Shown here: positions 1 to 64,000 of the stretch, piece after piece | How the letters are laid out: each line of letters starts with the position of its first letter | How positions within the stretch are numbered: the first letter of the stretch is position 1 | NCBI RefSeq assembly: GCF_003718735.1 | Contig: NZ_CP033460.1 | Location: forward strand, 1,612,001-1,676,000 | DNA from: Staphylococcus debuckii | GTDB taxonomy: Bacteria; Bacillota; Bacilli; Staphylococcales; Staphylococcaceae | Direction: 5' to 3' | DNA: 64,000 nt | Translations under genes and position numbers: made by a program | Notes under the pieces: model-generated | What the model saw: only the letters and a program-made list of their open reading frames with translations | Databases searched by the model: none | What the model was told of the DNA's origin: nothing

Positions 1-87
1 GCGTCGCACTAACTCATCTTGAGTTTCAACCTGTTCAGTGGAAATGATTTCTCTGATTTTTATATGTCTAACTGATTTTTTAGCCAC
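1..87 (-). CDS. argR: Arginine repressor ArgR/AhrC, N-terminal fragment cut by the window edge
   Basis: Only the first 29 residues are inside the window, beginning (V/M)AKKSVRHIKIREIIS and continuing EQVETQDELVRR. This matches the start of the winged-helix DNA-binding domain of the ArgR/AhrC family, the hexameric arginine-dependent regulator of arginine biosynthesis and catabolism. The start is GTG at 87, with GAGGTG about 8 nt upstream; the frame stays open to position 1. In staphylococci and bacilli argR lies downstream of the xse-ispA genes and upstream of recN, which agrees with its place here. The arginine-binding C-terminal domain cannot be seen. Confidence 0.85.
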   Translation of the reverse strand, partial: MAKKSVRHIKIREIISTEQVETQDELVRR

Positions 88-231
88 TTATTAACACCTC
101 AAATTACGAATATTTATACAAGTATAGTATCATAATTTTTAATGAAAAGGCTAGTGATAGTCTTGAAGTATATCTTTAGTTATGTATAGAAATGTATCTT
201 TATGAACAAGTTTTTAATAATAAACAAGGGA

Positions 232-277
232 GCAGAACAGAAATAATATTGGTTAATATTATTTCGTCGTTCTGTCT
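232..277. repeat. Palindromic hairpin with GAAATAATATT arms
   Basis: The arms ACAGAAATAATATT and AATATTATTTC...TTCTGT fold into a long AT-rich hairpin with a four-base loop and a small internal loop. The same inner motif (GAAATAA ... TTATTTC) is found in the hairpins at 8441-8500 and 27974-28023. It sits between ispA and argR beside the cruciform repeat. It may be a transcription terminator or part of a compound intergenic repeat; the sequence does not decide. Confidence 0.55.
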
Positions 278-278
278 C

Positions 279-384
279 GGCAAGGCTAACTAGAATAGAA
301 AAAAGCTTGGAACAAGCGCATTTTCTATTCAGATAGCTACTGCCAGTTCAAAGAGAATAGCTGAGACATTATTATGTCCCAGCC
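279..384 (+). repeat. Dispersed cruciform intergenic repeat, copy A
   Basis: This copy matches the reverse complement of 9969-10075. A 21-nt block starting GGCAAGGCTAACTAG has one mismatch and a 28-nt block ending CTACTGCCAGTT has two; the middle is more divergent. Each copy has two parts: a roughly 65-nt imperfect inverted repeat (arms GCTAACTAGAATAGAAAA and TTTTCTATTCAGATAGC, with GCTTG/CAAGC in the loop of this copy), then a small hairpin with GAGACAT and ATGTCCC arms. The small hairpin lies just after the ispA stop and may also end that transcript. It contains no open frame. It looks like a small non-coding element of the BOX/RUP kind, but I cannot name a known family. Confidence 0.75.
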
Positions 385-397
385 TCATTTCAAGTCT

Positions 398-1273
398 TTA
401 ATGATCACGTTGATAAAACAATTGAGTCAGATACTCTAATTGAGAAGTATCATATGATGCTTCTCTTAATTTTTCAAGGCATTTTTCGGCCTGTTTAACG
501 TGGAACTCAAGCTTTTGTTCTGTTTTATCTTGGCCCAATAAAGTAACGTAAGTATTTTTATGATTTTTTTCATCGCTACCGACTGGTTTGCCTAATTTTT
601 CTTCGTCGCCATACACGTCTAATAAGTCATCTTTGATTTGGAAAATTAAGCCTAAGTGCTGACTATAATTCTCTAGTAACTCAGAAACCTCATCTGATGG
701 TTGGACTATAGTTACCGCAGCCATAATTGCAAACGTTAATAATGCACCGGTTTTTTCCTTATGGATGTGTTGCAAAGTTTCTAGTGAAATACTCTTGTTT
801 TCACTTTCCATATCTAGTGTTTGACCGCCAATCATACCTAAGTGGCCACTGGCATCTGACAATAGTTCCACTAATTTAATACGTGTCTGAGCATTTATGG
901 ATTCATCAGTACTGATTAGATGAAAAGCTTTGGTTAAAAGCGCGTCACCAGCTAGTAACGCTTTCCATTCACCATAAACCTTATGATTCGTCAATTTACC
1001 TCTACGATAATCATCATTATCCATAGCAGGTAAATCATCATGAATTAAAGAATAAGTATGGACCATTTCTAAAGCTAAAGCAGTTTGTATACCTTTTTCA
1101 TAGTTATCATCTTTAGAAAGCATTTTTAAAGTTTCGATTAATAAAACCGGTCTAATACGTTTCCCGCCTGCTTCTAAGGAATAGCGCATACTTTCTTCAA
1201 GGTTTGTTTTAAGTGGAGATGAAGGAATAGATTGTAAAAGTAGTTCGTTAATTTGATTCACTAATTTATTCAT
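398..1273 (-). CDS. ispA: Farnesyl diphosphate synthase / polyprenyl synthetase
   Basis: This is a cytosolic prenyl transferase that condenses dimethylallyl/geranyl diphosphate with isopentenyl diphosphate to give farnesyl diphosphate, the precursor of undecaprenol, menaquinone side chains and staphylococcal carotenoids. The first aspartate-rich motif is [10 protein letters not shown] (about residue 79) and the second is [13 protein letters not shown] (about residue 214). GGKRIRP, a substrate-binding signature, lies near residue 36. I chose the ATG at 1273 ([10 protein letters not shown]), which overlaps the xseB stop by 8 nt and gives 291 aa, close to the family length; an ATG at 1297 would add 8 residues. 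It is the last gene of the xseA-xseB-ispA set. Confidence 0.93.
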
Positions 1274-1484
1274 CAGTTTGTTCAACTTCTTCGTCATTAT
1301 TTTTCATCAATTGATTTACTTTTTTCTCTGCATCTTTTAAAGTTTTATCACATGAGGCAGATAATTTCATACCTTTTTGATATAACTCCAATGCATCTTC
1401 TAAAGAGACAGCTTCGTTATCTAACTTTTTTACAATCGTTTCTAATTCTTCCATCATTTCTTCAAAAGTTTGATTATTACTCAT
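1266..1484 (-). CDS. xseB: Exodeoxyribonuclease VII small subunit
   Basis: XseB is the small subunit of exonuclease VII, several copies of which bind one XseA to degrade single-stranded DNA into short oligonucleotides. The protein has 72 residues ([14 protein letters not shown]...). It shows the family pattern [16 protein letters not shown]...[15 protein letters not shown], a helical hairpin. The start at 1484 is preferred to the ATG at 1490 because AAGGGG lies 8 nt before 1484 but almost touches 1490. It overlaps the xseA end by 8 nt and the ispA start by 8 nt, so the three genes are probably translationally coupled. Confidence 0.95.
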
Positions 1485-2817
1485 TATCATTACCCCTTAC
1501 TTTCTTAACAATTGCATCTACAGTACCATCTTTCATCTGTAAATTAATTTCGTCATTAGTTTTCAAGGATTGAGCGCTTGTAACAACTTGGTCTTCTTTA
1601 TTTACAATTGTATAGCCTCGCAACATTGTATTTGAAGGACTTAAGTTATTTAAAGTTTCGACTCTTTGGCTCAATTGCTTTTTAGAATTTTCCAACACAT
1701 TTGTAATAGATTTATTAAGTGATTCATGTAATTGAAGTCTTGTTTGCATACCTTGTAAAGTTTGTTGTTTCAAGTCTCGTAAATTCAAGCGGTTGGCTAA
1801 TAGTTGAAGTTGTTGTTGTGAACGTTCAAGTTTAGCCTTTATCGAAAGATTCATTTGACGTTCTAAGTCGTCTCTTCTTTGGATTTGCTGATCATATAAC
1901 AACGATGGCTGTTTGAATTTATAATATGAAGACACGTGTTCTAAGTGTTTTTTCTTATTATTAATGAGTTGAAAAATTTGTCGTGAAAGATGCAGTTCCA
2001 TTTGTTTAATGTACTGACTTAATTCGACTTGATCTGGAGTCGCCATAACGGCTGCTTGTGTCGGTGTAGCTGCTCTTACATCGGCTACAAAGTCACTGAG
2101 TGTAAAATCCGTTTCATGTCCTACAGCTGAGATGACAGGTGTTTCAGCTTCGAAAATAGCTCTGACAACTTCTTCTTCGTTGAAATTCCATAAATCTTCT
2201 ATAGAACCTCCGCCACGTCCGACAATAATGACATCTGCTCCTAATGTATCTGCATATTTGATTTTTTCAACAATATCATTTTTAGCTTGTTCTCCTTGAA
2301 CAAGTGTACTGATTTGTATTTGTTCTACTAAAGGATAGCGACTATTAATAGTCGAGTGAATGTCCCTGATAGCTGCACCAGTACTAGCAGTGAGCACAGC
2401 AATTTTTTGTGGGAATTTCGTTATGGGCTTCTTGTGTATTTCATCAAATAAGCCTTGTTTTTTCAGTTCCTTTTTAAGGGCTTCTAATTTTTGGTATAAA
2501 TTTCCTATACCGTCTAAGTGCATTTTAGATACGTAAATTTGATAATTGCCACGACGTTCATAAACTGAAACACGTGCTTCAATGAGGACTTCATCGCCCT
2601 CTTTAGGTTTGAAATCCAATTTGTTTGCTTGCGCTTTAAACATCATCGCATTGACTACACTGTTTTTATCTTTCAAGTTGAAATATAAATGACCGCTGCT
2701 ATGCTTTTTGAAATTAGAAAGCTCCCCTTTTAAAAGTACAGACTGCAGATGAGGATCTTGATCAAATTTATATTTAATATATTTAGTTAGCGCTGTTACA
2801 CTTAAATAATCAGACAT
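1477..2817 (-). CDS. xseA: Exodeoxyribonuclease VII large subunit
   Basis: This is the catalytic subunit of exonuclease VII. The 446-residue protein has an N-terminal OB-fold (about residues 1-100, [14 protein letters not shown]... HLYFNLKD), a nuclease domain containing [13 protein letters not shown] and [15 protein letters not shown] (about 135-260), a long coiled coil (about 270-400) and a short C-terminal segment ([15 protein letters not shown]). The start is ATG at 2817 with GAGTG 6 nt upstream; an in-frame GTG three codons earlier would place the Shine-Dalgarno inside the gene. nusB lies 15 nt upstream on the same strand. Confidence 0.95.
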
Positions 2818-2832
2818 AATTATCACTCAATC

Positions 2833-3222
2833 TTATTGATTTAAATTACTAAGAACACCATTGATAAAACGATAATGGTCGTCATCACTGTATTGCTTTG
2901 CTAATTCAACTGCTTCGTTGATAATAACTTTTGGAGGTGTATCGCTATTTGCAAGTTCAAATGCCGCCATACGTAAAATAATGCGGTCTGTCTTGAGCAA
3001 ACGAGAAATTTTCCAATCCTTTAAATTTTGTTGGATTTTTTCATCTAAAACAGGTTGATGGTCTTTGACTCCAGAAACTAACCAATGAATAAAATCAAAC
3101 TCTAAATCGGGATGATCATCTTTTATAAAGTTAATTGCTTCATCGATAGATAAATCTGTATTTTCCATTTCAAGTTGGAATAATGCTTGAAATGCTTGGC
3201 TTCTTGATTCTTTAAGACTCAT
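2833..3222 (-). CDS. nusB: Transcription antitermination factor NusB
   Basis: NusB binds boxA RNA together with S10 (NusE) and supports rRNA antitermination. The 129-residue all-helical protein has [14 protein letters not shown] at its N-terminus and the conserved C-terminal pattern [30 protein letters not shown] followed by FINGVLS. The start has AAGGAG 8 nt upstream. It sits between yqhY and xseA, the usual Firmicutes order. Length and motifs are typical. Confidence 0.95.
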
Positions 3223-3242
3223 GGGAGTTACTCCTTTATTTC

Positions 3243-3614
3243 TTATTTCTTAGTGTTTTCAACTTCGATATGTGTAATATGAATGTTGATTTGTTTAGGA
3301 ACTATTGTAGTCATTGTACTTAAAGAGTTGTAAATTGTTTCTTGAATTTTTGTAGCTGTTTTAGAAATATTAATGCCATATTTGAATTCACAGAATACAT
3401 CTATATAAATACCATCATCTTTTGTTTCTAATTTAATTCCTCTTGTTAAATTTTTGCGGTTCAACTTTTCAGGAGAAGCATTTTTAAGTTCAGCAAAATG
3501 GCCATATAAGCCATCGATTTCTGAAGTTGCAATACTTGCAATTGAAATGAGAACTTCTGGGGAAATTTCAACTTTGCCTAAATCTTTATGGTTGTTATCT
3601 AAGACCTTTACCAT
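3243..3614 (-). CDS. yqhY: Asp23/Gls24 family envelope stress protein YqhY
   Basis: This 123-residue protein belongs to the Asp23/Gls24 family: [23 protein letters not shown] near residues 18-40, and a central beta-rich part [15 protein letters not shown] followed by [12 protein letters not shown]. YqhY is cytosolic and conserved next to accB-accC in Firmicutes. In Bacillus subtilis its loss is reported to select mutations in acetyl-CoA carboxylase, which suggests it moderates that enzyme. Here it directly follows accC (33 nt gap), in keeping with that link. A strong AAAGGAGG sequence precedes its ATG. The biochemical activity is unknown. Confidence 0.9.
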
Positions 3615-3647
3615 ATATATTCCTCCTTTTTAAGCTCTTATTCTAAG

Positions 3648-5003
3648 CTATTCTTCGTCATTCATAATGTTGTTTTGTTCTAAGAACTTAGTACTATATT
3701 CTCCGCCTCTGAAGATATCATTTTGTAAAAGACGTATATGGAAAGGAATAGTAGTATCAATACCAAGTACCAAGTATTCACTTAAAGCACGCATACCCGC
3801 CATGATTGCTTCTTCTCTGTTTGGCTCATGCACAATAAGTTTAGCCACCATAGAGTCATAATATGGTGGAATTGAGTAATTAGTATAACAAGCAGACTCT
3901 ACTCTCACTCCATAGCCCCCTGGTGCAAGATATTGTGTGATTTTTCCTGGAGAAGGCATAAAGTTTTTGTATGGATTTTCTGCATTGATACGAAATTCCA
4001 TAGCGTGACCGTTGATTTTAATATCCTCTTGAGTAAATGGTAATGGTTCTCCCATGGCTACTAGGAGTTGTAATTTAACTAAATCTACACCAGTGACCAT
4101 TTCAGTGACTGGATGTTCTACTTGAATTCTGGTATTCATTTCCATAAAGTAAAAATCATCCGTATCTAAATCGTAGATATATTCAATTGTACCTGCATTT
4201 TCGTAATTAACGGCTTTGGCAGCTCGAATAGATGCAGCCCCCATTTCAGCTCTCTTTTCAGCTGTAAGTATAGGAGATGGTGCTTCTTCCACAAGCTTTT
4301 GCATTCTTCTTTGAATGGTACAATCACGCTCACCTAGTTGAATGACATTACCGAATTGATCTCCAATAATTTGAAATTCAATATGTCTGAAATTCTCAAT
4401 GAATTTTTCCAGATATAATCCGCCATTGCCGAATGCAGTTTCAGCTTCTTGTTGTGTCATTTTATATCCGTTTTCCAATTCTTTTTCATCTCTGGCCACA
4501 CGAATACCTTTACCGCCGCCTCCTGCTGTAGCTTTGATGATTACTGGATAACCAATGTCTTTTGCAGTTTTTTTAGCGGCAGCGATTGATTCGACTAATC
4601 CGTCACTACCTGGCACTACAGGCACATCAGCATTAATCATTTCTTCTTTCGCTACGTCTTTGATTCCTATTTTTTGAATAGATTCATAGCTAGGACCAAT
4701 AAATTTTAATTGACAGGCTTCACATAACTCTGCGAAGTCTCCATTTTCTGATAAAAATCCGTAACCTGGATGAACCGCATCACAACCAGTTGAAGTTGCG
4801 ATGGATAAGATGTTCGGAATATTTAAATAAGAGTCTTTCGATTGTGTAGGACCGACACAGTATGCTTCATCCGCCATTTGAGTATGTAAAGCGTCTTTAT
4901 CCCCTTCAGAATATATAGCAACCGTGTGTAATCCTAAATCTTTACAAGCTCTTATTATTCTAACGGCAATTTCACCGCGGTTTGCAATTAATACTTTTTT
5001 CAT
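3648..5003 (-). CDS. accC: Acetyl-CoA carboxylase, biotin carboxylase subunit
   Basis: AccC carboxylates the biotin on AccB using ATP and bicarbonate, the first half-reaction of malonyl-CoA synthesis. The 451-residue protein begins KKVLIANRGEIAVRIIRA (biotin carboxylase N-terminal domain). It has the ATP-grasp glycine loop KATAGGGGKGIRV near residue 160 and the catalytic/metal region FMEMNTRIQVEHPVTE near residue 290. The C-terminal domain ends around IPFHIRLLQND. It lies 2 nt after accB, so the two are surely one transcript, read from the promoter at 5518-5546. Confidence 0.97.
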   Translation of the reverse strand: MKKVLIANRGEIAVRIIRACKDLGLHTVAIYSEGDKDALHTQMADEAYCVGPTQSKDSYLNIPNILSIATSTGCDAVHPGYGFLSENGDFAELCEACQLKFIGPSYESIQKIGIKDVAKEEMINADVPVVPGSDGLVESIAAAKKTAKDIGYPVIIKATAGGGGKGIRVARDEKELENGYKMTQQEAETAFGNGGLYLEKFIENFRHIEFQIIGDQFGNVIQLGERDCTIQRRMQKLVEEAPSPILTAEKRAEMGAASIRAAKAVNYENAGTIEYIYDLDTDDFYFMEMNTRIQVEHPVTEMVTGVDLVKLQLLVAMGEPLPFTQEDIKINGHAMEFRINAENPYKNFMPSPGKITQYLAPGGYGVRVESACYTNYSIPPYYDSMVAKLIVHEPNREEAIMAGMRALSEYLVLGIDTTIPFHIRLLQNDIFRGGEYSTKFLEQNNIMNDEE

Positions 5004-5005
5004 AA

Positions 5006-5479
5006 TTATTTCACCTTGAATAACGGTTGGCCATACTCTACCATTTGTCCGTCTTCAACTAAGATTTCAGTGATTTCCCCAGAGATTTCAGCTTGAATTT
5101 CATTAAATAATTTCATCGCTTCTAAAATACAAACCGTTGTATCATTAGATACGGTATCCCCAACTTGAACGTAAGCACCTTCTTCAGGTGATGGTGATTT
5201 GTAGAAAGTTCCTACCATTGGTGCATTAATTGTTTTACCTAAATCTTCTTCACCGGCAGAAGCAGCTGGTTCATTGTTTGCTGTACTGTCATTTTGTACT
5301 GGAGCTGGCGCAGCAGCTTGAGTAGCCATTGGTTGTTGTGAAATCTGAGGTGTAATAATTTCTCGTTCTTTTTCTTTCTTTAAGTTAATAACACTGCCTT
5401 TATTGTCTTCTATATTAATTTCGGTAAGGTTTGAGTTATCTAATATCTCAATTAATTCCTTAATTTCTTTAAAGTTCAT
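5006..5479 (-). CDS. accB: Acetyl-CoA carboxylase biotin carboxyl carrier protein
   Basis: AccB carries the covalently bound biotin that shuttles carboxylate between AccC and AccAD. The 157-residue protein has an N-terminal MNFKEIKELIEILDNSN segment, a flexible Ala/Pro/Gln-rich linker (about residues 45-75), and a C-terminal biotinyl domain from about residue 80. The biotinylation site is Lys123 in EAMKLFNEI; the thumb region PSPEEGAYV is present. It is the first gene of accB-accC-yqhY-nusB. Its ribosome binding site is GAAGGAG. AccA and AccD are not in this window. Confidence 0.97.
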   Translation of the reverse strand: MNFKEIKELIEILDNSNLTEINIEDNKGSVINLKKEKEREIITPQISQQPMATQAAAPAPVQNDSTANNEPAASAGEEDLGKTINAPMVGTFYKSPSPEEGAYVQVGDTVSNDTTVCILEAMKLFNEIQAEISGEITEILVEDGQMVEYGQPLFKVK

Positions 5480-5517
5480 AGTACTACTCCTTCAGATTGT
5501 TTTTACTCTTCTTGTAC

Positions 5518-5546
5518 ATTTTACTCGAGTGAAATTCCCAATTCAA
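5518..5546 (-). promoter_or_regulatory. Predicted SigA promoter of accB-accC
   Basis: On the minus strand, TTGAAT (5541-5546) and TAAAAT (5518-5523) are separated by exactly 17 nt and lie about 39 nt upstream of the accB start. This is the only good housekeeping promoter I found in front of the operon. Confidence 0.55.
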
Positions 5547-5623
5547 GCATATCACTGCTACTATGTACAGAGTCCAGATTCAAAATAGTTATTAATTTTT
5601 GTTAAAAGAAAAACCCCTCTTCT

Positions 5624-5699
5624 CTTAAACATCAATAACAAGTGCGAATAAAATTATAACATAATCTCATCTGCACTTGTTTGAAATTTGATATTTAAG
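5624..5699 (-). terminator. Long interrupted hairpin between efp and accB
   Basis: Two nested inverted repeats, CTTAAACATCAA/TTGATATTTAAG (outer) and ACAAGTGC/GCACTTGT (inner), enclose a 27-nt AT-rich loop. On the minus strand the structure follows efp and is followed after about 10 nt by GGGGTTTTTCTTTT. That position suits a terminator for efp. The size, and the gap between stem and U-run, are unusual for a simple one, so a structured RNA is also possible. Confidence 0.5.
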
Positions 5700-5728
5700 C
5701 AAAGAAAGGTTGGATACATTAACAAATA

Positions 5729-6286
5729 TTAAGCTCTAGAAACATAGCTGCCATCACCAGTATTGATGACAAGTACATCGCCTTCGTTAACGAAAAGAGG
5801 TACATTTAAAGTGTAACCTGTTTCTACAGTTGCTGATTTTGTTGCTCCAGTTGCAGTATCACCTTTAATACCAGGTTCTGTTTCAGTAACTGTCAATTCA
5901 ACAGTTTTAGGTAATTCGACTCCGATAGTTTCGCCTTCGTAACTTTGAATTTGAACTTCCATGTTAGCTTTTAAAAACTTCAATTCATCTTCAAGATAAT
6001 CGCCAGGCAATTCTGTTTGTTCGAAAGTTTGGTTATCCATGAACACATGCATGTCGCCATCAGCATACAAATATTGCATACGGCGGTTTTCAATCATAGC
6101 TTGTTCTACTTTTTCTCCAGCACGGAAAGTTTTTTCTTGAATCGCTCCTGTACGTAAATTACGTAATTTTGAGCGGACAAAAGCTGAACCTTTACCTGGT
6201 TTTACATGTTGGAAATCAATAACTTTCCAAATGCCATTATCTACTGAAATTGTTAAACCTGTTTTAAAATCATTAACCGAAATCAT
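5729..6286 (-). CDS. efp: Elongation factor P
   Basis: EF-P enters ribosomes stalled at consecutive prolines and promotes peptide bond formation. The 185-residue protein has the three-domain layout. Domain I carries [12 protein letters not shown], in which Lys32 is the residue modified in several lineages. The C-terminal EF-P signature [20 protein letters not shown] is near the end. GAGGAGG precedes the ATG. It lies 27 nt after the prolidase gene, the conserved yqhT-efp order of Firmicutes. Confidence 0.97.
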
Positions 6287-6313
6287 TCAGTTTCCTCCTC
6301 ATATACGCTTTCA

Positions 6314-7372
6314 TTATAAAATAATAAGGTCTTTTGTGCATTTAGTAAAGACTTCATTACCATTTTCGGTAATTAATATATCATCTTCTATACGAATGCC
6401 GCCTAATCCTTCTAAATAAATACCCGGTTCTACTGTGACGCAATTATTCGGAACTAATTTTTTATCCACTGTTTTCGCAAGCATAGGTTGTTCGTGGATT
6501 TCTAAACCGATACCATGACCTGTTGAATGGCCGAAATATTCGCCATAACCATGTTCTGCAATAATATCTCTTGCAATAGCATCTGCCTCTTTCCCAGTCA
6601 TGCCTGCTTTGATTTGATTTACGGCAGCTTGTTGTGCTTCTAAAACAATATTATAAACTTCTACGAGTTTAGGATCAGGCTGTCCTATTGCAAATGTGCG
6701 CGTGATATCTGAGACATATCCATTGTAGTAAGCACCGAAATCTAAAGTGATCATATCTCCTTCTTCAATTTTCTTATCACTGGCTACACCGTGAGGCAAT
6801 GCACCTCTATATCCTGAAGCAACAATAGTATCGAATGAAGGACCGCTTGCCCCTAAATGTAACATTTTGCTTTCTAATTCAGCTTTTAACTCTTGCTCAG
6901 TCATTCCTACTTTTGCAATTGATAAGATATATTCGTATGTTTTGTCTACAATTTCAGCTGCTTTTTTGATAGTTTCAATTTCATTTTGATCTTTTACAGC
7001 TCGGATATCCTCAATAGCATCAGAAATACTTTCTAAAGAAATTTGTGCTTTATTGAGTTCTAAGTAAGTATCGTAGCTTACAATGTGACCTTCAAAACCG
7101 ACTTTTTCGACTTTTAATTGGTTTAATAAAGCAACGACTTCAGGAATTAAGCCTTGTGAACGATTAACGATTTCAAAATCAGGTGCTTGATTAGATGCTT
7201 GATCAATGTAACGGAAATCTGTGACTAAGTATCTTTCTTGAGGGGTAATCACTAAGGCACCGCTAGTACCTGTGAATCCTGACAAGTATCTTCTATTAAA
7301 ATCTGATAAAATAATTACAGCATCTAACCCTTTTTCATTCATAAATGAATTTAATTTATCAATTCTAGACAT
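6314..7372 (-). CDS. Xaa-Pro aminopeptidase / prolidase family protein (YqhT type)
   Basis: This 352-residue protein is an M24-family metallopeptidase that hydrolyses the bond before proline in small peptides. The N-terminal creatinase-like domain (about 1-125) starts MSRIDKLNSFMNEKGLDAV. The pita-bread catalytic domain holds the dinuclear metal ligands in LDFGAYYNGYVSDITRTF, GHSTGHGIGLEIHE, VEPGIYLEG and GGIRIEDD. AGGAGG precedes the ATG. It is followed at once by efp, and both concern proline-rich peptides. Whether the true substrate is a dipeptide or a longer peptide cannot be read from the sequence. Confidence 0.92.
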   Translation of the reverse strand: MSRIDKLNSFMNEKGLDAVIILSDFNRRYLSGFTGTSGALVITPQERYLVTDFRYIDQASNQAPDFEIVNRSQGLIPEVVALLNQLKVEKVGFEGHIVSYDTYLELNKAQISLESISDAIEDIRAVKDQNEIETIKKAAEIVDKTYEYILSIAKVGMTEQELKAELESKMLHLGASGPSFDTIVASGYRGALPHGVASDKKIEEGDMITLDFGAYYNGYVSDITRTFAIGQPDPKLVEVYNIVLEAQQAAVNQIKAGMTGKEADAIARDIIAEHGYGEYFGHSTGHGIGLEIHEQPMLAKTVDKKLVPNNCVTVEPGIYLEGLGGIRIEDDILITENGNEVFTKCTKDLIIL

Positions 7373-7611
7373 TCTGATTCCTCCTATGTAATGAAAACCA
7401 ACGATTAATTATATCCTATAAAGTTTCCTCTATTATTCTATATTTAAATCTTATCATAAACACCGATTGAACTATAAAGTTATGTACTGAAGATTCAAAA
7501 TTATTAGTTATGAACATTAGATCCATCCCAAAGAGTAGCAATAATAAGATTCTATAGAGAAAATATGATAAAATATGACTACAATTATTGCTTAGAGATT
7601 GGAAGATTATT

Positions 7612-8199
7612 ATGAAAAAAGTATTAACCACTATGCTTGGAGCATCTATTCTATTATCTGGCTGCGGGAGTCAAAATCTCGGGCCTTTAGAACATAAAAC
7701 AACAAAGTTAAGAGAAGAAAATCATCAACTGAAATTAGATAATCAAGAACTCAACCAACAAATCAGTGATTTAAAAGACAAAGAAAAATCATTAAAAGCA
7801 GATAAGGATAATACCAAAGCTGCAGCAGAAAATGATTTAAAAACAAAATCAGCTAATGCTTCTTCTGAGTATTACCAACAAGTAACGGAAACATTAAATA
7901 ATTATCATAATCTCGAAGCAGATGTTGATAAAAATAAACGTGACGAAAAAGTAGTCAGTAAACTAGATAAGGTTGTGACCGATTTGCAAAGTGCAAATGA
8001 TAAGTATAAATTAGATCGGGAACAAGGAAAAATGTCTGAGGAAGACAAAGCTGAAGATAAAAATATAGAGAAGTTGAATAAAAATTTAGTTAGTGCATTT
8101 AAAACAATTCGTGACGGATATTCAAAAAAAGATATGAAGAAAATTAAACAAGGACAAAATCAACTTTCACAAGTTAACGTTAAAAATCCTCAGTCTTAA
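7612..8199 (+). CDS. Putative cell-wall-binding lipoprotein (YkyA-like)
   Basis: The protein (195 aa from the ATG at 7612) has a lipoprotein signal MKKVLTTMLGASILLSGCGS with lipobox LSGC, so it should be lipidated and anchored outside the membrane. The rest is highly charged and helical: HKTTKLREENHQLKLDN and QELNQQISDLKDKEKSL form a coiled coil, and the C-terminal half is Lys/Asp-rich helix. The family resembles YkyA-like lipoproteins of Firmicutes; the assignment is tentative and no function is established. An upstream ATG-less extension was rejected because GGAAG precedes the lipoprotein start. A TGATAAAAT extended -10 sequence lies at 7566-7574. Confidence 0.75.
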   Translation: MKKVLTTMLGASILLSGCGSQNLGPLEHKTTKLREENHQLKLDNQELNQQISDLKDKEKSLKADKDNTKAAAENDLKTKSANASSEYYQQVTETLNNYHNLEADVDKNKRDEKVVSKLDKVVTDLQSANDKYKLDREQGKMSEEDKAEDKNIEKLNKNLVSAFKTIRDGYSKKDMKKIKQGQNQLSQVNVKNPQS

Positions 8200-8225
8200 G
8201 GCAATAGTTTTAAAGAGGTGAACAA

Positions 8226-8429
8226 ATGATTAAAAAAATATTATTCTATGCTGTATTGTTGGTTGCATTAATTGGATTAATTACTAATTTAGATGCTATA
8301 TTATTTTCATTAGTCAGAATGGTGATCAGCCTAGCAATATTAGCGGGCCTAGCATATTTAGTATACTTCTTTTTCTTCTTAACAGAAGATCAAAGAAAAT
8401 ATAAAAAAGCCCGTTGGAAATATAAATGA
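8226..8429 (+). CDS. Small two-helix membrane protein (SA1362-like)
   Basis: This 67-residue hypothetical protein has two hydrophobic segments: residues about 4-24 (ILFYAVLLVALIGLITNL) and about 27-52 (LVRMVISLAILAGLAYLVYF). A short basic tail follows, QRKYKKARWKYK, likely cytoplasmic. AAGAGGTG lies 6 nt upstream of the ATG, and it starts 26 nt after the lipoprotein gene, so they are probably cotranscribed. The terminator at 8441-8500 follows. It matches my memory of a small staphylococcal protein of unknown function in the same place in S. aureus. Confidence 0.8.
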   Translation: MIKKILFYAVLLVALIGLITNLDAILFSLVRMVISLAILAGLAYLVYFFFFLTEDQRKYKKARWKYK

Positions 8430-8440
8430 CGTAATAGATA

Positions 8441-8500
8441 AAAAAAGAGTGGAATCGAAATAACATTTATTAAGATTATTTCGTGATTCCACTCTTTTTT
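8441..8500. terminator. Bidirectional terminator between the small membrane protein gene and lipM
   Basis: A long hairpin with arms AAAAAAGAGTGGAATC and GATTCCACTCTTTTTT has an inner GAAATAA/TTATTTC stem. A-runs and T-runs flank it on both sides, so it can end the plus-strand transcript from 7612-8429 and the minus-strand lipM transcript. The genes converge on it. Confidence 0.85.
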
Positions 8501-8503
8501 ATT

Positions 8504-9334
8504 TTATTTTCGATAAGTCCATTCGTCGGATTTATATTTTGCTTCAATCTCTTTAATTTCTTCTTTTTGTGCTTCAGTTAATTCAAGTGGTTTAAAGTTA
8601 ATATTCAACCCTTTTTGGAACCCTTTTTCAAAAGCCTTTTCCATCTGTTCTAAAGTCACTTCAGTATCTGAAATATCATTAATAGCTACTGCTTTATCAG
8701 TAAAGGCATTTTTCATTTTTTCTTTTAAGCGTTCGTTTTTGAAAATAAACATATCAAATAAGTCATTTACATCGATATCTTTTAAAATTGAGCCATGCTG
8801 CAAGATTACCCCCTTTTGTCTTGTTTGTGCACTTCCTGCTATCTTACGACCTTCTACAACTAGTTCATACCAACTCGGTGCATCAAAACATACTGAACTT
8901 CTAGGTTGCTTTAATTTCTCGCGCTCTTCTTTGCTTCTAGGTACAGCAAAGTAAGTTTCAAAACCAAGTTCTTTAAAGCCTTCTAATAAACCTTGAGAAA
9001 TCACTCTATATGCCTCTGTAACTGTTTTAGGCATTTCAGGATGTGATTCAGGCACAATGACGCTATATGTAAGTTCTTTATCGTGAAGCACCCCTCGTCC
9101 GCCTGTTTGTCTTCTAACAAGCCCGTAGCCCTTTTCTTTAACTTTTTCAATATCTATTTCTTTTTGCAGTCTTTGAAAATATCCAATAGATAATGTCGCT
9201 GGATTCCATGTATAAAATCGAATTACAGGGTCGATTTCTCCTCTTGAAACAAAATTAAGCAATGCTTCATCCATAGCCATATTATAATATGGATCATGGC
9301 TGCCTGAGTTTATAAAATTCCATGTCTCTGTCAA
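8504..9334 (-). CDS. lipM: Lipoyl-[GcvH] octanoyltransferase LipM
   Basis: LipM transfers octanoyl groups from acyl carrier protein to the H protein of the glycine cleavage system, the first step of de novo lipoate assembly. The protein (276 aa) belongs to the BPL/LplA/LipB fold. [17 protein letters not shown] is at the N-terminus, [18 protein letters not shown] near residue 70, and [25 protein letters not shown] near residue 145, where the cysteine would carry the thioester. The start is TTG at 9334 (LTETWNF), with GGAG about 9 nt upstream; it matches the N-terminus I recall for S. aureus LipM. An earlier TTG at 9349 coincides with the Shine-Dalgarno. The glycine cleavage genes lie nearby. 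Confidence 0.88.
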
Positions 9335-9457
9335 TTTAAAAATCTCCAATCGCCTTTAAATTACTGTTATGTAAGTATATTAACATACTAAATTTAAATT
9401 AGTTCAACTCTTACTCATAATCATATAAAAAGACTTGAATTATTTAAGAAAAACATT

Positions 9458-9486
9458 TTGATAATTGCATGAAACAGTCTTATAAT
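9458..9486 (+). promoter_or_regulatory. Predicted SigA promoter of the rhodanese-like gene
   Basis: TTGATA (9458-9463) and TATAAT (9481-9486) are spaced by 17 nt, and the -10 box is a perfect match. The start codon is 32 nt downstream of the -10 box, with AGGGAGG between them. Confidence 0.75.
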
Positions 9487-9517
9487 TGTAGTATCGGTAA
9501 ATTAGGGAGGAAGCAAA

Positions 9518-9904
9518 ATGAGTAACTTTTGGTTTATCATTTTAGCTGTTTTAATTATTATCGCTTTATATATGTTAATCCAATTTTTTGTAAATCGAAG
9601 AGCAGTTACTGAGCTTAATCAGGACGAATTCCATAAAGGATTGCGAAAAGCTCAAGTCATCGATGTGAGAGAAAAAGTTGACTATGATTACGGTCATATT
9701 ATTGGTGCTAGAAATATCCCAATGACTTTATTCGGTCAACGCTATAAAGGTCTTAGAAAAGACCAACCAATCTATCTTGTTGATTCCAACGGAGTTGCCA
9801 GCTATCGTGCAGCTCGTATTCTTAAAAAGAATGGTTATAAAGATATTTACATGCTTAAAGGCGGCTACAAAAAATGGACTGGTAAAGTTAAAGCAAAAAA
9901 ATAA
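9518..9904 (+). CDS. Membrane-anchored rhodanese-like protein lacking the catalytic cysteine (YqhL type)
   Basis: The 128-residue protein has one N-terminal transmembrane helix (about residues 4-25, FWFIILAVLIIIALYMLI) followed by a cytosolic rhodanese fold. AQVIDVREKVDYDYGHIIGARNIP is the usual N-terminal pattern and YMLKGGYKKWTGK the usual end. The active-site loop, normally CxxxxR, reads VDSNGVASYRAARIL, so the sulfur-carrying cysteine is absent. Sulfurtransferase activity is therefore unlikely; a binding or scaffolding role is possible. It lies between lipM and the gcv operon on the opposite strand to both. A terminator follows at 9922-9959. Confidence 0.82.
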   Translation: MSNFWFIILAVLIIIALYMLIQFFVNRRAVTELNQDEFHKGLRKAQVIDVREKVDYDYGHIIGARNIPMTLFGQRYKGLRKDQPIYLVDSNGVASYRAARILKKNGYKDIYMLKGGYKKWTGKVKAKK

Positions 9905-9921
9905 TCTACAGCATTATATTC

Positions 9922-9959
9922 AGCAGCAACGTCTAGAAAAGATGGTTGCTGTTTTTTTA
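9922..9959 (+). terminator. Terminator of the rhodanese-like gene
   Basis: CAGCAAC and GTTGCTG arms flank a 14-nt loop and are followed directly by a run of eight T on the plus strand. It lies 20 nt after the stop codon. Confidence 0.85.
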
Positions 9960-9968
9960 TTGAAAAAC

Positions 9969-10075
9969 GGGTTGGGACAAATAAATGTCTCAACCCATAA
10001 TTTCTCAACTGGCAATAGCTAGCTGAATAGAAAAGACATTTGTTCGTGCTTCCTCTATTCTAGTTAGCTTTGCCC
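9969..10075 (-). repeat. Dispersed cruciform intergenic repeat, copy B
   Basis: This is the reverse-complement copy of the element at 279-384. On the minus strand it reads GGGCAAAGCTAACTAG, then TTTTCTATTCAGCTAGC, then TGCCAGTT, then a small GGTTGAGACA/TGTCCCAACC hairpin. The large imperfect inverted repeat and the small hairpin are both kept. It lies 13 nt downstream of gcvPB, in the same orientation relative to that gene as copy A is to argR rather than ispA, so it is not simply a terminator of the upstream gene in both places. Confidence 0.75.
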
Positions 10076-10088
10076 ACTCTTTTTTAAA

Positions 10089-11564
10089 TTACTCTTTTTC
10101 TTCGTGAAGTTTATCAAATTTCAATACTGGATGACGTGCAGCTTGTGTTTCATCCAATCTATCGATTACTGTATTGTGTGGTGCTTCTAGCACTTTATCT
10201 GGATCTTCTTTAGCTTCATTTGCAATTTGAATCATTGCATCGCAGAAGTAATCTAAAGTTTCTTTAGATTCAGTTTCTGTCGGTTCAATCATCATCCCTT
10301 CTTCTACATTAAGTGGGAAGTAGATTGTAGGCGGATGTACACCAAAGTCTAAAAGACGTTTAGCCATATCTAAAGTACGTACACCTTCTTTTTTCTGTTT
10401 AGAACCGCTGAGTACAAATTCGTGCTTACAATATTGTGAATATGGAATTTCAAAAGCATCTTTTAAGCGTGCTTTAATATAGTTCGCATTAAGAACTGCT
10501 GCTTCAGAAACTTCTTTAAGACCAATATTACCCATTGTGCGAATATAAGTATACGCACGTAGATAAATACCGAAGTTGCCATAGAATGGTTTAACACGTC
10601 CGATTGAGTTTTCAATATCATTATCATAACGATACGTGTCCCCATCTTTGACTACCATTGGTTTTGGCAAGAAGCTTGCTAATTCTTTTTTCACACCTAC
10701 AGGACCTGAACCTGGTCCACCGCCGCCATGCGGACCAGTGAATGTTTTATGCAAGTTTAAATGCACTGCATCAAATCCCATGTCTCCTGGACGTACTTTG
10801 TCCATAATGGCATTTAAGTTAGCACCGTCGTAGTATAATAAGCCGCCTGCATCATGGACAATCTTACCGATTTCCATAATATTATGTTCAAATATACCTA
10901 AAGTATTAGGATTTGTTAACATAATAGCTGCAGTATTTTCGTTCACTAGACGTTTTAAGTCTTCAACATCTACTTCACCGTTTTCGTCAGATTTAACTGT
11001 AACGGCTTTGAATCCTGCAAAAGCAGCTGAAGCAGGATTTGTACCGTGTGCTGAGTCCGGTACAATAACTTCATTACGATGTCCTTCACCATTTTTCTCA
11101 TGATATGCTTTGAAAATCATAAGCGCAGTCCATTCACCGTGAGCGCCTGCTGCTGGTTGTAATGTAACTTCATCCATACCAGTGATTTCTTTTAATTCTT
11201 CTTGTAAACTGTGAATGATTTCTAAAGAACCTTGAACCTGTGATTCTTGCTGTAAAGGATGTGATTCCGCAAATCCAGGAATACGAGCAACTTTTTCGTT
11301 GATTTTAGGATTGTATTTCATTGTACAAGAGCCTAATGGGTAGAATCCTGAGTCTACACCGAAGTTTTTATTAGAAAGTTCAGTGTAATGTCTTACTAAA
11401 TCTAATTCAGCTACTTCAGGGAATTCTGCTTTGTTTTTACGGATAAACTTATCATCTAGTAGTTCTTTAACAGCATTATTATCAATTTCTTTTTTTGGTA
11501 AAGAATATGCATATCTACCTGCTCTAGAACGTTCGAAAATTAATGGACTTGATTTACTTACCAT
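10089..11564 (-). CDS. gcvPB: Glycine dehydrogenase (decarboxylating) subunit 2, GcvPB
   Basis: GcvPB is the catalytic half of the two-part P protein of the glycine cleavage system. With GcvPA it decarboxylates glycine using pyridoxal phosphate and passes the aminomethyl group to lipoylated GcvH. The PLP lysine is in [20 protein letters not shown] (about residue 275). [12 protein letters not shown] and [10 protein letters not shown] are other conserved loops. I start at ATG 11564 ([13 protein letters not shown], 491 aa), with GGGTG 8 nt upstream; an in-frame GTG at 11573 is less well placed. It overlaps the end of gcvPA by 11 nt, which suggests coupled translation. Confidence 0.97.
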
Positions 11565-12903
11565 TAATTTCACCCACTTTCTTCACAAAAGTATCAATTT
11601 CATCTTTTGTTCTTAGTTCAGTTACTGCAACAAGCATTGCTTGTCCCATGTCTTCATTTACTTCGCTTAAATCAAAACCGCCGATGATTCCTTCATCTAG
11701 CAATTTATCATTCACTTCTTTTACAGGTTTATCAAGTTTGATAACGAACTCATTGAAAGAAGTGCCGGGCAGTACTTCGATTCCTGCATCTTCGAATTGT
11801 TTTTTAGTGTAATTAGCATTTTCAAAGTTTTGCTCAGCAATATCTTGTAGTCCTTGTTTACCTAAAGCGGACATTGCTATAGATGAAGCAAGGGCATTTA
11901 AAGCTTGGTTTGAACAAATATTAGAAGTTGCTTTATCACGGCGAATATGTTGTTCACGTGCTTGTAAAGTTAAGACAAAACCGCGGTTGCCATGGTCATC
12001 TTCTGTTTGTCCAACTAAACGACCAGGTACTTTACGCATTAATTTTTTAGTTGTAGCAAAGAATCCGCAATGCGGGCCGCCAAATTGTGCAGGAATTCCA
12101 AATGGTTGTGTATCTCCTACAACAATATCAGCTCCGAATTCACCTGGAGGAGTCAATAAACCAAGTGAAAGTGGATTTGTATAAACAATGAACAATGTTT
12201 TTTTGCTCTTAATTAATGATTTAATTTTCTCTAAATCTTCTATAGATCCATAGAAGTTTGGATATTGAACAGCAACAGCTGCTGTATCATCGTCAATTGC
12301 AGCTTCTAATTTATCAAGATCAGTAATTGTACCATCTAAGTCTACTTCAACAATTTCATAATCATTTCTGATTTTTGCGTAAGTATGCAAGACTTGTAAA
12401 GCTTGATAATGTAGACCTTTAGAAACTACAATTTTATTCTTTTTAGTTTGGCTGAAAGCTAAAATACATGCTTCAGCGAATGCTGTGATGCCATCATACA
12501 TTGATGAGTTTGCAACATCCATACCAGTCAATTCACAAATTAAAGTTTGGAATTCAAAGATTGCTTGTAATTCACCTTGAGAAATTTCAGGTTGATAAGG
12601 TGTATATGCAGTATAGAATTCTGAACGAGAAATCATAGCATCTACTACAGCTGGGGTATAATGATCATAAACTCCAGCGCCTAAGAAAGATGTATGATCT
12701 TCTTTAGTTATATTTTTATTTGCAATTCTGCTTAGTCTTTTAAATAAAGTTGTTTCATCTTCACCATTTGGAATATCCAACTCTCTGTTAAGCAGTATTT
12801 CTTTTGGTACGTCTCCAAATAATTCTTCAACGGAACTTGCTCCGATTGTTTCTAACATTTCTTGCTTGTCTTTTTCAGTTAACGGTATATATCGATGACT
12901 CAC
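11554..12903 (-). CDS. gcvPA: Glycine dehydrogenase (decarboxylating) subunit 1, GcvPA
   Basis: GcvPA is the non-PLP half of the P protein. It has the fold of a PLP enzyme without the cofactor lysine, and forms a heterotetramer with GcvPB. Typical stretches are [15 protein letters not shown] near residue 60, [20 protein letters not shown] near 84, and [24 protein letters not shown] near 310. The start is GTG at 12903 ([12 protein letters not shown]) with AAGGGG 8 nt upstream, giving 449 aa, the family length. It follows gcvT by 20 nt. Confidence 0.97.
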
Positions 12904-12923
12904 CACTGCCACCCCTTTACTAA

Positions 12924-14018
12924 TTATTTACTAATTTGATTTTTCTTAACAATTTTAGCTTTAACTTGTCTTTTTCTGATTTGTACTAGTACTTCGCGAC
13001 CCATTTCAAATTCATCGCGGTTAATGATTGCTAGTGCGATACTTTTTCCAGTTGATGGAGATTGTGTACCAGAGGTAACTCGCCCTATTTTATTACCATC
13101 TAAATCTAATACATCATATCCAGTTCTTGGAATACCTTTATCAATCATTTCTAATCCGACAGTACGTTCTTTAGAACCATTTTCTTTTTGGTCTTTTAAG
13201 ACTTCTTTACCAATGAAATCTGCATCAATCAATGGTTTAGCAGCGAAAGCAATTCCACCGACATAAGGCGTGATTTCTTCTGATAAATCTTGGCCATGCA
13301 ACGGAAGGCCGGCTTCTAAACGTAAAGTATCACGAGCACCTAATCCTGCAGGAACAAGGTCTTTATTTTCAAGTAAGCCGTCCCAAATATCAACGACATC
13401 ATTTGAATTACAATAAATTTCAAAACCATCTTCACCAGTATAACCAGATTGAGATAAAATCACATTTTTACCGAAGATTGTTACATCTTTTTTGAAATCA
13501 AATGGTTTCATATCAGTCACATCAACATCGACTAAACTTCCCACATAGTCTCTTGCTTTTGGACCTTGAACAGCCAATTGACCATATTGATCTGATACGT
13601 TTTCAACTTTTACGTCAAACTTATCAGAATGAGATTTAATCCATTCAAAATCTTTATCAGTATTTGCTGCATTTACAACTAATAAATATTTTTGATCATC
13701 TAATTTGTAAGTAATTAAATCATCAATAATTCCGCCCTTTTCATTACAAAGTGCAGTATACTGAGATTTGCTATCAGTAAGCTGATCTGTATCATTTGAA
13801 AGTACATATTGGATAAAATCAGCAGCATCTTTACCTTCAATTAATATTTCGCCCATATGGCTTACATCAAAGATACCCATTTCTTCTCTGACAGCTTTAT
13901 GTTCGTCTTTAATACTTGAAAATTGAACAGGCATAGCCCAACCGCCGAATTCCACAATTTTAGCATCGCTTTCAACGAAACGATCATATAACGGCGTCTT
14001 TTTTAAATCATTTGCCAT
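12924..14018 (-). CDS. gcvT: Aminomethyltransferase, glycine cleavage T protein
   Basis: GcvT takes the aminomethyl group from lipoyl-GcvH, releases ammonia and makes 5,10-methylene-tetrahydrofolate. The 364-residue protein has the signatures [20 protein letters not shown] and [11 protein letters not shown] at the N-terminus. [14 protein letters not shown] and [20 protein letters not shown] (folate-binding domain) are in the middle, and [18 protein letters not shown] near the end. AGGAGG precedes its ATG. It is the first gene of gcvT-gcvPA-gcvPB, and transcription must pass the glycine riboswitch and terminator at 14051-14216. Confidence 0.97.
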
Positions 14019-14050
14019 TTTTTAACCTCCTAATATGTGATTAAATATTA

Positions 14051-14083
14051 AAAACAGGATAGCAAATAAAATTGCTACCCTGT
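14051..14083 (-). terminator. Riboswitch-controlled intrinsic terminator upstream of gcvT
   Basis: The minus strand carries ACAGGGTAGCAA and TTGCTATCCTGT, a 12-bp stem with one wobble pair and a short ATTTTA-type loop, followed by TTTTT. It lies between the glycine aptamer and gcvT. It is the natural expression platform: glycine binding would have to prevent its formation, since the operon degrades glycine. Confidence 0.85.
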
Positions 14084-14216
14084 AGTTACCTTCAGGAACG
14101 CGTCCCAGTATTATCCTTTTGCCTGAGAGATTCGAACAATATCTTGCCCCTTCGGCGATAAATTCTGATAATTCATTAAATAGTTTAATGATAATTAAAC
14201 AAAATTTATACTCTCC
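14084..14216 (-). ncRNA. Glycine riboswitch
   Basis: On the minus strand, GGAGAG at 14216-14211 begins the aptamer. It is followed by an AT-rich P2-type stem (ATAAATT ... AATTTAT), then CGCCGAAGGGGCAAG and then CTCTCAGGCAAAAGGA. The last two are the diagnostic core of the glycine aptamer. ATACTGGGACG follows. Only one full aptamer is evident; the sequence after it may form a shortened second (ghost) aptamer. The terminator at 14051-14083 follows. Position in front of gcvT supports glycine-induced expression. The 5' strand of P1 lies inside the last codons of aroK. Confidence 0.93.
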
Positions 14217-14745
14217 AATACTGATCATCCGCATTTAAAATATCCATCAAATTTTGATACAAAATATCAATTTCAATATTTGTATCTATTCTGCTGAATG
14301 CGATTTCATTATATCGTGAAAGTCTTGATAAATACAACCTTTTTAAATCATCAAATGCTTTATTATTAGCATTTGGTCGATTGCTATCATTTTTAATTCG
14401 CTCGTATATAACTTCGATATCAGTATCTAACCAAAAAATATTATTTAATTTAGATAAAGTATTCATAGATGTTACACTTTCGACGATTCCTCCACCTGTC
14501 GATATTATATCGTATTTTTCTAGAGATTCGATTAAATATTTACTTTCAAGTTCACGAAATTTTTGTTCGCCTTCTTCTGCAAATATTTCTGGTATACTCT
14601 TTTTTGTTTCTTTCTCTATAATTTTATCTAAATCAGCAAAAGTTTTATTTTCTTTATGCGCTATATATTCTGCTAAAGTCGTTTTGCCTGTACCCATGAA
14701 GCCGATTAATATAACTGGTGCTGTTTTGCTAATTTCTTTTTTCAC
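14206..14745 (-). CDS. aroK: Shikimate kinase
   Basis: AroK phosphorylates shikimate with ATP in the aromatic amino acid pathway. The 179-residue protein has a Walker A loop GFMGTGKTT near residue 17, the shikimate-binding aspartate and arginine in FADLDKIIEKE and FRELESK, and STGGGIVE as the central glycine loop. NRPNANNKAFDDLKRLYLSRLSRY resembles the lid segment. I prefer the GTG at 14745, with AAGG 9 nt upstream; two ATGs at 14754 and 14751 sit too close to that sequence. The end (DDQYWRV-stop) overlaps the riboswitch P1 strand. It follows the comG operon, as in S. aureus. Confidence 0.88.
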   Translation of the reverse strand: MKKEISKTAPVILIGFMGTGKTTLAEYIAHKENKTFADLDKIIEKETKKSIPEIFAEEGEQKFRELESKYLIESLEKYDIISTGGGIVESVTSMNTLSKLNNIFWLDTDIEVIYERIKNDSNRPNANNKAFDDLKRLYLSRLSRYNEIAFSRIDTNIEIDILYQNLMDILNADDQYWRV

Positions 14746-14950
14746 TTGCATCATCCTTATTATAAAGACTTGTTAACTGTTCAGTATAATACATATTTAA
14801 ATTGTGTATCGTCTTTAATTTTAATCCAAATTGAATGTTATAGGAAGTAATGATTAAAATGAATAGCATAAATACGATTGCGGTGAAAGGAAGCATATAT
14901 GCGTGTGCCTTAAATAATAAGTATTTTCTTATATTGCCGATTATTCTCAA
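14729..14950 (-). CDS. Small membrane protein, candidate ComGG pseudopilin
   Basis: This 73-residue frame is the seventh gene of the comG operon and overlaps comGF by 41 nt and aroK by 17 nt. It has one hydrophobic segment (about residues 17-42, AYMLPFTAIVFMLFILI) after a short basic N-terminus, then a charged tail. ComGG, the last gene of the Bacillus operon, has a similar N-terminal helix (GFIYPAVLF...). The resemblance is weak, and the protein is shorter than Bacillus ComGG. The apparent start is TTG with a poorly spaced AAGGTGG, so the exact start is uncertain. Confidence 0.5.
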   Translation of the reverse strand: MRIIGNIRKYLLFKAHAYMLPFTAIVFMLFILIITSYNIQFGLKLKTIHNLNMYYTEQLTSLYNKDDASEKRN

Positions 14951-15413
14951 ATAATGTTAAGTCCACCTTAATATATTTATTATTGATTTTTGTAAGTTTA
15001 AAGTCTTTGATATTTTGGAGAAGAGTGATATTTCCTTTTCCGTCTACTGTCTTATAAATCTTTTCCTTTGTAAAAGTGTAATTAATGAGACGCCCCTTTT
15101 TCTTGGCAATCAAGTGGTTATTATCAATTTCAATATTCTTAATTGAAATTTCATTAAGCTCTCTAGTTATATCTTGAGAGAAAAATTCAAAGTTTATAAG
15201 TGCAGTATCGTTTATTTGATTATTAAGTGCATTGACAGATTGAAATAATGGAGGAATTAAACTAAGTGCCAAACAGAAAATTGAAAATGCAAAAAGAGTT
15301 TCAATTAAAGTAAAAGCCAAGAACTTATTATTTTTTGATACATTGTTTTTTATCAACTTCTGAATCAACAATACATATTTCTTTATTATCGCTTTTAATA
15401 ATATAGTGTTCAA
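14910..15413 (-). CDS. comGF: Competence pseudopilin-like protein ComGF
   Basis: ComGF is a minor component of the competence pseudopilus. It has a prepilin-like segment FLAFTLIETLFAFSIFCLAL followed by a C-terminal part with INYTFTKEKIYKTVDGKGNITLLQNIKDF, the typical ComGF ending with a short beta-rich domain. The start is unsure. TTG at 15413 has a good AAGGAG 6 nt upstream but gives a long leader and overlaps comGE by 86 nt. TTG at 15356 would give the short leader usual for prepilins but has no clear ribosome binding site. Confidence 0.78.
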   Translation of the reverse strand: MNTILLKAIIKKYVLLIQKLIKNNVSKNNKFLAFTLIETLFAFSIFCLALSLIPPLFQSVNALNNQINDTALINFEFFSQDITRELNEISIKNIEIDNNHLIAKKKGRLINYTFTKEKIYKTVDGKGNITLLQNIKDFKLTKINNKYIKVDLTLFENNRQYKKILII

Positions 15414-15621
15414 TTTCAACTCCTTGAGTTAATTCTTTCGTTTTAAAACGATGTGTTGCAGTTATCAATATTCTATTCATTTCTGCAACGTGGATTTCGT
15501 TTCTAAATTGTTGATGTTGATTTATAGTAAAAGGTAAAAATAGTAATATTAATGTCAATATAAGACCAAAAGAAGTCAGTGCATCTAATAGAAAAGATGC
15601 TTTAAACTTTTTGTTTTTCAA
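15328..15621 (-). CDS. comGE: Competence pseudopilin-like protein ComGE
   Basis: This 97-residue protein is the fifth gene of the comG operon. The N-terminus KNKKFKASFLLDALTSFGLI is a class III signal-like helix, but the usual Glu at position +5 is replaced by Asp (ASFLLD). A short domain with AEMNRILITATHRF and two cysteines follows (EICIVDSEVDKKQCIKK). The start is TTG at 15621 with AAAGG about 11 nt upstream. It overlaps comGD by 20 nt. Name by position and general form rather than strong motif. Confidence 0.72.
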   Translation of the reverse strand: MKNKKFKASFLLDALTSFGLILTLILLFLPFTINQHQQFRNEIHVAEMNRILITATHRFKTKELTQGVEIEHYIIKSDNKEICIVDSEVDKKQCIKK

Positions 15622-16057
15622 TTCTTAAACTGCCTTTCTCAATATGAAAAATAAATCTGAACAAGGTTTGGTCAAATTTAATATAAATTGAACCAAAACG
15701 ATTGAGTTGGCCTTCTTTATCAATGGTAACAATATCCATATTGCTGCTGTCTTTTATTATCCCATTTTCTAGTTGAATAGTATTAATTTTATTTCTTTCT
15801 TCTACTACTTTAACTTCTTTAGCTCCTCGATTGAATATTAATGTGATACTATTTTGATCCTTAATTGCCTTTGATTTTAAATATATAATTTGTGATGCTA
15901 GATTTTTGGCTTTAGCTTCACTTTGAATTTTAGTATATTGAGCTTGATTTTGAGCTGATAAACTTAAAAATGTGAATAAGCTTATTAAAGAAAGAACTAA
16001 AAGTGTTTCTAACATAGTAAAAGCTTCAACTTTTCTAACTAATAGAAGCTTCACCAT
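15602..16057 (-). CDS. comGD: Competence pseudopilin ComGD
   Basis: ComGD is a minor pseudopilin of the DNA-uptake apparatus. It carries the class III prepilin motif KVEAFTMLETLLVLSLISLF near residues 9-28, where the prepilin peptidase ComC would cut before Phe, and a 110-residue C-terminal pilin domain (QNQAQYTKIQSEAKAKNLASQ ...). The ATG at 16057 and the GTG next to it are both possible starts. It overlaps comGC by 23 nt and comGE by 20 nt. Confidence 0.88.
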   Translation of the reverse strand: MVKLLLVRKVEAFTMLETLLVLSLISLFTFLSLSAQNQAQYTKIQSEAKAKNLASQIIYLKSKAIKDQNSITLIFNRGAKEVKVVEERNKINTIQLENGIIKDSSNMDIVTIDKEGQLNRFGSIYIKFDQTLFRFIFHIEKGSLRIEKQKV

Positions 16058-16361
16058 TTTTAATAGTAATGCTTTCTCCAGATTTGCATTTCTTTTGGCC
16101 TTCTTTTAAATATCCTTGAGTGACAAGATCATCAACTGAATCTGGTTTTCGATTATTTTTTAAAGTATAAGCTTCAATTTGACTATTTACCATTTTTTGT
16201 TGTGCTTCGCAGCCGGTTGCTTGTACATGTTCAGATTGCTTAGCGATATTAGGAATAATGAGTATCAAGAGAACACTGATTACTAAAAGTACAAGTAACA
16301 TTTCTAAAAGCGTGAAAGCCTTAATATTTCGGCTTTTTATTTTCAAATAAATTTTTTTCAT
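16035..16361 (-). CDS. comGC: Competence major pseudopilin ComGC
   Basis: ComGC is the main subunit of the pseudopilus that draws DNA through the cell wall. The 108-residue precursor has a basic leader and the type IV prepilin motif KAFTLLEMLLVLLVISVLL at about residues 14-32, with Glu at +5. The rest shows two cysteines (TGCEAQQK and QKKCKSG), likely the disulfide of processed ComGC. GAAAGGAA precedes the ATG. Length and motif are typical. Confidence 0.95.
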   Translation of the reverse strand: MKKIYLKIKSRNIKAFTLLEMLLVLLVISVLLILIIPNIAKQSEHVQATGCEAQQKMVNSQIEAYTLKNNRKPDSVDDLVTQGYLKEGQKKCKSGESITIKNGEASIS

Positions 16362-16379
16362 AAAAACGTTCCTTTCAGG

Positions 16380-17453
16380 TTATTTAATAGATTGCATCAT
16401 ATCAAACATAGGCAGCATAATTACAAGATATAAAGATACAATTAAAAGACCAAGAAGTAAGAAAATAACGGGTTGTATCAGTCTGATTTGTTTATTCATT
16501 TTTGTCTCGATTTGACTTAATAATATTTGTGTATAAATAGTAAGTTCTACTTCTAGTTTGCCGCTTTTCTCACCTTGCTCTATGAATTGGATTAAATCGT
16601 TTTCAAAGCAGCCTATACTCTTGAAAATTTCTGGCAAGCTCAGACCTCTTTGTATATGGTCAATTGTGTAATTGCCGATATATTTAAGAAATAAATCGAC
16701 ATTTTGCTCTGTGTATATTTTTGAAATTTGTTGTAACACAATACCGTTTCGGAAAAATAAAGAAAGTTCATTTGCAACTTGATAAGTTTTGAAGAGTTTA
16801 AAATATTTGCTTATAATGGGTATTTTTAAAATGAATATCAATCGTTGTTTGATCGTTAATTTCCTATAAACTAAATATGCAGATATGCTCATAATAGAAA
16901 TAAGGATGAGGAGGGATAAAATAATAAGCGGGAAATGTTGAATGAGGTTATTTAAAATTTTTAATGTCGGAGATAGGTGAATGTCCATCGTAGAATATAT
17001 TTGTTGGAATTCGGGGAGTATAAAATGATTAATTCCGAACAGCATCATCATAAAGACAAAGATTAATATGAGAGGATATTGGATAGTCTTAATTAATTTC
17101 TGTTTGGTCTCATTTTTTCTTTTGAGAAATTCATAAGCGTCCTTTAAATTTTCAGTAAGTTGTCCATATTTTTCAGAGAAGTAGATTTGCATAATAATAG
17201 TTCGTGGAAAATCGAGAAATTTCAGTATTGAATAGCAAGAAGCGCCATTTTCAATAAGATGGATAATGTCTTTAGCAGTCTCCTTTTGTTTATATTGAAT
17301 ATGCATATTTAAAAAGGTAAAACATTCAATTAATGTAAAACCATGTTCTAATAGGATATTCAAACGATACAACAAAGTTAACTGTTCTTTGGTGCTTAGT
17401 TTTTTTGAAGTAACAAAGGGATACTTAAGTATATCTTTCGAGAATCTCTTCAC
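16380..17453 (-). CDS. comGB: Competence pseudopilus assembly membrane protein ComGB
   Basis: ComGB is the GspF/PilC-type inner membrane platform of the competence pilus machine. The 357-residue protein shows two GspF domains: LLYRLNILLEHGFTLIEC near the N-terminus and YQVANELSLFFRNGIVLQQ in the second half. Membrane segments are at about 123-146, 173-196 and 331-352 (VIFLLLGLLIVSLYLVIM). The start is GTG at 17453, with GAGGG 8 nt upstream inside the end of comGA. It is cotranscribed with comGA. Confidence 0.92.
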   Translation of the reverse strand: MKRFSKDILKYPFVTSKKLSTKEQLTLLYRLNILLEHGFTLIECFTFLNMHIQYKQKETAKDIIHLIENGASCYSILKFLDFPRTIIMQIYFSEKYGQLTENLKDAYEFLKRKNETKQKLIKTIQYPLILIFVFMMMLFGINHFILPEFQQIYSTMDIHLSPTLKILNNLIQHFPLIILSLLILISIMSISAYLVYRKLTIKQRLIFILKIPIISKYFKLFKTYQVANELSLFFRNGIVLQQISKIYTEQNVDLFLKYIGNYTIDHIQRGLSLPEIFKSIGCFENDLIQFIEQGEKSGKLEVELTIYTQILLSQIETKMNKQIRLIQPVIFLLLGLLIVSLYLVIMLPMFDMMQSIK

Positions 17454-18399
17454 AGATAACGCCCTCTTCGCTCATTTGAGTTAATACTTTACTTAATTTC
17501 ATAAAATGTTTCGGCATTGTATAATCATGTTTGAAAAAATACTGTATATCTGACTGATACATTGTTTCATAAGCGAGTTCGCGATTGCCGTATTGATTTG
17601 TAACTAAACGCTGATTTGAGATTAACGCGATGGATTGTTGGGCTTCCTGCGGTGTGATACCCATTTCTAATAATCTTAATAATGCGCCTTCGCAATCATT
17701 AGAATGTAAGGTGGATAAAACTAAGTGGCCGCTCAAAGCAGCATGTATTACACATTTAGCTATTTGAGCATCTCTGATTTCACCAATAAGAATGATATCG
17801 GGATCGCAACGTAAGATGGCTTTGAAAGAACTCTCATAATTAATGCCTGCCTTTTCATTAACTGATATTTGAGTGATACCAGTAATTCTTTTTTCCACAG
17901 GATCTTCGACGGTTATAATATTTAAATTCAAATGTTCTTGTGCAAAAGCAACCATTTCATACATCATAGTGCTTTTACCTGAACCAGTTGGTCCCGTAAA
18001 AAGTATGAGCCCTTGTTTCTTATTCATAAGATGATAGAAATTTTTAGGTCCTGCCATTTTTGAATCTTGGGAATAATACTGTGGTGAAAGACGTATTACA
18101 CAGCTTTCCATACCTAAAGAAAGCGGTAGAGTCGATATCCGCAAATTATACAAAGTTTGATGCTTAAAAGTTGTTTGTCCACTTTGAGCTTGATGATAAT
18201 TTGAAACATCGAGTCCTGCTTGAAATTTCATAAAGGTAAGCAATTTTGAATAATTTAGAATCTCAATTTTATCGTAATTAATCAAATCATCATTAACTCT
18301 GAATTTAATCGAGACTTCCTTTTCAAGCGGTATAAAATGAATATCTGATACGTTCTTAGCAATTGCATCCTTCAAAATTTGGTCTAAAAGTTTTTTCAT
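17425..18399 (-). CDS. comGA: Competence traffic ATPase ComGA
   Basis: ComGA is the GspE/PilB-type ATPase that powers pseudopilus assembly. The 324-residue protein has Walker A GPTGSGKSTMMYEMV (about residue 135), the Asp box with TVEDPVEKRITGITQ, Walker B DPDIILIGEIRDAQI (about 203) and the His box HAALSGHLVLSTLHSND. It lacks the long N-terminal domain of PilB, as is normal for ComGA. It is the first comG gene. Its Shine-Dalgarno GGAGGTG lies inside the 3' arm of the hairpin at 18407-18436, which could hide it from ribosomes. Confidence 0.95.
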   Translation of the reverse strand: MKKLLDQILKDAIAKNVSDIHFIPLEKEVSIKFRVNDDLINYDKIEILNYSKLLTFMKFQAGLDVSNYHQAQSGQTTFKHQTLYNLRISTLPLSLGMESCVIRLSPQYYSQDSKMAGPKNFYHLMNKKQGLILFTGPTGSGKSTMMYEMVAFAQEHLNLNIITVEDPVEKRITGITQISVNEKAGINYESSFKAILRCDPDIILIGEIRDAQIAKCVIHAALSGHLVLSTLHSNDCEGALLRLLEMGITPQEAQQSIALISNQRLVTNQYGNRELAYETMYQSDIQYFFKHDYTMPKHFMKLSKVLTQMSEEGVICEEILERYT

Positions 18400-18406
18400 A
18401 AAAAAT

Positions 18407-18436
18407 CACCTCCTACAATAATAAACGTAGAAGGTG
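18407..18436 (-). promoter_or_regulatory. Hairpin enclosing the comGA Shine-Dalgarno sequence
   Basis: On the minus strand CACCTTCTAC pairs with GTAGGAGGTG (10 bp, one U-G pair) around a 10-nt loop. The 3' arm contains the whole Shine-Dalgarno GGAGGTG. ATTTTTT and then the comGA ATG follow. It could work as a translational lock or as a terminator overlapping the ribosome binding site. The comEA leader at 61535-61567 has the same design, and both loops contain or adjoin CGTTTAT. Confidence 0.7.
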
Positions 18437-18440
18437 AGGG

Positions 18441-18471
18441 AATTTCTTTTAATTTATGAAATTTCTTTTAA
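18441..18471 (-). repeat. Direct repeat upstream of comGA
   Basis: TTAAAAGAAATT occurs twice on the minus strand (18471-18460 and 18452-18441), 19 nt apart, between the end of the preceding gene and the comGA leader hairpin. Spacing near two helical turns would suit a dimeric activator or promoter-recognition element. ComK and SigH control this operon in related bacteria, but I cannot match either site with confidence. Confidence 0.45.
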
Positions 18472-19091
18472 CCATGAAGATATGGATTTAATTGTTCATC
18501 GTTGACAGTCGTTGAAGAACCGTGCCCTGGATATAACGGTAAGTCGCCTTCAATTTCAAAAATTTTATCTTGAATTGAATCGACTAAAGTCTCATAATCA
18601 CCGCGGTATAAATCAGTTCGACCTATGCCGTTGTTGAATAATGTGTCTCCTACGACTGCGAAATCGTTAAATACATAAGTTAAACTGCCAGGTGAATGTC
18701 CTGGTGTATGAAATACTTGTACCTCGAAACCGCCAATATTGTGAGCACCCTCATCTAATGATTGAGGCGTCGCTGAACTCTTAACAGGTTCTAAACCATA
18801 TTGCTGAAATTTTGATGACCCATTTTTACTGCTGTCAGTTAAGAAATCAAATTCCTCTTCATGCAAATATACAGGAACATCATATTCGTTTAATACGTCG
18901 TCTAAAGCACCAATATGGTCAAAATGGGCATGTGTTAAAATAATTGCTTTTAAGGGTTTATCGATTGATTTAAGCTTGTTTATGATTTTTTCTCCATCAC
19001 TAGATGGATCTACTAGTAATAAACTATTTTCATCCTCAATAAAGTAAGTATTGGTATCAGCAATACCAAGTGTCAAAGATGAAATATTCAT
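18468..19091 (-). CDS. MBL-fold metallo-hydrolase, glyoxalase II-like (YqgX type)
   Basis: This 207-residue cytosolic protein has the metallo-beta-lactamase fold. The metal-binding motif is THAHFDHIGALDDV near residue 53, FHTPGHSPGSLTY near 129, VVGDTLF near 146, and LYPGHGSST near the end. It is close to hydroxyacylglutathione hydrolase, but staphylococci lack glutathione and use bacillithiol, so the true thioester substrate is open. It overlaps the start of its upstream neighbour by one nucleotide and is the last gene of a block with glcK. Confidence 0.88.
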   Translation of the reverse strand: MNISSLTLGIADTNTYFIEDENSLLLVDPSSDGEKIINKLKSIDKPLKAIILTHAHFDHIGALDDVLNEYDVPVYLHEEEFDFLTDSSKNGSSKFQQYGLEPVKSSATPQSLDEGAHNIGGFEVQVFHTPGHSPGSLTYVFNDFAVVGDTLFNNGIGRTDLYRGDYETLVDSIQDKIFEIEGDLPLYPGHGSSTTVNDEQLNPYLHG

Positions 19092-19420
19092 TATTGATCA
19101 CCACTCATTTTGTCTAATTGTTTTTGAACAGATACCAATTTGTCGTTCATTTTGCGAGATTTATCACGACGGTCATCTATTCTTATATTAGTACATACCC
19201 TTTCTAATCCTTTATCAAAAGGTAATTCATGAATAGCTTGAACAACTTTAAATAAATCTTCTAAATCACCTTCAATTAACGTATTCATTGGTGTTAATTG
19301 ATAATCAATCAAGCCTTGTTCCTTAAATTCTTTTAGCTTAGTTTGAATCTCAGCGATATATTTACTGACGCTAGGTCCTTCTGTTCCAACAGGAATCACT
19401 ACTACATCTACTATTGCCAT
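19091..19420 (-). CDS. Thiamine-binding protein of the MTH1187/YkoF-like family (YqgV)
   Basis: This 109-residue protein belongs to the DUF77/MTH1187 family: AIVDVVVIPVGTEGPSVSKYIAE at the N-terminus and YQLTPMNTLIEGDLEDLFKVVQAIHE in the middle. Members form ferredoxin-like tetramers, and some bind thiamine. Its role in Firmicutes is not settled. It lies between glcK and the MBL hydrolase with overlapping stop and start codons, so it is certainly part of the same transcript. A good GAGGAGAG precedes the ATG. Confidence 0.85.
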   Translation of the reverse strand: MAIVDVVVIPVGTEGPSVSKYIAEIQTKLKEFKEQGLIDYQLTPMNTLIEGDLEDLFKVVQAIHELPFDKGLERVCTNIRIDDRRDKSRKMNDKLVSVQKQLDKMSGDQ

Positions 19421-20406
19421 TATTCAACTCTCTCCTCATCTATAACATAAGTTTTAATTAAACCAGCTGCACCTGCAATACCTGCATCGTTGCCTAGTTG
19501 AGCTTTAACTATTTCAGTTCCGTTTTGAGCTGGAGTAAATGTCAAATTACGATACTCTGTTTTAATATTCTCTATTAAAATATCGCCTGCTTCAGACATG
19601 CCGCCACCCAAAATAATATATTTCGGATTACTCATTACACTGATAATACTGCAAGCATATGCAATATAGTTGGCCACTCTTTCTGTTATGAACAAACAGA
19701 ATAAATCTCCTTTTTTAGAAGCGTCAAAAACATCTTTTGCAGTTACACGATCTTCTTTAATAAGTTCTAAAATAGAAGATTTAATTGTTAATTTAGGATG
19801 GTAAAATTTGACCAAATTAACTACACCAGTGGCTGAAGCAACTGTTTCTAAACAACCGTATTTTCCGCAATTACAGGCAAATCTTTGATCGAAATCTACT
19901 CTGAAATGACCGATTTCTGCACCAGAACCATTATGGCCATGGACAAGTTTACCATTAGAAATAATGCCGCCGCCTACTCCTGTACCTAAAGTTATAGCTA
20001 CAACATCATCCGCGTCATGACCTGCGCCTTTGTGTTTTTCACCTAAAGCTGCTGCATTAGCATCATTATCTACAAATACTGGAAAGCTGACATATTGAGA
20101 AAAAATTTCTCTAATATTCACATCGCCAGGCCAGTTTAGGTTGACTGCCCCATGAACTACTCCCGTTTCAAAATCAACAGGTCCAGGGACGCCCATGCCT
20201 AATCCTATTACATCTTCTAATTTAAGATTGAGTTCAGTCAATTTTTGTACAAAAGCACTATAGACCGATTTAAGCAAAACTACTCCTGTTGGGTCACTAA
20301 TATCTGTTTGTATTGACCACTTCGCCAGTCTATCTAGATGTTTATCAAAAATACCTAACTTACATGTTGTACCGCCAACATCAGCTGCCAATATTAAATT
20401 TTTCAT
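19420..20406 (-). CDS. glcK: Glucokinase, ROK family
   Basis: The enzyme phosphorylates intracellular glucose, released from disaccharides or imported without PTS, to glucose 6-phosphate. The 328-residue protein has the phosphate-binding motif [15 protein letters not shown] at the N-terminus, [12 protein letters not shown] near residue 112, [15 protein letters not shown] near 137 and the ROK zinc motif [11 protein letters not shown] near 178. The start codon overlaps the yqgQ stop (TAATG). Typical length for Firmicutes ROK glucokinase. Confidence 0.95.
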
Positions 20407-20612
20407 TACTTACTCATCCTTCTTTGATTGATAATTAGAATACACTTAATAAATGTGTCTTTGGAAATGAGTTGATATTCATGAAGCTCCCTAATCTCTT
20501 GTTCCATCATTTCTAGCATATCTTGCTTATCCTTAAAATAGATAATAAAACCGAATTGCTTTAATAATTGCTGCACATCATAAAAACTATTTATCTGTTG
20601 ATTCATTGTCAT
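20406..20612 (-). CDS. yqgQ: YqgQ family small protein (DUF910)
   Basis: This protein of 68 residues (from [17 protein letters not shown]) belongs to the small YqgQ family found beside glucokinase in Firmicutes. It shows [37 protein letters not shown], a three-helix arrangement, and has no known function. I start at ATG 20612, inside the 3' end of the rhomboid gene (26-nt overlap), because an earlier start would lengthen the protein beyond the family. Translational coupling on both sides is likely. Confidence 0.85.
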
Positions 20613-22047
20613 TCGCCAACTCTTCTTTAAGATATTTATATTTTTCATTATGTGGATGATTGCTATAAGCGATTTTAATATACTTCAAAGCAGATTTTTT
20701 ATCGCCTAATGAACGATTTGCAATTGCTAATTCATAATTCAAAATTCCAGATTCAGGATAATATTTAAGTCCGCGTTCCCATGTGGAAATGCCTTCTGCT
20801 TTAGAATCTTTAGTTGCTTTAATCAGGCCGCTTAAATAATATGTCTCATCATCTTCATAACCTTTATTTATAGTGTGTTCTACAAGTTGCGATGCTTTAT
20901 TATAATTCCCTTCATTCATTTCATCTCTTATTAACTTATCATAAATATTATCTTCTTTGATAGTTAAAGTTCTTATAAGTAGGAGAATTGTCAATAACAC
21001 CATTATCCCGAGTGAGATCCAAAAATATTTGCGATTCACTTTATAATAATAACCTATAAATGTAATTAAGATTCCACCGATAAAACCGCCGATATGGGCG
21101 AAGATATTCACATTAGAAATAAATAACGAAACTAGTGTCAAAAGCAAAAGCACACCAATCAGTTGAAATAATGTTTTACGATCGTATTGTTTGCCGATGA
21201 ACATCATAGCAAATAGTGAACCAATCAAACCGAAGATTGCGCCGCTCGCACCAACTGAGATAGAAGCGCTATCTATAGCAAGTGAAACAAGGTTTCCAAA
21301 TATTCCCGAAATCAAATAGATGCCCAGCATTCGCCAATGACCAACGATTGCTTCTACAAGCTTACCAAAAATAAATAATGAGAGCATATTCATCAGTATA
21401 TGTTCAAAATTAAAGTGTAGAAACATCGAAGTAATTAATCTGTACCATTCACCGTGCACCACATTAAAATGAACTAATCCGCCTACATCAATCATCCGGT
21501 TATCCGAGAATATATTGAGGATTAGAAACATATAAAGCCAAATTATCACATTTAAAGCAATTAATCCGTATGTTACAGGAGCAAATTTCATCATGTATTT
21601 TTCTAATGGATTATTACTTTGTACTCTTTTTTTATAATAAAGTGAAGTTTTATCGTTATTTTGTGAGTAAAGACGAATAAGAAGAGGATTGGGAAATATC
21701 TTGTTTAAATCTTTCATATTTCTAATCACATTGAACTTCATTTTAATCGGATGTACTTCGTTAAGATTTTCATATGTAAAAATCTTTTCAGTCAAATAGT
21801 AAAAATCAACCTCTTTGATTTTAAAACCCGTAAATTCTGATATTTCTTTTTCGTGCTCTTGGACACGACTCTTATCAAAACGAATTTCTTGAGAACTATT
21901 GACATCTGTTTTAAAAATAACAATTTTATGTTTTCTTTTATTGCTTAACCATATTTCTGAGTCTTCCTTATTTCTGTATGCAATTTCGTAGTTCAAATAT
22001 CGAATCCAATAATAAATTAATTTCCAAAATTGTTTTTCTATTCTCAT
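20587..22047 (-). CDS. Rhomboid family intramembrane serine protease with C-terminal TPR (YqgP type)
   Basis: The 486-residue protein has a soluble N-terminal domain (about 1-150), a six-helix rhomboid core (about 155-350) and a C-terminal TPR-like region (about 385-480, NYNKASQLVEHTINKGYEDDE...). The core holds HFNFEHILMNMLSLFIFG, the catalytic serine in SVGASGAIFGLIGSLFAM and the catalytic histidine in NIFAHIGGFIGG. Rhomboids cleave membrane proteins inside the bilayer; Bacillus YqgP takes part in magnesium transporter turnover. GGAGG lies 4 nt before the ATG. Confidence 0.93.
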   Translation of the reverse strand: MRIEKQFWKLIYYWIRYLNYEIAYRNKEDSEIWLSNKRKHKIVIFKTDVNSSQEIRFDKSRVQEHEKEISEFTGFKIKEVDFYYLTEKIFTYENLNEVHPIKMKFNVIRNMKDLNKIFPNPLLIRLYSQNNDKTSLYYKKRVQSNNPLEKYMMKFAPVTYGLIALNVIIWLYMFLILNIFSDNRMIDVGGLVHFNVVHGEWYRLITSMFLHFNFEHILMNMLSLFIFGKLVEAIVGHWRMLGIYLISGIFGNLVSLAIDSASISVGASGAIFGLIGSLFAMMFIGKQYDRKTLFQLIGVLLLLTLVSLFISNVNIFAHIGGFIGGILITFIGYYYKVNRKYFWISLGIMVLLTILLLIRTLTIKEDNIYDKLIRDEMNEGNYNKASQLVEHTINKGYEDDETYYLSGLIKATKDSKAEGISTWERGLKYYPESGILNYELAIANRSLGDKKSALKYIKIAYSNHPHNEKYKYLKEELANDNESTDK

Positions 22048-22063
22048 GAGGCCTCCAAATAAT

Positions 22064-22606
22064 TTACTTTGTTTTAGCGATAATTAAGCGTTCAACTTTT
22101 TCATCATGACTTTCAGTAGTGAAATCATTATTCACTTGAATATCATAAATCAAGCTAATAGTAGCTGCGCTATGTTGACTTAAAAATTTATCAAAATAGC
22201 CGCCGCCATAACCAATTCGGTAACCATAATTATTAAAAACTACACCTGGTACTATTATTAGATCTAATTGATCTGTTTTTTCAGTGGGTGCATTCACATA
22301 TTTAATACCTTTTTCATCTACTGCTAATGTTGATAAATCTGTTAGACGCTGAAAAGTCATTTTCTTAGTAGAGTATTCAGTAGCAGGAACGAAAGCTTGT
22401 TTATTTTGTTTAATAATTTCTTTAATAATTGGATAAGTATTCACTTCGTGATCCATTGCTAAGACAATACCTATTTTTTGAGCATTTTTATACTCTTCTG
22501 TCGAAAAGAGTTGTTCAGCCAGCCACTGATCGGCTTTATCTTTTACACTCTTATCTATATTTTTCATGTGTTTCAAGGTTTCTTTTCGAAAATCAGACTT
22601 CTTCAT
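22064..22606 (-). CDS. 5-formyltetrahydrofolate cyclo-ligase
   Basis: The enzyme (MTHFS, YqgN type) converts 5-formyl-THF to 5,10-methenyl-THF with ATP and returns the storage form to the folate pool. The 180-residue protein begins KKSDFRKETLKHMKNID and contains the signature DLIIVPGVVFNNYGYRIGYGGGYFDKFL near residues 114-142. It is the first gene upstream of the rhomboid gene (16-nt gap). It complements the glycine cleavage operon, which also makes one-carbon folates, though they are not adjacent. Confidence 0.93.
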   Translation of the reverse strand: MKKSDFRKETLKHMKNIDKSVKDKADQWLAEQLFSTEEYKNAQKIGIVLAMDHEVNTYPIIKEIIKQNKQAFVPATEYSTKKMTFQRLTDLSTLAVDEKGIKYVNAPTEKTDQLDLIIVPGVVFNNYGYRIGYGGGYFDKFLSQHSAATISLIYDIQVNNDFTTESHDEKVERLIIAKTK

Positions 22607-22732
22607 AATACCCCTACTTTAATTAATAATTTGATATATATATTATAACGTTTCTCAGATTAAGTGTCATTAAAGTTAAAATAGAAAACTTCTCTAGTTA
22701 TTAAAGCGTTTGATTGCTGCTCATATAAAAAA

Positions 22733-22776
22733 CTCCCTATAAAGTTTTCACTGTTTAAGTGTTTGCTTTATAGGGA
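22733..22776 (-). terminator. Terminator of pbp3
   Basis: Perfect 12-bp arms CTCCCTATAAAG and CTTTATAGGGAG enclose a 20-nt loop that itself has a 4-bp CACT/AGTG stem. On the minus strand it is followed by TTTTTT and lies 31 nt after the pbp3 stop. Confidence 0.88.
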
Positions 22777-22807
22777 GTATCTCATTTACGCTTTCATTGT
22801 ATATAGC

Positions 22808-24853
22808 TTATTTTTTATCTTTAAAATAATAATTGATAACATCTCTACCAAGGTCTCCACCTTGCAACCAAGGTTCTGGAACAGGTTGGTTAGTATAAAC
22901 TATAGAGAATGAAAGTTGAGGGTCATCTTTAGGAGCATAACCAATATATGTTGAATTAACTCTTGGCTCTCCATTTTGAAATACCTCTGCGGTACCTGTT
23001 TTACCAGCTGAAGGAACTACGGTATTATGGAAACTTTGATATCCGGTACCTGGGACTTTATTGAATGCCATATCGAATCCGCCTTGAACTTCCTTAATTT
23101 GGTCAGGCGTGTTATTAACTCTATTTAATACATTGCCTTTTATTTTATGTTTCACAGGTCCTAAATTATCTTTATTTGTTGCTTTTCTGATTTCTAAACC
23201 GACATGCGGTTGAATACGATAACCATTGTTAGCAATTGTTGATACATATTGAGAAAGTTGGAGCGGTGAATAGGTATCGTATTGTCCTATTGCTAAATCT
23301 AAATAATTACCGCTATTTGTATCTAGTTTTTCAATTTGTCCAGCTACTTCATTTGGTAAATCAATGCCAGTTTTAACACCTAATCCGACTTGATTTAAAC
23401 CTTTTCTCAATTTTTGACCTGCATCCGCAATATTATTTGGAAGTGGCATATTATAATGATATGGATCTTTCGCTAATTTTAAAGCAGTTTTAAACATGTA
23501 AACGTTTGATGAATGCATTAACGCTTCTTTATCATTGATTCTTACTTTGCCGTCTTGGTTGAAGTAAGAGCGTTTAGTAAGACCGCCTTGGAAATGTAAC
23601 GGCTCATCGACCATTTCTTCTCCAACATGGATTGCCCCATTTTGATAACCTGCAAGTAAAGTTCCGCCTTTTACAGATGAACCCACTGTATATTGGGATG
23701 TGAAGTTACCAATATCATAATCAGTCATTTCACCGTTTGGCTTAATCTTTTTACCTGCCATAGCAAGTACATCGCCATTCTTCGGATCTTGAACTACAAT
23801 CATAGCTGTATCCATATTTTTAGCGCCTTCGCTACGTAATTTATTAATTTGTTTTTCTAGTGCATCTTCAACTTTTTTCTGTAAATCAACATCAATTGAT
23901 AATACTAAGTCATCACCACGGGAACCAGGGTTTATAACTTCTGTATTTGTAATTGCGCCTGATTTATCTGTTGTATATTTCATTTCTTTTTTCTTTCCTC
24001 GTAATATGCTCTCATATTGATATTCGAGGTAAGATTTTCCTACGCGGTCGTTTCTTGAATAGCCTTTTGATAAATAGTAATCAGTTAATTCTTTAGGAAT
24101 TCCTTCTTCGGTTGTGGATACATCACCGAATAATCCTCTTAACAAATCACCATATGGATATTTTCGATCCCAATCCATAGATGTATTAATACCTGGTAAT
24201 TTTGATAATTGTTGAGAAACTGCAGCATATTCTTTTTCAGTTACACCTTTGTTTTTAATAGTTTGCGGGTTTAATGTTGAACCGGCCATCATTTCTCTGT
24301 AGATTGCTAATACTTGCAAATCTTTTTTAGTTAATTGTTTAAGTTGTTTTTCTTTAATCTTGTTGTGTAGTTCTTCGTCATACTGTTCTTGAGAAATATC
24401 ACCATCATTTAACATTTTTTCTTCTTTTTTCATCATATTTGCTGCTTTATTAGGATGTAATTGAATCCAAAAATCTTGTTCATCTCGCTTAGTTATATGA
24501 TCAGTATCCATTTTGATAAGTTTTGATAAACGTTTTGCTGTATCTAAGATTTCTTTCTGTGAAGTTTTGCGGCCTCTTGTATATGTAATAGACTTTTTAG
24601 AAGCATTATCAACCAAAATTTTACCATTTCTATCCAGAATTCTTCCTCTTGGTACTGATTCATTGACAGTAATATTTTCATCATTTTTAATGAGTTGCTT
24701 ATAATGAGAACCTTGTGCAATTTGTAAGTAACCTAACCGTAAAACAATGATTACAAATACTATGACAACTAGACCAAAGAAGAAACTGATTCTTTTATCC
24801 ATCAGACTTCTAGTTTTTTCATCGTTTGATTTTTCTTTTAACCTTTTTAACAA
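22808..24853 (-). CDS. pbp3: Class B penicillin-binding protein, PBP3
   Basis: A class B transpeptidase that cross-links peptidoglycan. It has a membrane anchor at about residues 25-47 (FFFGLVVIVFVIIVLRLGYL), a dimerisation/pedestal domain with VPRGRILDRNG near 70, and a C-terminal transpeptidase domain. The catalytic motifs are SSVKG (SxxK), HSSNVYM (SxN) and GKTGTAEV (KTG). The 681-residue length and N-terminus MLKRLKEKSND agree with S. aureus PBP3. The start is TTG at 24853, with GAGGTAGG close upstream. It is a lone gene with its own terminator. Confidence 0.95.
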   Translation of the reverse strand: MLKRLKEKSNDEKTRSLMDKRISFFFGLVVIVFVIIVLRLGYLQIAQGSHYKQLIKNDENITVNESVPRGRILDRNGKILVDNASKKSITYTRGRKTSQKEILDTAKRLSKLIKMDTDHITKRDEQDFWIQLHPNKAANMMKKEEKMLNDGDISQEQYDEELHNKIKEKQLKQLTKKDLQVLAIYREMMAGSTLNPQTIKNKGVTEKEYAAVSQQLSKLPGINTSMDWDRKYPYGDLLRGLFGDVSTTEEGIPKELTDYYLSKGYSRNDRVGKSYLEYQYESILRGKKKEMKYTTDKSGAITNTEVINPGSRGDDLVLSIDVDLQKKVEDALEKQINKLRSEGAKNMDTAMIVVQDPKNGDVLAMAGKKIKPNGEMTDYDIGNFTSQYTVGSSVKGGTLLAGYQNGAIHVGEEMVDEPLHFQGGLTKRSYFNQDGKVRINDKEALMHSSNVYMFKTALKLAKDPYHYNMPLPNNIADAGQKLRKGLNQVGLGVKTGIDLPNEVAGQIEKLDTNSGNYLDLAIGQYDTYSPLQLSQYVSTIANNGYRIQPHVGLEIRKATNKDNLGPVKHKIKGNVLNRVNNTPDQIKEVQGGFDMAFNKVPGTGYQSFHNTVVPSAGKTGTAEVFQNGEPRVNSTYIGYAPKDDPQLSFSIVYTNQPVPEPWLQGGDLGRDVINYYFKDKK

Positions 24854-24994
24854 AACAACCTACCTCAATTCAACAGTTCTCTAAACAAATGATATATGAA
24901 AACGAAACTTTTTTCTATGATTTGTATTGAATTCCTGTCATAAATTTGTAATTGTGCGTTAAACTGAACGTTATGTAAAATATTGTAAAAGAAA

Positions 24995-25023
24995 AACAGT
25001 AACCGGAATAACCGATTACTGTT
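24995..25023 (-). terminator. Terminator of sodA
   Basis: Arms AACAGTAATCGG and CCGGTTACTGTT around ATTATT on the minus strand, with one mismatch, followed by TTTTTCTTTT. It lies about 36 nt after the sodA stop. Confidence 0.85.
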
Positions 25024-25058
25024 TGTGTAGATACTAGTTTAATTGGTATAACCTAGTA

Positions 25059-25664
25059 TTATTTTGTTGCAGCTTCATAAAGTTCGTCAACTTTATTCCA
25101 GTTAACAACATTCCAGAATGCATCAATATAATCTGGACGTTTATTTTGATATTTAAGGTAATAAGCATGTTCCCAAACATCTAAGCCTAAAATAGGAGTT
25201 TTGCCTTCTGTAATAGGATTGTCTTGGTTAGGAGTAGAAACGATTTCTAATTTACCGTTTTTATCTACAACTAGCCATGCCCAACCTGAACCAAATTGTC
25301 CAGCAGCTTTTTTAGCAAATTCATCTTTGAATTTATCTAATGAACCCCATTCTTCTTTAATTTTATCAATTACAGTACCTTTTTCTTCAGAATTAGGTGT
25401 AAGAAGTTGCCAGAATAATGAATGGTTTAAGTGTCCCCCACCATTATTACGAACTGCAGTTTGGATGTCTGATGGTACGCTGTCTAAATTAGCAACGATT
25501 TCTTCGATTGATTTGTTTTCTAAATCAGTACCTTCGATTGCTGCATTTAATTTTGTTACATAAGTGTTATGGTGTTTGTCATGATGGATTTCCATTGTTT
25601 CTTTGTCGATATATGGTTCCAATGCATCAAACTCGTATGGTAAATTTGGTAATTCAAAAGCCAT
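25059..25664 (-). CDS. sodA: Superoxide dismutase, Mn type
   Basis: This cytosolic dimer converts superoxide to hydrogen peroxide and oxygen. The 201-residue protein has metal ligands in [12 protein letters not shown] (His27), NHSLFWQLL (His81) and [12 protein letters not shown] (Asp162 and His166). The residues before the aspartate ligand are Gly160-Leu161, the pair I recall for Mn-specific S. aureus SodA; the cambialistic SodM differs at these positions. AGGAGG precedes the ATG. The gene stands alone between a promoter (25698-25726) and a terminator. Confidence 0.96.
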
Positions 25665-25697
25665 AAATAATCATCCTCCTAATTTGTTTTCATCTTA

Positions 25698-25726
25698 ACT
25701 ATATCAAGTCATGAGAGAGCTTACAA
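25698..25726 (-). promoter_or_regulatory. Predicted SigA promoter of sodA
   Basis: On the minus strand TTGTAA (25721-25726) and TATAGT (25698-25703) are spaced by 17 nt. The -10 box ends 33 nt before the sodA start codon. An alternative TATAAT further upstream lacks a matching -35 box. Confidence 0.5.
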
Positions 25727-25813
25727 TTTTAATGCTTATATTATAAGTTCATCAAGACTTTATTATCTCCACCTAATATTTATCACTTTATAGAGAGTTT
25801 TAAACATAAAAAA

Positions 25814-25846
25814 ACAAATTCCGAACTAGTGTCGTTCAGAATTTGT
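25814..25846 (-). terminator. Terminator of the zinc transporter-zur operon
   Basis: Minus-strand arms ACAAATTCTGAAC and GTTCGGAATTTGT, with one mismatch, around ACACTA, followed by TTTTTTT. It lies 22 nt after the zur stop codon. Confidence 0.88.
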
Positions 25847-25867
25847 TGAGATGCGGCTATGAAATTA

Positions 25868-26275
25868 TTATTGGCAGTTTTCGCAAATGCCATATACTTC
25901 TAATTTATGAGTGTGTATTAAAACTCCTGGCAATTGTGCTTGAATTGCTTCCATCGGACAATGATCAATAATTTTAGTTTCTCCACATACTTCACAAATA
26001 AAGTGGTGGTGGTGATGATGCGCACATGCAATACGGAATTTCATTTCGCCATCTAATTCTGTATTTTCAATAATTCCAAGATCTTTAAATAAATAAAGAT
26101 TTCTATAAATTGTATCAAACGAAATACCTGGAAATTTTGAGTCCATACGTTGTTGAATGGCTTTCGCACTGATATATTTATCTTCATTTACAAATATATC
26201 AATAATCATTTTTCGTTTATCTGTATATTTATGACCTTCGTCTTTTAAAATTTTAATAGCGTCAGTCGTATTCAT
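25868..26275 (-). CDS. zur: Zinc uptake regulator Zur, Fur family
   Basis: Zur represses zinc uptake when zinc is abundant. The 135-residue protein has the winged helix [28 protein letters not shown] and the DNA-recognition segment [24 protein letters not shown]. The metal sites are [15 protein letters not shown] (first CxxC, about residue 95) and YGICENCQ (second CxxC, at the end). The His-rich stretch is a known staphylococcal Zur feature. It is the last gene of the three-gene operon and starts 5 nt after the permease gene on the minus strand, so it is probably autoregulated by the Zur box at 27939-27960. Confidence 0.94.
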
Positions 26276-26280
26276 ACTAA

Positions 26281-27126
26281 TTAACTCCTTTTTTTAACTT
26301 TCACACGCAATGTTTGAATTGACATTGTGGCTACTAATATCAATACTAATAAGACTACAATAACACCGCCTGGCGATAAGTTGAGATAAAAAGCAATTAT
26401 TAATCCACCGATTACTGAAAGTTCACCTAATATTATACTTAAAATAATAAGTTGCTTAAATCCTTTAGTAATTCTCATAGCAATTGCAACGGGTAGTGTC
26501 ATGAGCGCGCTTACTAAGAGTATTCCTACTACTCGCATAGAAGCTGAAACTACCATAGCAACTATGACTATAAATAAGAACTGAATCCATTTTGGTATTC
26601 CGATAACTCTACTGTATTCTTCATCAAAAGAAAGAATAAATAACTCTTTATAAAAAGAAAAAATAAATACCATTACTATAATAGCTATGATAACTACAGT
26701 AATCATATCACTCAACGAAACAGCACTGATAGAACCAAATAGCAAAGCAACTAATTCTTGATTGAATCCATCAGCTAAGGATATAAATATCGCACTTAAA
26801 CCTATTCCTGCACTCATAATAATCGGGATAGCGATTTCTTGATAATTTTTATATGAAGTACGCAATTTTTCAATTAATAATGCACCCACTACTGCAAAAA
26901 GTATACCACCCCACATAGGGTTGATAGAAGCAAAAATCGGTGACAGAGTGGTCAGCAGCATTCCGAATGAAATACCGCCTAAAGTTACGTGACTTAAAGC
27001 GTCTGCAATTAACGACAATCTACGCACCACAATAAAAGCACCTATAAAGGGTGCGATAAAGCCGATAAGAATACCGCTGATAAGAGAGTACCTCATAAAA
27101 TCAAAGTTTAATAATGCATCAATCAT
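26281..27126 (-). CDS. Metal (zinc) ABC transporter permease
   Basis: This 281-residue ABC-3 family permease has about eight membrane helices (for example [24 protein letters not shown] and [18 protein letters not shown]). Its [17 protein letters not shown] motif near residue 37 is typical of zinc/manganese permeases (ZnuB/MreB). The start overlaps the stop of the ATPase gene (TAATG). The adjoining Zur gene and the Zur box point to zinc. No substrate-binding lipoprotein is in this operon; it must be encoded elsewhere, as in S. aureus. Confidence 0.92.
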
Positions 27127-27896
27127 TAGTTACAGCACTCCCTTTCGTGTTGATGGTCCACAAATTTAATAGGATAGCCGTAAATCTTAGAAATCTCAAC
27201 TTGATCTAATGATTTAAATTCTTTTGCAGAACCGTGGAAATGCAAATGTTTATTTAAACATGCAACTTGTGTCGCTGTATCAACTACAACTCCGATATCA
27301 TGTGTAACTAAAATTATGGTTACACCCTCTTGTTTCAATTGTTCTAATGTTTCATAAAACTCGCTTACATGTTTTGCATCAATGCCGTTAGTCGGTTCAT
27401 CTAGTATGAGGACAGACGGATCCGAAATAAGCGCACGGGCAATTAACACACGCTGCTGCTGTCCCCCTGATAATTCAGCGATATTTTTATGAAGCAGAAA
27501 TTCGATGTTTAAGCGTTTCAATATATCTTTAACCTTCTGCACATCTTTCTTATTAAACCATTGAAACAAGTGTTTTTGTTTAGTTAGACCGCTTAGAACT
27601 ACTTCTTTAACGCTGGCTGGAAATCCAGCATTAAAAGCAGAAGCTTTTTGAGAAACATAACTGATTTTTAAATCAGAAGCTTTTCTTTGATATTTAATAC
27701 CATCTATGTACATCTCGCCTGTTTGTAGAGGTAATAATCCCAGCATAACTTTAAGTAATGTAGATTTACCTGCGCCATTTGGCCCTACAATTGCTAAGAA
27801 GTCACCTTTATAAATTTTAATATTAATATTTTCTAATACTTTTTTTGTATCAAAATGGTAATTGATATTTTTCAATTCAAATACAGGAGTTGTCAT
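27126..27896 (-). CDS. Metal (zinc) ABC transporter ATP-binding protein
   Basis: This 256-residue ATPase has Walker A GPNGAGKSTLLKV (about residue 39), Q-loop region YVSQKASAFN, ABC signature LSGGQQQRVLIARAL (about 142), Walker B VLILDEPTNGID and the H-loop ILVTHDIGV. The C-terminal end has VDHQHERECCN, a His/Cys-rich tail that could bind metal. It is the first gene of the ATPase-permease-zur operon (mreA-mreB-zur in S. aureus). Expression should be repressed by Zur at 27939-27960. Confidence 0.92.
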   Translation of the reverse strand: MTTPVFELKNINYHFDTKKVLENINIKIYKGDFLAIVGPNGAGKSTLLKVMLGLLPLQTGEMYIDGIKYQRKASDLKISYVSQKASAFNAGFPASVKEVVLSGLTKQKHLFQWFNKKDVQKVKDILKRLNIEFLLHKNIAELSGGQQQRVLIARALISDPSVLILDEPTNGIDAKHVSEFYETLEQLKQEGVTIILVTHDIGVVVDTATQVACLNKHLHFHGSAKEFKSLDQVEISKIYGYPIKFVDHQHERECCN

Positions 27897-27913
27897 GATT
27901 TCACCTCGCTACA

Positions 27914-27942
27914 AATATAACCTTGTTTTCTAATTATGTAAA
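27914..27942 (-). promoter_or_regulatory. Predicted promoter of the zinc transporter-zur operon
   Basis: TTTACA (27937-27942) and TATATT (27914-27919) on the minus strand, 17 nt apart, lie just upstream of the ATPase gene. The -35 box overlaps the Zur box, so repressor binding would exclude RNA polymerase. Confidence 0.7.
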
Positions 27943-27960
27943 TTGTAATGCTTACGATTA
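27939..27960. promoter_or_regulatory. Zur box
   Basis: The plus strand reads TAAATTGTAATGCTTACGATTA, which I give as TAAATTGTAAT and GCTTACGATTA: an imperfect inverted repeat centred on the AT/GC junction. It matches the Gram-positive Zur operator, which I recall as TCGTAATNATTACGA within flanking AT. It overlaps the -35 box of the operon that encodes Zur itself. Confidence 0.85.
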
Positions 27961-27973
27961 AGACGCTAAAATA

Positions 27974-28023
27974 AGAGCGGGACTGAAATAATATTCATTT
28001 AATTTATTTCAACGTCCCACTCT
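27974..28023 (-). terminator. Terminator of the nfo operon
   Basis: The arms AGAGTGGGAC and GTCCCGCTCT enclose an inner AAATAAA/TTTATTT stem; on the minus strand TTATTTTA follows. It lies 13 nt after the nfo stop and just upstream of the Zur box, insulating the zinc operon. It shares its inner motif with the hairpins at 232-277 and 8441-8500. Confidence 0.8.
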
Positions 28024-28035
28024 AATAACAGCATC

Positions 28036-28926
28036 TTATTCAGCCATAATGATCTCTTTCATATTAGGATTAAATGTTTGGGATTCTAACATTTCGATTT
28101 CGTGTTTATACGGAGGTCGCTTATTTTTTTTATCTTCTCCTACGAATGGTGTCTCTAAGATTTTCGGAATATCTTCAAACACTTCATGATGTACGATGTA
28201 GTTTAAAGCATCAAATCCGATATGGCCAAAACCAATATTTTCATGGCGGTCTTTATGAGCGCCTATTTCATTTTTACTGTCATTCAAATGCAACACTTTG
28301 ATTCTATCTAATCCTATTATTTTATCGAATTCTTCTAAAACAGAATCAAAATCATCTTTAACTTTATAACCAGCGTCATGCGTATGACATGTATCAAAAC
28401 AAATAGAAAGCCGTTCGTTATGGTTTACGCCATCTATGATTTGTGCAAGTTCTTCGAAAGTTCTTCCGACTTCTGAACCTTTACCAGCCATCGTTTCTAA
28501 TGCAATACGTACATCATTTTCATTTGTTAATACTTCATTAAGTCCTTCGATAATTTTTTTGATTCCTGCTTCTGAACCTGCACCAACATGCGAACCAGGA
28601 TGTAAAACAATATCTTTAGCTCCGATTGCTTCAGTACGTTCAATTTCTTTTTGTAAAAAGTCTACGCCTAGCTCAAATACATGCGGCTTTTGAGTATTAG
28701 CAATATTAATGATATAAGGCGCATGGACAACTATGTTTGATAAGCCATATTCTTTCATTGCTTCATGTCCAGCTTCGATATTTAAATCTTCAATTGCTTT
28801 ACGACGCGTATTTTGAGGAGCGCCTGTATATATCATAAATGTTTTTTCATTTAAACGATGTGCTTCTTCTGCAGAACCTTGCAACATTTTTTTGCCATTC
28901 ATGGAAACGTGAGAACCTATTAACAC
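28036..28926 (-). CDS. nfo: Deoxyribonuclease IV (AP endonuclease)
   Basis: Nfo cuts DNA 5' of abasic sites and removes blocked 3' ends in base excision repair. The 296-residue TIM-barrel protein has the trinuclear zinc ligands spread over [12 protein letters not shown] (about 67), [14 protein letters not shown] (about 106), [13 protein letters not shown] (about 143), [12 protein letters not shown] (about 177) and [20 protein letters not shown] (about 213). The start is GTG at 28926 with AAGGTGG upstream. It follows cshB by 18 nt. Confidence 0.96.
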
Positions 28927-28943
28927 TTTTATCCACCTTACCC

Positions 28944-30284
28944 TTATCTATTTTTACGTTGTTCTTTATTTTTGCGTTTACTATATTGTTTTCGCTCTTG
29001 GCGTTTTAAGTTTTCTAATTCTTTTTTAAACTTTTTCTTATAACCAGGTTTAACTTTTTTCTTGTTGCCGCGTTTAATTTTACGTTTAACTTGAGTTGTT
29101 AAATGATCATCTTTATTTTCACGCGTTTTTCGAGTATTATGCGCCTTAATAGGCACTATTTCTCCATTTTTAATATCTACATCTTCAAAATGATAGCCTT
29201 TTTCTTCGATGTCGTTTATCAAGTCTTCTTCATCTGGTGTGAACAACGTGAAAGCTTCACCTTTGTATTGACCTCGGCCAGTTCGTCCTACGCGGTGAGT
29301 AAAGAAATCAATATCTTTAGGTACATCAAAATTGATGACATGACTCACTCCTTCAATATCGATTCCTCTTGAAGCTAAATCACTTGCAATTACATATTGG
29401 AAATCTAAATTTCTAATGCGTTTCATTTGTTGTTTGCGCTCACGTGGGGATAATCCACCATGAATCATACCGATTTTTAATCCATCAGCTATAAGTTCTT
29501 CTGCCAGCTCATCTGCATTTTCTCTGCTATTGCAAAAAATGATACATAAATAAGGATTTAATATTTTTATTAAGGACTTAGTCTTATCAACTTTCGCCGC
29601 ACCTTTTGTTGGAATTAGGTAAAAGTCAATATTTTTCTTATTTTGCGTCTTATTATCGACTTCAATTAATTCTGGTTGATTCAAATATTTATTTAAAAAC
29701 GGATGTAAAGATTTAGGTATCGTTGCACTGAATACTGCGATATTCGCATCGTCTTCTAATCGAGCAGCGATATGGTCCACATCTTCAATTAAACCTAAAT
29801 CGATCATTAAGTCAGCTTCATCAACAACTAAGTAGTTTGCTAAATGTGTATGCAAAGTACCGTCTTTAGATAGATCGTTGATTCTAGTCGGTGTGCCAAT
29901 TACAAGTTGCGGTTGTATATTGCAACGCTGTTTATCTCTTTCAAAGTCAGTACCGCCGATGAATAAAGAAACTTTGACCTCCTTTTTAAATTCAGCTAAA
30001 TGCTGCGCGGCATTATTAAGCTGTTGAGCCAATTCTCTTGTTGGTGCAACTACAATCGCTTGAGGTTCTTGGATAGATGGATCAATACTTTGCATTAGTG
30101 GTAAAAGAAATGCGTGTGATTTACCTGTACCGGTTTGAGATTGTCCAATTATACTTGTCCCTTTTAAAATTTTAGGAATAACTCTTTGTTGGATTTCAGT
30201 TGGCTGATTAAAATTTAAATCTGAGACTGCTTCTATAAGCTGATCATCTAAATCAAATTGTTCAAATGGATGTTGTTTCGCCAT
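28944..30284 (-). CDS. cshB: DEAD-box RNA helicase CshB
   Basis: This ATP-dependent RNA helicase acts in RNA folding, ribosome biogenesis and cold adaptation. The 446-residue protein has the Q motif near residue 28 (FNQPTEIQQ), Walker [26 protein letters not shown] (motif II), FSATIPKSL (motif III, SAT), and [13 protein letters not shown] (motif VI). A strongly basic C-terminal tail ([19 protein letters not shown] ...) is likely RNA-binding. The protein corresponds to YqfR/CshB, conserved upstream of nfo in Firmicutes. AAGGAGGG precedes the ATG. Confidence 0.93.
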
Positions 30285-30306
30285 TAGTAAATCCCTCCTT
30301 TTTTAT

Positions 30307-31401
30307 TTATACGTAGTTAAATGGATCTGTGTTTAAATCTGATGCAATTATCTTGAATGCTGGTTGATTCAACCATTCTTGCAATAAGTGTTTGAGTCCT
30401 TCTTTCATAACATATTCACTGTAGTGGTTAATATCAACTAAATTGATATTTTCTGTTTTTGCATCTAATGCGTCATGATGCTTAATATCTCCTGTCACAA
30501 AAACATCTGCACCTTTGTGTATAGCGTACTTTTCAAAACCAATACCAGAACCGCCGATAATAGCGACTTTGTTAATTAATGAATTGGGATTGCCTGTAAA
30601 TCTAACACTTGGCAAATTTAAAGCTTCTTTAGCATTGAGCGCAAACTCTTTTAAAGTTACTTGATTTTTTAAAGAACCTATTACTCCTAACCCTCTATCT
30701 ATCTGTTTAGTTAAAGGAATAAAATCGTAGACTGGGGTCTCGTAGGGATGCAATTCATTAATATAATACTCAGCTTGATGACGTTGATGATTTTGGATCA
30801 TAAATTCTAATTTTAATTCTGACACTGATTCTATCTCATTGAGATTTCCAATATGAGGATTTGCTTCGCCTATTGGTTTGAATTGTCCTTCGCCTACAGT
30901 TGAAAAGAAACAATGTTCATAATTGCCTTCTGAAGCAAAGCCGGCTTGACTCATTTTTTCTTTAAAGTCGACAGCATTTTCTTTTGGAATAAAGACTTGT
31001 ACCTTATAATAATTTGTAAACTGAGGTTCAAGAATAGTCGTATTATAAATATCAAGTGTTTGAGCCAACATTGCATTGACACCATGTTGATATACATCTA
31101 AATTTGTATGAAGTGCAATTAACTGGACATCGTGTTGAATAATACGTCTTATGATAGTTCCATAACCACTTTCGTTAACATTGCTGATACCTTTAAAAAT
31201 CAGAGGATGGTGAGCAATTATTGTATTGACATTATTGTTGATTGCTTCGTCCACGATTTCTGCTGTACAATCTAATGTTGTTAAAATTCCCGTAACTTCT
31301 TTTTCTTTATCTCCAATAAGCAAACCTACATTATCCCATTCTTCAGCTGATGAAAAAGGGACGTGCTGATTAATAATATTTAGTAATTCTGAAGTTTTCA
31401 T
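30307..31401 (-). CDS. Nif3-like dinuclear metal centre hexameric protein (YqfO)
   Basis: The 364-residue protein has the two-part Nif3 domain (about 1-120 and 265-364) split by a PII-like insertion, as in Bacillus YqfO and S. aureus SA1388. Metal-binding residues are in EEWDNVGLLIGD, TIIAHHPLIFKGIS (HH) and DINHYSEYVMKEGLKHLL near the end. Members form toroidal hexamers; the function is not settled (GTP cyclohydrolase-like and metal-trafficking roles have been proposed). It overlaps trmK by 4 nt (ATGA), so the pair is translationally coupled. Confidence 0.9.
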   Translation of the reverse strand: MKTSELLNIINQHVPFSSAEEWDNVGLLIGDKEKEVTGILTTLDCTAEIVDEAINNNVNTIIAHHPLIFKGISNVNESGYGTIIRRIIQHDVQLIALHTNLDVYQHGVNAMLAQTLDIYNTTILEPQFTNYYKVQVFIPKENAVDFKEKMSQAGFASEGNYEHCFFSTVGEGQFKPIGEANPHIGNLNEIESVSELKLEFMIQNHQRHQAEYYINELHPYETPVYDFIPLTKQIDRGLGVIGSLKNQVTLKEFALNAKEALNLPSVRFTGNPNSLINKVAIIGGSGIGFEKYAIHKGADVFVTGDIKHHDALDAKTENINLVDINHYSEYVMKEGLKHLLQEWLNQPAFKIIASDLNTDPFNYV

Positions 31402-32072
31402 TTTAACACCTCTTGAATCATTTTAATTTCGTTATTAATCTCTGATAATCTGTGGCTGTGTTTATTGCTGTCTAGATTACTTTTTATATTTTCCAAAGCT
31501 TCTAATTCTCTATTCCATTTTTTAAAGAATGAATCACTCTTTTGTCTTAATAGGATAGGACCGAATTTCAAATCGTATACATCCGTATCTTCGTTACCAA
31601 ATTCAGCGACGACTATTTCATAGATATGTCCTTTCTCTTCAATTAGCGCTTCATCAATAATATGATAGTCAATTTGATGTAGTACTTTTCGCAGGGTATA
31701 GGTCTGAATATTACTTTGTAAAATGAGACGCGGATGGTTTTTTAATTTTGATTTACCATTCTCAATAATCGAAGCGATAAGAGGTCCGCCCATACCGCAA
31801 ATAGTGATAGAATCTATTTTATTATTTTCTTCAATAACTTCTAGCCCATTGCCAAGTTTAACATCAATACTTTGATTTAGCCCGTATTTTTCGACATTTA
31901 ATCGAGCTGCTTCAAATGGTCCTCTAACAACTTCTCCTGCAATAACAGCTTGGCAAAGTTCGTTTTGAATAGCATAAATCGGCAAGTAAGCGTGGTCGGA
32001 TCCAATATCGGCAAGTAACTGTCCTTTAATATATTGGCTGACTGCTTGTAACCTTTGATTAAGTGCAATCAT
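31398..32072 (-). CDS. trmK: tRNA (adenine22-N1)-methyltransferase TrmK
   Basis: TrmK methylates A22 in the D-loop region of tRNA. The 224-residue protein has a Rossmann methyltransferase core: LADIGSDHAYLPIYA (motif I, about residue 19), VIAGEVVRGPFEAA and ITICGMGGPLIASII. The C-terminal half is a coiled coil. I start at ATG 32072, with AGGAG 8 nt upstream, rather than the in-frame TTG at 32078. It is conserved next to sigA in Firmicutes, though the structured RNA at 32094-32209 separates them. Confidence 0.92.
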   Translation of the reverse strand: MIALNQRLQAVSQYIKGQLLADIGSDHAYLPIYAIQNELCQAVIAGEVVRGPFEAARLNVEKYGLNQSIDVKLGNGLEVIEENNKIDSITICGMGGPLIASIIENGKSKLKNHPRLILQSNIQTYTLRKVLHQIDYHIIDEALIEEKGHIYEIVVAEFGNEDTDVYDLKFGPILLRQKSDSFFKKWNRELEALENIKSNLDSNKHSHRLSEINNEIKMIQEVLK

Positions 32073-32093
32073 CTTCAATTCTCCTCTGAATAA

Positions 32094-32209
32094 TAAAAAA
32101 AGCGAAACAATATAACCGGTATGTTTGTCTGCAAGTACAATACATGCATAAGAAGAGACTCTTAACTAAGACCTTCTGAGCCAAACATATTCAGCTTATT
32201 GTCTCGCTT
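32094..32209 (-). ncRNA. Structured RNA with terminator-like tail between sigA and trmK
   Basis: On the minus strand, immediately after the sigA stop, AAGCGAGACAATA pairs with TATTGTTTCGCTT (13 bp, one wobble) and TATGTTTG pairs with CAAACATA after a symmetric internal loop. Two apical hairpins follow: AGAAG...CTTCT with inner TCTTA/TAAGA, and GCATGTA/TACTTGC around TTG. The outer stem ends in TTTTTTT. It is at least the sigA terminator, and its size and branching suggest a trans-acting or processed small RNA. No known family was recognised. Confidence 0.65.
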
Positions 32210-32221
32210 AAATTTACATAA

Positions 32222-33397
<1,176 letters not shown>

Positions 33398-33415
33398 TTA
33401 ATTACTCATAACACA

Positions 33416-35185
33416 TTATTTCATTCTATTCTTATTCATATTAACTATTTTCTCTAAATAGTATTTTTGTAGCTCCATATCACCAATGCGAGCTGCTTCT
33501 CTTAATTTTTCATTCAGGGTATCTGAAGTTTCACCATTACGATTATCAGTGATAATATTAATGTAATCTTGCAACTCATATTCATAGGGATTCCTATTTA
33601 ACAAAAGATTTTCAAGTGAAATCAATGTTTCTCTATCAGCTTCTTGATTACTATATAATAAAGCGGTACTTAAATCATAATGTTCATTTTCAGAATAATA
33701 GTCGTGCAAAATATTAAATATACTCTTAAAATGACTATTTGTAAAGTCATCTGATTCAATTTCTTTATTATAATCCAAAAAAACATCTTTGCTAAACATG
33801 AAATGTTTTAGTAATTTACGCTCAGCATCTTCCTTTTTACTAAACTGTTGTTTTTCGAAAGTTGGAATTGGCATTTTCGCTTCATTATACTGTGGAGAAT
33901 GTAGAGCCACTTCATTATTTAGACTATCAAAACTTACTTTAAACAATTCAGAAACGTCTTGCAATACTTTTTTTTGTAAAATGCTTGATTGCATCAGTGA
34001 AATATCATCTGTAATCTCTTTTAGATACTTTTCATATGCCATATCATTATGTTCAATTTCATCTTTATGCAAATTCACTTTATATAAAACGAAAGCTTTT
34101 CTTTCATGATCCAAATAAGTTCTAAACGCTTCATCACCATATTTAGCAATGTACTCATCTGGGTCCATTTTGGACGGCATCTGTACAACAAATACATTCA
34201 AGCCTTGCTGTAATAAATTTTGCCCAGTTTTCAAAGTAGCTTCTTGCCCTGCAAAGTCACCGTCAAACAATAAAGTTACGTTTGAAGTTAATTTCTTTAT
34301 AAAAGAAATATGTTCTTGCGAAATTTGTGTGCCCATGCTCGCTACTACTTGCTTTATACCTGCTTGATCAGCTTTAATAACATCCATGAACCCTTCAAGT
34401 AAAATGAGTTCGTTTTTTTGACGAATTGTTCTTCTCGCTCTATCAACGTTATACAGTAATTTTCTTTTTTGGAAAATTGGAGTTTCTGGGCTATTTAAAT
34501 ATTTCGGCTCTTGATTTTTGTATGTTCGTCCAGAATAGCCTACTGTACGCCCTTGAGCATTTTTCAGAGGGAACATGATACGATCTCTAAATCGATCATA
34601 ATAACTGAAGTTTTCTTCGTTTCTGGAAAGCAATCCTGCTTCATATGCGAGTTCAATATCGTAACCTTTTTTCTGCAAGAAGTCATGGCAGAAATGAGAA
34701 TTATCAGGTGCGTAACCAATTTTTCTTTCGTTTAGTAATTCTTCTGTAAATCCTCTAGACTTTAAATAATCTAGTGCTTCTTCTCCTTCAACGGTTTTCA
34801 TAAGAACATAATGATAATATTCTTGCATTAACTCATGCATTTTAATCATCATCAAGTCATCAGAAGCAATTTGGTTTTGAGCATCGGAATCATTGACGTC
34901 TATTTTTATATTTACCCTTTCTCCAAGCTCTTTAACAGCTTCCACGAATGAAACGCCTTTAATTTCTTGCGTAAATTGGAAAACATTGCCTCCTTTTTTA
35001 CAACCGAAACAATGGCAGATTTGCTTATCTTCAGAAACAGTGAATGAAGGAGTTTTTTCATCATGAAAAGGACACAAGCCTATATAATTGCGTCCCCTTT
35101 TTTCTAATTTCACATATTCACTTACAAGATCTAATATATCCGTTTTATCTTTAATTTCATTTATTACTGATTGTTCAATTCGCAA
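33416..35185 (-). CDS. dnaG: DNA primase
   Basis: DnaG makes the RNA primers for lagging-strand synthesis. The 589-residue protein has the N-terminal CHC2 zinc finger ([11 protein letters not shown] ... CHCFGC, about residues 31-55), the TOPRIM core ([16 protein letters not shown] and [11 protein letters not shown], about 260-320) and a C-terminal DnaB-interacting domain. The start is TTG at 35185 ([16 protein letters not shown]), with GGTGG 6 nt upstream; it matches the N-terminus of S. aureus DnaG. Upstream ATGs in frame would add a segment without homology. Confidence 0.95.
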
Positions 35186-35260
35186 TCTAACCACCTGCAT
35201 AGATTTAGTCATATTATTATATCATTTTATTTATAAATGAGAAGTAATTTGCTCGAATTA

Positions 35261-35293
35261 ATGAAACGCTGATAGCAGTACCAGCGTTTTCAT
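35261..35293 (-). terminator. Inverted repeat after ppsR
   Basis: ATGAAAACGCTG and CAGCGTTTCAT on the minus strand form an 11-bp stem with a one-base bulge around a 10-nt loop, about 12 nt after the ppsR stop. The sequence after the stem (TAATTCG) has no real T-run, so it is a weak terminator at best. Confidence 0.4.
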
Positions 35294-35305
35294 CGATTAT
35301 TACGA

Positions 35306-36127
35306 TTAATTCATTTTATTTTGCTCAATAATATACATAATATCATTTGCGGTTTCTTCAATCGCTTTATCGGAGACATCAATTACCGGACAACCGATTT
35401 TCTTAACGATATTATTAAAATAGTCGAGTTCTTCTTGAATACGCTGACCTGTTGCATATCTTGCTGAATCTCCAAGTCCTAACTGTTTCAAGCGTTCTTT
35501 TCTGATTTTATTCAACTTTTCTTCGCTTATTTTCAAAGCCACACATTTTTTTGGATCAATATCAAATAGTGCTTCAGGTGGATTTATTTCAGGAACAATA
35601 GGTATATTCATTACCTTATATCGTTTATGCGCTAAAAATTGCGACAAAGGCGTTTTTGATGTGCGAGAAATACCAAGAAGAACAATATCAGCTTTTGGTA
35701 AGCCCTTTGGATCTTTACCATCATCATATTTTACCGCAAATTCGATTGCCTCGATTTTTTTAAAATATGCTTCATCAAGTTTATGCACAATACCAGGCTC
35801 GCAATAAGGCTGCTCATCGATTTTATCTGTGAGAATACTCATTAATGGTCCCATGATATCGACATGTTTAATTTTATTTTCTGCTAATCTTTCTTCCATA
35901 TATTGTTTGATTTCTGGTTTTACTAAAGTAAACACTACAATATTCAATTCGTTTTCTTTAGCAACGTCTATCACTTCATCCACGTTTTCTTTTGTTTCAA
36001 TATATGGATAGCGTACGATTTCACTTTTAAAGTTTTTGGAGCTGAATTGAGAAACACACGCTTTTGCAACTTGTTCTGCAGTTTCCCCTACTGAATCAGA
36101 TGCAATAATTATTTTTATCTTTTGCAT
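35306..36127 (-). CDS. ppsR: Pyruvate, phosphate dikinase regulatory protein (PPDK/PEPS kinase-phosphotransferase)
   Basis: This DUF299 family enzyme phosphorylates and dephosphorylates pyruvate phosphate dikinase on a threonine, using ADP. The 273-residue protein has [23 protein letters not shown] at the N-terminus and the P-loop-like signature [26 protein letters not shown] near residue 149, both typical of the family (YqfL). The start is ATG 36127 with AGGTG 9 nt upstream. It follows ccpN closely; the same pair in Bacillus links it to gluconeogenic control. Confidence 0.93.
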
Positions 36128-36139
36128 TAATATATTCAC

Positions 36140-36763
36140 CTACTCGTCAAAAATAGATACAAATAACTTGGTTATTGTTGTTTTAGATACACGGCCGATA
36201 ACTTCTAGCTTGCCATTATCTTTTCCTCTTACGATAGGTATAGAATCAATTTCTTTTTCTATCATTAATTGGGCTGCTAATACGACTAAATCGTTTTCTT
36301 TAACATACGTCAAATTTGGCATGCGTGTCATTATAACACTGACTGGCATCGTATGTATATCTTTACCAATCATCGATGCTCTCAATAAATCCTTTCTCGA
36401 ACAAACCCCGATAAAATCATTGTTTGGATTTACAATAAATAAAGTGCTGACATCTTCAAGAAAGATAGTACAAATCGCTTCGTACACTGTTATATCACTT
36501 TTTAGTATTATGGGGAGTGATTGATAATCCTTTACTATATATTCTCTTAATTTCTCAGTCAACAATTGGTTAGTTGACTTACCGGAATAAAAATAACCTA
36601 CGCGCGGTCTGGCTTCTAAAAAACCAGACATAGTAAGTATGGCTAAATCAGGTCTAAGTGTAGCTCTAGTCAAACTTAGTTGTTCAGCAATTTTCTCTCC
36701 AGTGATTGGCCCATTATGTTTTACGATTTCAACTATTTCACTTTGCCTATTACTCAGTTCTAT
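36140..36763 (-). CDS. ccpN: CcpN-like transcriptional repressor with CBS domains, non-canonical start
   Basis: CcpN represses gluconeogenic genes in glucose. The protein has an N-terminal helix-turn-helix (SEIVEIVKHNGPITGEK ... TRATLRPDLAILTMSGFLEARPRVGYFYSG) and two CBS domains (about 80-135 and 145-205, with CSRKDLLRASM and VIGRVSKTTITKLFVSIF). A full HTH needs a start before the TTG at 36673. The in-frame sequence runs from TGA (36772-36770) through AGA CAT to ATA GAA CTG AGT, with no ATG, GTG or TTG. ATA at 36763 lies 9 nt after GGGG and gives 207 aa. I take it as the likely start; CTG at 36757 is the alternative. Confidence 0.85.
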   Translation of the reverse strand: MELSNRQSEIVEIVKHNGPITGEKIAEQLSLTRATLRPDLAILTMSGFLEARPRVGYFYSGKSTNQLLTEKLREYIVKDYQSLPIILKSDITVYEAICTIFLEDVSTLFIVNPNNDFIGVCSRKDLLRASMIGKDIHTMPVSVIMTRMPNLTYVKENDLVVLAAQLMIEKEIDSIPIVRGKDNGKLEVIGRVSKTTITKLFVSIFDE

Positions 36764-36793
36764 ATGTCTTCACCCCTTCACACTTACTTTCTT

Positions 36794-36822
36794 ATTATAA
36801 CTTGATTTGTTTTGTCCTACAA
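36794..36822 (-). promoter_or_regulatory. Predicted SigA promoter of ccpN
   Basis: TTGTAG (36817-36822) and a perfect TATAAT (36794-36799) on the minus strand are 17 nt apart. The likely transcript would start near 36787, leaving about 24 nt before the ATA codon. This short leader contains no ATG, which supports the unusual start. Confidence 0.7.
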
Positions 36823-36836
36823 ATGTATGTATTTAC

Positions 36837-36865
36837 TTGTATTTAATTATTCGATGCATTAGAAT
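36837..36865 (+). promoter_or_regulatory. Predicted SigA promoter of glyS
   Basis: TTGTAT (36837-36842) and TAGAAT (36860-36865) are 17 nt apart on the plus strand. The T-box leader begins about 7 nt downstream. It is divergent from the ccpN promoter, with the two -35 boxes only 14 nt apart. Confidence 0.65.
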
Positions 36866-36871
36866 GAATAT

Positions 36872-37049
36872 TGAAGCGAGTTAAGGACGGTGCGAGCTTA
36901 ACAATTAAATTGGCCTGACAATTCAATAATCTAAGCGAGTGTCTACACTAAATTGGGTGGAACCGCGGGTTATATTTATTAATCATGAATTTAGATAACT
37001 CGTCCCAAGATTTCGAAATGTTTATTTCGTTATCTTGGGGCGTTTTTTT
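36872..37049 (+). ncRNA. Glycyl-tRNA-sensing T-box leader with terminator
   Basis: The T-box sequence GGGTGGAACCGCGGG lies at 36955-36969. The Stem I distal motif GGTGCGAGC is near 36890, and a candidate GGC glycine specifier (in TTGGCCTG) is at about 36911-36913. The terminator CGTCCCAAGAT ... ATCTTGGGGCG, with a GAAAT/ATTTC inner stem and seven T, is at 37001-37049. Uncharged tRNA-Gly should favour the antiterminator and glyS expression. The upstream T-box segment is the only strong functional signal in the 310 nt between ccpN and glyS besides the two promoters. Confidence 0.92.
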
Positions 37050-37074
37050 ATTTAAAAAAGAGGAGTGTTGTGAA

Positions 37075-38466
37075 ATGGCAAAAGATATGGACTCAGTTGT
37101 ACAACTGGCGAAACACAGAGGTTTTGTGTTTCCGGGAAGTGAAATCTATGGTGGATTATCAAATACTTGGGATTATGGCCCACTAGGTGTTGAATTAAAA
37201 AATAATATTAAACAAGCATGGTGGAAAAAATTTATTTCTCAATCCCCATATAACGTTGGATTAGATGCAGCAATCTTAATGAATCCAAAGACTTGGGAAG
37301 CTTCAGGACACCTTGGCAACTTTAATGACCCGATGATTGACAATAAAGATAGTAAAATCCGTTATCGTGCGGATAAATTGATTGAAGATTATATGCAAAA
37401 TGAAAAAGGTGACGAAAACTTTATTGCTGACGGTTTAAGCTTTGATGAGATGAAACGTATCATTGAAGAAGAAGGTATTAAAGATCCAGTCAGCGGTACG
37501 GCAAATTGGACAGACATCAGACAATTTAATTTAATGTTCAAAACCTTCCAAGGGGTTACTGAAGATTCTACAAACGAAATTTTCTTACGTCCTGAAACGG
37601 CACAAGGTATTTTTGTAAACTACAAAAATGTGCAACGTTCTATGCGTAAAAAATTACCATTTGGTATTGGACAAATTGGTAAATCATTCCGTAATGAAAT
37701 CACACCAGGTAACTTTATTTTCAGAACTCGCGAATTCGAACAAATGGAGCTTGAATTCTTCTGTAAGCCTGGCGAAGAAATTGAATGGCAAAACTACTGG
37801 AAAACTTTTGCTGAAAAATGGTTGTTGGACTTAGGTGTTCAAAACGAAAATATCCGTCTTCGTGACCATGATGAAGATGAGCTATCTCACTATTCTAATG
37901 CAACAACTGATATTGAATACAAATTCCCATTCGGTTGGGGCGAATTATGGGGCATTGCCAGCCGTACAGACTATGATTTGAAAAAACATAGTGAATTCTC
38001 AGGTGATGACTTTAAATATCATGACCCTGAAACAAATGAAAAATATATTCCTTATTGTATCGAGCCTTCACTAGGTGCTGACCGTGTAACATTAGCTTTC
38101 CTTTGTGATGCTTATGATCGTGAAGGAGTAGAAGGAAGCAAAGACGAAAGAACTGTTTTACACTTCCACCCTGCACTCGCACCTTATAAGGCAGCAATTT
38201 TACCTTTAAGTAAAAAATTGTCTGAAGAAGCTATCAAAGTTTATGAACAGTTAAGCGAAAACTTTACTGTAGACTTTGACGAATCTCAATCCATCGGTAA
38301 ACGTTATCGTCGTCAAGATGAAATTGGTACTCCTTATTGTATTACATTTGATTTTGATTCACTTGAAGACCAACAAGTTACTGTTCGTGATCGTGACTCA
38401 ATGGAACAAGTGCGTATGCCGATTTCAGAACTAAACGATTTTATTGCTGAACAAGTAAGATTCTAA
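37075..38466 (+). CDS. glyS: Glycine-tRNA ligase, single-chain type
   Basis: This class II synthetase (alpha2 type, GlyQS) charges tRNA-Gly. The 463-residue protein has [23 protein letters not shown] at the N-terminus. Motif 2 is [34 protein letters not shown], which includes the F-RxE element, and motif 3 is [14 protein letters not shown]. The anticodon-binding domain begins with [16 protein letters not shown] near residue 360. The ATG at 37075 has AAAGAGG upstream and gives the same length as in S. aureus. It is read on the plus strand behind a T-box leader. Confidence 0.97.
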
Positions 38467-38480
38467 TTAGTTCTATAAAA

Positions 38481-38512
38481 ACGGGTTAGGACAACATAAT
38501 GTCCTAACCCGT
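38481..38512. terminator. Bidirectional terminator between glyS and recO
   Basis: The arms ACGGGTTAGGAC and GTCCTAACCCGT are perfect, with an 8-nt loop (AACATAAT), flanked by AAAAA on the left and TTAATTTTTT on the right. It can end glyS on the plus strand and recO on the minus strand; the recO stop codon touches it. The GGGTTRGGAC arm is like the small hairpin of the dispersed repeat. Confidence 0.9.
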
Positions 38513-39279
38513 TAATTTTTTGTTTGATTGGTTTCTAAACGTTTTAATTGATTAATAAGTTTTTGACTTCTGAAGAAGATGCCAGCATATTCTCGATAAA
38601 GCATTATTAATAAATCCGACATTTCATCTAAAATTTCTTGATGAATATTGAGTTGATTCATCTTAGTGATGGAGAGTTTCTGTAAGACATCCAATAAATA
38701 TAAGGTTTTATTTGAAATTGGAATAGCTTTAGGATCTCGATTTATATAATCTCTAGAAATGACACCATGGAATTTAAAACTGAATGCATTGAGTTTAGAC
38801 TGATCGTTATCCGCAGAAACTGCACATTTGCCAAAATCAATTGTAAAGCCGAAATCGTTCATTTTCTTTAATAACACTATAATCGACATCAACTGTGCGC
38901 TATCTTTTTTATTAATACGTTCTAAACAAAACGCTAGAAGTTGGAAGTTAAATTGAGAGATTTCTTCATCTTCCATAGATTTATCTATAATTTCAGCGCA
39001 TAAGGCAGCATAGCTACTCTCATAGATATCTAATCTGAGCTGGTAATTTTGATTAATGACATCGACTGAATTAAGAACACCAAGCCCTCTCAGTTTGGCG
39101 TATATAAATAATCCATACACAAATAACTGTGTATTTGCTTGTAATCCGGTTTTGCTCTTCTTGGCTCTCTTAGCCATTAAAGGAACTTTAGCACCATTTT
39201 CATTTAAAATTGTGATTATCTTATCGGATTCTCCATAGTCGACAGTTTTTATAATAATTCCTTTTTGTTTCATCAACAT
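38512..39279 (-). CDS. recO: DNA repair protein RecO
   Basis: RecO anneals complementary strands and helps RecR load RecA at gaps. The 255-residue protein has an N-terminal OB-fold ([24 protein letters not shown]) and a helical C-terminal domain. The start is ATG 39279, preceded by GGTG; an in-frame GTG four codons earlier is the other option. [25 protein letters not shown] is the typical staphylococcal C-terminus. It lies 25 nt after era, in the standard phoH-ybeY-dgkA-cdd-era-recO order. Confidence 0.93.
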
Positions 39280-39304
39280 CAGGGGATTCACCGACCTTTA
39301 CAAT

Positions 39305-40204
39305 TTAATCTTTGTCCTCAATATAACCCATTTGACGGATAAAGTTAACTTTATTACGCCAATCTTTTTGTACTTTAACCCATAAGTCTAAATAAACTTT
39401 TGAGCCGAGTAAGTTCTCAATATCTAATCTAGCACGTTTGCCGATTTCTTTTAATTTTTTTCCGCCTTTACCGATAACAATACCTTTTTGTGAATCTCTC
39501 TCCACATAAATGGTAGCTTCAATTCTAACCTTATCCTCAGATTGTTTGACCATACGTTCGACGTTAACTCCGATTGAGTGAGGAATTTCTTCACTTGTTA
39601 AGTGTAACACTTTCTCTCTGATAAGTTCACTCACTACAAATTGTTCTGGGTGATCGGATATTTGTCCATCTGGATAATATTGCGGGCCTTCAGGCATATA
39701 AGATTTTAAGACATTGATAAAGTGGTCTACATTTAAACCTTCCAGTGCTGACATTGGAACTGCTTCAGTGAATTGCATATGCTTTTCATAACTTTCAATG
39801 ATTGGCATTATTTGATCAGGATGCACTAAATCTATTTTATTAATAACTAAGAAAACAGGTGTTTTGATATTTTTTAACATTTCCATAATGTATTCATCGC
39901 CACGGCCGATTTCCTCATTTGCATTAACCATGAAGATTACAGCATCTACTTCAGAAAGTGTATTTTTTGCCACTTTCATCATGTAATCCCCTAATTTATG
40001 TTTAGGTTTATGAATTCCCGGTGTATCCACAAAAATGATTTGTGCGTCATCTTCAGTCATAACACCGTGTATCTTATTTCTTGTTGTTTGAGCTTTATCA
40101 GACATAATAGCAATTTTATGTCCCAAAACTCTGTTCATAAATGTAGACTTCCCTACATTAGGTCTGCCTATAATTGCGACAAACCCAGATTTGTGTTCTG
40201 TCAT
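39305..40204 (-). CDS. era: GTPase Era
   Basis: Era is a GTPase that binds the 3' end of 16S rRNA and assists 30S assembly. The 299-residue protein has G1 [12 protein letters not shown] (about residue 12), G3 [15 protein letters not shown]4 LVINKIDLV and a C-terminal KH domain with [19 protein letters not shown] near residue 242. The ATG overlaps the cdd stop by 4 nt. Length and motifs are standard. Confidence 0.97.
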
Positions 40205-40608
40205 AAATTCAAATCCTTTCCTGAAAAACCTAATGGTAATAACTCATTTATATTTGTTTCAATTACTTCACCTTTGTGATTTGTCAGATAGATAGGCATA
40301 TCATCATCACATAATTCTTTAATCACTTGACGGCATGATCCGCATGGAGAAGATGGCGAATCTGCATCCACAGTAATTGTCAATGATTCAAAGTCGCCTG
40401 GTTTATAACCCTGACTGATTGCAGCAACTAAACTTGAACGTTCTGCGCATATTGCTTCACCATAAGCTGCATTCTCTACGTTGGCTCCAAAAAATTCTGA
40501 ACCATCTTTAGCACGTAAATAGGCACCGACTTTAAATTTACTGTATGGTGAATAAGAATGGCTTTGTGCTTCTCTTACTTTTTTGAAATGTTCATCAGTA
40601 TATGCCAT
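40201..40608 (-). CDS. cdd: Cytidine deaminase
   Basis: Cdd deaminates cytidine and deoxycytidine in pyrimidine salvage. The 135-residue homotetrameric-type protein has the zinc-site motifs [18 protein letters not shown] (CAE, about residue 53) and [13 protein letters not shown] (about residue 86). [18 protein letters not shown] is the N-terminal signature. AAAGGAG precedes the ATG. It is coupled to era by an ATGA overlap. Confidence 0.96.
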
Positions 40609-40629
40609 AAACTTTGTCTCCTTTATTAT

Positions 40630-40968
40630 CTATTTAAAAATGTAAGGAATAAAAATAATAATACCTATAATGAGTGCAGCAATTGAGGTAATTAAAACAC
40701 TTAAAGCTGCTATATCTTTTGCATACTTAGCATATAGTTTATATTCATCTGTTACTAAATCAACAACATATTCGACAGCTGTATTGATTGCTTCGAAAGA
40801 GAGCACTAAGCTTATGACAATAATTAATATAATCCATTCAAATTTAGTAATGTGGAAGATGAATCCTGCTGTAATTACCACTGCTGCCGCTAATAAATGC
40901 AACAGAAAATTTTGGTCTTTTTTTATGATTGTAAAAAGACCTTGTATTGGATATTTAAAACGATTCAT
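40630..40968 (-). CDS. dgkA: Diacylglycerol/undecaprenol kinase family protein
   Basis: This small integral membrane kinase is of the DgkA family; Gram-positive members usually phosphorylate undecaprenol. The 112-residue protein has three membrane helices and the family signature LSFEAINTAVEYVVDLVT at about residues 60-77. It is followed by AKYAKDIAALSVLITSIAALI with the conserved Lys/Asp. ATG 40968 is preferred to a TTG one codon earlier. It lies between ybeY and cdd. Confidence 0.92.
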   Translation of the reverse strand: MNRFKYPIQGLFTIIKKDQNFLLHLLAAAVVITAGFIFHITKFEWIILIIVISLVLSFEAINTAVEYVVDLVTDEYKLYAKYAKDIAALSVLITSIAALIIGIIIFIPYIFK

Positions 40969-40972
40969 CAAA

Positions 40973-41434
40973 CTATTCTCTCGTTAAACCATAATTGTCT
41001 AGAATAGTTTTTTGACGCCCGAACATTTCTTTTTCATCTTCTTCATTCATATGGTCATAACCTAATAAATGTAAAAAACCGTGAAGCGCTAAAAAACCTA
41101 ATTCTCTTTCAAAAGAATGACCGTATTGTTCTGCTTGTTCCTTAGCAACATCAGCACAAATTACGATATCTCCTAATACTCTAGGCATATCCAAACCTTC
41201 GATTTCAGGCTCATCCTCTTCTAAGGCAAATGAGATAACATCTGTAACTTTATCTTTATCTCTGTAATCTCTGTTGATTTGTTGAATTTCGTCTTTGTCG
41301 ACAAATGTAACAGATAGCTCTGCATCTTCTTCTATTTGTTCTTCGGATTTTGCAAATGTAAGCAATTTATCAATTTGCTTATACCACTCATCTTTCACTT
41401 CATCGGTATGATCTGTAAAATCAATTGTAAACAT
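40973..41434 (-). CDS. ybeY: Endoribonuclease YbeY
   Basis: YbeY is a zinc endoribonuclease needed for 16S rRNA 3'-end maturation and quality control. The 153-residue protein has the metal motif [19 protein letters not shown] near residue 118 (HxxxHxxxxxH). [20 protein letters not shown] precedes it. GAAGGAG lies before the ATG. It sits between phoH and dgkA. Confidence 0.96.
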
Positions 41435-41439
41435 TTAGA

Positions 41440-42387
41440 TTATTCATCTCCTTCATACTGATCAATAATTTTACTGACCAATGGATGTCGTACTACATCG
41501 CTTTGATCTAATTTTTGGACACTAATTCCTTTTACACCAGACAGTCTCTTCACAGCTTGTTTCAAACCGCTTTTAACACCTCTAGGCAAGTCCACTTGTG
41601 TCATGTCTCCGGTTACAACCATTTGAGAACCGAATCCTAGTCTAGTTAAGAACATTTTCATTTGCGCATGAGTCGTATTTTGAGCTTCATCTAAAATAAC
41701 AAATGCATCGTCTAAAGTACGTCCTCGCATATATGCTAATGGAGCTACTTCAATAATTCCACGTTCGATAAATCGTGCAGTCTGTTCTGGTCCTAAAACA
41801 GTATGCAATCCGTCATATAATGGTCTCAAATAAGGGTCTACTTTCTCTTTCAAGTCACCAGGTAGGAATCCTAGTGATTCTCCTGCTTCTACTGCTGGTC
41901 GTGTTAATACTATTCTTTTCACATTTCCTTGGCGTAATTCTTTAGCAGCATAAACTACAGCTAAGAATGTTTTGCCGGTACCAGCTGGTCCAATTCCAAA
42001 GACTAAATCATTATGCTTCATAGCATTTAAATATAATCTTTGACCCATTGTTTTAGCACGTATTGTTTTTCCATAAGCATCTTTAGTGATTGATTCATCG
42101 TACAAATCGACTAAATGATTAATTGATCCTTTTTCAGCCATTTTTATTGCTGCTTCTACATCTTTTAGGTTGATAGATATACCTTGATCTATTACTTTCA
42201 ATAGATTCTTAATAACAGCCTCAGCCTTCTTAATTTCTTCTTCTTGTTGCCCTTTTACAGCTATTTCTTGCCCTCTCGCATGTATAATAACTTCGAAAGC
42301 TTCTTCAATTGCTTGTATATTTTCATCATTATTACCTATAAGCGCTTGGGCTTGATTCATATCGTCAATAACTATGATTCCTGGCAT
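41440..42387 (-). CDS. phoH: PhoH-like ATPase
   Basis: PhoH/YbeZ is an ATPase that works with YbeY in RNA metabolism. The 315-residue protein has Walker A FGIGPAGTGKTFLAVVYAA (about residue 130), VLTRPAVEAGESLGFLPGD and Walker B VILDEAQNTTHAQMKMFLTRL. Unlike full Bacillus PhoH proteins it starts directly with a short N-terminal domain (MPGIIVIDDMNQAQAL). It has AAAAGGAG before the ATG and is 5 nt upstream of ybeY. It is probably the first gene of the era operon. Confidence 0.94.
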   Translation of the reverse strand: MPGIIVIDDMNQAQALIGNNDENIQAIEEAFEVIIHARGQEIAVKGQQEEEIKKAEAVIKNLLKVIDQGISINLKDVEAAIKMAEKGSINHLVDLYDESITKDAYGKTIRAKTMGQRLYLNAMKHNDLVFGIGPAGTGKTFLAVVYAAKELRQGNVKRIVLTRPAVEAGESLGFLPGDLKEKVDPYLRPLYDGLHTVLGPEQTARFIERGIIEVAPLAYMRGRTLDDAFVILDEAQNTTHAQMKMFLTRLGFGSQMVVTGDMTQVDLPRGVKSGLKQAVKRLSGVKGISVQKLDQSDVVRHPLVSKIIDQYEGDE

Positions 42388-42568
42388 ACATTAACTCCTT
42401 TTCGTTAATACAGCTATCTTGTAGTCTGTAATATTTAATTTAAGATGCAGAATATTATTCTCTACGGAAATTTACGGACTTAGTTATAATTTCCACATAT
42501 TCATAACTCTATTATATCACGTTCTCTTAAATTAATAATCCGATATTGTTTACTTGAAATATGAAGAA

Positions 42569-42604
42569 AGGATTAGACCTTCATCAATGAGAAGATCTAA
42601 TCCT
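42569..42604 (-). terminator. Inverted repeat after the flotillin operon
   Basis: AGGATTAGA and TCTAATCCT arms, with an additional CTTC/GAAG stem inside, lie 9 nt downstream of the minus-strand stop at 42613. The tail CTTTCTTCAT has few consecutive U, so termination may be partial. The rest of 42388-42568 is AT-rich with no recognisable gene. Confidence 0.5.
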
Positions 42605-42612
42605 ATATCGAT

Positions 42613-43260
42613 TTATTGCAGTTGTTTAGGTTTACTTAAAATTTCAGACCAGATAATTCCGTTTATAACTTCATCATCGTCAAAACGCAATTTTCCATCT
42701 GTATTCTTACCTAGCACATTAGTGTCAGCAAATAGTTGTTTAAGTCTTGCTTTTTTCGCTCTATTAGAAAGATATTTGTCATTTATAATTTTTTGAGCGC
42801 GTCTTTCAATAATTAACAGTTGTTTTTCTTTCTCGCGGTCAATATCAGATCTATATGAGTGCAACTCTTGATTTAAGGAATGATTTAATTCTTTCATTTC
42901 CTCCATATCTTTCGGACTCATATTACGTGGCTTTTGTCTTTCATCTTTAGGTTGTTCTTGCCTTGAAGTAACTCTTTTTTCAACTTTTTCTGGTTCAATT
43001 TTCCCAAGTTGCTTAGAAGACGGTCGATTTTCGCGTGACTCTTTTTCAGAAGAATTATCGAATTCTCTTTGCAACTCTTCAAAAGTTTCACCTAGCTGTT
43101 CAAAAATACCTTTTTGACTTTTTCTTTCTGCGCTAGGTTGCTGTCTCGGTTGTTGTGTTCTAGGCGGTTGATTTTGACGTTTTTTATGACTTTTATCATT
43201 GATAGCAGTTATTATTGAAACGATGATACTAATAATAAAAATTATGAGACCAATACTCAT
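42613..43260 (-). CDS. Hypothetical membrane-anchored charged protein of the flotillin operon
   Basis: The 215-residue protein has one N-terminal membrane helix (residues about 3-20, IGLIIFIISIIVSIITAI), a Gln/Pro/Arg-rich linker (about 25-55), a charged coiled-coil region (about 50-165) and a C-terminal part FADTNVLGKNTDGKLRFDDDEVINGIIWSEIL. I do not recognise a domain. It is the last gene after the NfeD and FloA genes (15 nt after floA), so it may belong to the same membrane microdomain. AAGAGGTG precedes the ATG. Confidence 0.8.
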   Translation of the reverse strand: MSIGLIIFIISIIVSIITAINDKSHKKRQNQPPRTQQPRQQPSAERKSQKGIFEQLGETFEELQREFDNSSEKESRENRPSSKQLGKIEPEKVEKRVTSRQEQPKDERQKPRNMSPKDMEEMKELNHSLNQELHSYRSDIDREKEKQLLIIERRAQKIINDKYLSNRAKKARLKQLFADTNVLGKNTDGKLRFDDDEVINGIIWSEILSKPKQLQ

Positions 43261-43275
43261 TTAATCACCTCTTTT

Positions 43276-44265
43276 TTACTTATCTGGTGACTCGTTATTG
43301 TCATCTGTATGAGTTCGCTTATTAATTGACTCTCTCATTCCTGTATCTGCTTCTATATTTTTCAAATTGTAATAATCTTTAACGCCGATATTACCTTTTC
43401 TTAATGCTTCTGACATAGCAAGCGGTACTTCAGATTCAGCTTCTACAACTTTGGCACGCATTTCTTGAACTCTAGCTTTCATTTCTTGTTCAGATGCTAC
43501 TGCCATAGCACGACGTTCCTCAGCTTTAGCTTGGGCAATGTTTTTATCAGCAAGAGCTTGTTCAGTTTGAAGATCAGCACCGATATTTTTACCGATATCT
43601 ACATCTGCAATATCAATAGATAAAATTTCGAATGCTGTTCCTGAGTCTAAGCCTTTACTTAAAACGGTTTTAGAAATATTATCTGGATTTTCTAATACGA
43701 CTGTGTGGTGTTCACTTGAACCGATAGTGGAAACAATACCTTCACCTACACGGGCGATGATTGTTTCTTCACCGGCACCACCTACTAATCTCGAAATATT
43801 TGCACGCACTGTAATTCTAGCTTTAGCTTTCACTTCAATCCCGTTCATTGCTACCCCAGTAATAAATGGTGTTTCAATTACTTTCGGATTTACAGACATT
43901 TGAACGGCTTCTAACACATCACGGCCTGCTAAATCAATAGCTGCTCCTCTTTCGAATGGCAGATTAATATCTGCACGTTGAGCTGCAATATTAGCATCTA
44001 CAACTCTGTCTACATTACCTCCTGCTAAGTAATGTGATTCTAGCTGGTTTGTTGTAAGATTTAGACCTGCTTTGTGAGCTTTAATTAAAGGGGCGATAAC
44101 TTTTCTTGGAGATACACGTCTTAAACGCATACCGATCAATGTACCAATGCTAACTTTAACGCCTGCAGCAATTGCTGAAATCCATAGTCCAATAGGAACA
44201 AATGAAAATAGTATTAATAACGCAATGATAGCAATTATAATAATAATAATTAGAGGTATTAACAT
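43276..44265 (-). CDS. floA: Flotillin-like protein FloA
   Basis: FloA is a scaffold of functional membrane microdomains. The 329-residue protein has an N-terminal membrane segment (about 3-28, [20 protein letters not shown]), a membrane hairpin-like [20 protein letters not shown], a PHB/SPFH-type domain, and a C-terminal Ala/Glu coiled coil ([18 protein letters not shown] ...). It corresponds to Bacillus YqfA. It has AAAAGGAG before the ATG. It lies 10 nt after the NfeD gene, the usual flotillin-NfeD pairing. Confidence 0.95.
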
Positions 44266-44284
44266 AATTGATTCTCCTTTTAAA

Positions 44285-45001
44285 TTAATTATTTGTAGGT
44301 ATTTCTCTGACTACTACTCTTGAACCCTCAACTTCAGTGACTTTGACTTTCACACCTCGCTGAATGAATGTACCATCCGATACAGCATCAATACGTTCAT
44401 CATTTAATGAGATAATTCCTGCTGGTCGAAGCTCAGTGAGTGTTTCAGCAGTTTGACCTACTAAATTAGAGCGGTCGTCATGTGAAGTATAGCCAGCTTC
44501 AGATGTTGTAGAGTCCCTTAAGATTACTTTTTCGAATAAAGAAATTTTTTTATTAAATCCTTTCACCAATATCACCCATTCAACAATTGATAAAATAAAG
44601 GCAATTACTACGTTTATCAACATCCATAGTATACTATCGCCTAACATAATAATACTGATTGTAATTAGAATGATTCCTATTATCCCAATCACTGCACCCA
44701 CTACGAAAAATTCAATGGTAAGAAGTATGATGCCTAGAATAAAAAGACCAATTGAAATTAAAGATACTTCACCTTGAATTAAAAAACCTAGAAAGAGTGT
44801 CATCAAAGCTAATGAGGCAATAATTCCTGCAAAGTTGATCCGCTTTGAGTAAAGTTGATAAAGGAAACCAAGAAAAATAATACAGGTTAAAATCAAGGAT
44901 ATAAGTGGACTGGTAATAAATTCTCCAAAACGTTGCATTAAGGGGCTTTGACTTGTCTGAAATACCGAAATATTATGTAAAATTTCGATGGAATGTGACA
45001 T
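44285..45001 (-). CDS. NfeD family membrane protein
   Basis: The 238-residue protein has about five membrane helices in the first 150 residues and a C-terminal OB-fold (about 165-238: [33 protein letters not shown]). This is the short NfeD class without a ClpP-like protease domain. The OB-fold is thought to interact with flotillins; it is the first gene of the three-gene operon with floA. AGCGAGGTG precedes the ATG. The short form and neighbourhood suggest a structural partner of FloA. Confidence 0.92.
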
Positions 45002-45108
45002 AAATTCACCTCGCTCTCTTTTTCATTATACATGACAAATATAAAGAATTATAGTTTTAATAGAGTGAATTTATAGAAAATGAATTTAGGAAAACTTGTA
45101 AAAGAAAA

Positions 45109-45146
45109 GACCGTATAAACTACTGATTAGAGTAATTTATACGGTC
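45109..45146 (-). terminator. Terminator of rpsU
   Basis: GACCGTATAAA and TTTATACGGTC form a perfect 11-bp stem with a 16-nt loop; the minus strand continues TTTTCTTTTAC. It lies about 60 nt after the rpsU stop and upstream of the NfeD gene. Confidence 0.85.
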
Positions 45147-45206
45147 TTCAAAAACTGCATTTATATAATTCATATTTGTTGTTGAGGGAGTCAACAGACA
45201 TATCAA

Positions 45207-45383
45207 TTATTTAAATTTACGTTTACGTGCAGCTTCAGATTTCTTTTTACGTTTAACACTTGGTTTTTCGTAAAATTCACGTTTACGTACTTCTTGAATT
45301 GTACCGCTTTTTGAAACTGAGCGTTTGAAACGGCGTAATGCATCTTCAAGTGATTCGTTTTTACGGACTACTGTTTTAGACAT
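45207..45383 (-). CDS. rpsU: 30S ribosomal protein S21
   Basis: S21 is a small basic ribosomal protein. From the ATG at 45383 the protein has 58 residues: [20 protein letters not shown], then [26 protein letters not shown] and a Lys/Arg tail. The longer reading starting at 45434 has no homology in its first 17 residues, and GGAGGGAGGG precedes 45383. Here it lies between mtaB and the flotillin operon, as in S. aureus. Confidence 0.96.
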
Positions 45384-45513
45384 CTGTATTTCCCTCCCTC
45401 CAAATATCAACGGAACTTTATTTTTCGTTTGCATAACATGCTATATGCTATGCAATCATAAGTATAATATATATGATAGTTGCGGTCAATTAGAATAATT
45501 AATTTTTTGAATC

Positions 45514-46860
45514 TTAGATAATAGCTGTAAATTCACTGCGGTTAGATGCATGGTCGATTACTCTGACTACATGACCTTCATTTAACGGGTAACCTGCTTT
45601 AGTGATTTTAACACGGACGAGTTCACCAATCAGTGATTCATCACCTTCAAATTCCACTTTCATATAGTTGTCAGCATAGCCTACAAGTGTACCTGGATGT
45701 TCCCCTGCTTCTTCAGGAATCACTTCTAATACTTCATCTTCGAAGTGAGAAGCATATTGTTTAGCTAATTGATTGCTTAATTCAATTAGTTTGTGAACGC
45801 GGTCATTTTTAACATTTTCATCAATTTGATCATCCATTCTTGCAGCTGGTGTACCTGTACGCGCTGAATAAGGGAAGACATGTAATTCAGAGAAATGATG
45901 TTTTAAAATAAAATCGTAAGTTTCTTGGAATTCTTCTTCAGTTTCCCCAGGGAATCCTACAATTACATCGCTCGTTACCGCTAAACCAGGTAATGCTTCA
46001 TGTAACTTCATCAGACGTTCAGAAAAATGTGCCATAGAGTATTTTCTGCGCATTCTTTTTAATACAGAATCAGAACCTGATTGTAACGGAACATGCAGAT
46101 GACGTACTACTTTATTTGAATTTGAAATTACATTAATAACTTCATCAGTTAGTTGACTTGCCTCGATGGAAGAAATTCTAATACGTTCAAGACCTTCAAC
46201 AGTTTCTAAATCTCTTAGTAGCTGTGCTAAGTTGTAATCTTTTAGGTCCTGGCCGTAGCCGCCTGTATGAATACCTGTAAGAACAATTTCTTTGTAGCCT
46301 GAATTAACGAGTGTTGTTGCTTGTTCAACTACTTTTTCCGGGTCTCTAGATCGCATAAGACCACGTGCCCATGGAATAATACAAAAAGTACAGAAATTAT
46401 TGCATCCTTCTTGGATTTTAAGAGAAGCTCTTGTTCTGTCGGTAAAATAAGGAACTTCTAGTTCTTCATATTTACGATTTTTCATTATATTACCTACACC
46501 ATTGATAGGTTCTCGTTCTGCTTTGAATTCTTCAATATAATCTAATAACTTAGTTCGATCTTGTGTACCGACTACTACATCAACCCCTGGAATTTCCATG
46601 ATTTCAGCAGATGACGTTTGTGCGTAACAACCTGTGACACAGACCACTGCTTCAGGATTTTTTCTGATAGCGCGACGTATGATTTGTCGGCTTTTTTTAT
46701 CTCCAGTATTAGTTACAGTACATGTATTTATAACAAAGACATCTGCGTTGGTATCAAATTCAACTCGATCATAACCAGCGTCTTTAAATAATTGCCAAAT
46801 TGCTTCAGTTTCATAATGGTTTACTTTACAACCTAAGGTATGAAAAGCTACAGTTGACAT
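45514..46860 (-). CDS. mtaB: tRNA t6A37 methylthiotransferase MtaB
   Basis: MtaB is a radical SAM enzyme that turns t6A37 into ms2t6A in tRNA that reads ANN codons. The 448-residue protein has the UPF0004 N-terminal domain with cysteines in TLGCKVNHYETEA, INTCTVTNTGDKKS and VVCVTGCYAQ. The radical SAM motif is EGCNNFCTFCIIPWARG (CxxxCxxC, about residue 148), and a C-terminal TRAM domain follows. It is the last of the dnaJ-prmA-rsmE-mtaB set. GGGGTG precedes the ATG. Confidence 0.95.
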   Translation of the reverse strand: MSTVAFHTLGCKVNHYETEAIWQLFKDAGYDRVEFDTNADVFVINTCTVTNTGDKKSRQIIRRAIRKNPEAVVCVTGCYAQTSSAEIMEIPGVDVVVGTQDRTKLLDYIEEFKAEREPINGVGNIMKNRKYEELEVPYFTDRTRASLKIQEGCNNFCTFCIIPWARGLMRSRDPEKVVEQATTLVNSGYKEIVLTGIHTGGYGQDLKDYNLAQLLRDLETVEGLERIRISSIEASQLTDEVINVISNSNKVVRHLHVPLQSGSDSVLKRMRRKYSMAHFSERLMKLHEALPGLAVTSDVIVGFPGETEEEFQETYDFILKHHFSELHVFPYSARTGTPAARMDDQIDENVKNDRVHKLIELSNQLAKQYASHFEDEVLEVIPEEAGEHPGTLVGYADNYMKVEFEGDESLIGELVRVKITKAGYPLNEGHVVRVIDHASNRSEFTAII

Positions 46861-46864
46861 TTCT

Positions 46865-47617
46865 TCACCCCATTAATTCTTTTTCATAACTTATTGCACT
46901 TAACGCATATAGCGGCGCAGTTTCAGCTCTTAAAATACGTTTGCCTAATCCTACGATAGAACTTTTGTCTCGGAATAAATCAACTTCTTCTTCGCTCAAT
47001 CCGCCTTCGGGGCCGAAAATAATGAGTATACGGTCTCCATTTTTAAAGTTTTGAAGTGCTTTTTTAAATTGGCTCACTTCGCCTTCTTTAGCAGCATCTT
47101 CATACGCGATAAGAACATAATCATATCTATCTATATTAACATATACTTGCTGTAAATTCGATATAAATTCAATTGTAGGAATGATTAATCGATAACTTTG
47201 TTCTGCCGCCTCTTTAACAATCTTATTCCAACGTACAAGCTTTTTATCAACTTTACTTTGATTTAGTTTTGCTACTGATCTTTGCATTTGGACAGGAATA
47301 AAATGAGCAGTGCCTAATTCTGTACATTTTTGTAGCAGCCATTCATATTTATCTGATTTAAGCAGACCGCTGCATATGGTAACTTCTACAGGCAATTCAG
47401 TATCAGAATTTTGTTCTTCTACTAATTCAACTTCAATTTCATTGTTCTCTATAGAAATAATTCTGCATTTAAAAACAACACTGTGATTAAAAGTAATAAT
47501 AATCAAATCATCAGGTTGATTCCGCATAACATTTGAAATATGATGAACATCCTCTTTATCTGTAATAAAAAAACGCTGATTTTCATCAGCGTTTTGATTT
47601 ATAAAATATCTTTGCAT
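46865..47617 (-). CDS. rsmE: 16S rRNA (uracil1498-N3)-methyltransferase RsmE
   Basis: RsmE methylates U1498 in 16S rRNA. The 250-residue SPOUT-class protein has an N-terminal PUA-like domain (MQRYFINQNADENQRFFIT) and the knotted SAM site IIFGPEGGLSEEEVDLF near residue 205, with VGLGKRILRAETAPLYALSAI at the C-terminus. The ATG at 47617 lies 1 nt after prmA; the longer reading adds 26 residues that overlap prmA out of frame and lack homology. Confidence 0.95.
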   Translation of the reverse strand: MQRYFINQNADENQRFFITDKEDVHHISNVMRNQPDDLIIITFNHSVVFKCRIISIENNEIEVELVEEQNSDTELPVEVTICSGLLKSDKYEWLLQKCTELGTAHFIPVQMQRSVAKLNQSKVDKKLVRWNKIVKEAAEQSYRLIIPTIEFISNLQQVYVNIDRYDYVLIAYEDAAKEGEVSQFKKALQNFKNGDRILIIFGPEGGLSEEEVDLFRDKSSIVGLGKRILRAETAPLYALSAISYEKELMG

Positions 47618-47618
47618 A

Positions 47619-48557
47619 TTAATTGCTCGCTTTCTCGCCAACGATACAAACCCAACCGTTGTCGTGATTAATAGAAATGATATTAAAACCTGCACGCTTC
47701 ATGTGTTCAGTAATTTCATCGCTTTTTTCTTCTATAATTCCTGAGGTAATAAAGCGACCCTCTTCATTTAAAGTATTATAAGCGTCTTCTATCATTTCAT
47801 CAATAATATGCGCTAAGATATTTGCGATAACAACATCATATTTACCTGTTTCTTCATGTAATAAGTTACCGGTTGTTGTTTCAATTGCCTTTTCACAAGA
47901 ATTTTTTTCAAAGTTTTCCTTAGCAACCCTGACTGCCATTTCATCCAAATCAACTGCTTTAATTCGTTTTACGCCAAGCAAATGACATGCAATACTTAGA
48001 ATGCCTGAGCCGGTACCAACATCAATTACACTGTCCTTAGGGGAAACGTATTGCTCAATCGCATTTAAACACATGCTTGTTGTAGGATGGTCACCAGTTC
48101 CAAAAGCCATACCTGGATCTAACTCGATGCACAGCTCTGAGTCATCTTCTTTTTGATAGCTTTCCCAGCTTGGAACGATTGTAAAATGTTCAGATGCTTT
48201 AAAGGGATGGAAATAATTTTTCCATTCATTTTCCCAATCAGATTCTTTGATTGTTTCTTCTTTATAATCAAAGATATTTTGATTGAGGTCGCTCAATTCT
48301 TTTACACTCTCTATTATTTTAGATTTAAGTGTCTTAGAAAAATCAAGCTCATTAAAATAAGCCTTAATTCGAACCCCGCTTTCAGGATAATCATCAGGAT
48401 TTAATTCATATATTTCGCCGAATTTATCTGCAAGTTGTCCATTTAAATCATTTGAATCTTCAATAACGACGCCATTTGAACCATTTTCTTCCAGTATATT
48501 CGTTACAAATTCCTGTACTTCATGATTTACTACAATTGAAAGTTCCACCCAGTTCAT
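47619..48557 (-). CDS. prmA: Ribosomal protein L11 methyltransferase
   Basis: PrmA trimethylates L11. The 312-residue protein has [13 protein letters not shown] at the N-terminal recognition domain and a SAM domain with [20 protein letters not shown] near residue 175 and [13 protein letters not shown] near 240. AAAGGAG precedes the ATG. It follows dnaJ by 5 nt, the standard order in Firmicutes. Confidence 0.96.
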
Positions 48558-48562
48558 AGCTT

Positions 48563-49696
48563 TTATTCTCCTTTAAAGAATCTGCGAGCACGCTCTTTGA
48601 AGTTTGTTGGTTGTTCTGTAATTTCTTCTCCGCTTACGTCAGCAAATTCCCGCATTAATGATTTTTGTTTATCATTTAGTTTGGTTGGTGTTACAACACT
48701 AATATTAACAAATAAATCACCATAGCCGTAGCCATGAACATTTTTAATTCCTTTTTCTTTCATACGGAATTGTTTTCCGTCTTGAGTACCTTCAGGCACG
48801 CTTAACATGACATGGCCGTTTAATGTTGGGACTTTAATTTCATCTCCTAATGCTGCTTGAGGGAAACTGATATTTAAATTATAGAAAATATCGTCTCCTT
48901 CACGTTCAAAGGTATCCGATGGTTCGACGCGGAATACAACGTATAAATCACCTTGCGGGCCACCGTTATGACCTGGAGCGCCTTCTCCTGCTAAACGGAT
49001 TTGTTGATCATTGTCGACACCTTCTGGAACTTTCACTTTAATTTTAACATTTTTAGTTTCAGTTCCTTTACCATGACAAGTTGGACAAGGCTCTTCAATT
49101 TCTTCTCCAGTACCATTACATACTGGACACACTTTTTCTGTTCTTACGCGTCCTAAAATGGTATTTTGTTCAACTGAAACGTGTCCTGATCCATTACAAT
49201 AATGACAAGTTTTTTTCTTAGAACCTGGTTTTGCACCTGAACCGCCACATGTTTCACATTTTACTTGTTTACGTATTGAAATTTCCTTTTCAGTACCGAA
49301 AACAGCTTCTTCAAATGTCACTGTCATAGTGTATTGAAGATCATCACCTTTACGAGGTGCATTAGGATCACGTTGCGCGCCTCCGCCAAAGAAAGAACTG
49401 AAAATATCTTCGAAGCCGCCGCCGAAACCGCCGAAGTCCTGGCCGCCACCAAATCCTTGGCCTCCAAAGCCGCCTTGTGGACCATTATGACCGAATTGAT
49501 CATAGTTAGCGCGTTTATTTTCATCGCTGAGAACTTCATAAGCCTCTGAAATTTCTTTGAACTTTTCTTCAGCGCCCTCTTCTTGGTTAATATCTGGGTG
49601 ATATTTTTTGGACAATTTACGGTAAGCTTTTTTGATTTCGTCTTTTGACGCATCTTTGCTGACACCTAAGACTTCATAATAGTCTCTTTTTGCCAC
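48563..49696 (-). CDS. dnaJ: Chaperone protein DnaJ
   Basis: DnaJ delivers unfolded substrates to DnaK and stimulates its ATPase. The 377-residue protein has the J domain with [10 protein letters not shown] (HPD, about residue 33), a Gly/Phe-rich region (about 75-110), four zinc repeats beginning [24 protein letters not shown] and CPTCHGKG (about 147-215), and a C-terminal substrate domain. The start is GTG at 49696 with AAGGAGA 7 nt upstream. A terminator-like hairpin separates it from dnaK. Confidence 0.97.
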
Positions 49697-49765
49697 TGTA
49701 ATCTCTCCTTATCTATAAAAACATTTCTTTTTTACCTTATAAAGTATAGTTGTTTAAATAATAAA

Positions 49766-49798
49766 AAGTCAAAGCCAATGTACAATTGACTTTGACTT
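49766..49798 (-). terminator. Terminator-like hairpin between dnaK and dnaJ
   Basis: On the minus strand AAGTCAAAGTCAAT pairs with ATTGGCTTTGACTT (14 bp, one wobble) around GTACA and is followed by TTTATTATTT. It lies within the 173-nt gap between the dnaK stop and the dnaJ start. It could lower read-through into dnaJ. Confidence 0.65.
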
Positions 49799-49869
49799 AA
49801 ATTTTAATTCAAGAAGCCGCAAACGATTATTAAATTAATGTGCAGCTTGCACTATTGATATAAAAACAA

Positions 49870-51726
<1,857 letters not shown>

Positions 51727-51762
51727 CTATTTTCATTTGTTGTATAGTTAGTCAGTAATATA

Positions 51763-52362
51763 TTATTGATTTACTTTTACCATTGAAGGTCGTAAGACAC
51801 GATCTTTCAATTTGTAACCTTTTTGCAACTCTTGAGTAACGGCATTTGATTCGAATGATTCATCGTTATCTTGCATTACAGCTTGATGGAAATTAGGATC
51901 AAATTGTTGCCCAACAGCTTCAATTTCTTCTAAACCATTTTCGTTTAGAGCTCTTAGCAAGCTTTCATATACCATTTGTACCCCTTTTTGTAGAGATTTA
52001 AATGATTCATCGTCACCTTCGATTTGTAACGCACGTTCGATATTATCAATTGTTGGTAAAATATCAGTAAGCACGCTTTGAGCTTGATAAGTTTTCAAAG
52101 TTTGATTTTCATTTTGAATACGTCTTTTATAGTTTTCAAATTCTGCATAAAGACGTAGATATTTTTCTTCTTGATTATTAACTTCTTCTTTCAATTGTTG
52201 AATTTCTTCATCTTTGCTGTCATTTTCAGAAGTTTTTTGTTCCTCAAGAACTTCTTCTTGATTTACAGTTTCATTTTGTTCATCAGTATTCAAGTCTTTA
52301 GCTGTATTCTCTTGGTTTTCAGCAACTTCTTCATTATTAACTGATTGATCTTTTTCTGTCAT
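51763..52362 (-). CDS. grpE: Nucleotide exchange factor GrpE
   Basis: GrpE releases ADP from DnaK. The 199-residue protein has an acidic, low-complexity N-terminal part (about 1-60), a long coiled coil ([23 protein letters not shown]), and a beta domain with [11 protein letters not shown], the family signature, followed by [26 protein letters not shown] precedes the ATG. It follows hrcA by 27 nt. Confidence 0.96.
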
Positions 52363-52389
52363 TTTCTGTCCTCCAATACGACTTCATTA

Positions 52390-53355
52390 CTAAATTTTAT
52401 AGAGTAATTGAATAACATTTTGATAACGCATAGCAGTTGGTCCAATAACTGCTATATGTCCGGTTAAGTGATTTTCAATGTGATAATCACTGAGAACGAT
52501 AGAAATATTCTCTAAATTATTATCAATTTCCTGACCGATTTTCACATCGATACCAGAGTGGTAATCATCTTCAAATAATTTCAATATCTTATTGGACTCT
52601 AAATATTGAAGAATTTGTTGTATGGAACTAACATTCTGTTCATTCAACATGTCGATTAAATTAGATTTGCCACCTAAATAAATATCCGATGTTGAATCCT
52701 TTAAACGCTGATTCAATAAGTCTATTAATTGAAGTACAGTTACTGAATCTCTTGAATGTTCAAAAGCCATTTTTGAAAGTTTACTTCCTGATTCATCGTT
52801 AAAATTATCTTTAATATAATTAGCAATTTGAATTAAACGATGTTTAGAAATTTTTTCTGGGACTGCTAATTGCAGGTGTTCTACATCTCCTGATTCAAAC
52901 ACAATTACCATTATAACTAAGTTAGCAACTGTGTTAAATAAATGAACATCGGTAATCAAATCTTTAGTTTGATTCGGTTTCATAATCAACGTAGTATAAT
53001 TAGTTGTTATAGACAATTCATTTGCATATGCACTTAAAGCATTGGACAAATTATAATTATTTTCAGCTAAAAGATCATTTAAACGTTGATTATTAGGTTT
53101 ACGAGAGTAGTTATTCTCTAATAATTGATCAACATAATATCTGAAACCTTTAATAGATGGGAATCTACCTGAAGAAGCATGTGCTTTTTCAACTAATCCT
53201 TCATTTTCGAGATATTTCATCTCATTTCGAATAGTTGCAGGGCTCACATCTACATTATGTCTATCGATAATTGTTTTTGAACCAATCGGCAGACCATAAT
53301 CAACATAATCTTCAACAATGGCATTCAAGATGCTCAGTTGTCTATCGGTAATCAT
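52390..53355 (-). CDS. hrcA: Heat-inducible transcription repressor HrcA
   Basis: HrcA binds the CIRCE element and represses class I heat-shock genes with help from GroEL. The 321-residue protein has the winged helix ITDRQLSILNAIVEDYVDYGLPIGS and the wing VSPATIRNEMKYLENEGLVEKAHASSGRFPS (about 30-65). GHIAVIGPTAMRYQNVIQLL is at the end. It is the first gene of hrcA-grpE-dnaK-dnaJ and lies 12 nt from the CIRCE element at 53368-53394. Confidence 0.97.
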   Translation of the reverse strand: MITDRQLSILNAIVEDYVDYGLPIGSKTIIDRHNVDVSPATIRNEMKYLENEGLVEKAHASSGRFPSIKGFRYYVDQLLENNYSRKPNNQRLNDLLAENNYNLSNALSAYANELSITTNYTTLIMKPNQTKDLITDVHLFNTVANLVIMVIVFESGDVEHLQLAVPEKISKHRLIQIANYIKDNFNDESGSKLSKMAFEHSRDSVTVLQLIDLLNQRLKDSTSDIYLGGKSNLIDMLNEQNVSSIQQILQYLESNKILKLFEDDYHSGIDVKIGQEIDNNLENISIVLSDYHIENHLTGHIAVIGPTAMRYQNVIQLLYKI

Positions 53356-53367
53356 GTTTCCACCTCA

Positions 53368-53394
53368 TTAGCACTCTCTTCTTTCAAGTGCTAA
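53368..53394. promoter_or_regulatory. CIRCE operator of the hrcA-dnaK operon
   Basis: The plus strand reads TTAGCACTC, nine bases, then AAGTGCTAA. It differs from the CIRCE consensus (TTAGCACTC-N9-GAGTGCTAA) at one position of the right half. It is just downstream of the predicted promoter and upstream of hrcA, where the leader can also affect mRNA stability. Confidence 0.95.
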
Positions 53395-53398
53395 TTAT

Positions 53399-53427
53399 AA
53401 TTTATCAAATTGGTCAAAGTAAGTCAA
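53399..53427 (-). promoter_or_regulatory. Predicted SigA promoter of the hrcA operon
   Basis: TTGACT (53422-53427) and TAAATT (53399-53404) on the minus strand are 17 nt apart and sit just upstream of CIRCE, so bound HrcA would overlap the start of transcription. Confidence 0.65.
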
Positions 53428-53456
53428 CGTTAAAGCCTTGATTATTTCAATACATT

Positions 53457-54578
53457 TTAATCAATCAAAAAGGCTTCAAAAACTTCATTTCCAATAACTT
53501 TTCCACGTTTAGTCAATTTTACGAAATCTCTTTCATTTTTGATTAAATTATTTTTACTTAATTCTAGTAATTCATTCGGATAAATATCTTCAAGCTTTTT
53601 GCCAAATCTTTGTGCAAATAAAGCTTTAGAGACACCTTGATTCATTCTAAGACCTAGAAACATTTGTTCTTCCATTTGCTCTTTAATATTTGGTTCTGTC
53701 TGTTGAAGGATAGGTGTTTCATTGTTTTGGATTTTTTTAATATAATGGTTAACCGGGTTTACATTGGTATATCTCACACCATTTGTATAGCCGCTAGCAC
53801 CAGCACCAAATCCATAATAGTATTCATTTTTCCAATATACTTTATTATGCTCGGATTCATGACCTTGTTGACTGAAATTTGAAATTTCATATTGATGAAG
53901 ATTAGATGCATGAATTTTATCTAATAATAATTCATACATGTCTTCTCCTAAATCTTCATTGGGTAATTTTAGCTTGCCCTTACGATATAAATTATAAAAT
54001 TGTGTTTTTGGTTCGAGAATTAATCCATAACTTGAAATATGATTGATGTCCATGGAAAGTGCAATATCTAAACTTTCTTCAAATTGATTTAAAGTTTGAT
54101 TCGGTAAATGATACATTAAATCAAGACTGATGGAATTAATATTAAATTTATTTGCTAAGTTGACTGCTTGGTAAATATCCTCTGTTTTATGAGTCCTGCC
54201 AAGAACCTTTAATAATGATTCATCAAAAGTTTGCACCCCCATAGATAGGCGGTTAACTCCATAATCTTTAAGTAAACGAATTTTTTCATCTGTAAGTTCA
54301 TCAGGATTAGCTTCAAATGTGTATTCATTTCGAATGTCAAAATTATCTGCAATACCTTGCAATAATTTTTCTAATTGTGGAGTACTTAGAGCGGTCGGTG
54401 TGCCCCCACCTACAAACATCGTATTCAATTCTTTCTTTATCGGTTGATGAAATTCTTTAATTAAACAATCTAGATATTCATCGACAGGTTGGTTATGAAT
54501 AAAGTACTTATTAAAATCGCAATATGTACATATTCTTACACAAAATGGAATATGAATATAAGCACTTCTTGTTTCCAT
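53457..54578 (-). CDS. hemW: Radical SAM heme chaperone HemW
   Basis: HemW, formerly called HemN-like, is a radical SAM protein that inserts heme into respiratory proteins. The 373-residue protein has AYIHIPFCVRICTYCDFNKY, whose CxxxCxxC motif starts at about residue 14, the TMFVGGGTPTALS loop near 60, and the C-terminal HemN-type domain. It lacks the fourth cysteine after CxxxCxxC (CDFN) that true oxygen-independent coproporphyrinogen oxidase has. The ATG at 54578 has GGAGAG upstream. It is between hrcA and lepA. Confidence 0.93.
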   Translation of the reverse strand: METRSAYIHIPFCVRICTYCDFNKYFIHNQPVDEYLDCLIKEFHQPIKKELNTMFVGGGTPTALSTPQLEKLLQGIADNFDIRNEYTFEANPDELTDEKIRLLKDYGVNRLSMGVQTFDESLLKVLGRTHKTEDIYQAVNLANKFNINSISLDLMYHLPNQTLNQFEESLDIALSMDINHISSYGLILEPKTQFYNLYRKGKLKLPNEDLGEDMYELLLDKIHASNLHQYEISNFSQQGHESEHNKVYWKNEYYYGFGAGASGYTNGVRYTNVNPVNHYIKKIQNNETPILQQTEPNIKEQMEEQMFLGLRMNQGVSKALFAQRFGKKLEDIYPNELLELSKNNLIKNERDFVKLTKRGKVIGNEVFEAFLID

Positions 54579-54617
54579 ATCGTTTCTCTCCTTCAATGAA
54601 GAGTTTTCAAAATAAAA

Positions 54618-54645
54618 AGCTGGGACATGTTACTCGCCCCAACCT
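54618..54645 (-). terminator. Terminator of lepA
   Basis: AGGTTGGGGC and GTCCCAGCTT arms on the minus strand pair with G-U pairs around GAGTAACAT and are followed by TTTATTTT. It lies 6 nt after the lepA stop and has the GGGAC motif seen in the hairpins at 38481-38512 and in the dispersed repeat. Confidence 0.75.
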
Positions 54646-54650
54646 TATTA

Positions 54651-56474
54651 TTAATCTTCATCCATTTTTAATACGGCTAAGAAAGCATCTTGAGGAATTT
54701 CAACGTTTCCTACAGCTTTCATTTTAGCTTTACCAGCTTTTTGTTTTTCTAACAATTTACGTTTACGGCTGATATCCCCGCCGTAACATTTAGATAATAC
54801 ATTCTTACCCATTGATTTGATATTAGTTCTAGCTACAATTTTTTGACCTACTGCAGCTTGGACAGGTACTTCGAATTGTTGACGAGGGATAAGTGTTTTT
54901 AGACGTTCCACTAATGCTTTGCCTCTTTCATATGCAAATTCTTTATGTACAATAAAGCTTAAAGCATCAACTTTATCTCCATTTAGAAGAATATCCATTT
55001 TAACAAGATCACTTTCTTTGTAACCTGTCAATTCATAATCAAAGGAAGCATATCCTTTTGTATTCGATTTAATTTGGTCGAAAAAGTCGAAAACCACTTC
55101 AGATAAAGGAATATCATAAATAATATTCACACGTATATCATCTAGGTAATCCATATTAACGAACTGTCCACGTTTACGTTGACAAAGTTCCATTACAGCA
55201 CCTACATAATCATTAGGAACCATAATTGTGGCACGAACGTACGGTTCATATATCTTTTCAATTTGATCTCTTTCTGGCATTTGTGATGGATTATCCACAA
55301 CTACTTTGTTGCCATTTTTTAGTATACATTCATAGATAACTGAAGGTGCAGTGGCGATAAGTTCAATTCCGAACTCTCTTTCAATACGCTCTTGAATAAT
55401 TTCCATATGGAGCATACCTAAGAAGCCAGTACGGAAACCAAAGCCTAATGCTTGAGAAGTTTCAGGTTCAAATTCTAGTGAAGCGTCGTTCAATTGTAAC
55501 TTTTCTAGAGCTTCTCTTAAATCGTTGTAGTTTTTATTATCTATAGGGAATAATCCACAAAAAACCATGGGATTCATTTTTTTATAACCCTTCAGTGGTT
55601 GTTCTGCAGGTCTATCGGCATGAGTGATAGTATCGCCGACACGAGAATCATCAACATTCTTAATACTAGCAGTAATATAACCTACATCTCCAACAGTCAA
55701 TTCTTCAACTGGAAGTTGTTTCGGTGTATTAATTCCTACTTCGTTAACTTCAAATTCTTTACCGCTAGCCATCATTTTAATCTTATCGCCAGCTTTCACT
55801 ACCCCATCCATAATTCTGATTGAAGAAATAACACCTCTGTAAGGGTCATACTCAGAATCAAAGATAAGTGCCTTGAGTGGAGCAGCAGGGTCCCCATCAG
55901 GTGCAGGAATGGTTTCTACAATCTTTTCTAATATTTCATCTATGCCTATATTAGACTTTGCACTTGCCAGTACAACATCGTCTTGATCTAACCCGATAAC
56001 ATCTTCTAATTCTTGTTTAACACGCTCTGGTTCAGCAGCCGGCAAATCAATTTTATTGACTACAGGGAGTAATTCTAAGTCGTTATCCAAAGCAAGATAA
56101 ACGTTTGCTAATGTTTGTGCCTCAATACCTTGGGCAGCATCGACAACGAGAATTGCACCTTCACAAGCTGCTAATGATCGAGATACTTCATATGAAAAAT
56201 CGACGTGCCCTGGAGTGTCTATTAAATGAAAAATATATGACTCACCGTTTTTGGCGTCATACTTTAATTTCACTGCATTTAATTTAATAGTAATGCCTCT
56301 CTCACGTTCTAAATCCATTGAGTCTAGCAATTGGGCTTGCATATCTCTTGTTTCAACACTTTTTGTATTTTCAAGTATTCTATCTGCCAATGTCGACTTC
56401 CCATGATCGATATGTGCAATGATAGAAAAGTTTCGTATATTTTTTTGACGTTCTAAACGTTCTTCATTATTCAT
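54651..56474 (-). CDS. lepA: Elongation factor 4 (LepA)
   Basis: LepA is a translational GTPase involved in ribosome biogenesis and back-translocation. The 607-residue protein has G1 [15 protein letters not shown] near residue 20, [21 protein letters not shown] (G3), [15 protein letters not shown] (G4), and the LepA-specific C-terminal domain with [24 protein letters not shown] near the end. The ATG at 56474 has GTGAG upstream. The gene is divergent from rpsT. Confidence 0.97.
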
Positions 56475-56645
56475 TCTATCTACTCACTTTCGTAATATTC
56501 AATAGACCGTTATGTATGATATCTTTGATATAATAACGTGTTTACGTATTTAATGCAACTTATCTATTTCTAGTATACTCGCTGCTATTATTCTCTATTT
56601 TACTTTAAAATAGACTATCTTGAAACCCATAGCTAAAATAAATGA

Positions 56646-56674
56646 TTGCAGTTTAATAGTACATTTGATAAAAT
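56646..56674 (+). promoter_or_regulatory. Predicted SigA promoter of rpsT
   Basis: TTGCAG (56646-56651) and TAAAAT (56669-56674) are 17 nt apart on the plus strand, about 63 nt before the start codon. The -35 match is weak. Confidence 0.45.
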
Positions 56675-56687
56675 ATTTCTTGTTGTA

Positions 56688-56705
56688 ATCAAATATTTAT
56701 TTGAT
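56688..56705 (+). promoter_or_regulatory. Small hairpin in the rpsT leader
   Basis: ATCAAAT and ATTTGAT form a perfect 7-bp stem with an ATTT loop in the 5' leader of rpsT, 32 nt before the ATG. Ribosomal protein genes often have leader sites for autoregulation, but this short AT-rich stem is not proof of one. Confidence 0.35.
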
Positions 56706-56737
56706 GAGCATAGATCACTTTTAGGAGGTGACATTCA

Positions 56738-56989
56738 ATGCCAAATATTAAATCTGCTATTAAACGTGTAAGAACAAATGAAACAGCTGAAGCTAGAAAC
56801 ATTTCACAAAAAAATGATATGCGTTCAGCCGTGAAACATGCGAAAGCAGCTATCGCTGAAAACGCTGATAACAAACAAGAATTAGTACGTGTTGCTGTTA
56901 AGAAAGTAGACAAAGCAGCTCAATCTAACTTAATCCACGATAACAAAGCTGACCGCATTAAATCACAATTAATGAGCGCAGACAAATAA
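56738..56989 (+). CDS. rpsT: 30S ribosomal protein S20
   Basis: S20 binds 16S rRNA early in assembly. The 83-residue basic protein starts MPNIKSAIKRVRTNETAEARN and continues with SAVKHAKAAIAENADNKQE, then IHDNKADRIKSQLM, all family features. AGGAGGTG precedes the ATG. It is read on the plus strand, divergent from lepA, and ends in a strong terminator. Confidence 0.97.
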   Translation: MPNIKSAIKRVRTNETAEARNISQKNDMRSAVKHAKAAIAENADNKQELVRVAVKKVDKAAQSNLIHDNKADRIKSQLMSADK

Positions 56990-56993
56990 TGAA

Positions 56994-57023
56994 AAAGTTC
57001 AAGCACTTGCTTGAACTTTTTTT
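56994..57023. terminator. Terminator between rpsT and holA
   Basis: Perfect 11-bp arms AAAGTTCAAGC and GCTTGAACTTT enclose ACTT. A seven-T run follows on the plus strand and an A-rich run precedes it, so it can serve both converging genes. The holA stop codon overlaps its right end. Confidence 0.9.
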
Positions 57024-58002
57024 ATGCCCAAATAGATAAAATAAAGAGCTCAAGAATCAACTGTTTATCCATATAAGAAGATTTCAATTTATAATCAGTC
57101 TCTGCGCAGGCATTTATAATTTCCATTAAGTGATTTAATTGATATTGACGTGATGTTCTGAGCGCTAATTTAACTCGGAAAGGATGCGCCCCTACTGTTT
57201 TAGCAATTTGTTGCTGGCTATATCCTTTTTTTCCTAAAATCTTACATTGATAATAAAGTCTGAAATTACTAGTTATTAAAGCAAGTAATTTGATTGGTTC
57301 CTCTTTCATAATAATCAAGTCATTGACTAAATTAACAGCTTCCTCTTTTTGCCCTTTTTGAATATAATCTGTCAGTAAAAAAACATTTTGTTCTAGACTT
57401 CTATTCACAATTGTTTCCACGTCTTGTTTAGTGATAGTGGGCCTTTCACCTATAAATAAAATGATTTTTTCTAATTCTTGCTTTATTAAATTAAAATTAA
57501 TTCCTGTCAATTCAATGAATAAATTTAAAGCATCTTGCTTAATATCTTTGTATTGTTGGTTTAACTCATTTTTTATCCAATTCTTCATCTCGTCTTCGGT
57601 CATCTGTTCAATTTTGATAAGTTTCGTTTCTTTTTTTAGTGTTTTAACTAATTTTTTCCGCTCATCCAACTTAGAATGGTATACTTCAAAAATCACTAAA
57701 GTAGAGCCGTCATATTTTTGAATAAATTCAAATAACTGATCAATATTTTGATTAATATCTTTAGGACCTTTTTCTCCAGTGAATAAATATGCATTTTTTA
57801 TGACTACTACCTTTTTATCTGATAAAAATGGAAGCGTCAAAATTTCTTCGATGCAAGTAGTGATTTCTGTGTCTGCTAAATTAAAATTTACGTAATTAAA
57901 ATCATCTTTGGGTTCTTGTAAGTAGTTGTCAGCTATTTCCTTTGTTTTTTTCTCGATTAGTTCAGGTACTTCACCATAAATTGTTATAATGTTTTCGTTC
58001 AC
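57022..58002 (-). CDS. holA: DNA polymerase III delta subunit
   Basis: HolA is the clamp-loader subunit that opens the beta clamp. The 326-residue protein has the N-terminal ATPase-like fold (IITIYGEVPELIEKKT ... VVVIKNAYLFTGE), a helical middle and the C-terminal collar domain with GAHPFRVKLALRTSRQYQLNHL. I start at GTG 58002, with AGAGGTG 6 nt upstream; an earlier GTG at 58011 is inside that site. It lies about 70 nt after comEC on the minus strand and ends next to the rpsT terminator. Confidence 0.93.
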   Translation of the reverse strand: MNENIITIYGEVPELIEKKTKEIADNYLQEPKDDFNYVNFNLADTEITTCIEEILTLPFLSDKKVVVIKNAYLFTGEKGPKDINQNIDQLFEFIQKYDGSTLVIFEVYHSKLDERKKLVKTLKKETKLIKIEQMTEDEMKNWIKNELNQQYKDIKQDALNLFIELTGINFNLIKQELEKIILFIGERPTITKQDVETIVNRSLEQNVFLLTDYIQKGQKEEAVNLVNDLIIMKEEPIKLLALITSNFRLYYQCKILGKKGYSQQQIAKTVGAHPFRVKLALRTSRQYQLNHLMEIINACAETDYKLKSSYMDKQLILELFILSIWA

Positions 58003-58072
58003 AAATAGCACCTCTCAGCAAATTACATATTGTAAAAGTATATCACTTACAAATGATTCCTACCATGATTGA

Positions 58073-60310
58073 TTAATGTTCAGTTATTACTTTAATATCT
58101 TTTTCTAAATCAAAAGTAATTTCACCGTTAACTTGTGTGTTGTAAGTTTTTGAATTAATACTTCTTAAACGCTCTATTACTTCTTTATTAGGAAGTTTAT
58201 AAACATTATTTTTACCACTAGATATGACGCTATAATCAGGATGCACTTTTTCAATAAAACTTTTACTTGAACTTGTTTTACTGCCGTGGTGCCCTACTTT
58301 TAAGATATCAATTTTAGGAAGAGAATAATTCTTTAAAAGCTTTGCTTCATTATTTATAGTAGCATCTCCAGTAGTAAGAATATTGTATCTAGGCGTCTTG
58401 ATAATAGCCATAATTGAGTGTTCATTTAAATCGTTGTTTTCGTTATGAAAAGCATCTAAGAACTGCACTTTACTTTCATCGATAGCGACTTGATTAATTT
58501 CTAAAGCATTTAGCAATTTAATGTGATGAATATTGCAGCTTGTTTTAATTGAATTTAAAGTATCTTGAGGATAACTAGCGAAATTTATGATTAACCCTTT
58601 TACTTTTATATGTTGTAATAAATATTCCAACTCGCCAATATGATCAGCGTGAGGATGTGTAATAATAATATAATCTAATTTACTGATTCCCCGTTTTTTT
58701 AGTGTTGGCATAATATGATATTTGCTTATAGAATTTGAGTTATCTAATTTCTTTTGCCCAAATTTAAACAATCTTCCTTCTTGATCTGCTTTACCTCCTG
58801 TATCAATTAACACTCGATGGCCATAATTCGTTTCAAATAGAAATGAATCGCCTTGTCCAACATTTAACGCTGTAAATCTCGTGTGAGGTTTAGTAGTGAT
58901 GCTTGTAAAAAACAAACTTCCGATAATAAACACAATTAATGAACTTTTGAATCGCCCTTTTGTTAATATTGTGACGGTTGCTATCATCCAAGCAACCACT
59001 AAAACAACATGATATTGATTGAATTCACCAATAAACCAGCGATATTGATTAAAGTGAGAGAATATCTTAATGAAATATTGGTCGTGTAATGTATAGAAAA
59101 ACTTAATAAGATTATTAAGATAAATCGAAGAATTAAAGAACTGTATATAGATATAAGTGAAGATTGCTAAAGGGAAAAGTATAAATGAATAATAAGGTAT
59201 AAATAAAAAGTTTGAAAAGAAACCAATCCATTGAATTTGATTAAAATAGTAAGCACTGATGATAAAAGAAGAAATTTGTGCTATAAATGTGATTGCTATT
59301 GCAGATTGAATTTTGTTTAAAGTTTTAATAAGCGGAGCAGATAAAAGAATAAATAGTGTGATTAAAAAAGAAAATTGAAAACCAATATCGAATATAATAT
59401 CAGGAGAAAAGGTACATAACATTAGAAATACAAGCGAAAGAATATCAAGAAGCGAGCTATAGAATTTTTTTGGCAGAATCATAACAAATGATAAACACAA
59501 TATAGCTCTTAAAGCGCTTGGAGCAAAATTTGTGTAATAAGCAAATAAAAATAAGGCGATAATAATCAAACATTGTGTAGCTGCTTTGGGAACGTTGAAC
59601 CTATTTAAAGTAAAATAAAAAATACCTGCTATAACCGCAACGTGTGAACTGCTGACAGCAAGTAAATGATAGATACCAAGTTCTTTCTCAATATCCAGTG
59701 TTTCTCCATCAATATAGCTTACATCCCCTGTTACTAACGCAAAAGTATTTTGCCAGTGTGATGAAGATCGCTGTAATCTTTTTAGAGAGTATTGCTTGTG
59801 CGTAGCAATGATTTGGGAGATGTTTTTTGATTTATCAGCTTTGCAAGTTGAAAGATTAATATTTTTAAGAATGGCTGTCGGCTGATCAGAAAAAGATTCA
59901 TCTATTTTCAACTTGCCATTAACAAAACACGTTGAATATCTTGGTAAACGCTCGAAATTTGTTAAATTTTGCTTTTTTCTTGGAAAATAAAAAAACTTCA
60001 GGGTATGACCCTTAAATTTGAGGTCACCTGCTACATACTTGTTATTTTTAACTCGAAAATCAGTTAACTCAACAAATTCATTCAGGTTATTAATATCCTT
60101 AAACCAATTACTTTCAATTTTTTGTTGAAAATTGTAATTTGAAAACCAATAATTACTTATTATAGATTGACATAATATAAATATTGTTAGTAAAATTGGA
60201 GGCTTTTTTCTAGTTAAAATTAATAATAATAAGCCTGCGAGCATAATAGCTAGCGGCTTATTATAAATTATTAAGATGCCATCTAAAAATGCTAATGCGA
60301 TATATATCAA
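58073..60310 (-). CDS. comEC: Competence DNA channel protein ComEC
   Basis: ComEC forms the membrane channel for transforming DNA. The 745-residue protein has a few N-terminal helices, an OB-type domain with two cysteines (YSTCFVNGK and NLSTCKADKS, a probable disulfide), the ComEC/Rec2 transmembrane block with LLAVSSSHVAVIAGIFYF near 225, and a C-terminal metallo-beta-lactamase domain with LNVGQGDSFLFE, ITHPHADHIGELEY, LTTGDATINNEA and LKVGHHGSKTSSS. The start is TTG at 60310. It overlaps no neighbour; comEB ends 7 nt upstream. All domains appear intact. Confidence 0.95.
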   Translation of the reverse strand: MIYIALAFLDGILIIYNKPLAIMLAGLLLLILTRKKPPILLTIFILCQSIISNYWFSNYNFQQKIESNWFKDINNLNEFVELTDFRVKNNKYVAGDLKFKGHTLKFFYFPRKKQNLTNFERLPRYSTCFVNGKLKIDESFSDQPTAILKNINLSTCKADKSKNISQIIATHKQYSLKRLQRSSSHWQNTFALVTGDVSYIDGETLDIEKELGIYHLLAVSSSHVAVIAGIFYFTLNRFNVPKAATQCLIIIALFLFAYYTNFAPSALRAILCLSFVMILPKKFYSSLLDILSLVFLMLCTFSPDIIFDIGFQFSFLITLFILLSAPLIKTLNKIQSAIAITFIAQISSFIISAYYFNQIQWIGFFSNFLFIPYYSFILFPLAIFTYIYIQFFNSSIYLNNLIKFFYTLHDQYFIKIFSHFNQYRWFIGEFNQYHVVLVVAWMIATVTILTKGRFKSSLIVFIIGSLFFTSITTKPHTRFTALNVGQGDSFLFETNYGHRVLIDTGGKADQEGRLFKFGQKKLDNSNSISKYHIMPTLKKRGISKLDYIIITHPHADHIGELEYLLQHIKVKGLIINFASYPQDTLNSIKTSCNIHHIKLLNALEINQVAIDESKVQFLDAFHNENNDLNEHSIMAIIKTPRYNILTTGDATINNEAKLLKNYSLPKIDILKVGHHGSKTSSSKSFIEKVHPDYSVISSGKNNVYKLPNKEVIERLRSINSKTYNTQVNGEITFDLEKDIKVITEH

Positions 60311-60317
60311 ATAGTAA

Positions 60318-60779
60318 TCACTTCTTTGTTAAATATTCTGCTACTTGTCTCGCATCGAATGGTATCTTTTTATATTCAATTCCGGATTGTTCCAGCAGTT
60401 GGATTGCATATTCATGATTGTGGTAGTCTTGTGCATAGTAAATTCTCTTAATGCCTGCTTGTATTATTGATTTAGTACAGTTTAGGCATGGAAAATGAGT
60501 AACGTATATTGTGGCCCCTTCGGTCGATACACCTTGCTTAGCACATTGCAATAAAGCGTTCATTTCAGCATGAATGGTTCTTATACAGTGATTATCTTCC
60601 ATTAGACATCCTTCATCTATACAATGTACTTCGCCGGCTACTGAGCCATTGTAGCCTCCTGCTATAATGCGGTTATCTTTAACTATAGTTGCGCCTACAG
60701 ATAACCTTGTACATGTTGATCTTAAGGATAATAGGTGACTTTGAGCCATGAAGTATTCTTCCCATTTAATTCTGTCCAT
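60318..60779 (-). CDS. comEB: dCMP deaminase family protein ComEB
   Basis: ComEB is a zinc deoxycytidylate deaminase encoded in the comE operon; it is not needed for DNA uptake in Bacillus. The 153-residue protein has the metal motifs IRTIHAEMNALLQCAKQG (HAE, about residue 70) and HFPCLNCTKSIIQAGIKRIYY (PCxxC, about 97). RSTCTRLSVGATIVKDNR and GGYNGSVAG are substrate-site signatures. It lies between comEA (73 nt) and comEC (7 nt). Confidence 0.95.
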   Translation of the reverse strand: MDRIKWEEYFMAQSHLLSLRSTCTRLSVGATIVKDNRIIAGGYNGSVAGEVHCIDEGCLMEDNHCIRTIHAEMNALLQCAKQGVSTEGATIYVTHFPCLNCTKSIIQAGIKRIYYAQDYHNHEYAIQLLEQSGIEYKKIPFDARQVAEYLTKK

Positions 60780-60852
60780 TTCTGTGCCCCCTATAGTAAA
60801 TTCAGAATAACTCTATCTTATTACATTTTTTCGTTATTTCATATCGAAGTCT

Positions 60853-61527
60853 CTAAATTGTAAAATAATCTTTTAATTTCTCAAAAGACTTTTCTCCAAT
60901 CCCCTTCACTTCTTTAAGTTGTTCTACCTTATCAAAGCTTCCCTTGCTTTCTCTAAATTCAATAATAGCCTTAGCCTTAGAAGGTCCTACCCCTGTTACT
61001 GTAGTCAATTCAGTTTCTTTCGCTGTATTAAGATTTACCTTTTGCTGAGTTGTTGAACTATTGTCAGAGGTGCCGCTATTAACTGACACCAAATTATTAG
61101 AACCGTTTTTTCCTTTTTCTGGTATGTAAATCAGTTTTTGATCTACTAGCTTTTCTGAAAGGTTGATTTGATTGAGATCTGCTTTATCAGTTGGTACAGC
61201 TTTTAAGACAACATCTTTTATGCGTTGATTATTCGACATTTCATATACATTCGGATGCTTTACTGCACCTTTAACATCTACCATTACTTTCTTAGATTTA
61301 GTATTTTGAGTTTCTTGGGTATCCTTTTTAGCAGATTGTAATTTGTTATCGCCATTCTTTAAATTATCTTTATGGTTCCACTCAGTTGTATTCTTCTCTT
61401 GTACTTCATTTTCAGGTTGTTTGGGCTGTATAAAGAATAATAGGGCTATAATCAATATTACAATTCCTGCTGCTATGTAACGATACTGTTTGTAATGTTC
61501 TATATAGTACTTCAACTTTTCTAACAT
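60853..61527 (-). CDS. comEA: Competence DNA receptor ComEA
   Basis: ComEA binds double-stranded DNA outside the membrane. The 224-residue protein has an N-terminal anchor (about 16-33, YIAAGIVILIIALLFFI), an Asn/Lys/Gln-rich linker, a SLBB-like domain KVMVDVKGAVKHPNVYEM (about 80-97), a second Ser/Asn linker, and two helix-hairpin-helix motifs from VNLNTAKETELTTVTGVGPSKAKAI to the end (LKEVKGIGEKSFEKLKDYF). The Shine-Dalgarno AAAGGAG sits in the 3' arm of the hairpin at 61535-61567. Confidence 0.95.
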   Translation of the reverse strand: MLEKLKYYIEHYKQYRYIAAGIVILIIALLFFIQPKQPENEVQEKNTTEWNHKDNLKNGDNKLQSAKKDTQETQNTKSKKVMVDVKGAVKHPNVYEMSNNQRIKDVVLKAVPTDKADLNQINLSEKLVDQKLIYIPEKGKNGSNNLVSVNSGTSDNSSTTQQKVNLNTAKETELTTVTGVGPSKAKAIIEFRESKGSFDKVEQLKEVKGIGEKSFEKLKDYFTI

Positions 61528-61534
61528 AAAAATT

Positions 61535-61567
61535 CACTCCTTTACTATATAAACGTTTAAAGGAGTG
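61535..61567 (-). promoter_or_regulatory. Hairpin enclosing the comEA Shine-Dalgarno sequence
   Basis: On the minus strand CACTCCTTTA pairs perfectly with TAAAGGAGTG around a 13-nt loop (AACGTTTATATAG), then AATTTTT and the comEA ATG. The 3' arm contains the Shine-Dalgarno. It is 9 nt downstream of the yqeM stop, so it can also be read as a terminator for yqeM. The layout matches the comGA leader hairpin. Confidence 0.7.
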
Positions 61568-61575
61568 ATTTTACT

Positions 61576-62292
61576 TTATTTTTTTACAACAAAGAACAAT
61601 CTATTGCTCTCTGGATTATGATTATTTTGATCAAAGTCATAAAATGTACTTATATGCTTAAAGCCTGCAGCTTGTAACATTTCTAAGTATTCTTCTTCAG
61701 AATAAGTTTGTTGGTAGTGCTCTTCATCAAAACGATGATATTGTCCATCACTTTGTTTTTCAAAAAAAGTCATATAATGCCATACACTATTAGGTTCATC
61801 TCCTGCGACAGCATCCCAACCGAGAAAAACATGCTCTGTTTCATCAATATAACTTTGATTGTTAAAAAGTGTTTGCATTTTATAAGTAGAATGAACATCA
61901 AAAATAAAGATACCATCTTCTTCTAGGTGGTTATAAACTTGTTTGAAAGTATCGTTTACAGCTTCTAAATTATTTAAGTAATTCAATGAGTCACAAAAGA
62001 TAGTAATAACATCGAATGTTTGACCTAAATCAAATTGAGACATATCTCCTTCTATCCATCTGACTTCATTGGATTTTTGAGCAGCTATCGCTAACATATC
62101 AGGGCTCAAGTCCATACCCGTCACTGGCCCTAACTGTGTTAATTGATGAGTCAAACTCCCAGTACCGCAGCCAATATCTAATATCGATACTTTATCACTT
62201 ACTAGAGATTTTACGATATCTAACCAAGCATCATAGGGTTGATCTAAGGTCAGTTCGTCATAGTATTGACTGAATTCATGATATTGTTCCAT
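61576..62292 (-). CDS. SAM-dependent methyltransferase (YqeM type)
   Basis: The 238-residue class I methyltransferase has SILDIGCGTGSLTHQL (motif I, about residue 37), VTGMDLSPDMLAIA (motif II), WIEGDMSQFDLG and VITIFCDSLNYL. YqeM is conserved in Firmicutes beside rsfS and comEA; the substrate is not known to me. A weak GAGGAAG-type site precedes the ATG. It is read after rsfS with a 2-nt gap. Confidence 0.88.
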   Translation of the reverse strand: MEQYHEFSQYYDELTLDQPYDAWLDIVKSLVSDKVSILDIGCGTGSLTHQLTQLGPVTGMDLSPDMLAIAAQKSNEVRWIEGDMSQFDLGQTFDVITIFCDSLNYLNNLEAVNDTFKQVYNHLEEDGIFIFDVHSTYKMQTLFNNQSYIDETEHVFLGWDAVAGDEPNSVWHYMTFFEKQSDGQYHRFDEEHYQQTYSEEEYLEMLQAAGFKHISTFYDFDQNNHNPESNRLFFVVKK

Positions 62293-62294
62293 CT

Positions 62295-62645
62295 TTAATA
62301 AGCTTCCTCATAGGTTTGCATCGGAGCATCTCTATAGAGTTTTTCAATATTATAGTAACTACGTTCGTCTTTATGGAAAATGTGGACGATTACGCCAGAT
62401 AAATCGAGCAATACCCATCTTGCTTCATTCAAGCCTTCAAATACTGAAATATCAATACCCGCTTTATCAGCCGCTTCTTTAACCGCTCTCGCAATCGCCT
62501 GTACTTGACGTTCGTTATTACCATGGCATATGACAAAATAATCCGCCATATCATTGATGCCTTCTAAATCTAAAGAAATTACTTCTTCTGCTCTTTTACT
62601 TTCAACGGCTTTAACAGCCATATTTAAAATTTCTGTTTTTTGCAT
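62295..62645 (-). CDS. rsfS: Ribosomal silencing factor RsfS
   Basis: RsfS binds L14 and blocks subunit joining when nutrients are low. The 116-residue protein has the family pattern DYFVICHGNNERQVQAIARAVKEAADKAG near residue 36 and ARWVLLDLSGVIVHIFHKDERSYYNIEKLY near 75. It was called YbeB/YqeL. AGAGGATG lies before the ATG. It lies 1 nt after yqeK; nadD-yqeK-rsfS-yqeM are probably one transcript. Confidence 0.96.
   Translation of the reverse strand: MQKTEILNMAVKAVESKRAEEVISLDLEGINDMADYFVICHGNNERQVQAIARAVKEAADKAGIDISVFEGLNEARWVLLDLSGVIVHIFHKDERSYYNIEKLYRDAPMQTYEEAY

Positions 62646-64000
<1,355 letters not shown>

Follow-up and report, generated by a model that had tools for sequence, protein, structure and literature searches.

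In phage T4, transcripts made from early and middle promoters keep the Shine-Dalgarno sequence (SD) of I-TevI sequestered in a hairpin, while late transcription begins beyond the hairpin's 5' arm (PMC2988022). That paper describes the same design for soc, e and other late genes, in which the transcript from the gene's own promoter lacks the 5' arm and longer transcripts keep the SD sequestered. Within the competence pathway itself, the 5' UTR of Staphylococcus aureus sigH carries a repeat that forms an SD-enclosing hairpin, with half-repeat deletion as evidence (PMC3486894). Intrinsic (Rho-independent) terminators provide a further likeness, being a stem with a U-tract after a co-directional gene. 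So do the SigH/ComX promoters of Firmicutes competence genes, whose box, called the cin-box, lies near the start codon; in Streptococcus gordonii comEA, TACGAATA stands at -40.

The comEA and comGA leaders of Staphylococcus debuckii and its relatives resemble each of these systems and differ from each. Unlike the T4 genes, they belong to cellular competence operons, with an alternative sigma factor, a U-tract and a putative -10 box placed in the loop. Whereas the sigH hairpin acts on its own mRNA, a functional comEA or comGA mRNA should lack the 5' arm. In contrast to ordinary intrinsic terminators, the following gene has its SD in the 3' arm and would have its promoter in the loop; compared with other SigH/ComX promoters, the staphylococcal box reads ACGTKTA, with AAGWAA at 15 nt. 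We consider it rather probable that a single element of ~45 bp combines a terminator, a SigH promoter and an SD, insulating the competence operons from read-through. The literature that we searched, with partial coverage, appears to contain no description of a SigH promoter inside a terminator/SD hairpin.

Hairpins in the comEA and comGA leaders of S. debuckii

The window is a stretch of 64,000 nucleotides of S. debuckii (contig NZ_CP033460.1, positions 1,612,001 to 1,676,000), and all features described in it lie on the minus strand. comEA occupies 60853..61527, with its ATG at 61527-61525; the product matches TIGR01259 at 4.7e-35, below the curated cut-off, TIGR00426 over its cut-off, and HHH_3. 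Upstream, a co-directional methyltransferase gene (61576..62292; Methyltransf_25, 5.8e-18), named yqeM in the initial annotation, has its stop 48 nt before comEA. Reading toward comEA, the leader presents AAGTAA (61571..61576), a putative SigH -35 that overlaps the yqeM stop codon by its initial A, and then the 5' arm CACTCCTTTA (61558..61567), which sits in the -35/-10 spacer. CGTTTAT (61549..61555), the putative SigH -10 box, follows AAGTAA at 15 nt and lies inside the 13-nt hairpin loop. The 3' arm TAAAGGAGTG (61535..61544) contains the comEA SD, and AATTTTT (61528..61534) forms the U-tract and spacer from the stem to the start codon. The leader folds with an MFE of -14.8 and a z of about -4.8 against mononucleotide shuffles. 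A terminator scan with loops of up to 8 nt did not list this hairpin, because its loop of 13 exceeds that limit. When CGTTTATNNNGTAAAGGAG was searched with up to 3 mismatches, comEA was an exact match and a site with 1 mismatch fell inside an apparent coding gene.

comGA (17425..18399, ATG 18399-18397; NF041000 over cut-off) likewise follows a co-directional gene, an MBL-fold hydrolase (18468..19091; Lactamase_B, 7.4e-34). Its putative -35, AAGAAA (18443..18448), shows the 15-nt spacing to the box, CGTTTAT at 18421-18427. The hairpin (18437-18406) reads TCACCTTCTACG / TTTATTAT / TGTAGGAGGTGA, with 12 pairs and a loop of 8; the SD, AGGAGG, lies in the 3' arm and TTTTTT comes next. The MFE is -17.7, again with a z of about -4.8 against mononucleotide shuffles, and the stem is the longest among three terminator-like sites in 17400-20700, where shuffles average 1.6. 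The initial annotation had reported an SD-enclosing hairpin at comEA, which we confirm, and had called the comGA hairpin the same. The layout is indeed shared, including the equal spacing of 7 nt from stem to ATG, but the sequence differs and the comGA stem, CACCTTCTA/TAGGAGGTG, contains one U·G pair. It was also right that such a common layout in two unlinked operons of one pathway goes beyond chance.

We examined how unusual this layout is in the S. debuckii genome. Among 47 SD-bearing genes of the window, Watson-Crick helices overlapping the SD came to 13 at comEA, 9 at comGA and at most 7 in the rest. The wider scan comprised 60 stretches plus the window (1.264 Mb, 47% of the genome), with 1217 genes called and 875 of them bearing an SD. 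Under a looser scoring, 53 of the 875 reached a helix score of at least 8, comEA ranking first and comGA about tenth, and 30 had a run of at least 5 T before the start codon, a measure near-identical to that used for the family leaders below. Only four genes combined both traits: comEA, comGA and two AT-rich genes. The CGTTTAT heptamer by itself is not rare (13 occurrences in the window against 11.35 expected), and we rejected it as a genome-wide hallmark for lack of enrichment; the AAGWAA/box pair was not enriched in this genome either, with 6 matches against 11 for the reversed control. Rfam returned nothing over the gathering score and one sub-threshold match, ohsC, at 23.8 of 50 bits.

Conservation in Staphylococcaceae and the orientation of neighbouring genes

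We sampled 81 genomes of five genera (g1 to g5, with g1 being Staphylococcus), which yielded 80 usable comEA and 78 usable comGA leaders. The rows left out were comEA of G020 (no box found) and comGA of G036 (leader not found), G065 (no comGA match) and G068 (fragment). Leaders were placed by regular expression, 23 of them by hand, and the box position in a few g3 comGA leaders is a guess. In the g4 genome G020 (locus L104), the comEA leader has another upstream sequence without AAGTAA and box, and the SD arm remains. comEA of G036 (L013) has three in-frame stops, with the hairpin arms still present, and comGA of G036 and of G062 (L042, L063) has one TAA each within the match.

A hairpin was scored at an MFE of -10 kcal/mol or below; a z of -2.5 or below gave identical counts in the family. 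By this measure, 79 of 80 comEA leaders carry the hairpin (56/57 in g1, 1/1 in g2, 9/9 in g3, 7/7 in g4 and 6/6 in g5), including that of G071, which is S. aureus or very near because four N315 primers match its loci exactly. For comGA, all 54 g1 leaders have it, in sharp contrast to 1 of 24 in g2 to g5. Taking comEA and g1 comGA together as the hairpin groups, the sense strand thus forms a stem-loop at this threshold in 133 of 134 leaders. In all 23 genomes of g2 to g5 having both leaders, comEA is the more stable by at least 5 kcal/mol. A T-run of at least 5 precedes the start in 70/80 comEA and 52/54 g1 comGA leaders and in 0/24 comGA leaders of g2 to g5, a count that includes the first two bases of TTG starts. 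Directly after the stem, 122 of the 134 hairpin-group leaders have a U-tract of at least 5 T, and the other 12 have 3-4 T.

The arms vary between species and between comEA and comGA, and they co-vary. Exchanging the 5' arms of comEA and comGA within a species left the native arm better in 101 of 108 cases, tied in 4 and worse in 3. Swaps across species favoured the native arm 2543 to 392 in g1 comEA (215 ties) and 1737 to 672 in g1 comGA (431 ties). RNAalifold paired 450 of 510 cells in g1 comEA (51 distinct leaders) and 489 of 500 in g1 comGA (50 leaders), with C-G/T-A/T-G exchanges in the columns of both; applied to a MAFFT alignment of the comEA leaders from g2, g3 and g5 (15 distinct), it gave no common structure (-0.04). 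Over ten pairs we counted at least 21 changes between Watson-Crick pair types, nine pairs changing and one never, on a tree made from the tail of the upstream gene (coding DNA), with the proviso that MAFFT register shifts can inflate the number. Helices restricted to Watson-Crick pairs exceeded shuffles at P <=0.01 in 46/57 g1 comEA, 33/54 g1 comGA and 3/7 g4 comEA leaders. None of the 15 comEA leaders of g3 and g5 did so, because their helices rely on G·U pairs. Variation in the stem, which the initial annotation had proposed to examine by comparative genomics, includes paired (compensatory) changes that keep the hairpin.

The genes upstream divide much as the hairpin does. In g1 to g5, comEA begins soon after the end of a long co-directional frame, and so does comGA in Staphylococcus, with stop-to-start gaps of 45-62 nt in 55 of 56 scored g1 comEA leaders and of 46-71 nt in 38 of 53 g1 comGA leaders (up to 251). 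Upstream of comGA in g2 to g5, the longer frame lies on the opposite strand, i.e. divergent; one example each from g3, g4 and g5 appears to encode much the same small protein, matching DUF2626 in g4. Direction was scored on open frames in most genomes, and the genes were identified in the window; the divergent frame was read as a protein in the three examples. Within Staphylococcaceae, the hairpin accompanies a co-directional neighbour and is absent where the neighbour diverges, and the U-tract behaves likewise. Under an explicit rule, an SD-overlapping terminator-like hairpin was found in 119 of 131 co-directional leaders versus 3 of 27 others. The three exceptions are E_G080, where a co-directional frame is open for 369 nt and the antisense frame is slightly longer, and g1 comGA of G049 and G056, where the hairpin has no co-directional frame close by. 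One or few evolutionary events may underlie the contrast at comGA.

One alternative is that the hairpin is a plain intrinsic terminator of the upstream gene, with the SD placed in its arm merely to save space. The comGA site does score terminator-like, and the U-tract is tied to the hairpin within the family. Moreover, in other Firmicutes 8 of 14 co-directional comEA loci, versus 3 of 17 others, have a separate terminator-like hairpin no more than 120 nt from the gene, a count covering 31 of 44 non-staphylococcal loci, and one of these eight hairpins overlaps the SD. Judged by sequence, the comGA hairpin is the better terminator. Several comEA hairpins are predicted to be weak, with long loops or short U-tracts (the stricter terminator rule fails 12 of the 131 co-directional leaders, among them 10 of 56 for g1 comEA), yet all but one comEA leader fold stably, and we regard a plain terminator as an unlikely account of the whole.

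We also refolded 40 leaders from 20 genomes of families f2 to f4, with starts set by hand. In f2, z <=-2.5 identifies a hairpin in 3/14 comEA leaders (with co-directional or ambiguous frames) and 2/14 comGA leaders, and MFE <=-10 in 8/14 and 7/14, respectively; no f2 comGA was scored co-directional. Three f2 comGA leaders, in G093 (L183), G118 (L194) and G109 (L195), combine SD pairing with a T-run of 5-6, and no co-directional gene is seen there; 6 of 13 f2 comEA leaders have a separate terminator-like hairpin farther upstream. The single f3 genome gives -14.3 (z -3.6) for comEA, behind a co-directional frame, and -11.7 (z -2.0, T-run of 5) for comGA, behind a divergent one. In f4, all five comGA loci are co-directional with a separate terminator-like hairpin. 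The neighbour rule fails in f2 and is doubtful in f3, which lowers our confidence in the insulating element. Insulation of comEA may be general beyond the family; it is in Staphylococcaceae that the nested arrangement, with promoter and SD inside the insulator, shows most clearly. In five Lactobacillales loci (L263, L276, L293, L295 and L304), a terminator-like hairpin lies just upstream of a competence-type comEA box, with a T-run near the box.

A putative SigH promoter element and the conserved strand

In Staphylococcus, exactly 15 nt separate AAGWAA from the box that follows in 102 of 111 leaders (53/57 comEA and 49/54 comGA); in g4 the distance is 16 nt, in 7/7 comEA and 7/8 comGA leaders. 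This distance is near that of -35/-10 elements and varies by genus, not by gene. In g4 comGA, 7 of 8 leaders lack the hairpin, yet the box is conserved; the AAGWAA/box pair is therefore kept in the absence of the hairpin. Because of this fixed spacing, found also in comGA leaders without a hairpin, we read CGTTTAT as probably a SigH -10 box and probably not a motif of the RNA loop, and we infer AAGWAA-N15-CGTKTA (box ACGTKTA) as a candidate staphylococcal SigH motif.

Each of the 58 Staphylococcus genomes searched yielded a SigH-like protein. In S. aureus, deletion of sigH abolishes expression of a comG reporter (PMC10182052), and the comG and comE promoters are called SigH-dependent in PMC3486894. 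Listeria SigH promoters lie 19 nt from comGA and 22 nt from comEA, according to PMC4754846. The phage phi11 int promoter, tried as a guide to defining the box, was of no help; by eye, the AAGWAA/box pair is not visible in the SigH-recognised int region as printed in PMC2869324.

These observations bear on a second alternative, in which the hairpin belongs to the regulatory leader of a functional mRNA: transcription would begin ahead of the 5' arm, and an sRNA, an RNA-binding protein or temperature would open the SD. SD occlusion has been shown for the 13-nt repeat of S. aureus sigH (PMC3486894). The box lies in the loop at both comEA and comGA, inspection by eye of 28 parsed sigH leaders shows many that fold close to the SD or across it, and some f2 comGA leaders retain an SD hairpin without a co-directional neighbour. 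A regulatory leader is nonetheless quite unlikely in our view, given a box that keeps its spacing to AAGWAA and persists without a hairpin, and a hairpin that tracks neighbour orientation within the family. Furthermore, because the arms differ between comEA and comGA and between species, no shared target is left except the box.

The same points speak against the idea preferred in the initial annotation, a common target of an sRNA or RNA-binding protein: spacing to AAGWAA is fixed, the box occurs without the hairpin, and the arms differ by gene. In g4 comGA, the loop sequence is conserved beyond hairpin-bearing leaders, which such a target would not lead one to expect. The annotation's two fallback readings, a terminator for yqeM and a shared promoter motif, both serve better, superimposed on each other. 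The annotation had further held that its reading would be refuted if CGTTTAT were a SigH box. CGTTTAT probably is one; paired changes nonetheless preserve the hairpin, most likely because it matters to read-through transcripts.

Additionally, we asked which strand is conserved. In helices chosen by Watson-Crick pairing over 106 distinct leaders, the mismatch cells comprise 61 G·U (51 U·G and 10 G·U), 10 A·C/C·A and 17 others, an excess of G·U to which the invariant Gs of the SD, AT bias and the common C-to-T change contribute in part. Mean sense/antisense MFEs for comEA are -16.9/-7.4 in g3, -19.1/-10.2 in g4 and -18.6/-8.9 in g5. In g1 they are -20.0/-17.4 for comEA and -20.3/-15.9 for comGA; the strand argument rests on the G·U cells and on g3 to g5, because the g1 antisense folds almost as well. 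The compensatory changes together with the G·U excess point to RNA of the sense strand as the conserved object. A DNA operator for a dimeric regulator is accordingly very improbable: the repeat does overlap the promoter, operators are typically inverted repeats and both strands fold in g1, but the comEA and comGA arms of one genome mismatch in the swap test, G·U exceeds A·C by 61 to 10, and comEA of g3 to g5 folds far better as sense than as antisense.

Proposed working of the element

For the insulating element that we favour, computation shows the hairpin together with its covariation, the U-tract, the two-part box at fixed spacing and the within-family link to neighbour orientation. We propose that the -35/-10 spacer of the SigH promoter AAGWAA-N15-CGTKTA doubles as the 5' arm of the hairpin, and that the 3' arm is the SD, with the U-tract behind it. 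A polymerase reading through from the upstream gene would make the complete hairpin, and its transcript would be terminated just ahead of the comEA or comGA start codon; in RNA escaping termination, the SD would be paired. With SigH active, transcription would start a few nt past CGTTTAT, inside the loop or the 3' arm, and the resulting transcript, lacking the 5' arm, would form no terminator and leave the SD free. On this reading, the box would act in cells as the SigH -10 and set this start site, and termination and/or locking of the SD would take place there.

Nearly all of the 5' arm precedes the box, although the comGA stem reaches the box's first bases. A SigH-started transcript cannot contain the arm for this reason, and the hairpin can therefore matter only for RNA from upstream. 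Predicted folding pairs the SD in the long transcript and leaves it free in the short one. When the fold begins immediately behind the box, g1 leaders average -3.7 (comEA) and -3.1 (comGA) kcal/mol, that is, little structure. Against the model stands ComK1, which is also required for comG in S. aureus (PMC10182052) and has no place in it. The fullest version, in which one ~45-bp element unites a housekeeping terminator, a SigH promoter and the SD of the next gene and the competence operons are expressed only from SigH-initiated RNA, is for us an even call.

If true, the element would explain the silence of competence genes behind housekeeping genes until SigH appears, and would supply a sequence rule for the staphylococcal SigH promoter. 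It would also be a cellular case, with covariation across a bacterial family, of a silencing design known mainly from phage T4.

Two observations concern sigH itself. Inspected by eye, the sigH leaders of Staphylococcus (loci L367-L396; 28 parsed of 30) have differing stems near or over the SD, and the repeat published for S. aureus sigH may belong to a broader pattern. In the assembly that holds the window, nusG and sigH occur twice (contig positions 2675269-2676922 and 6048-7699), the second copy with in-frame stops; the duplicates are perhaps untrimmed, lower-quality ends of a circular contig.
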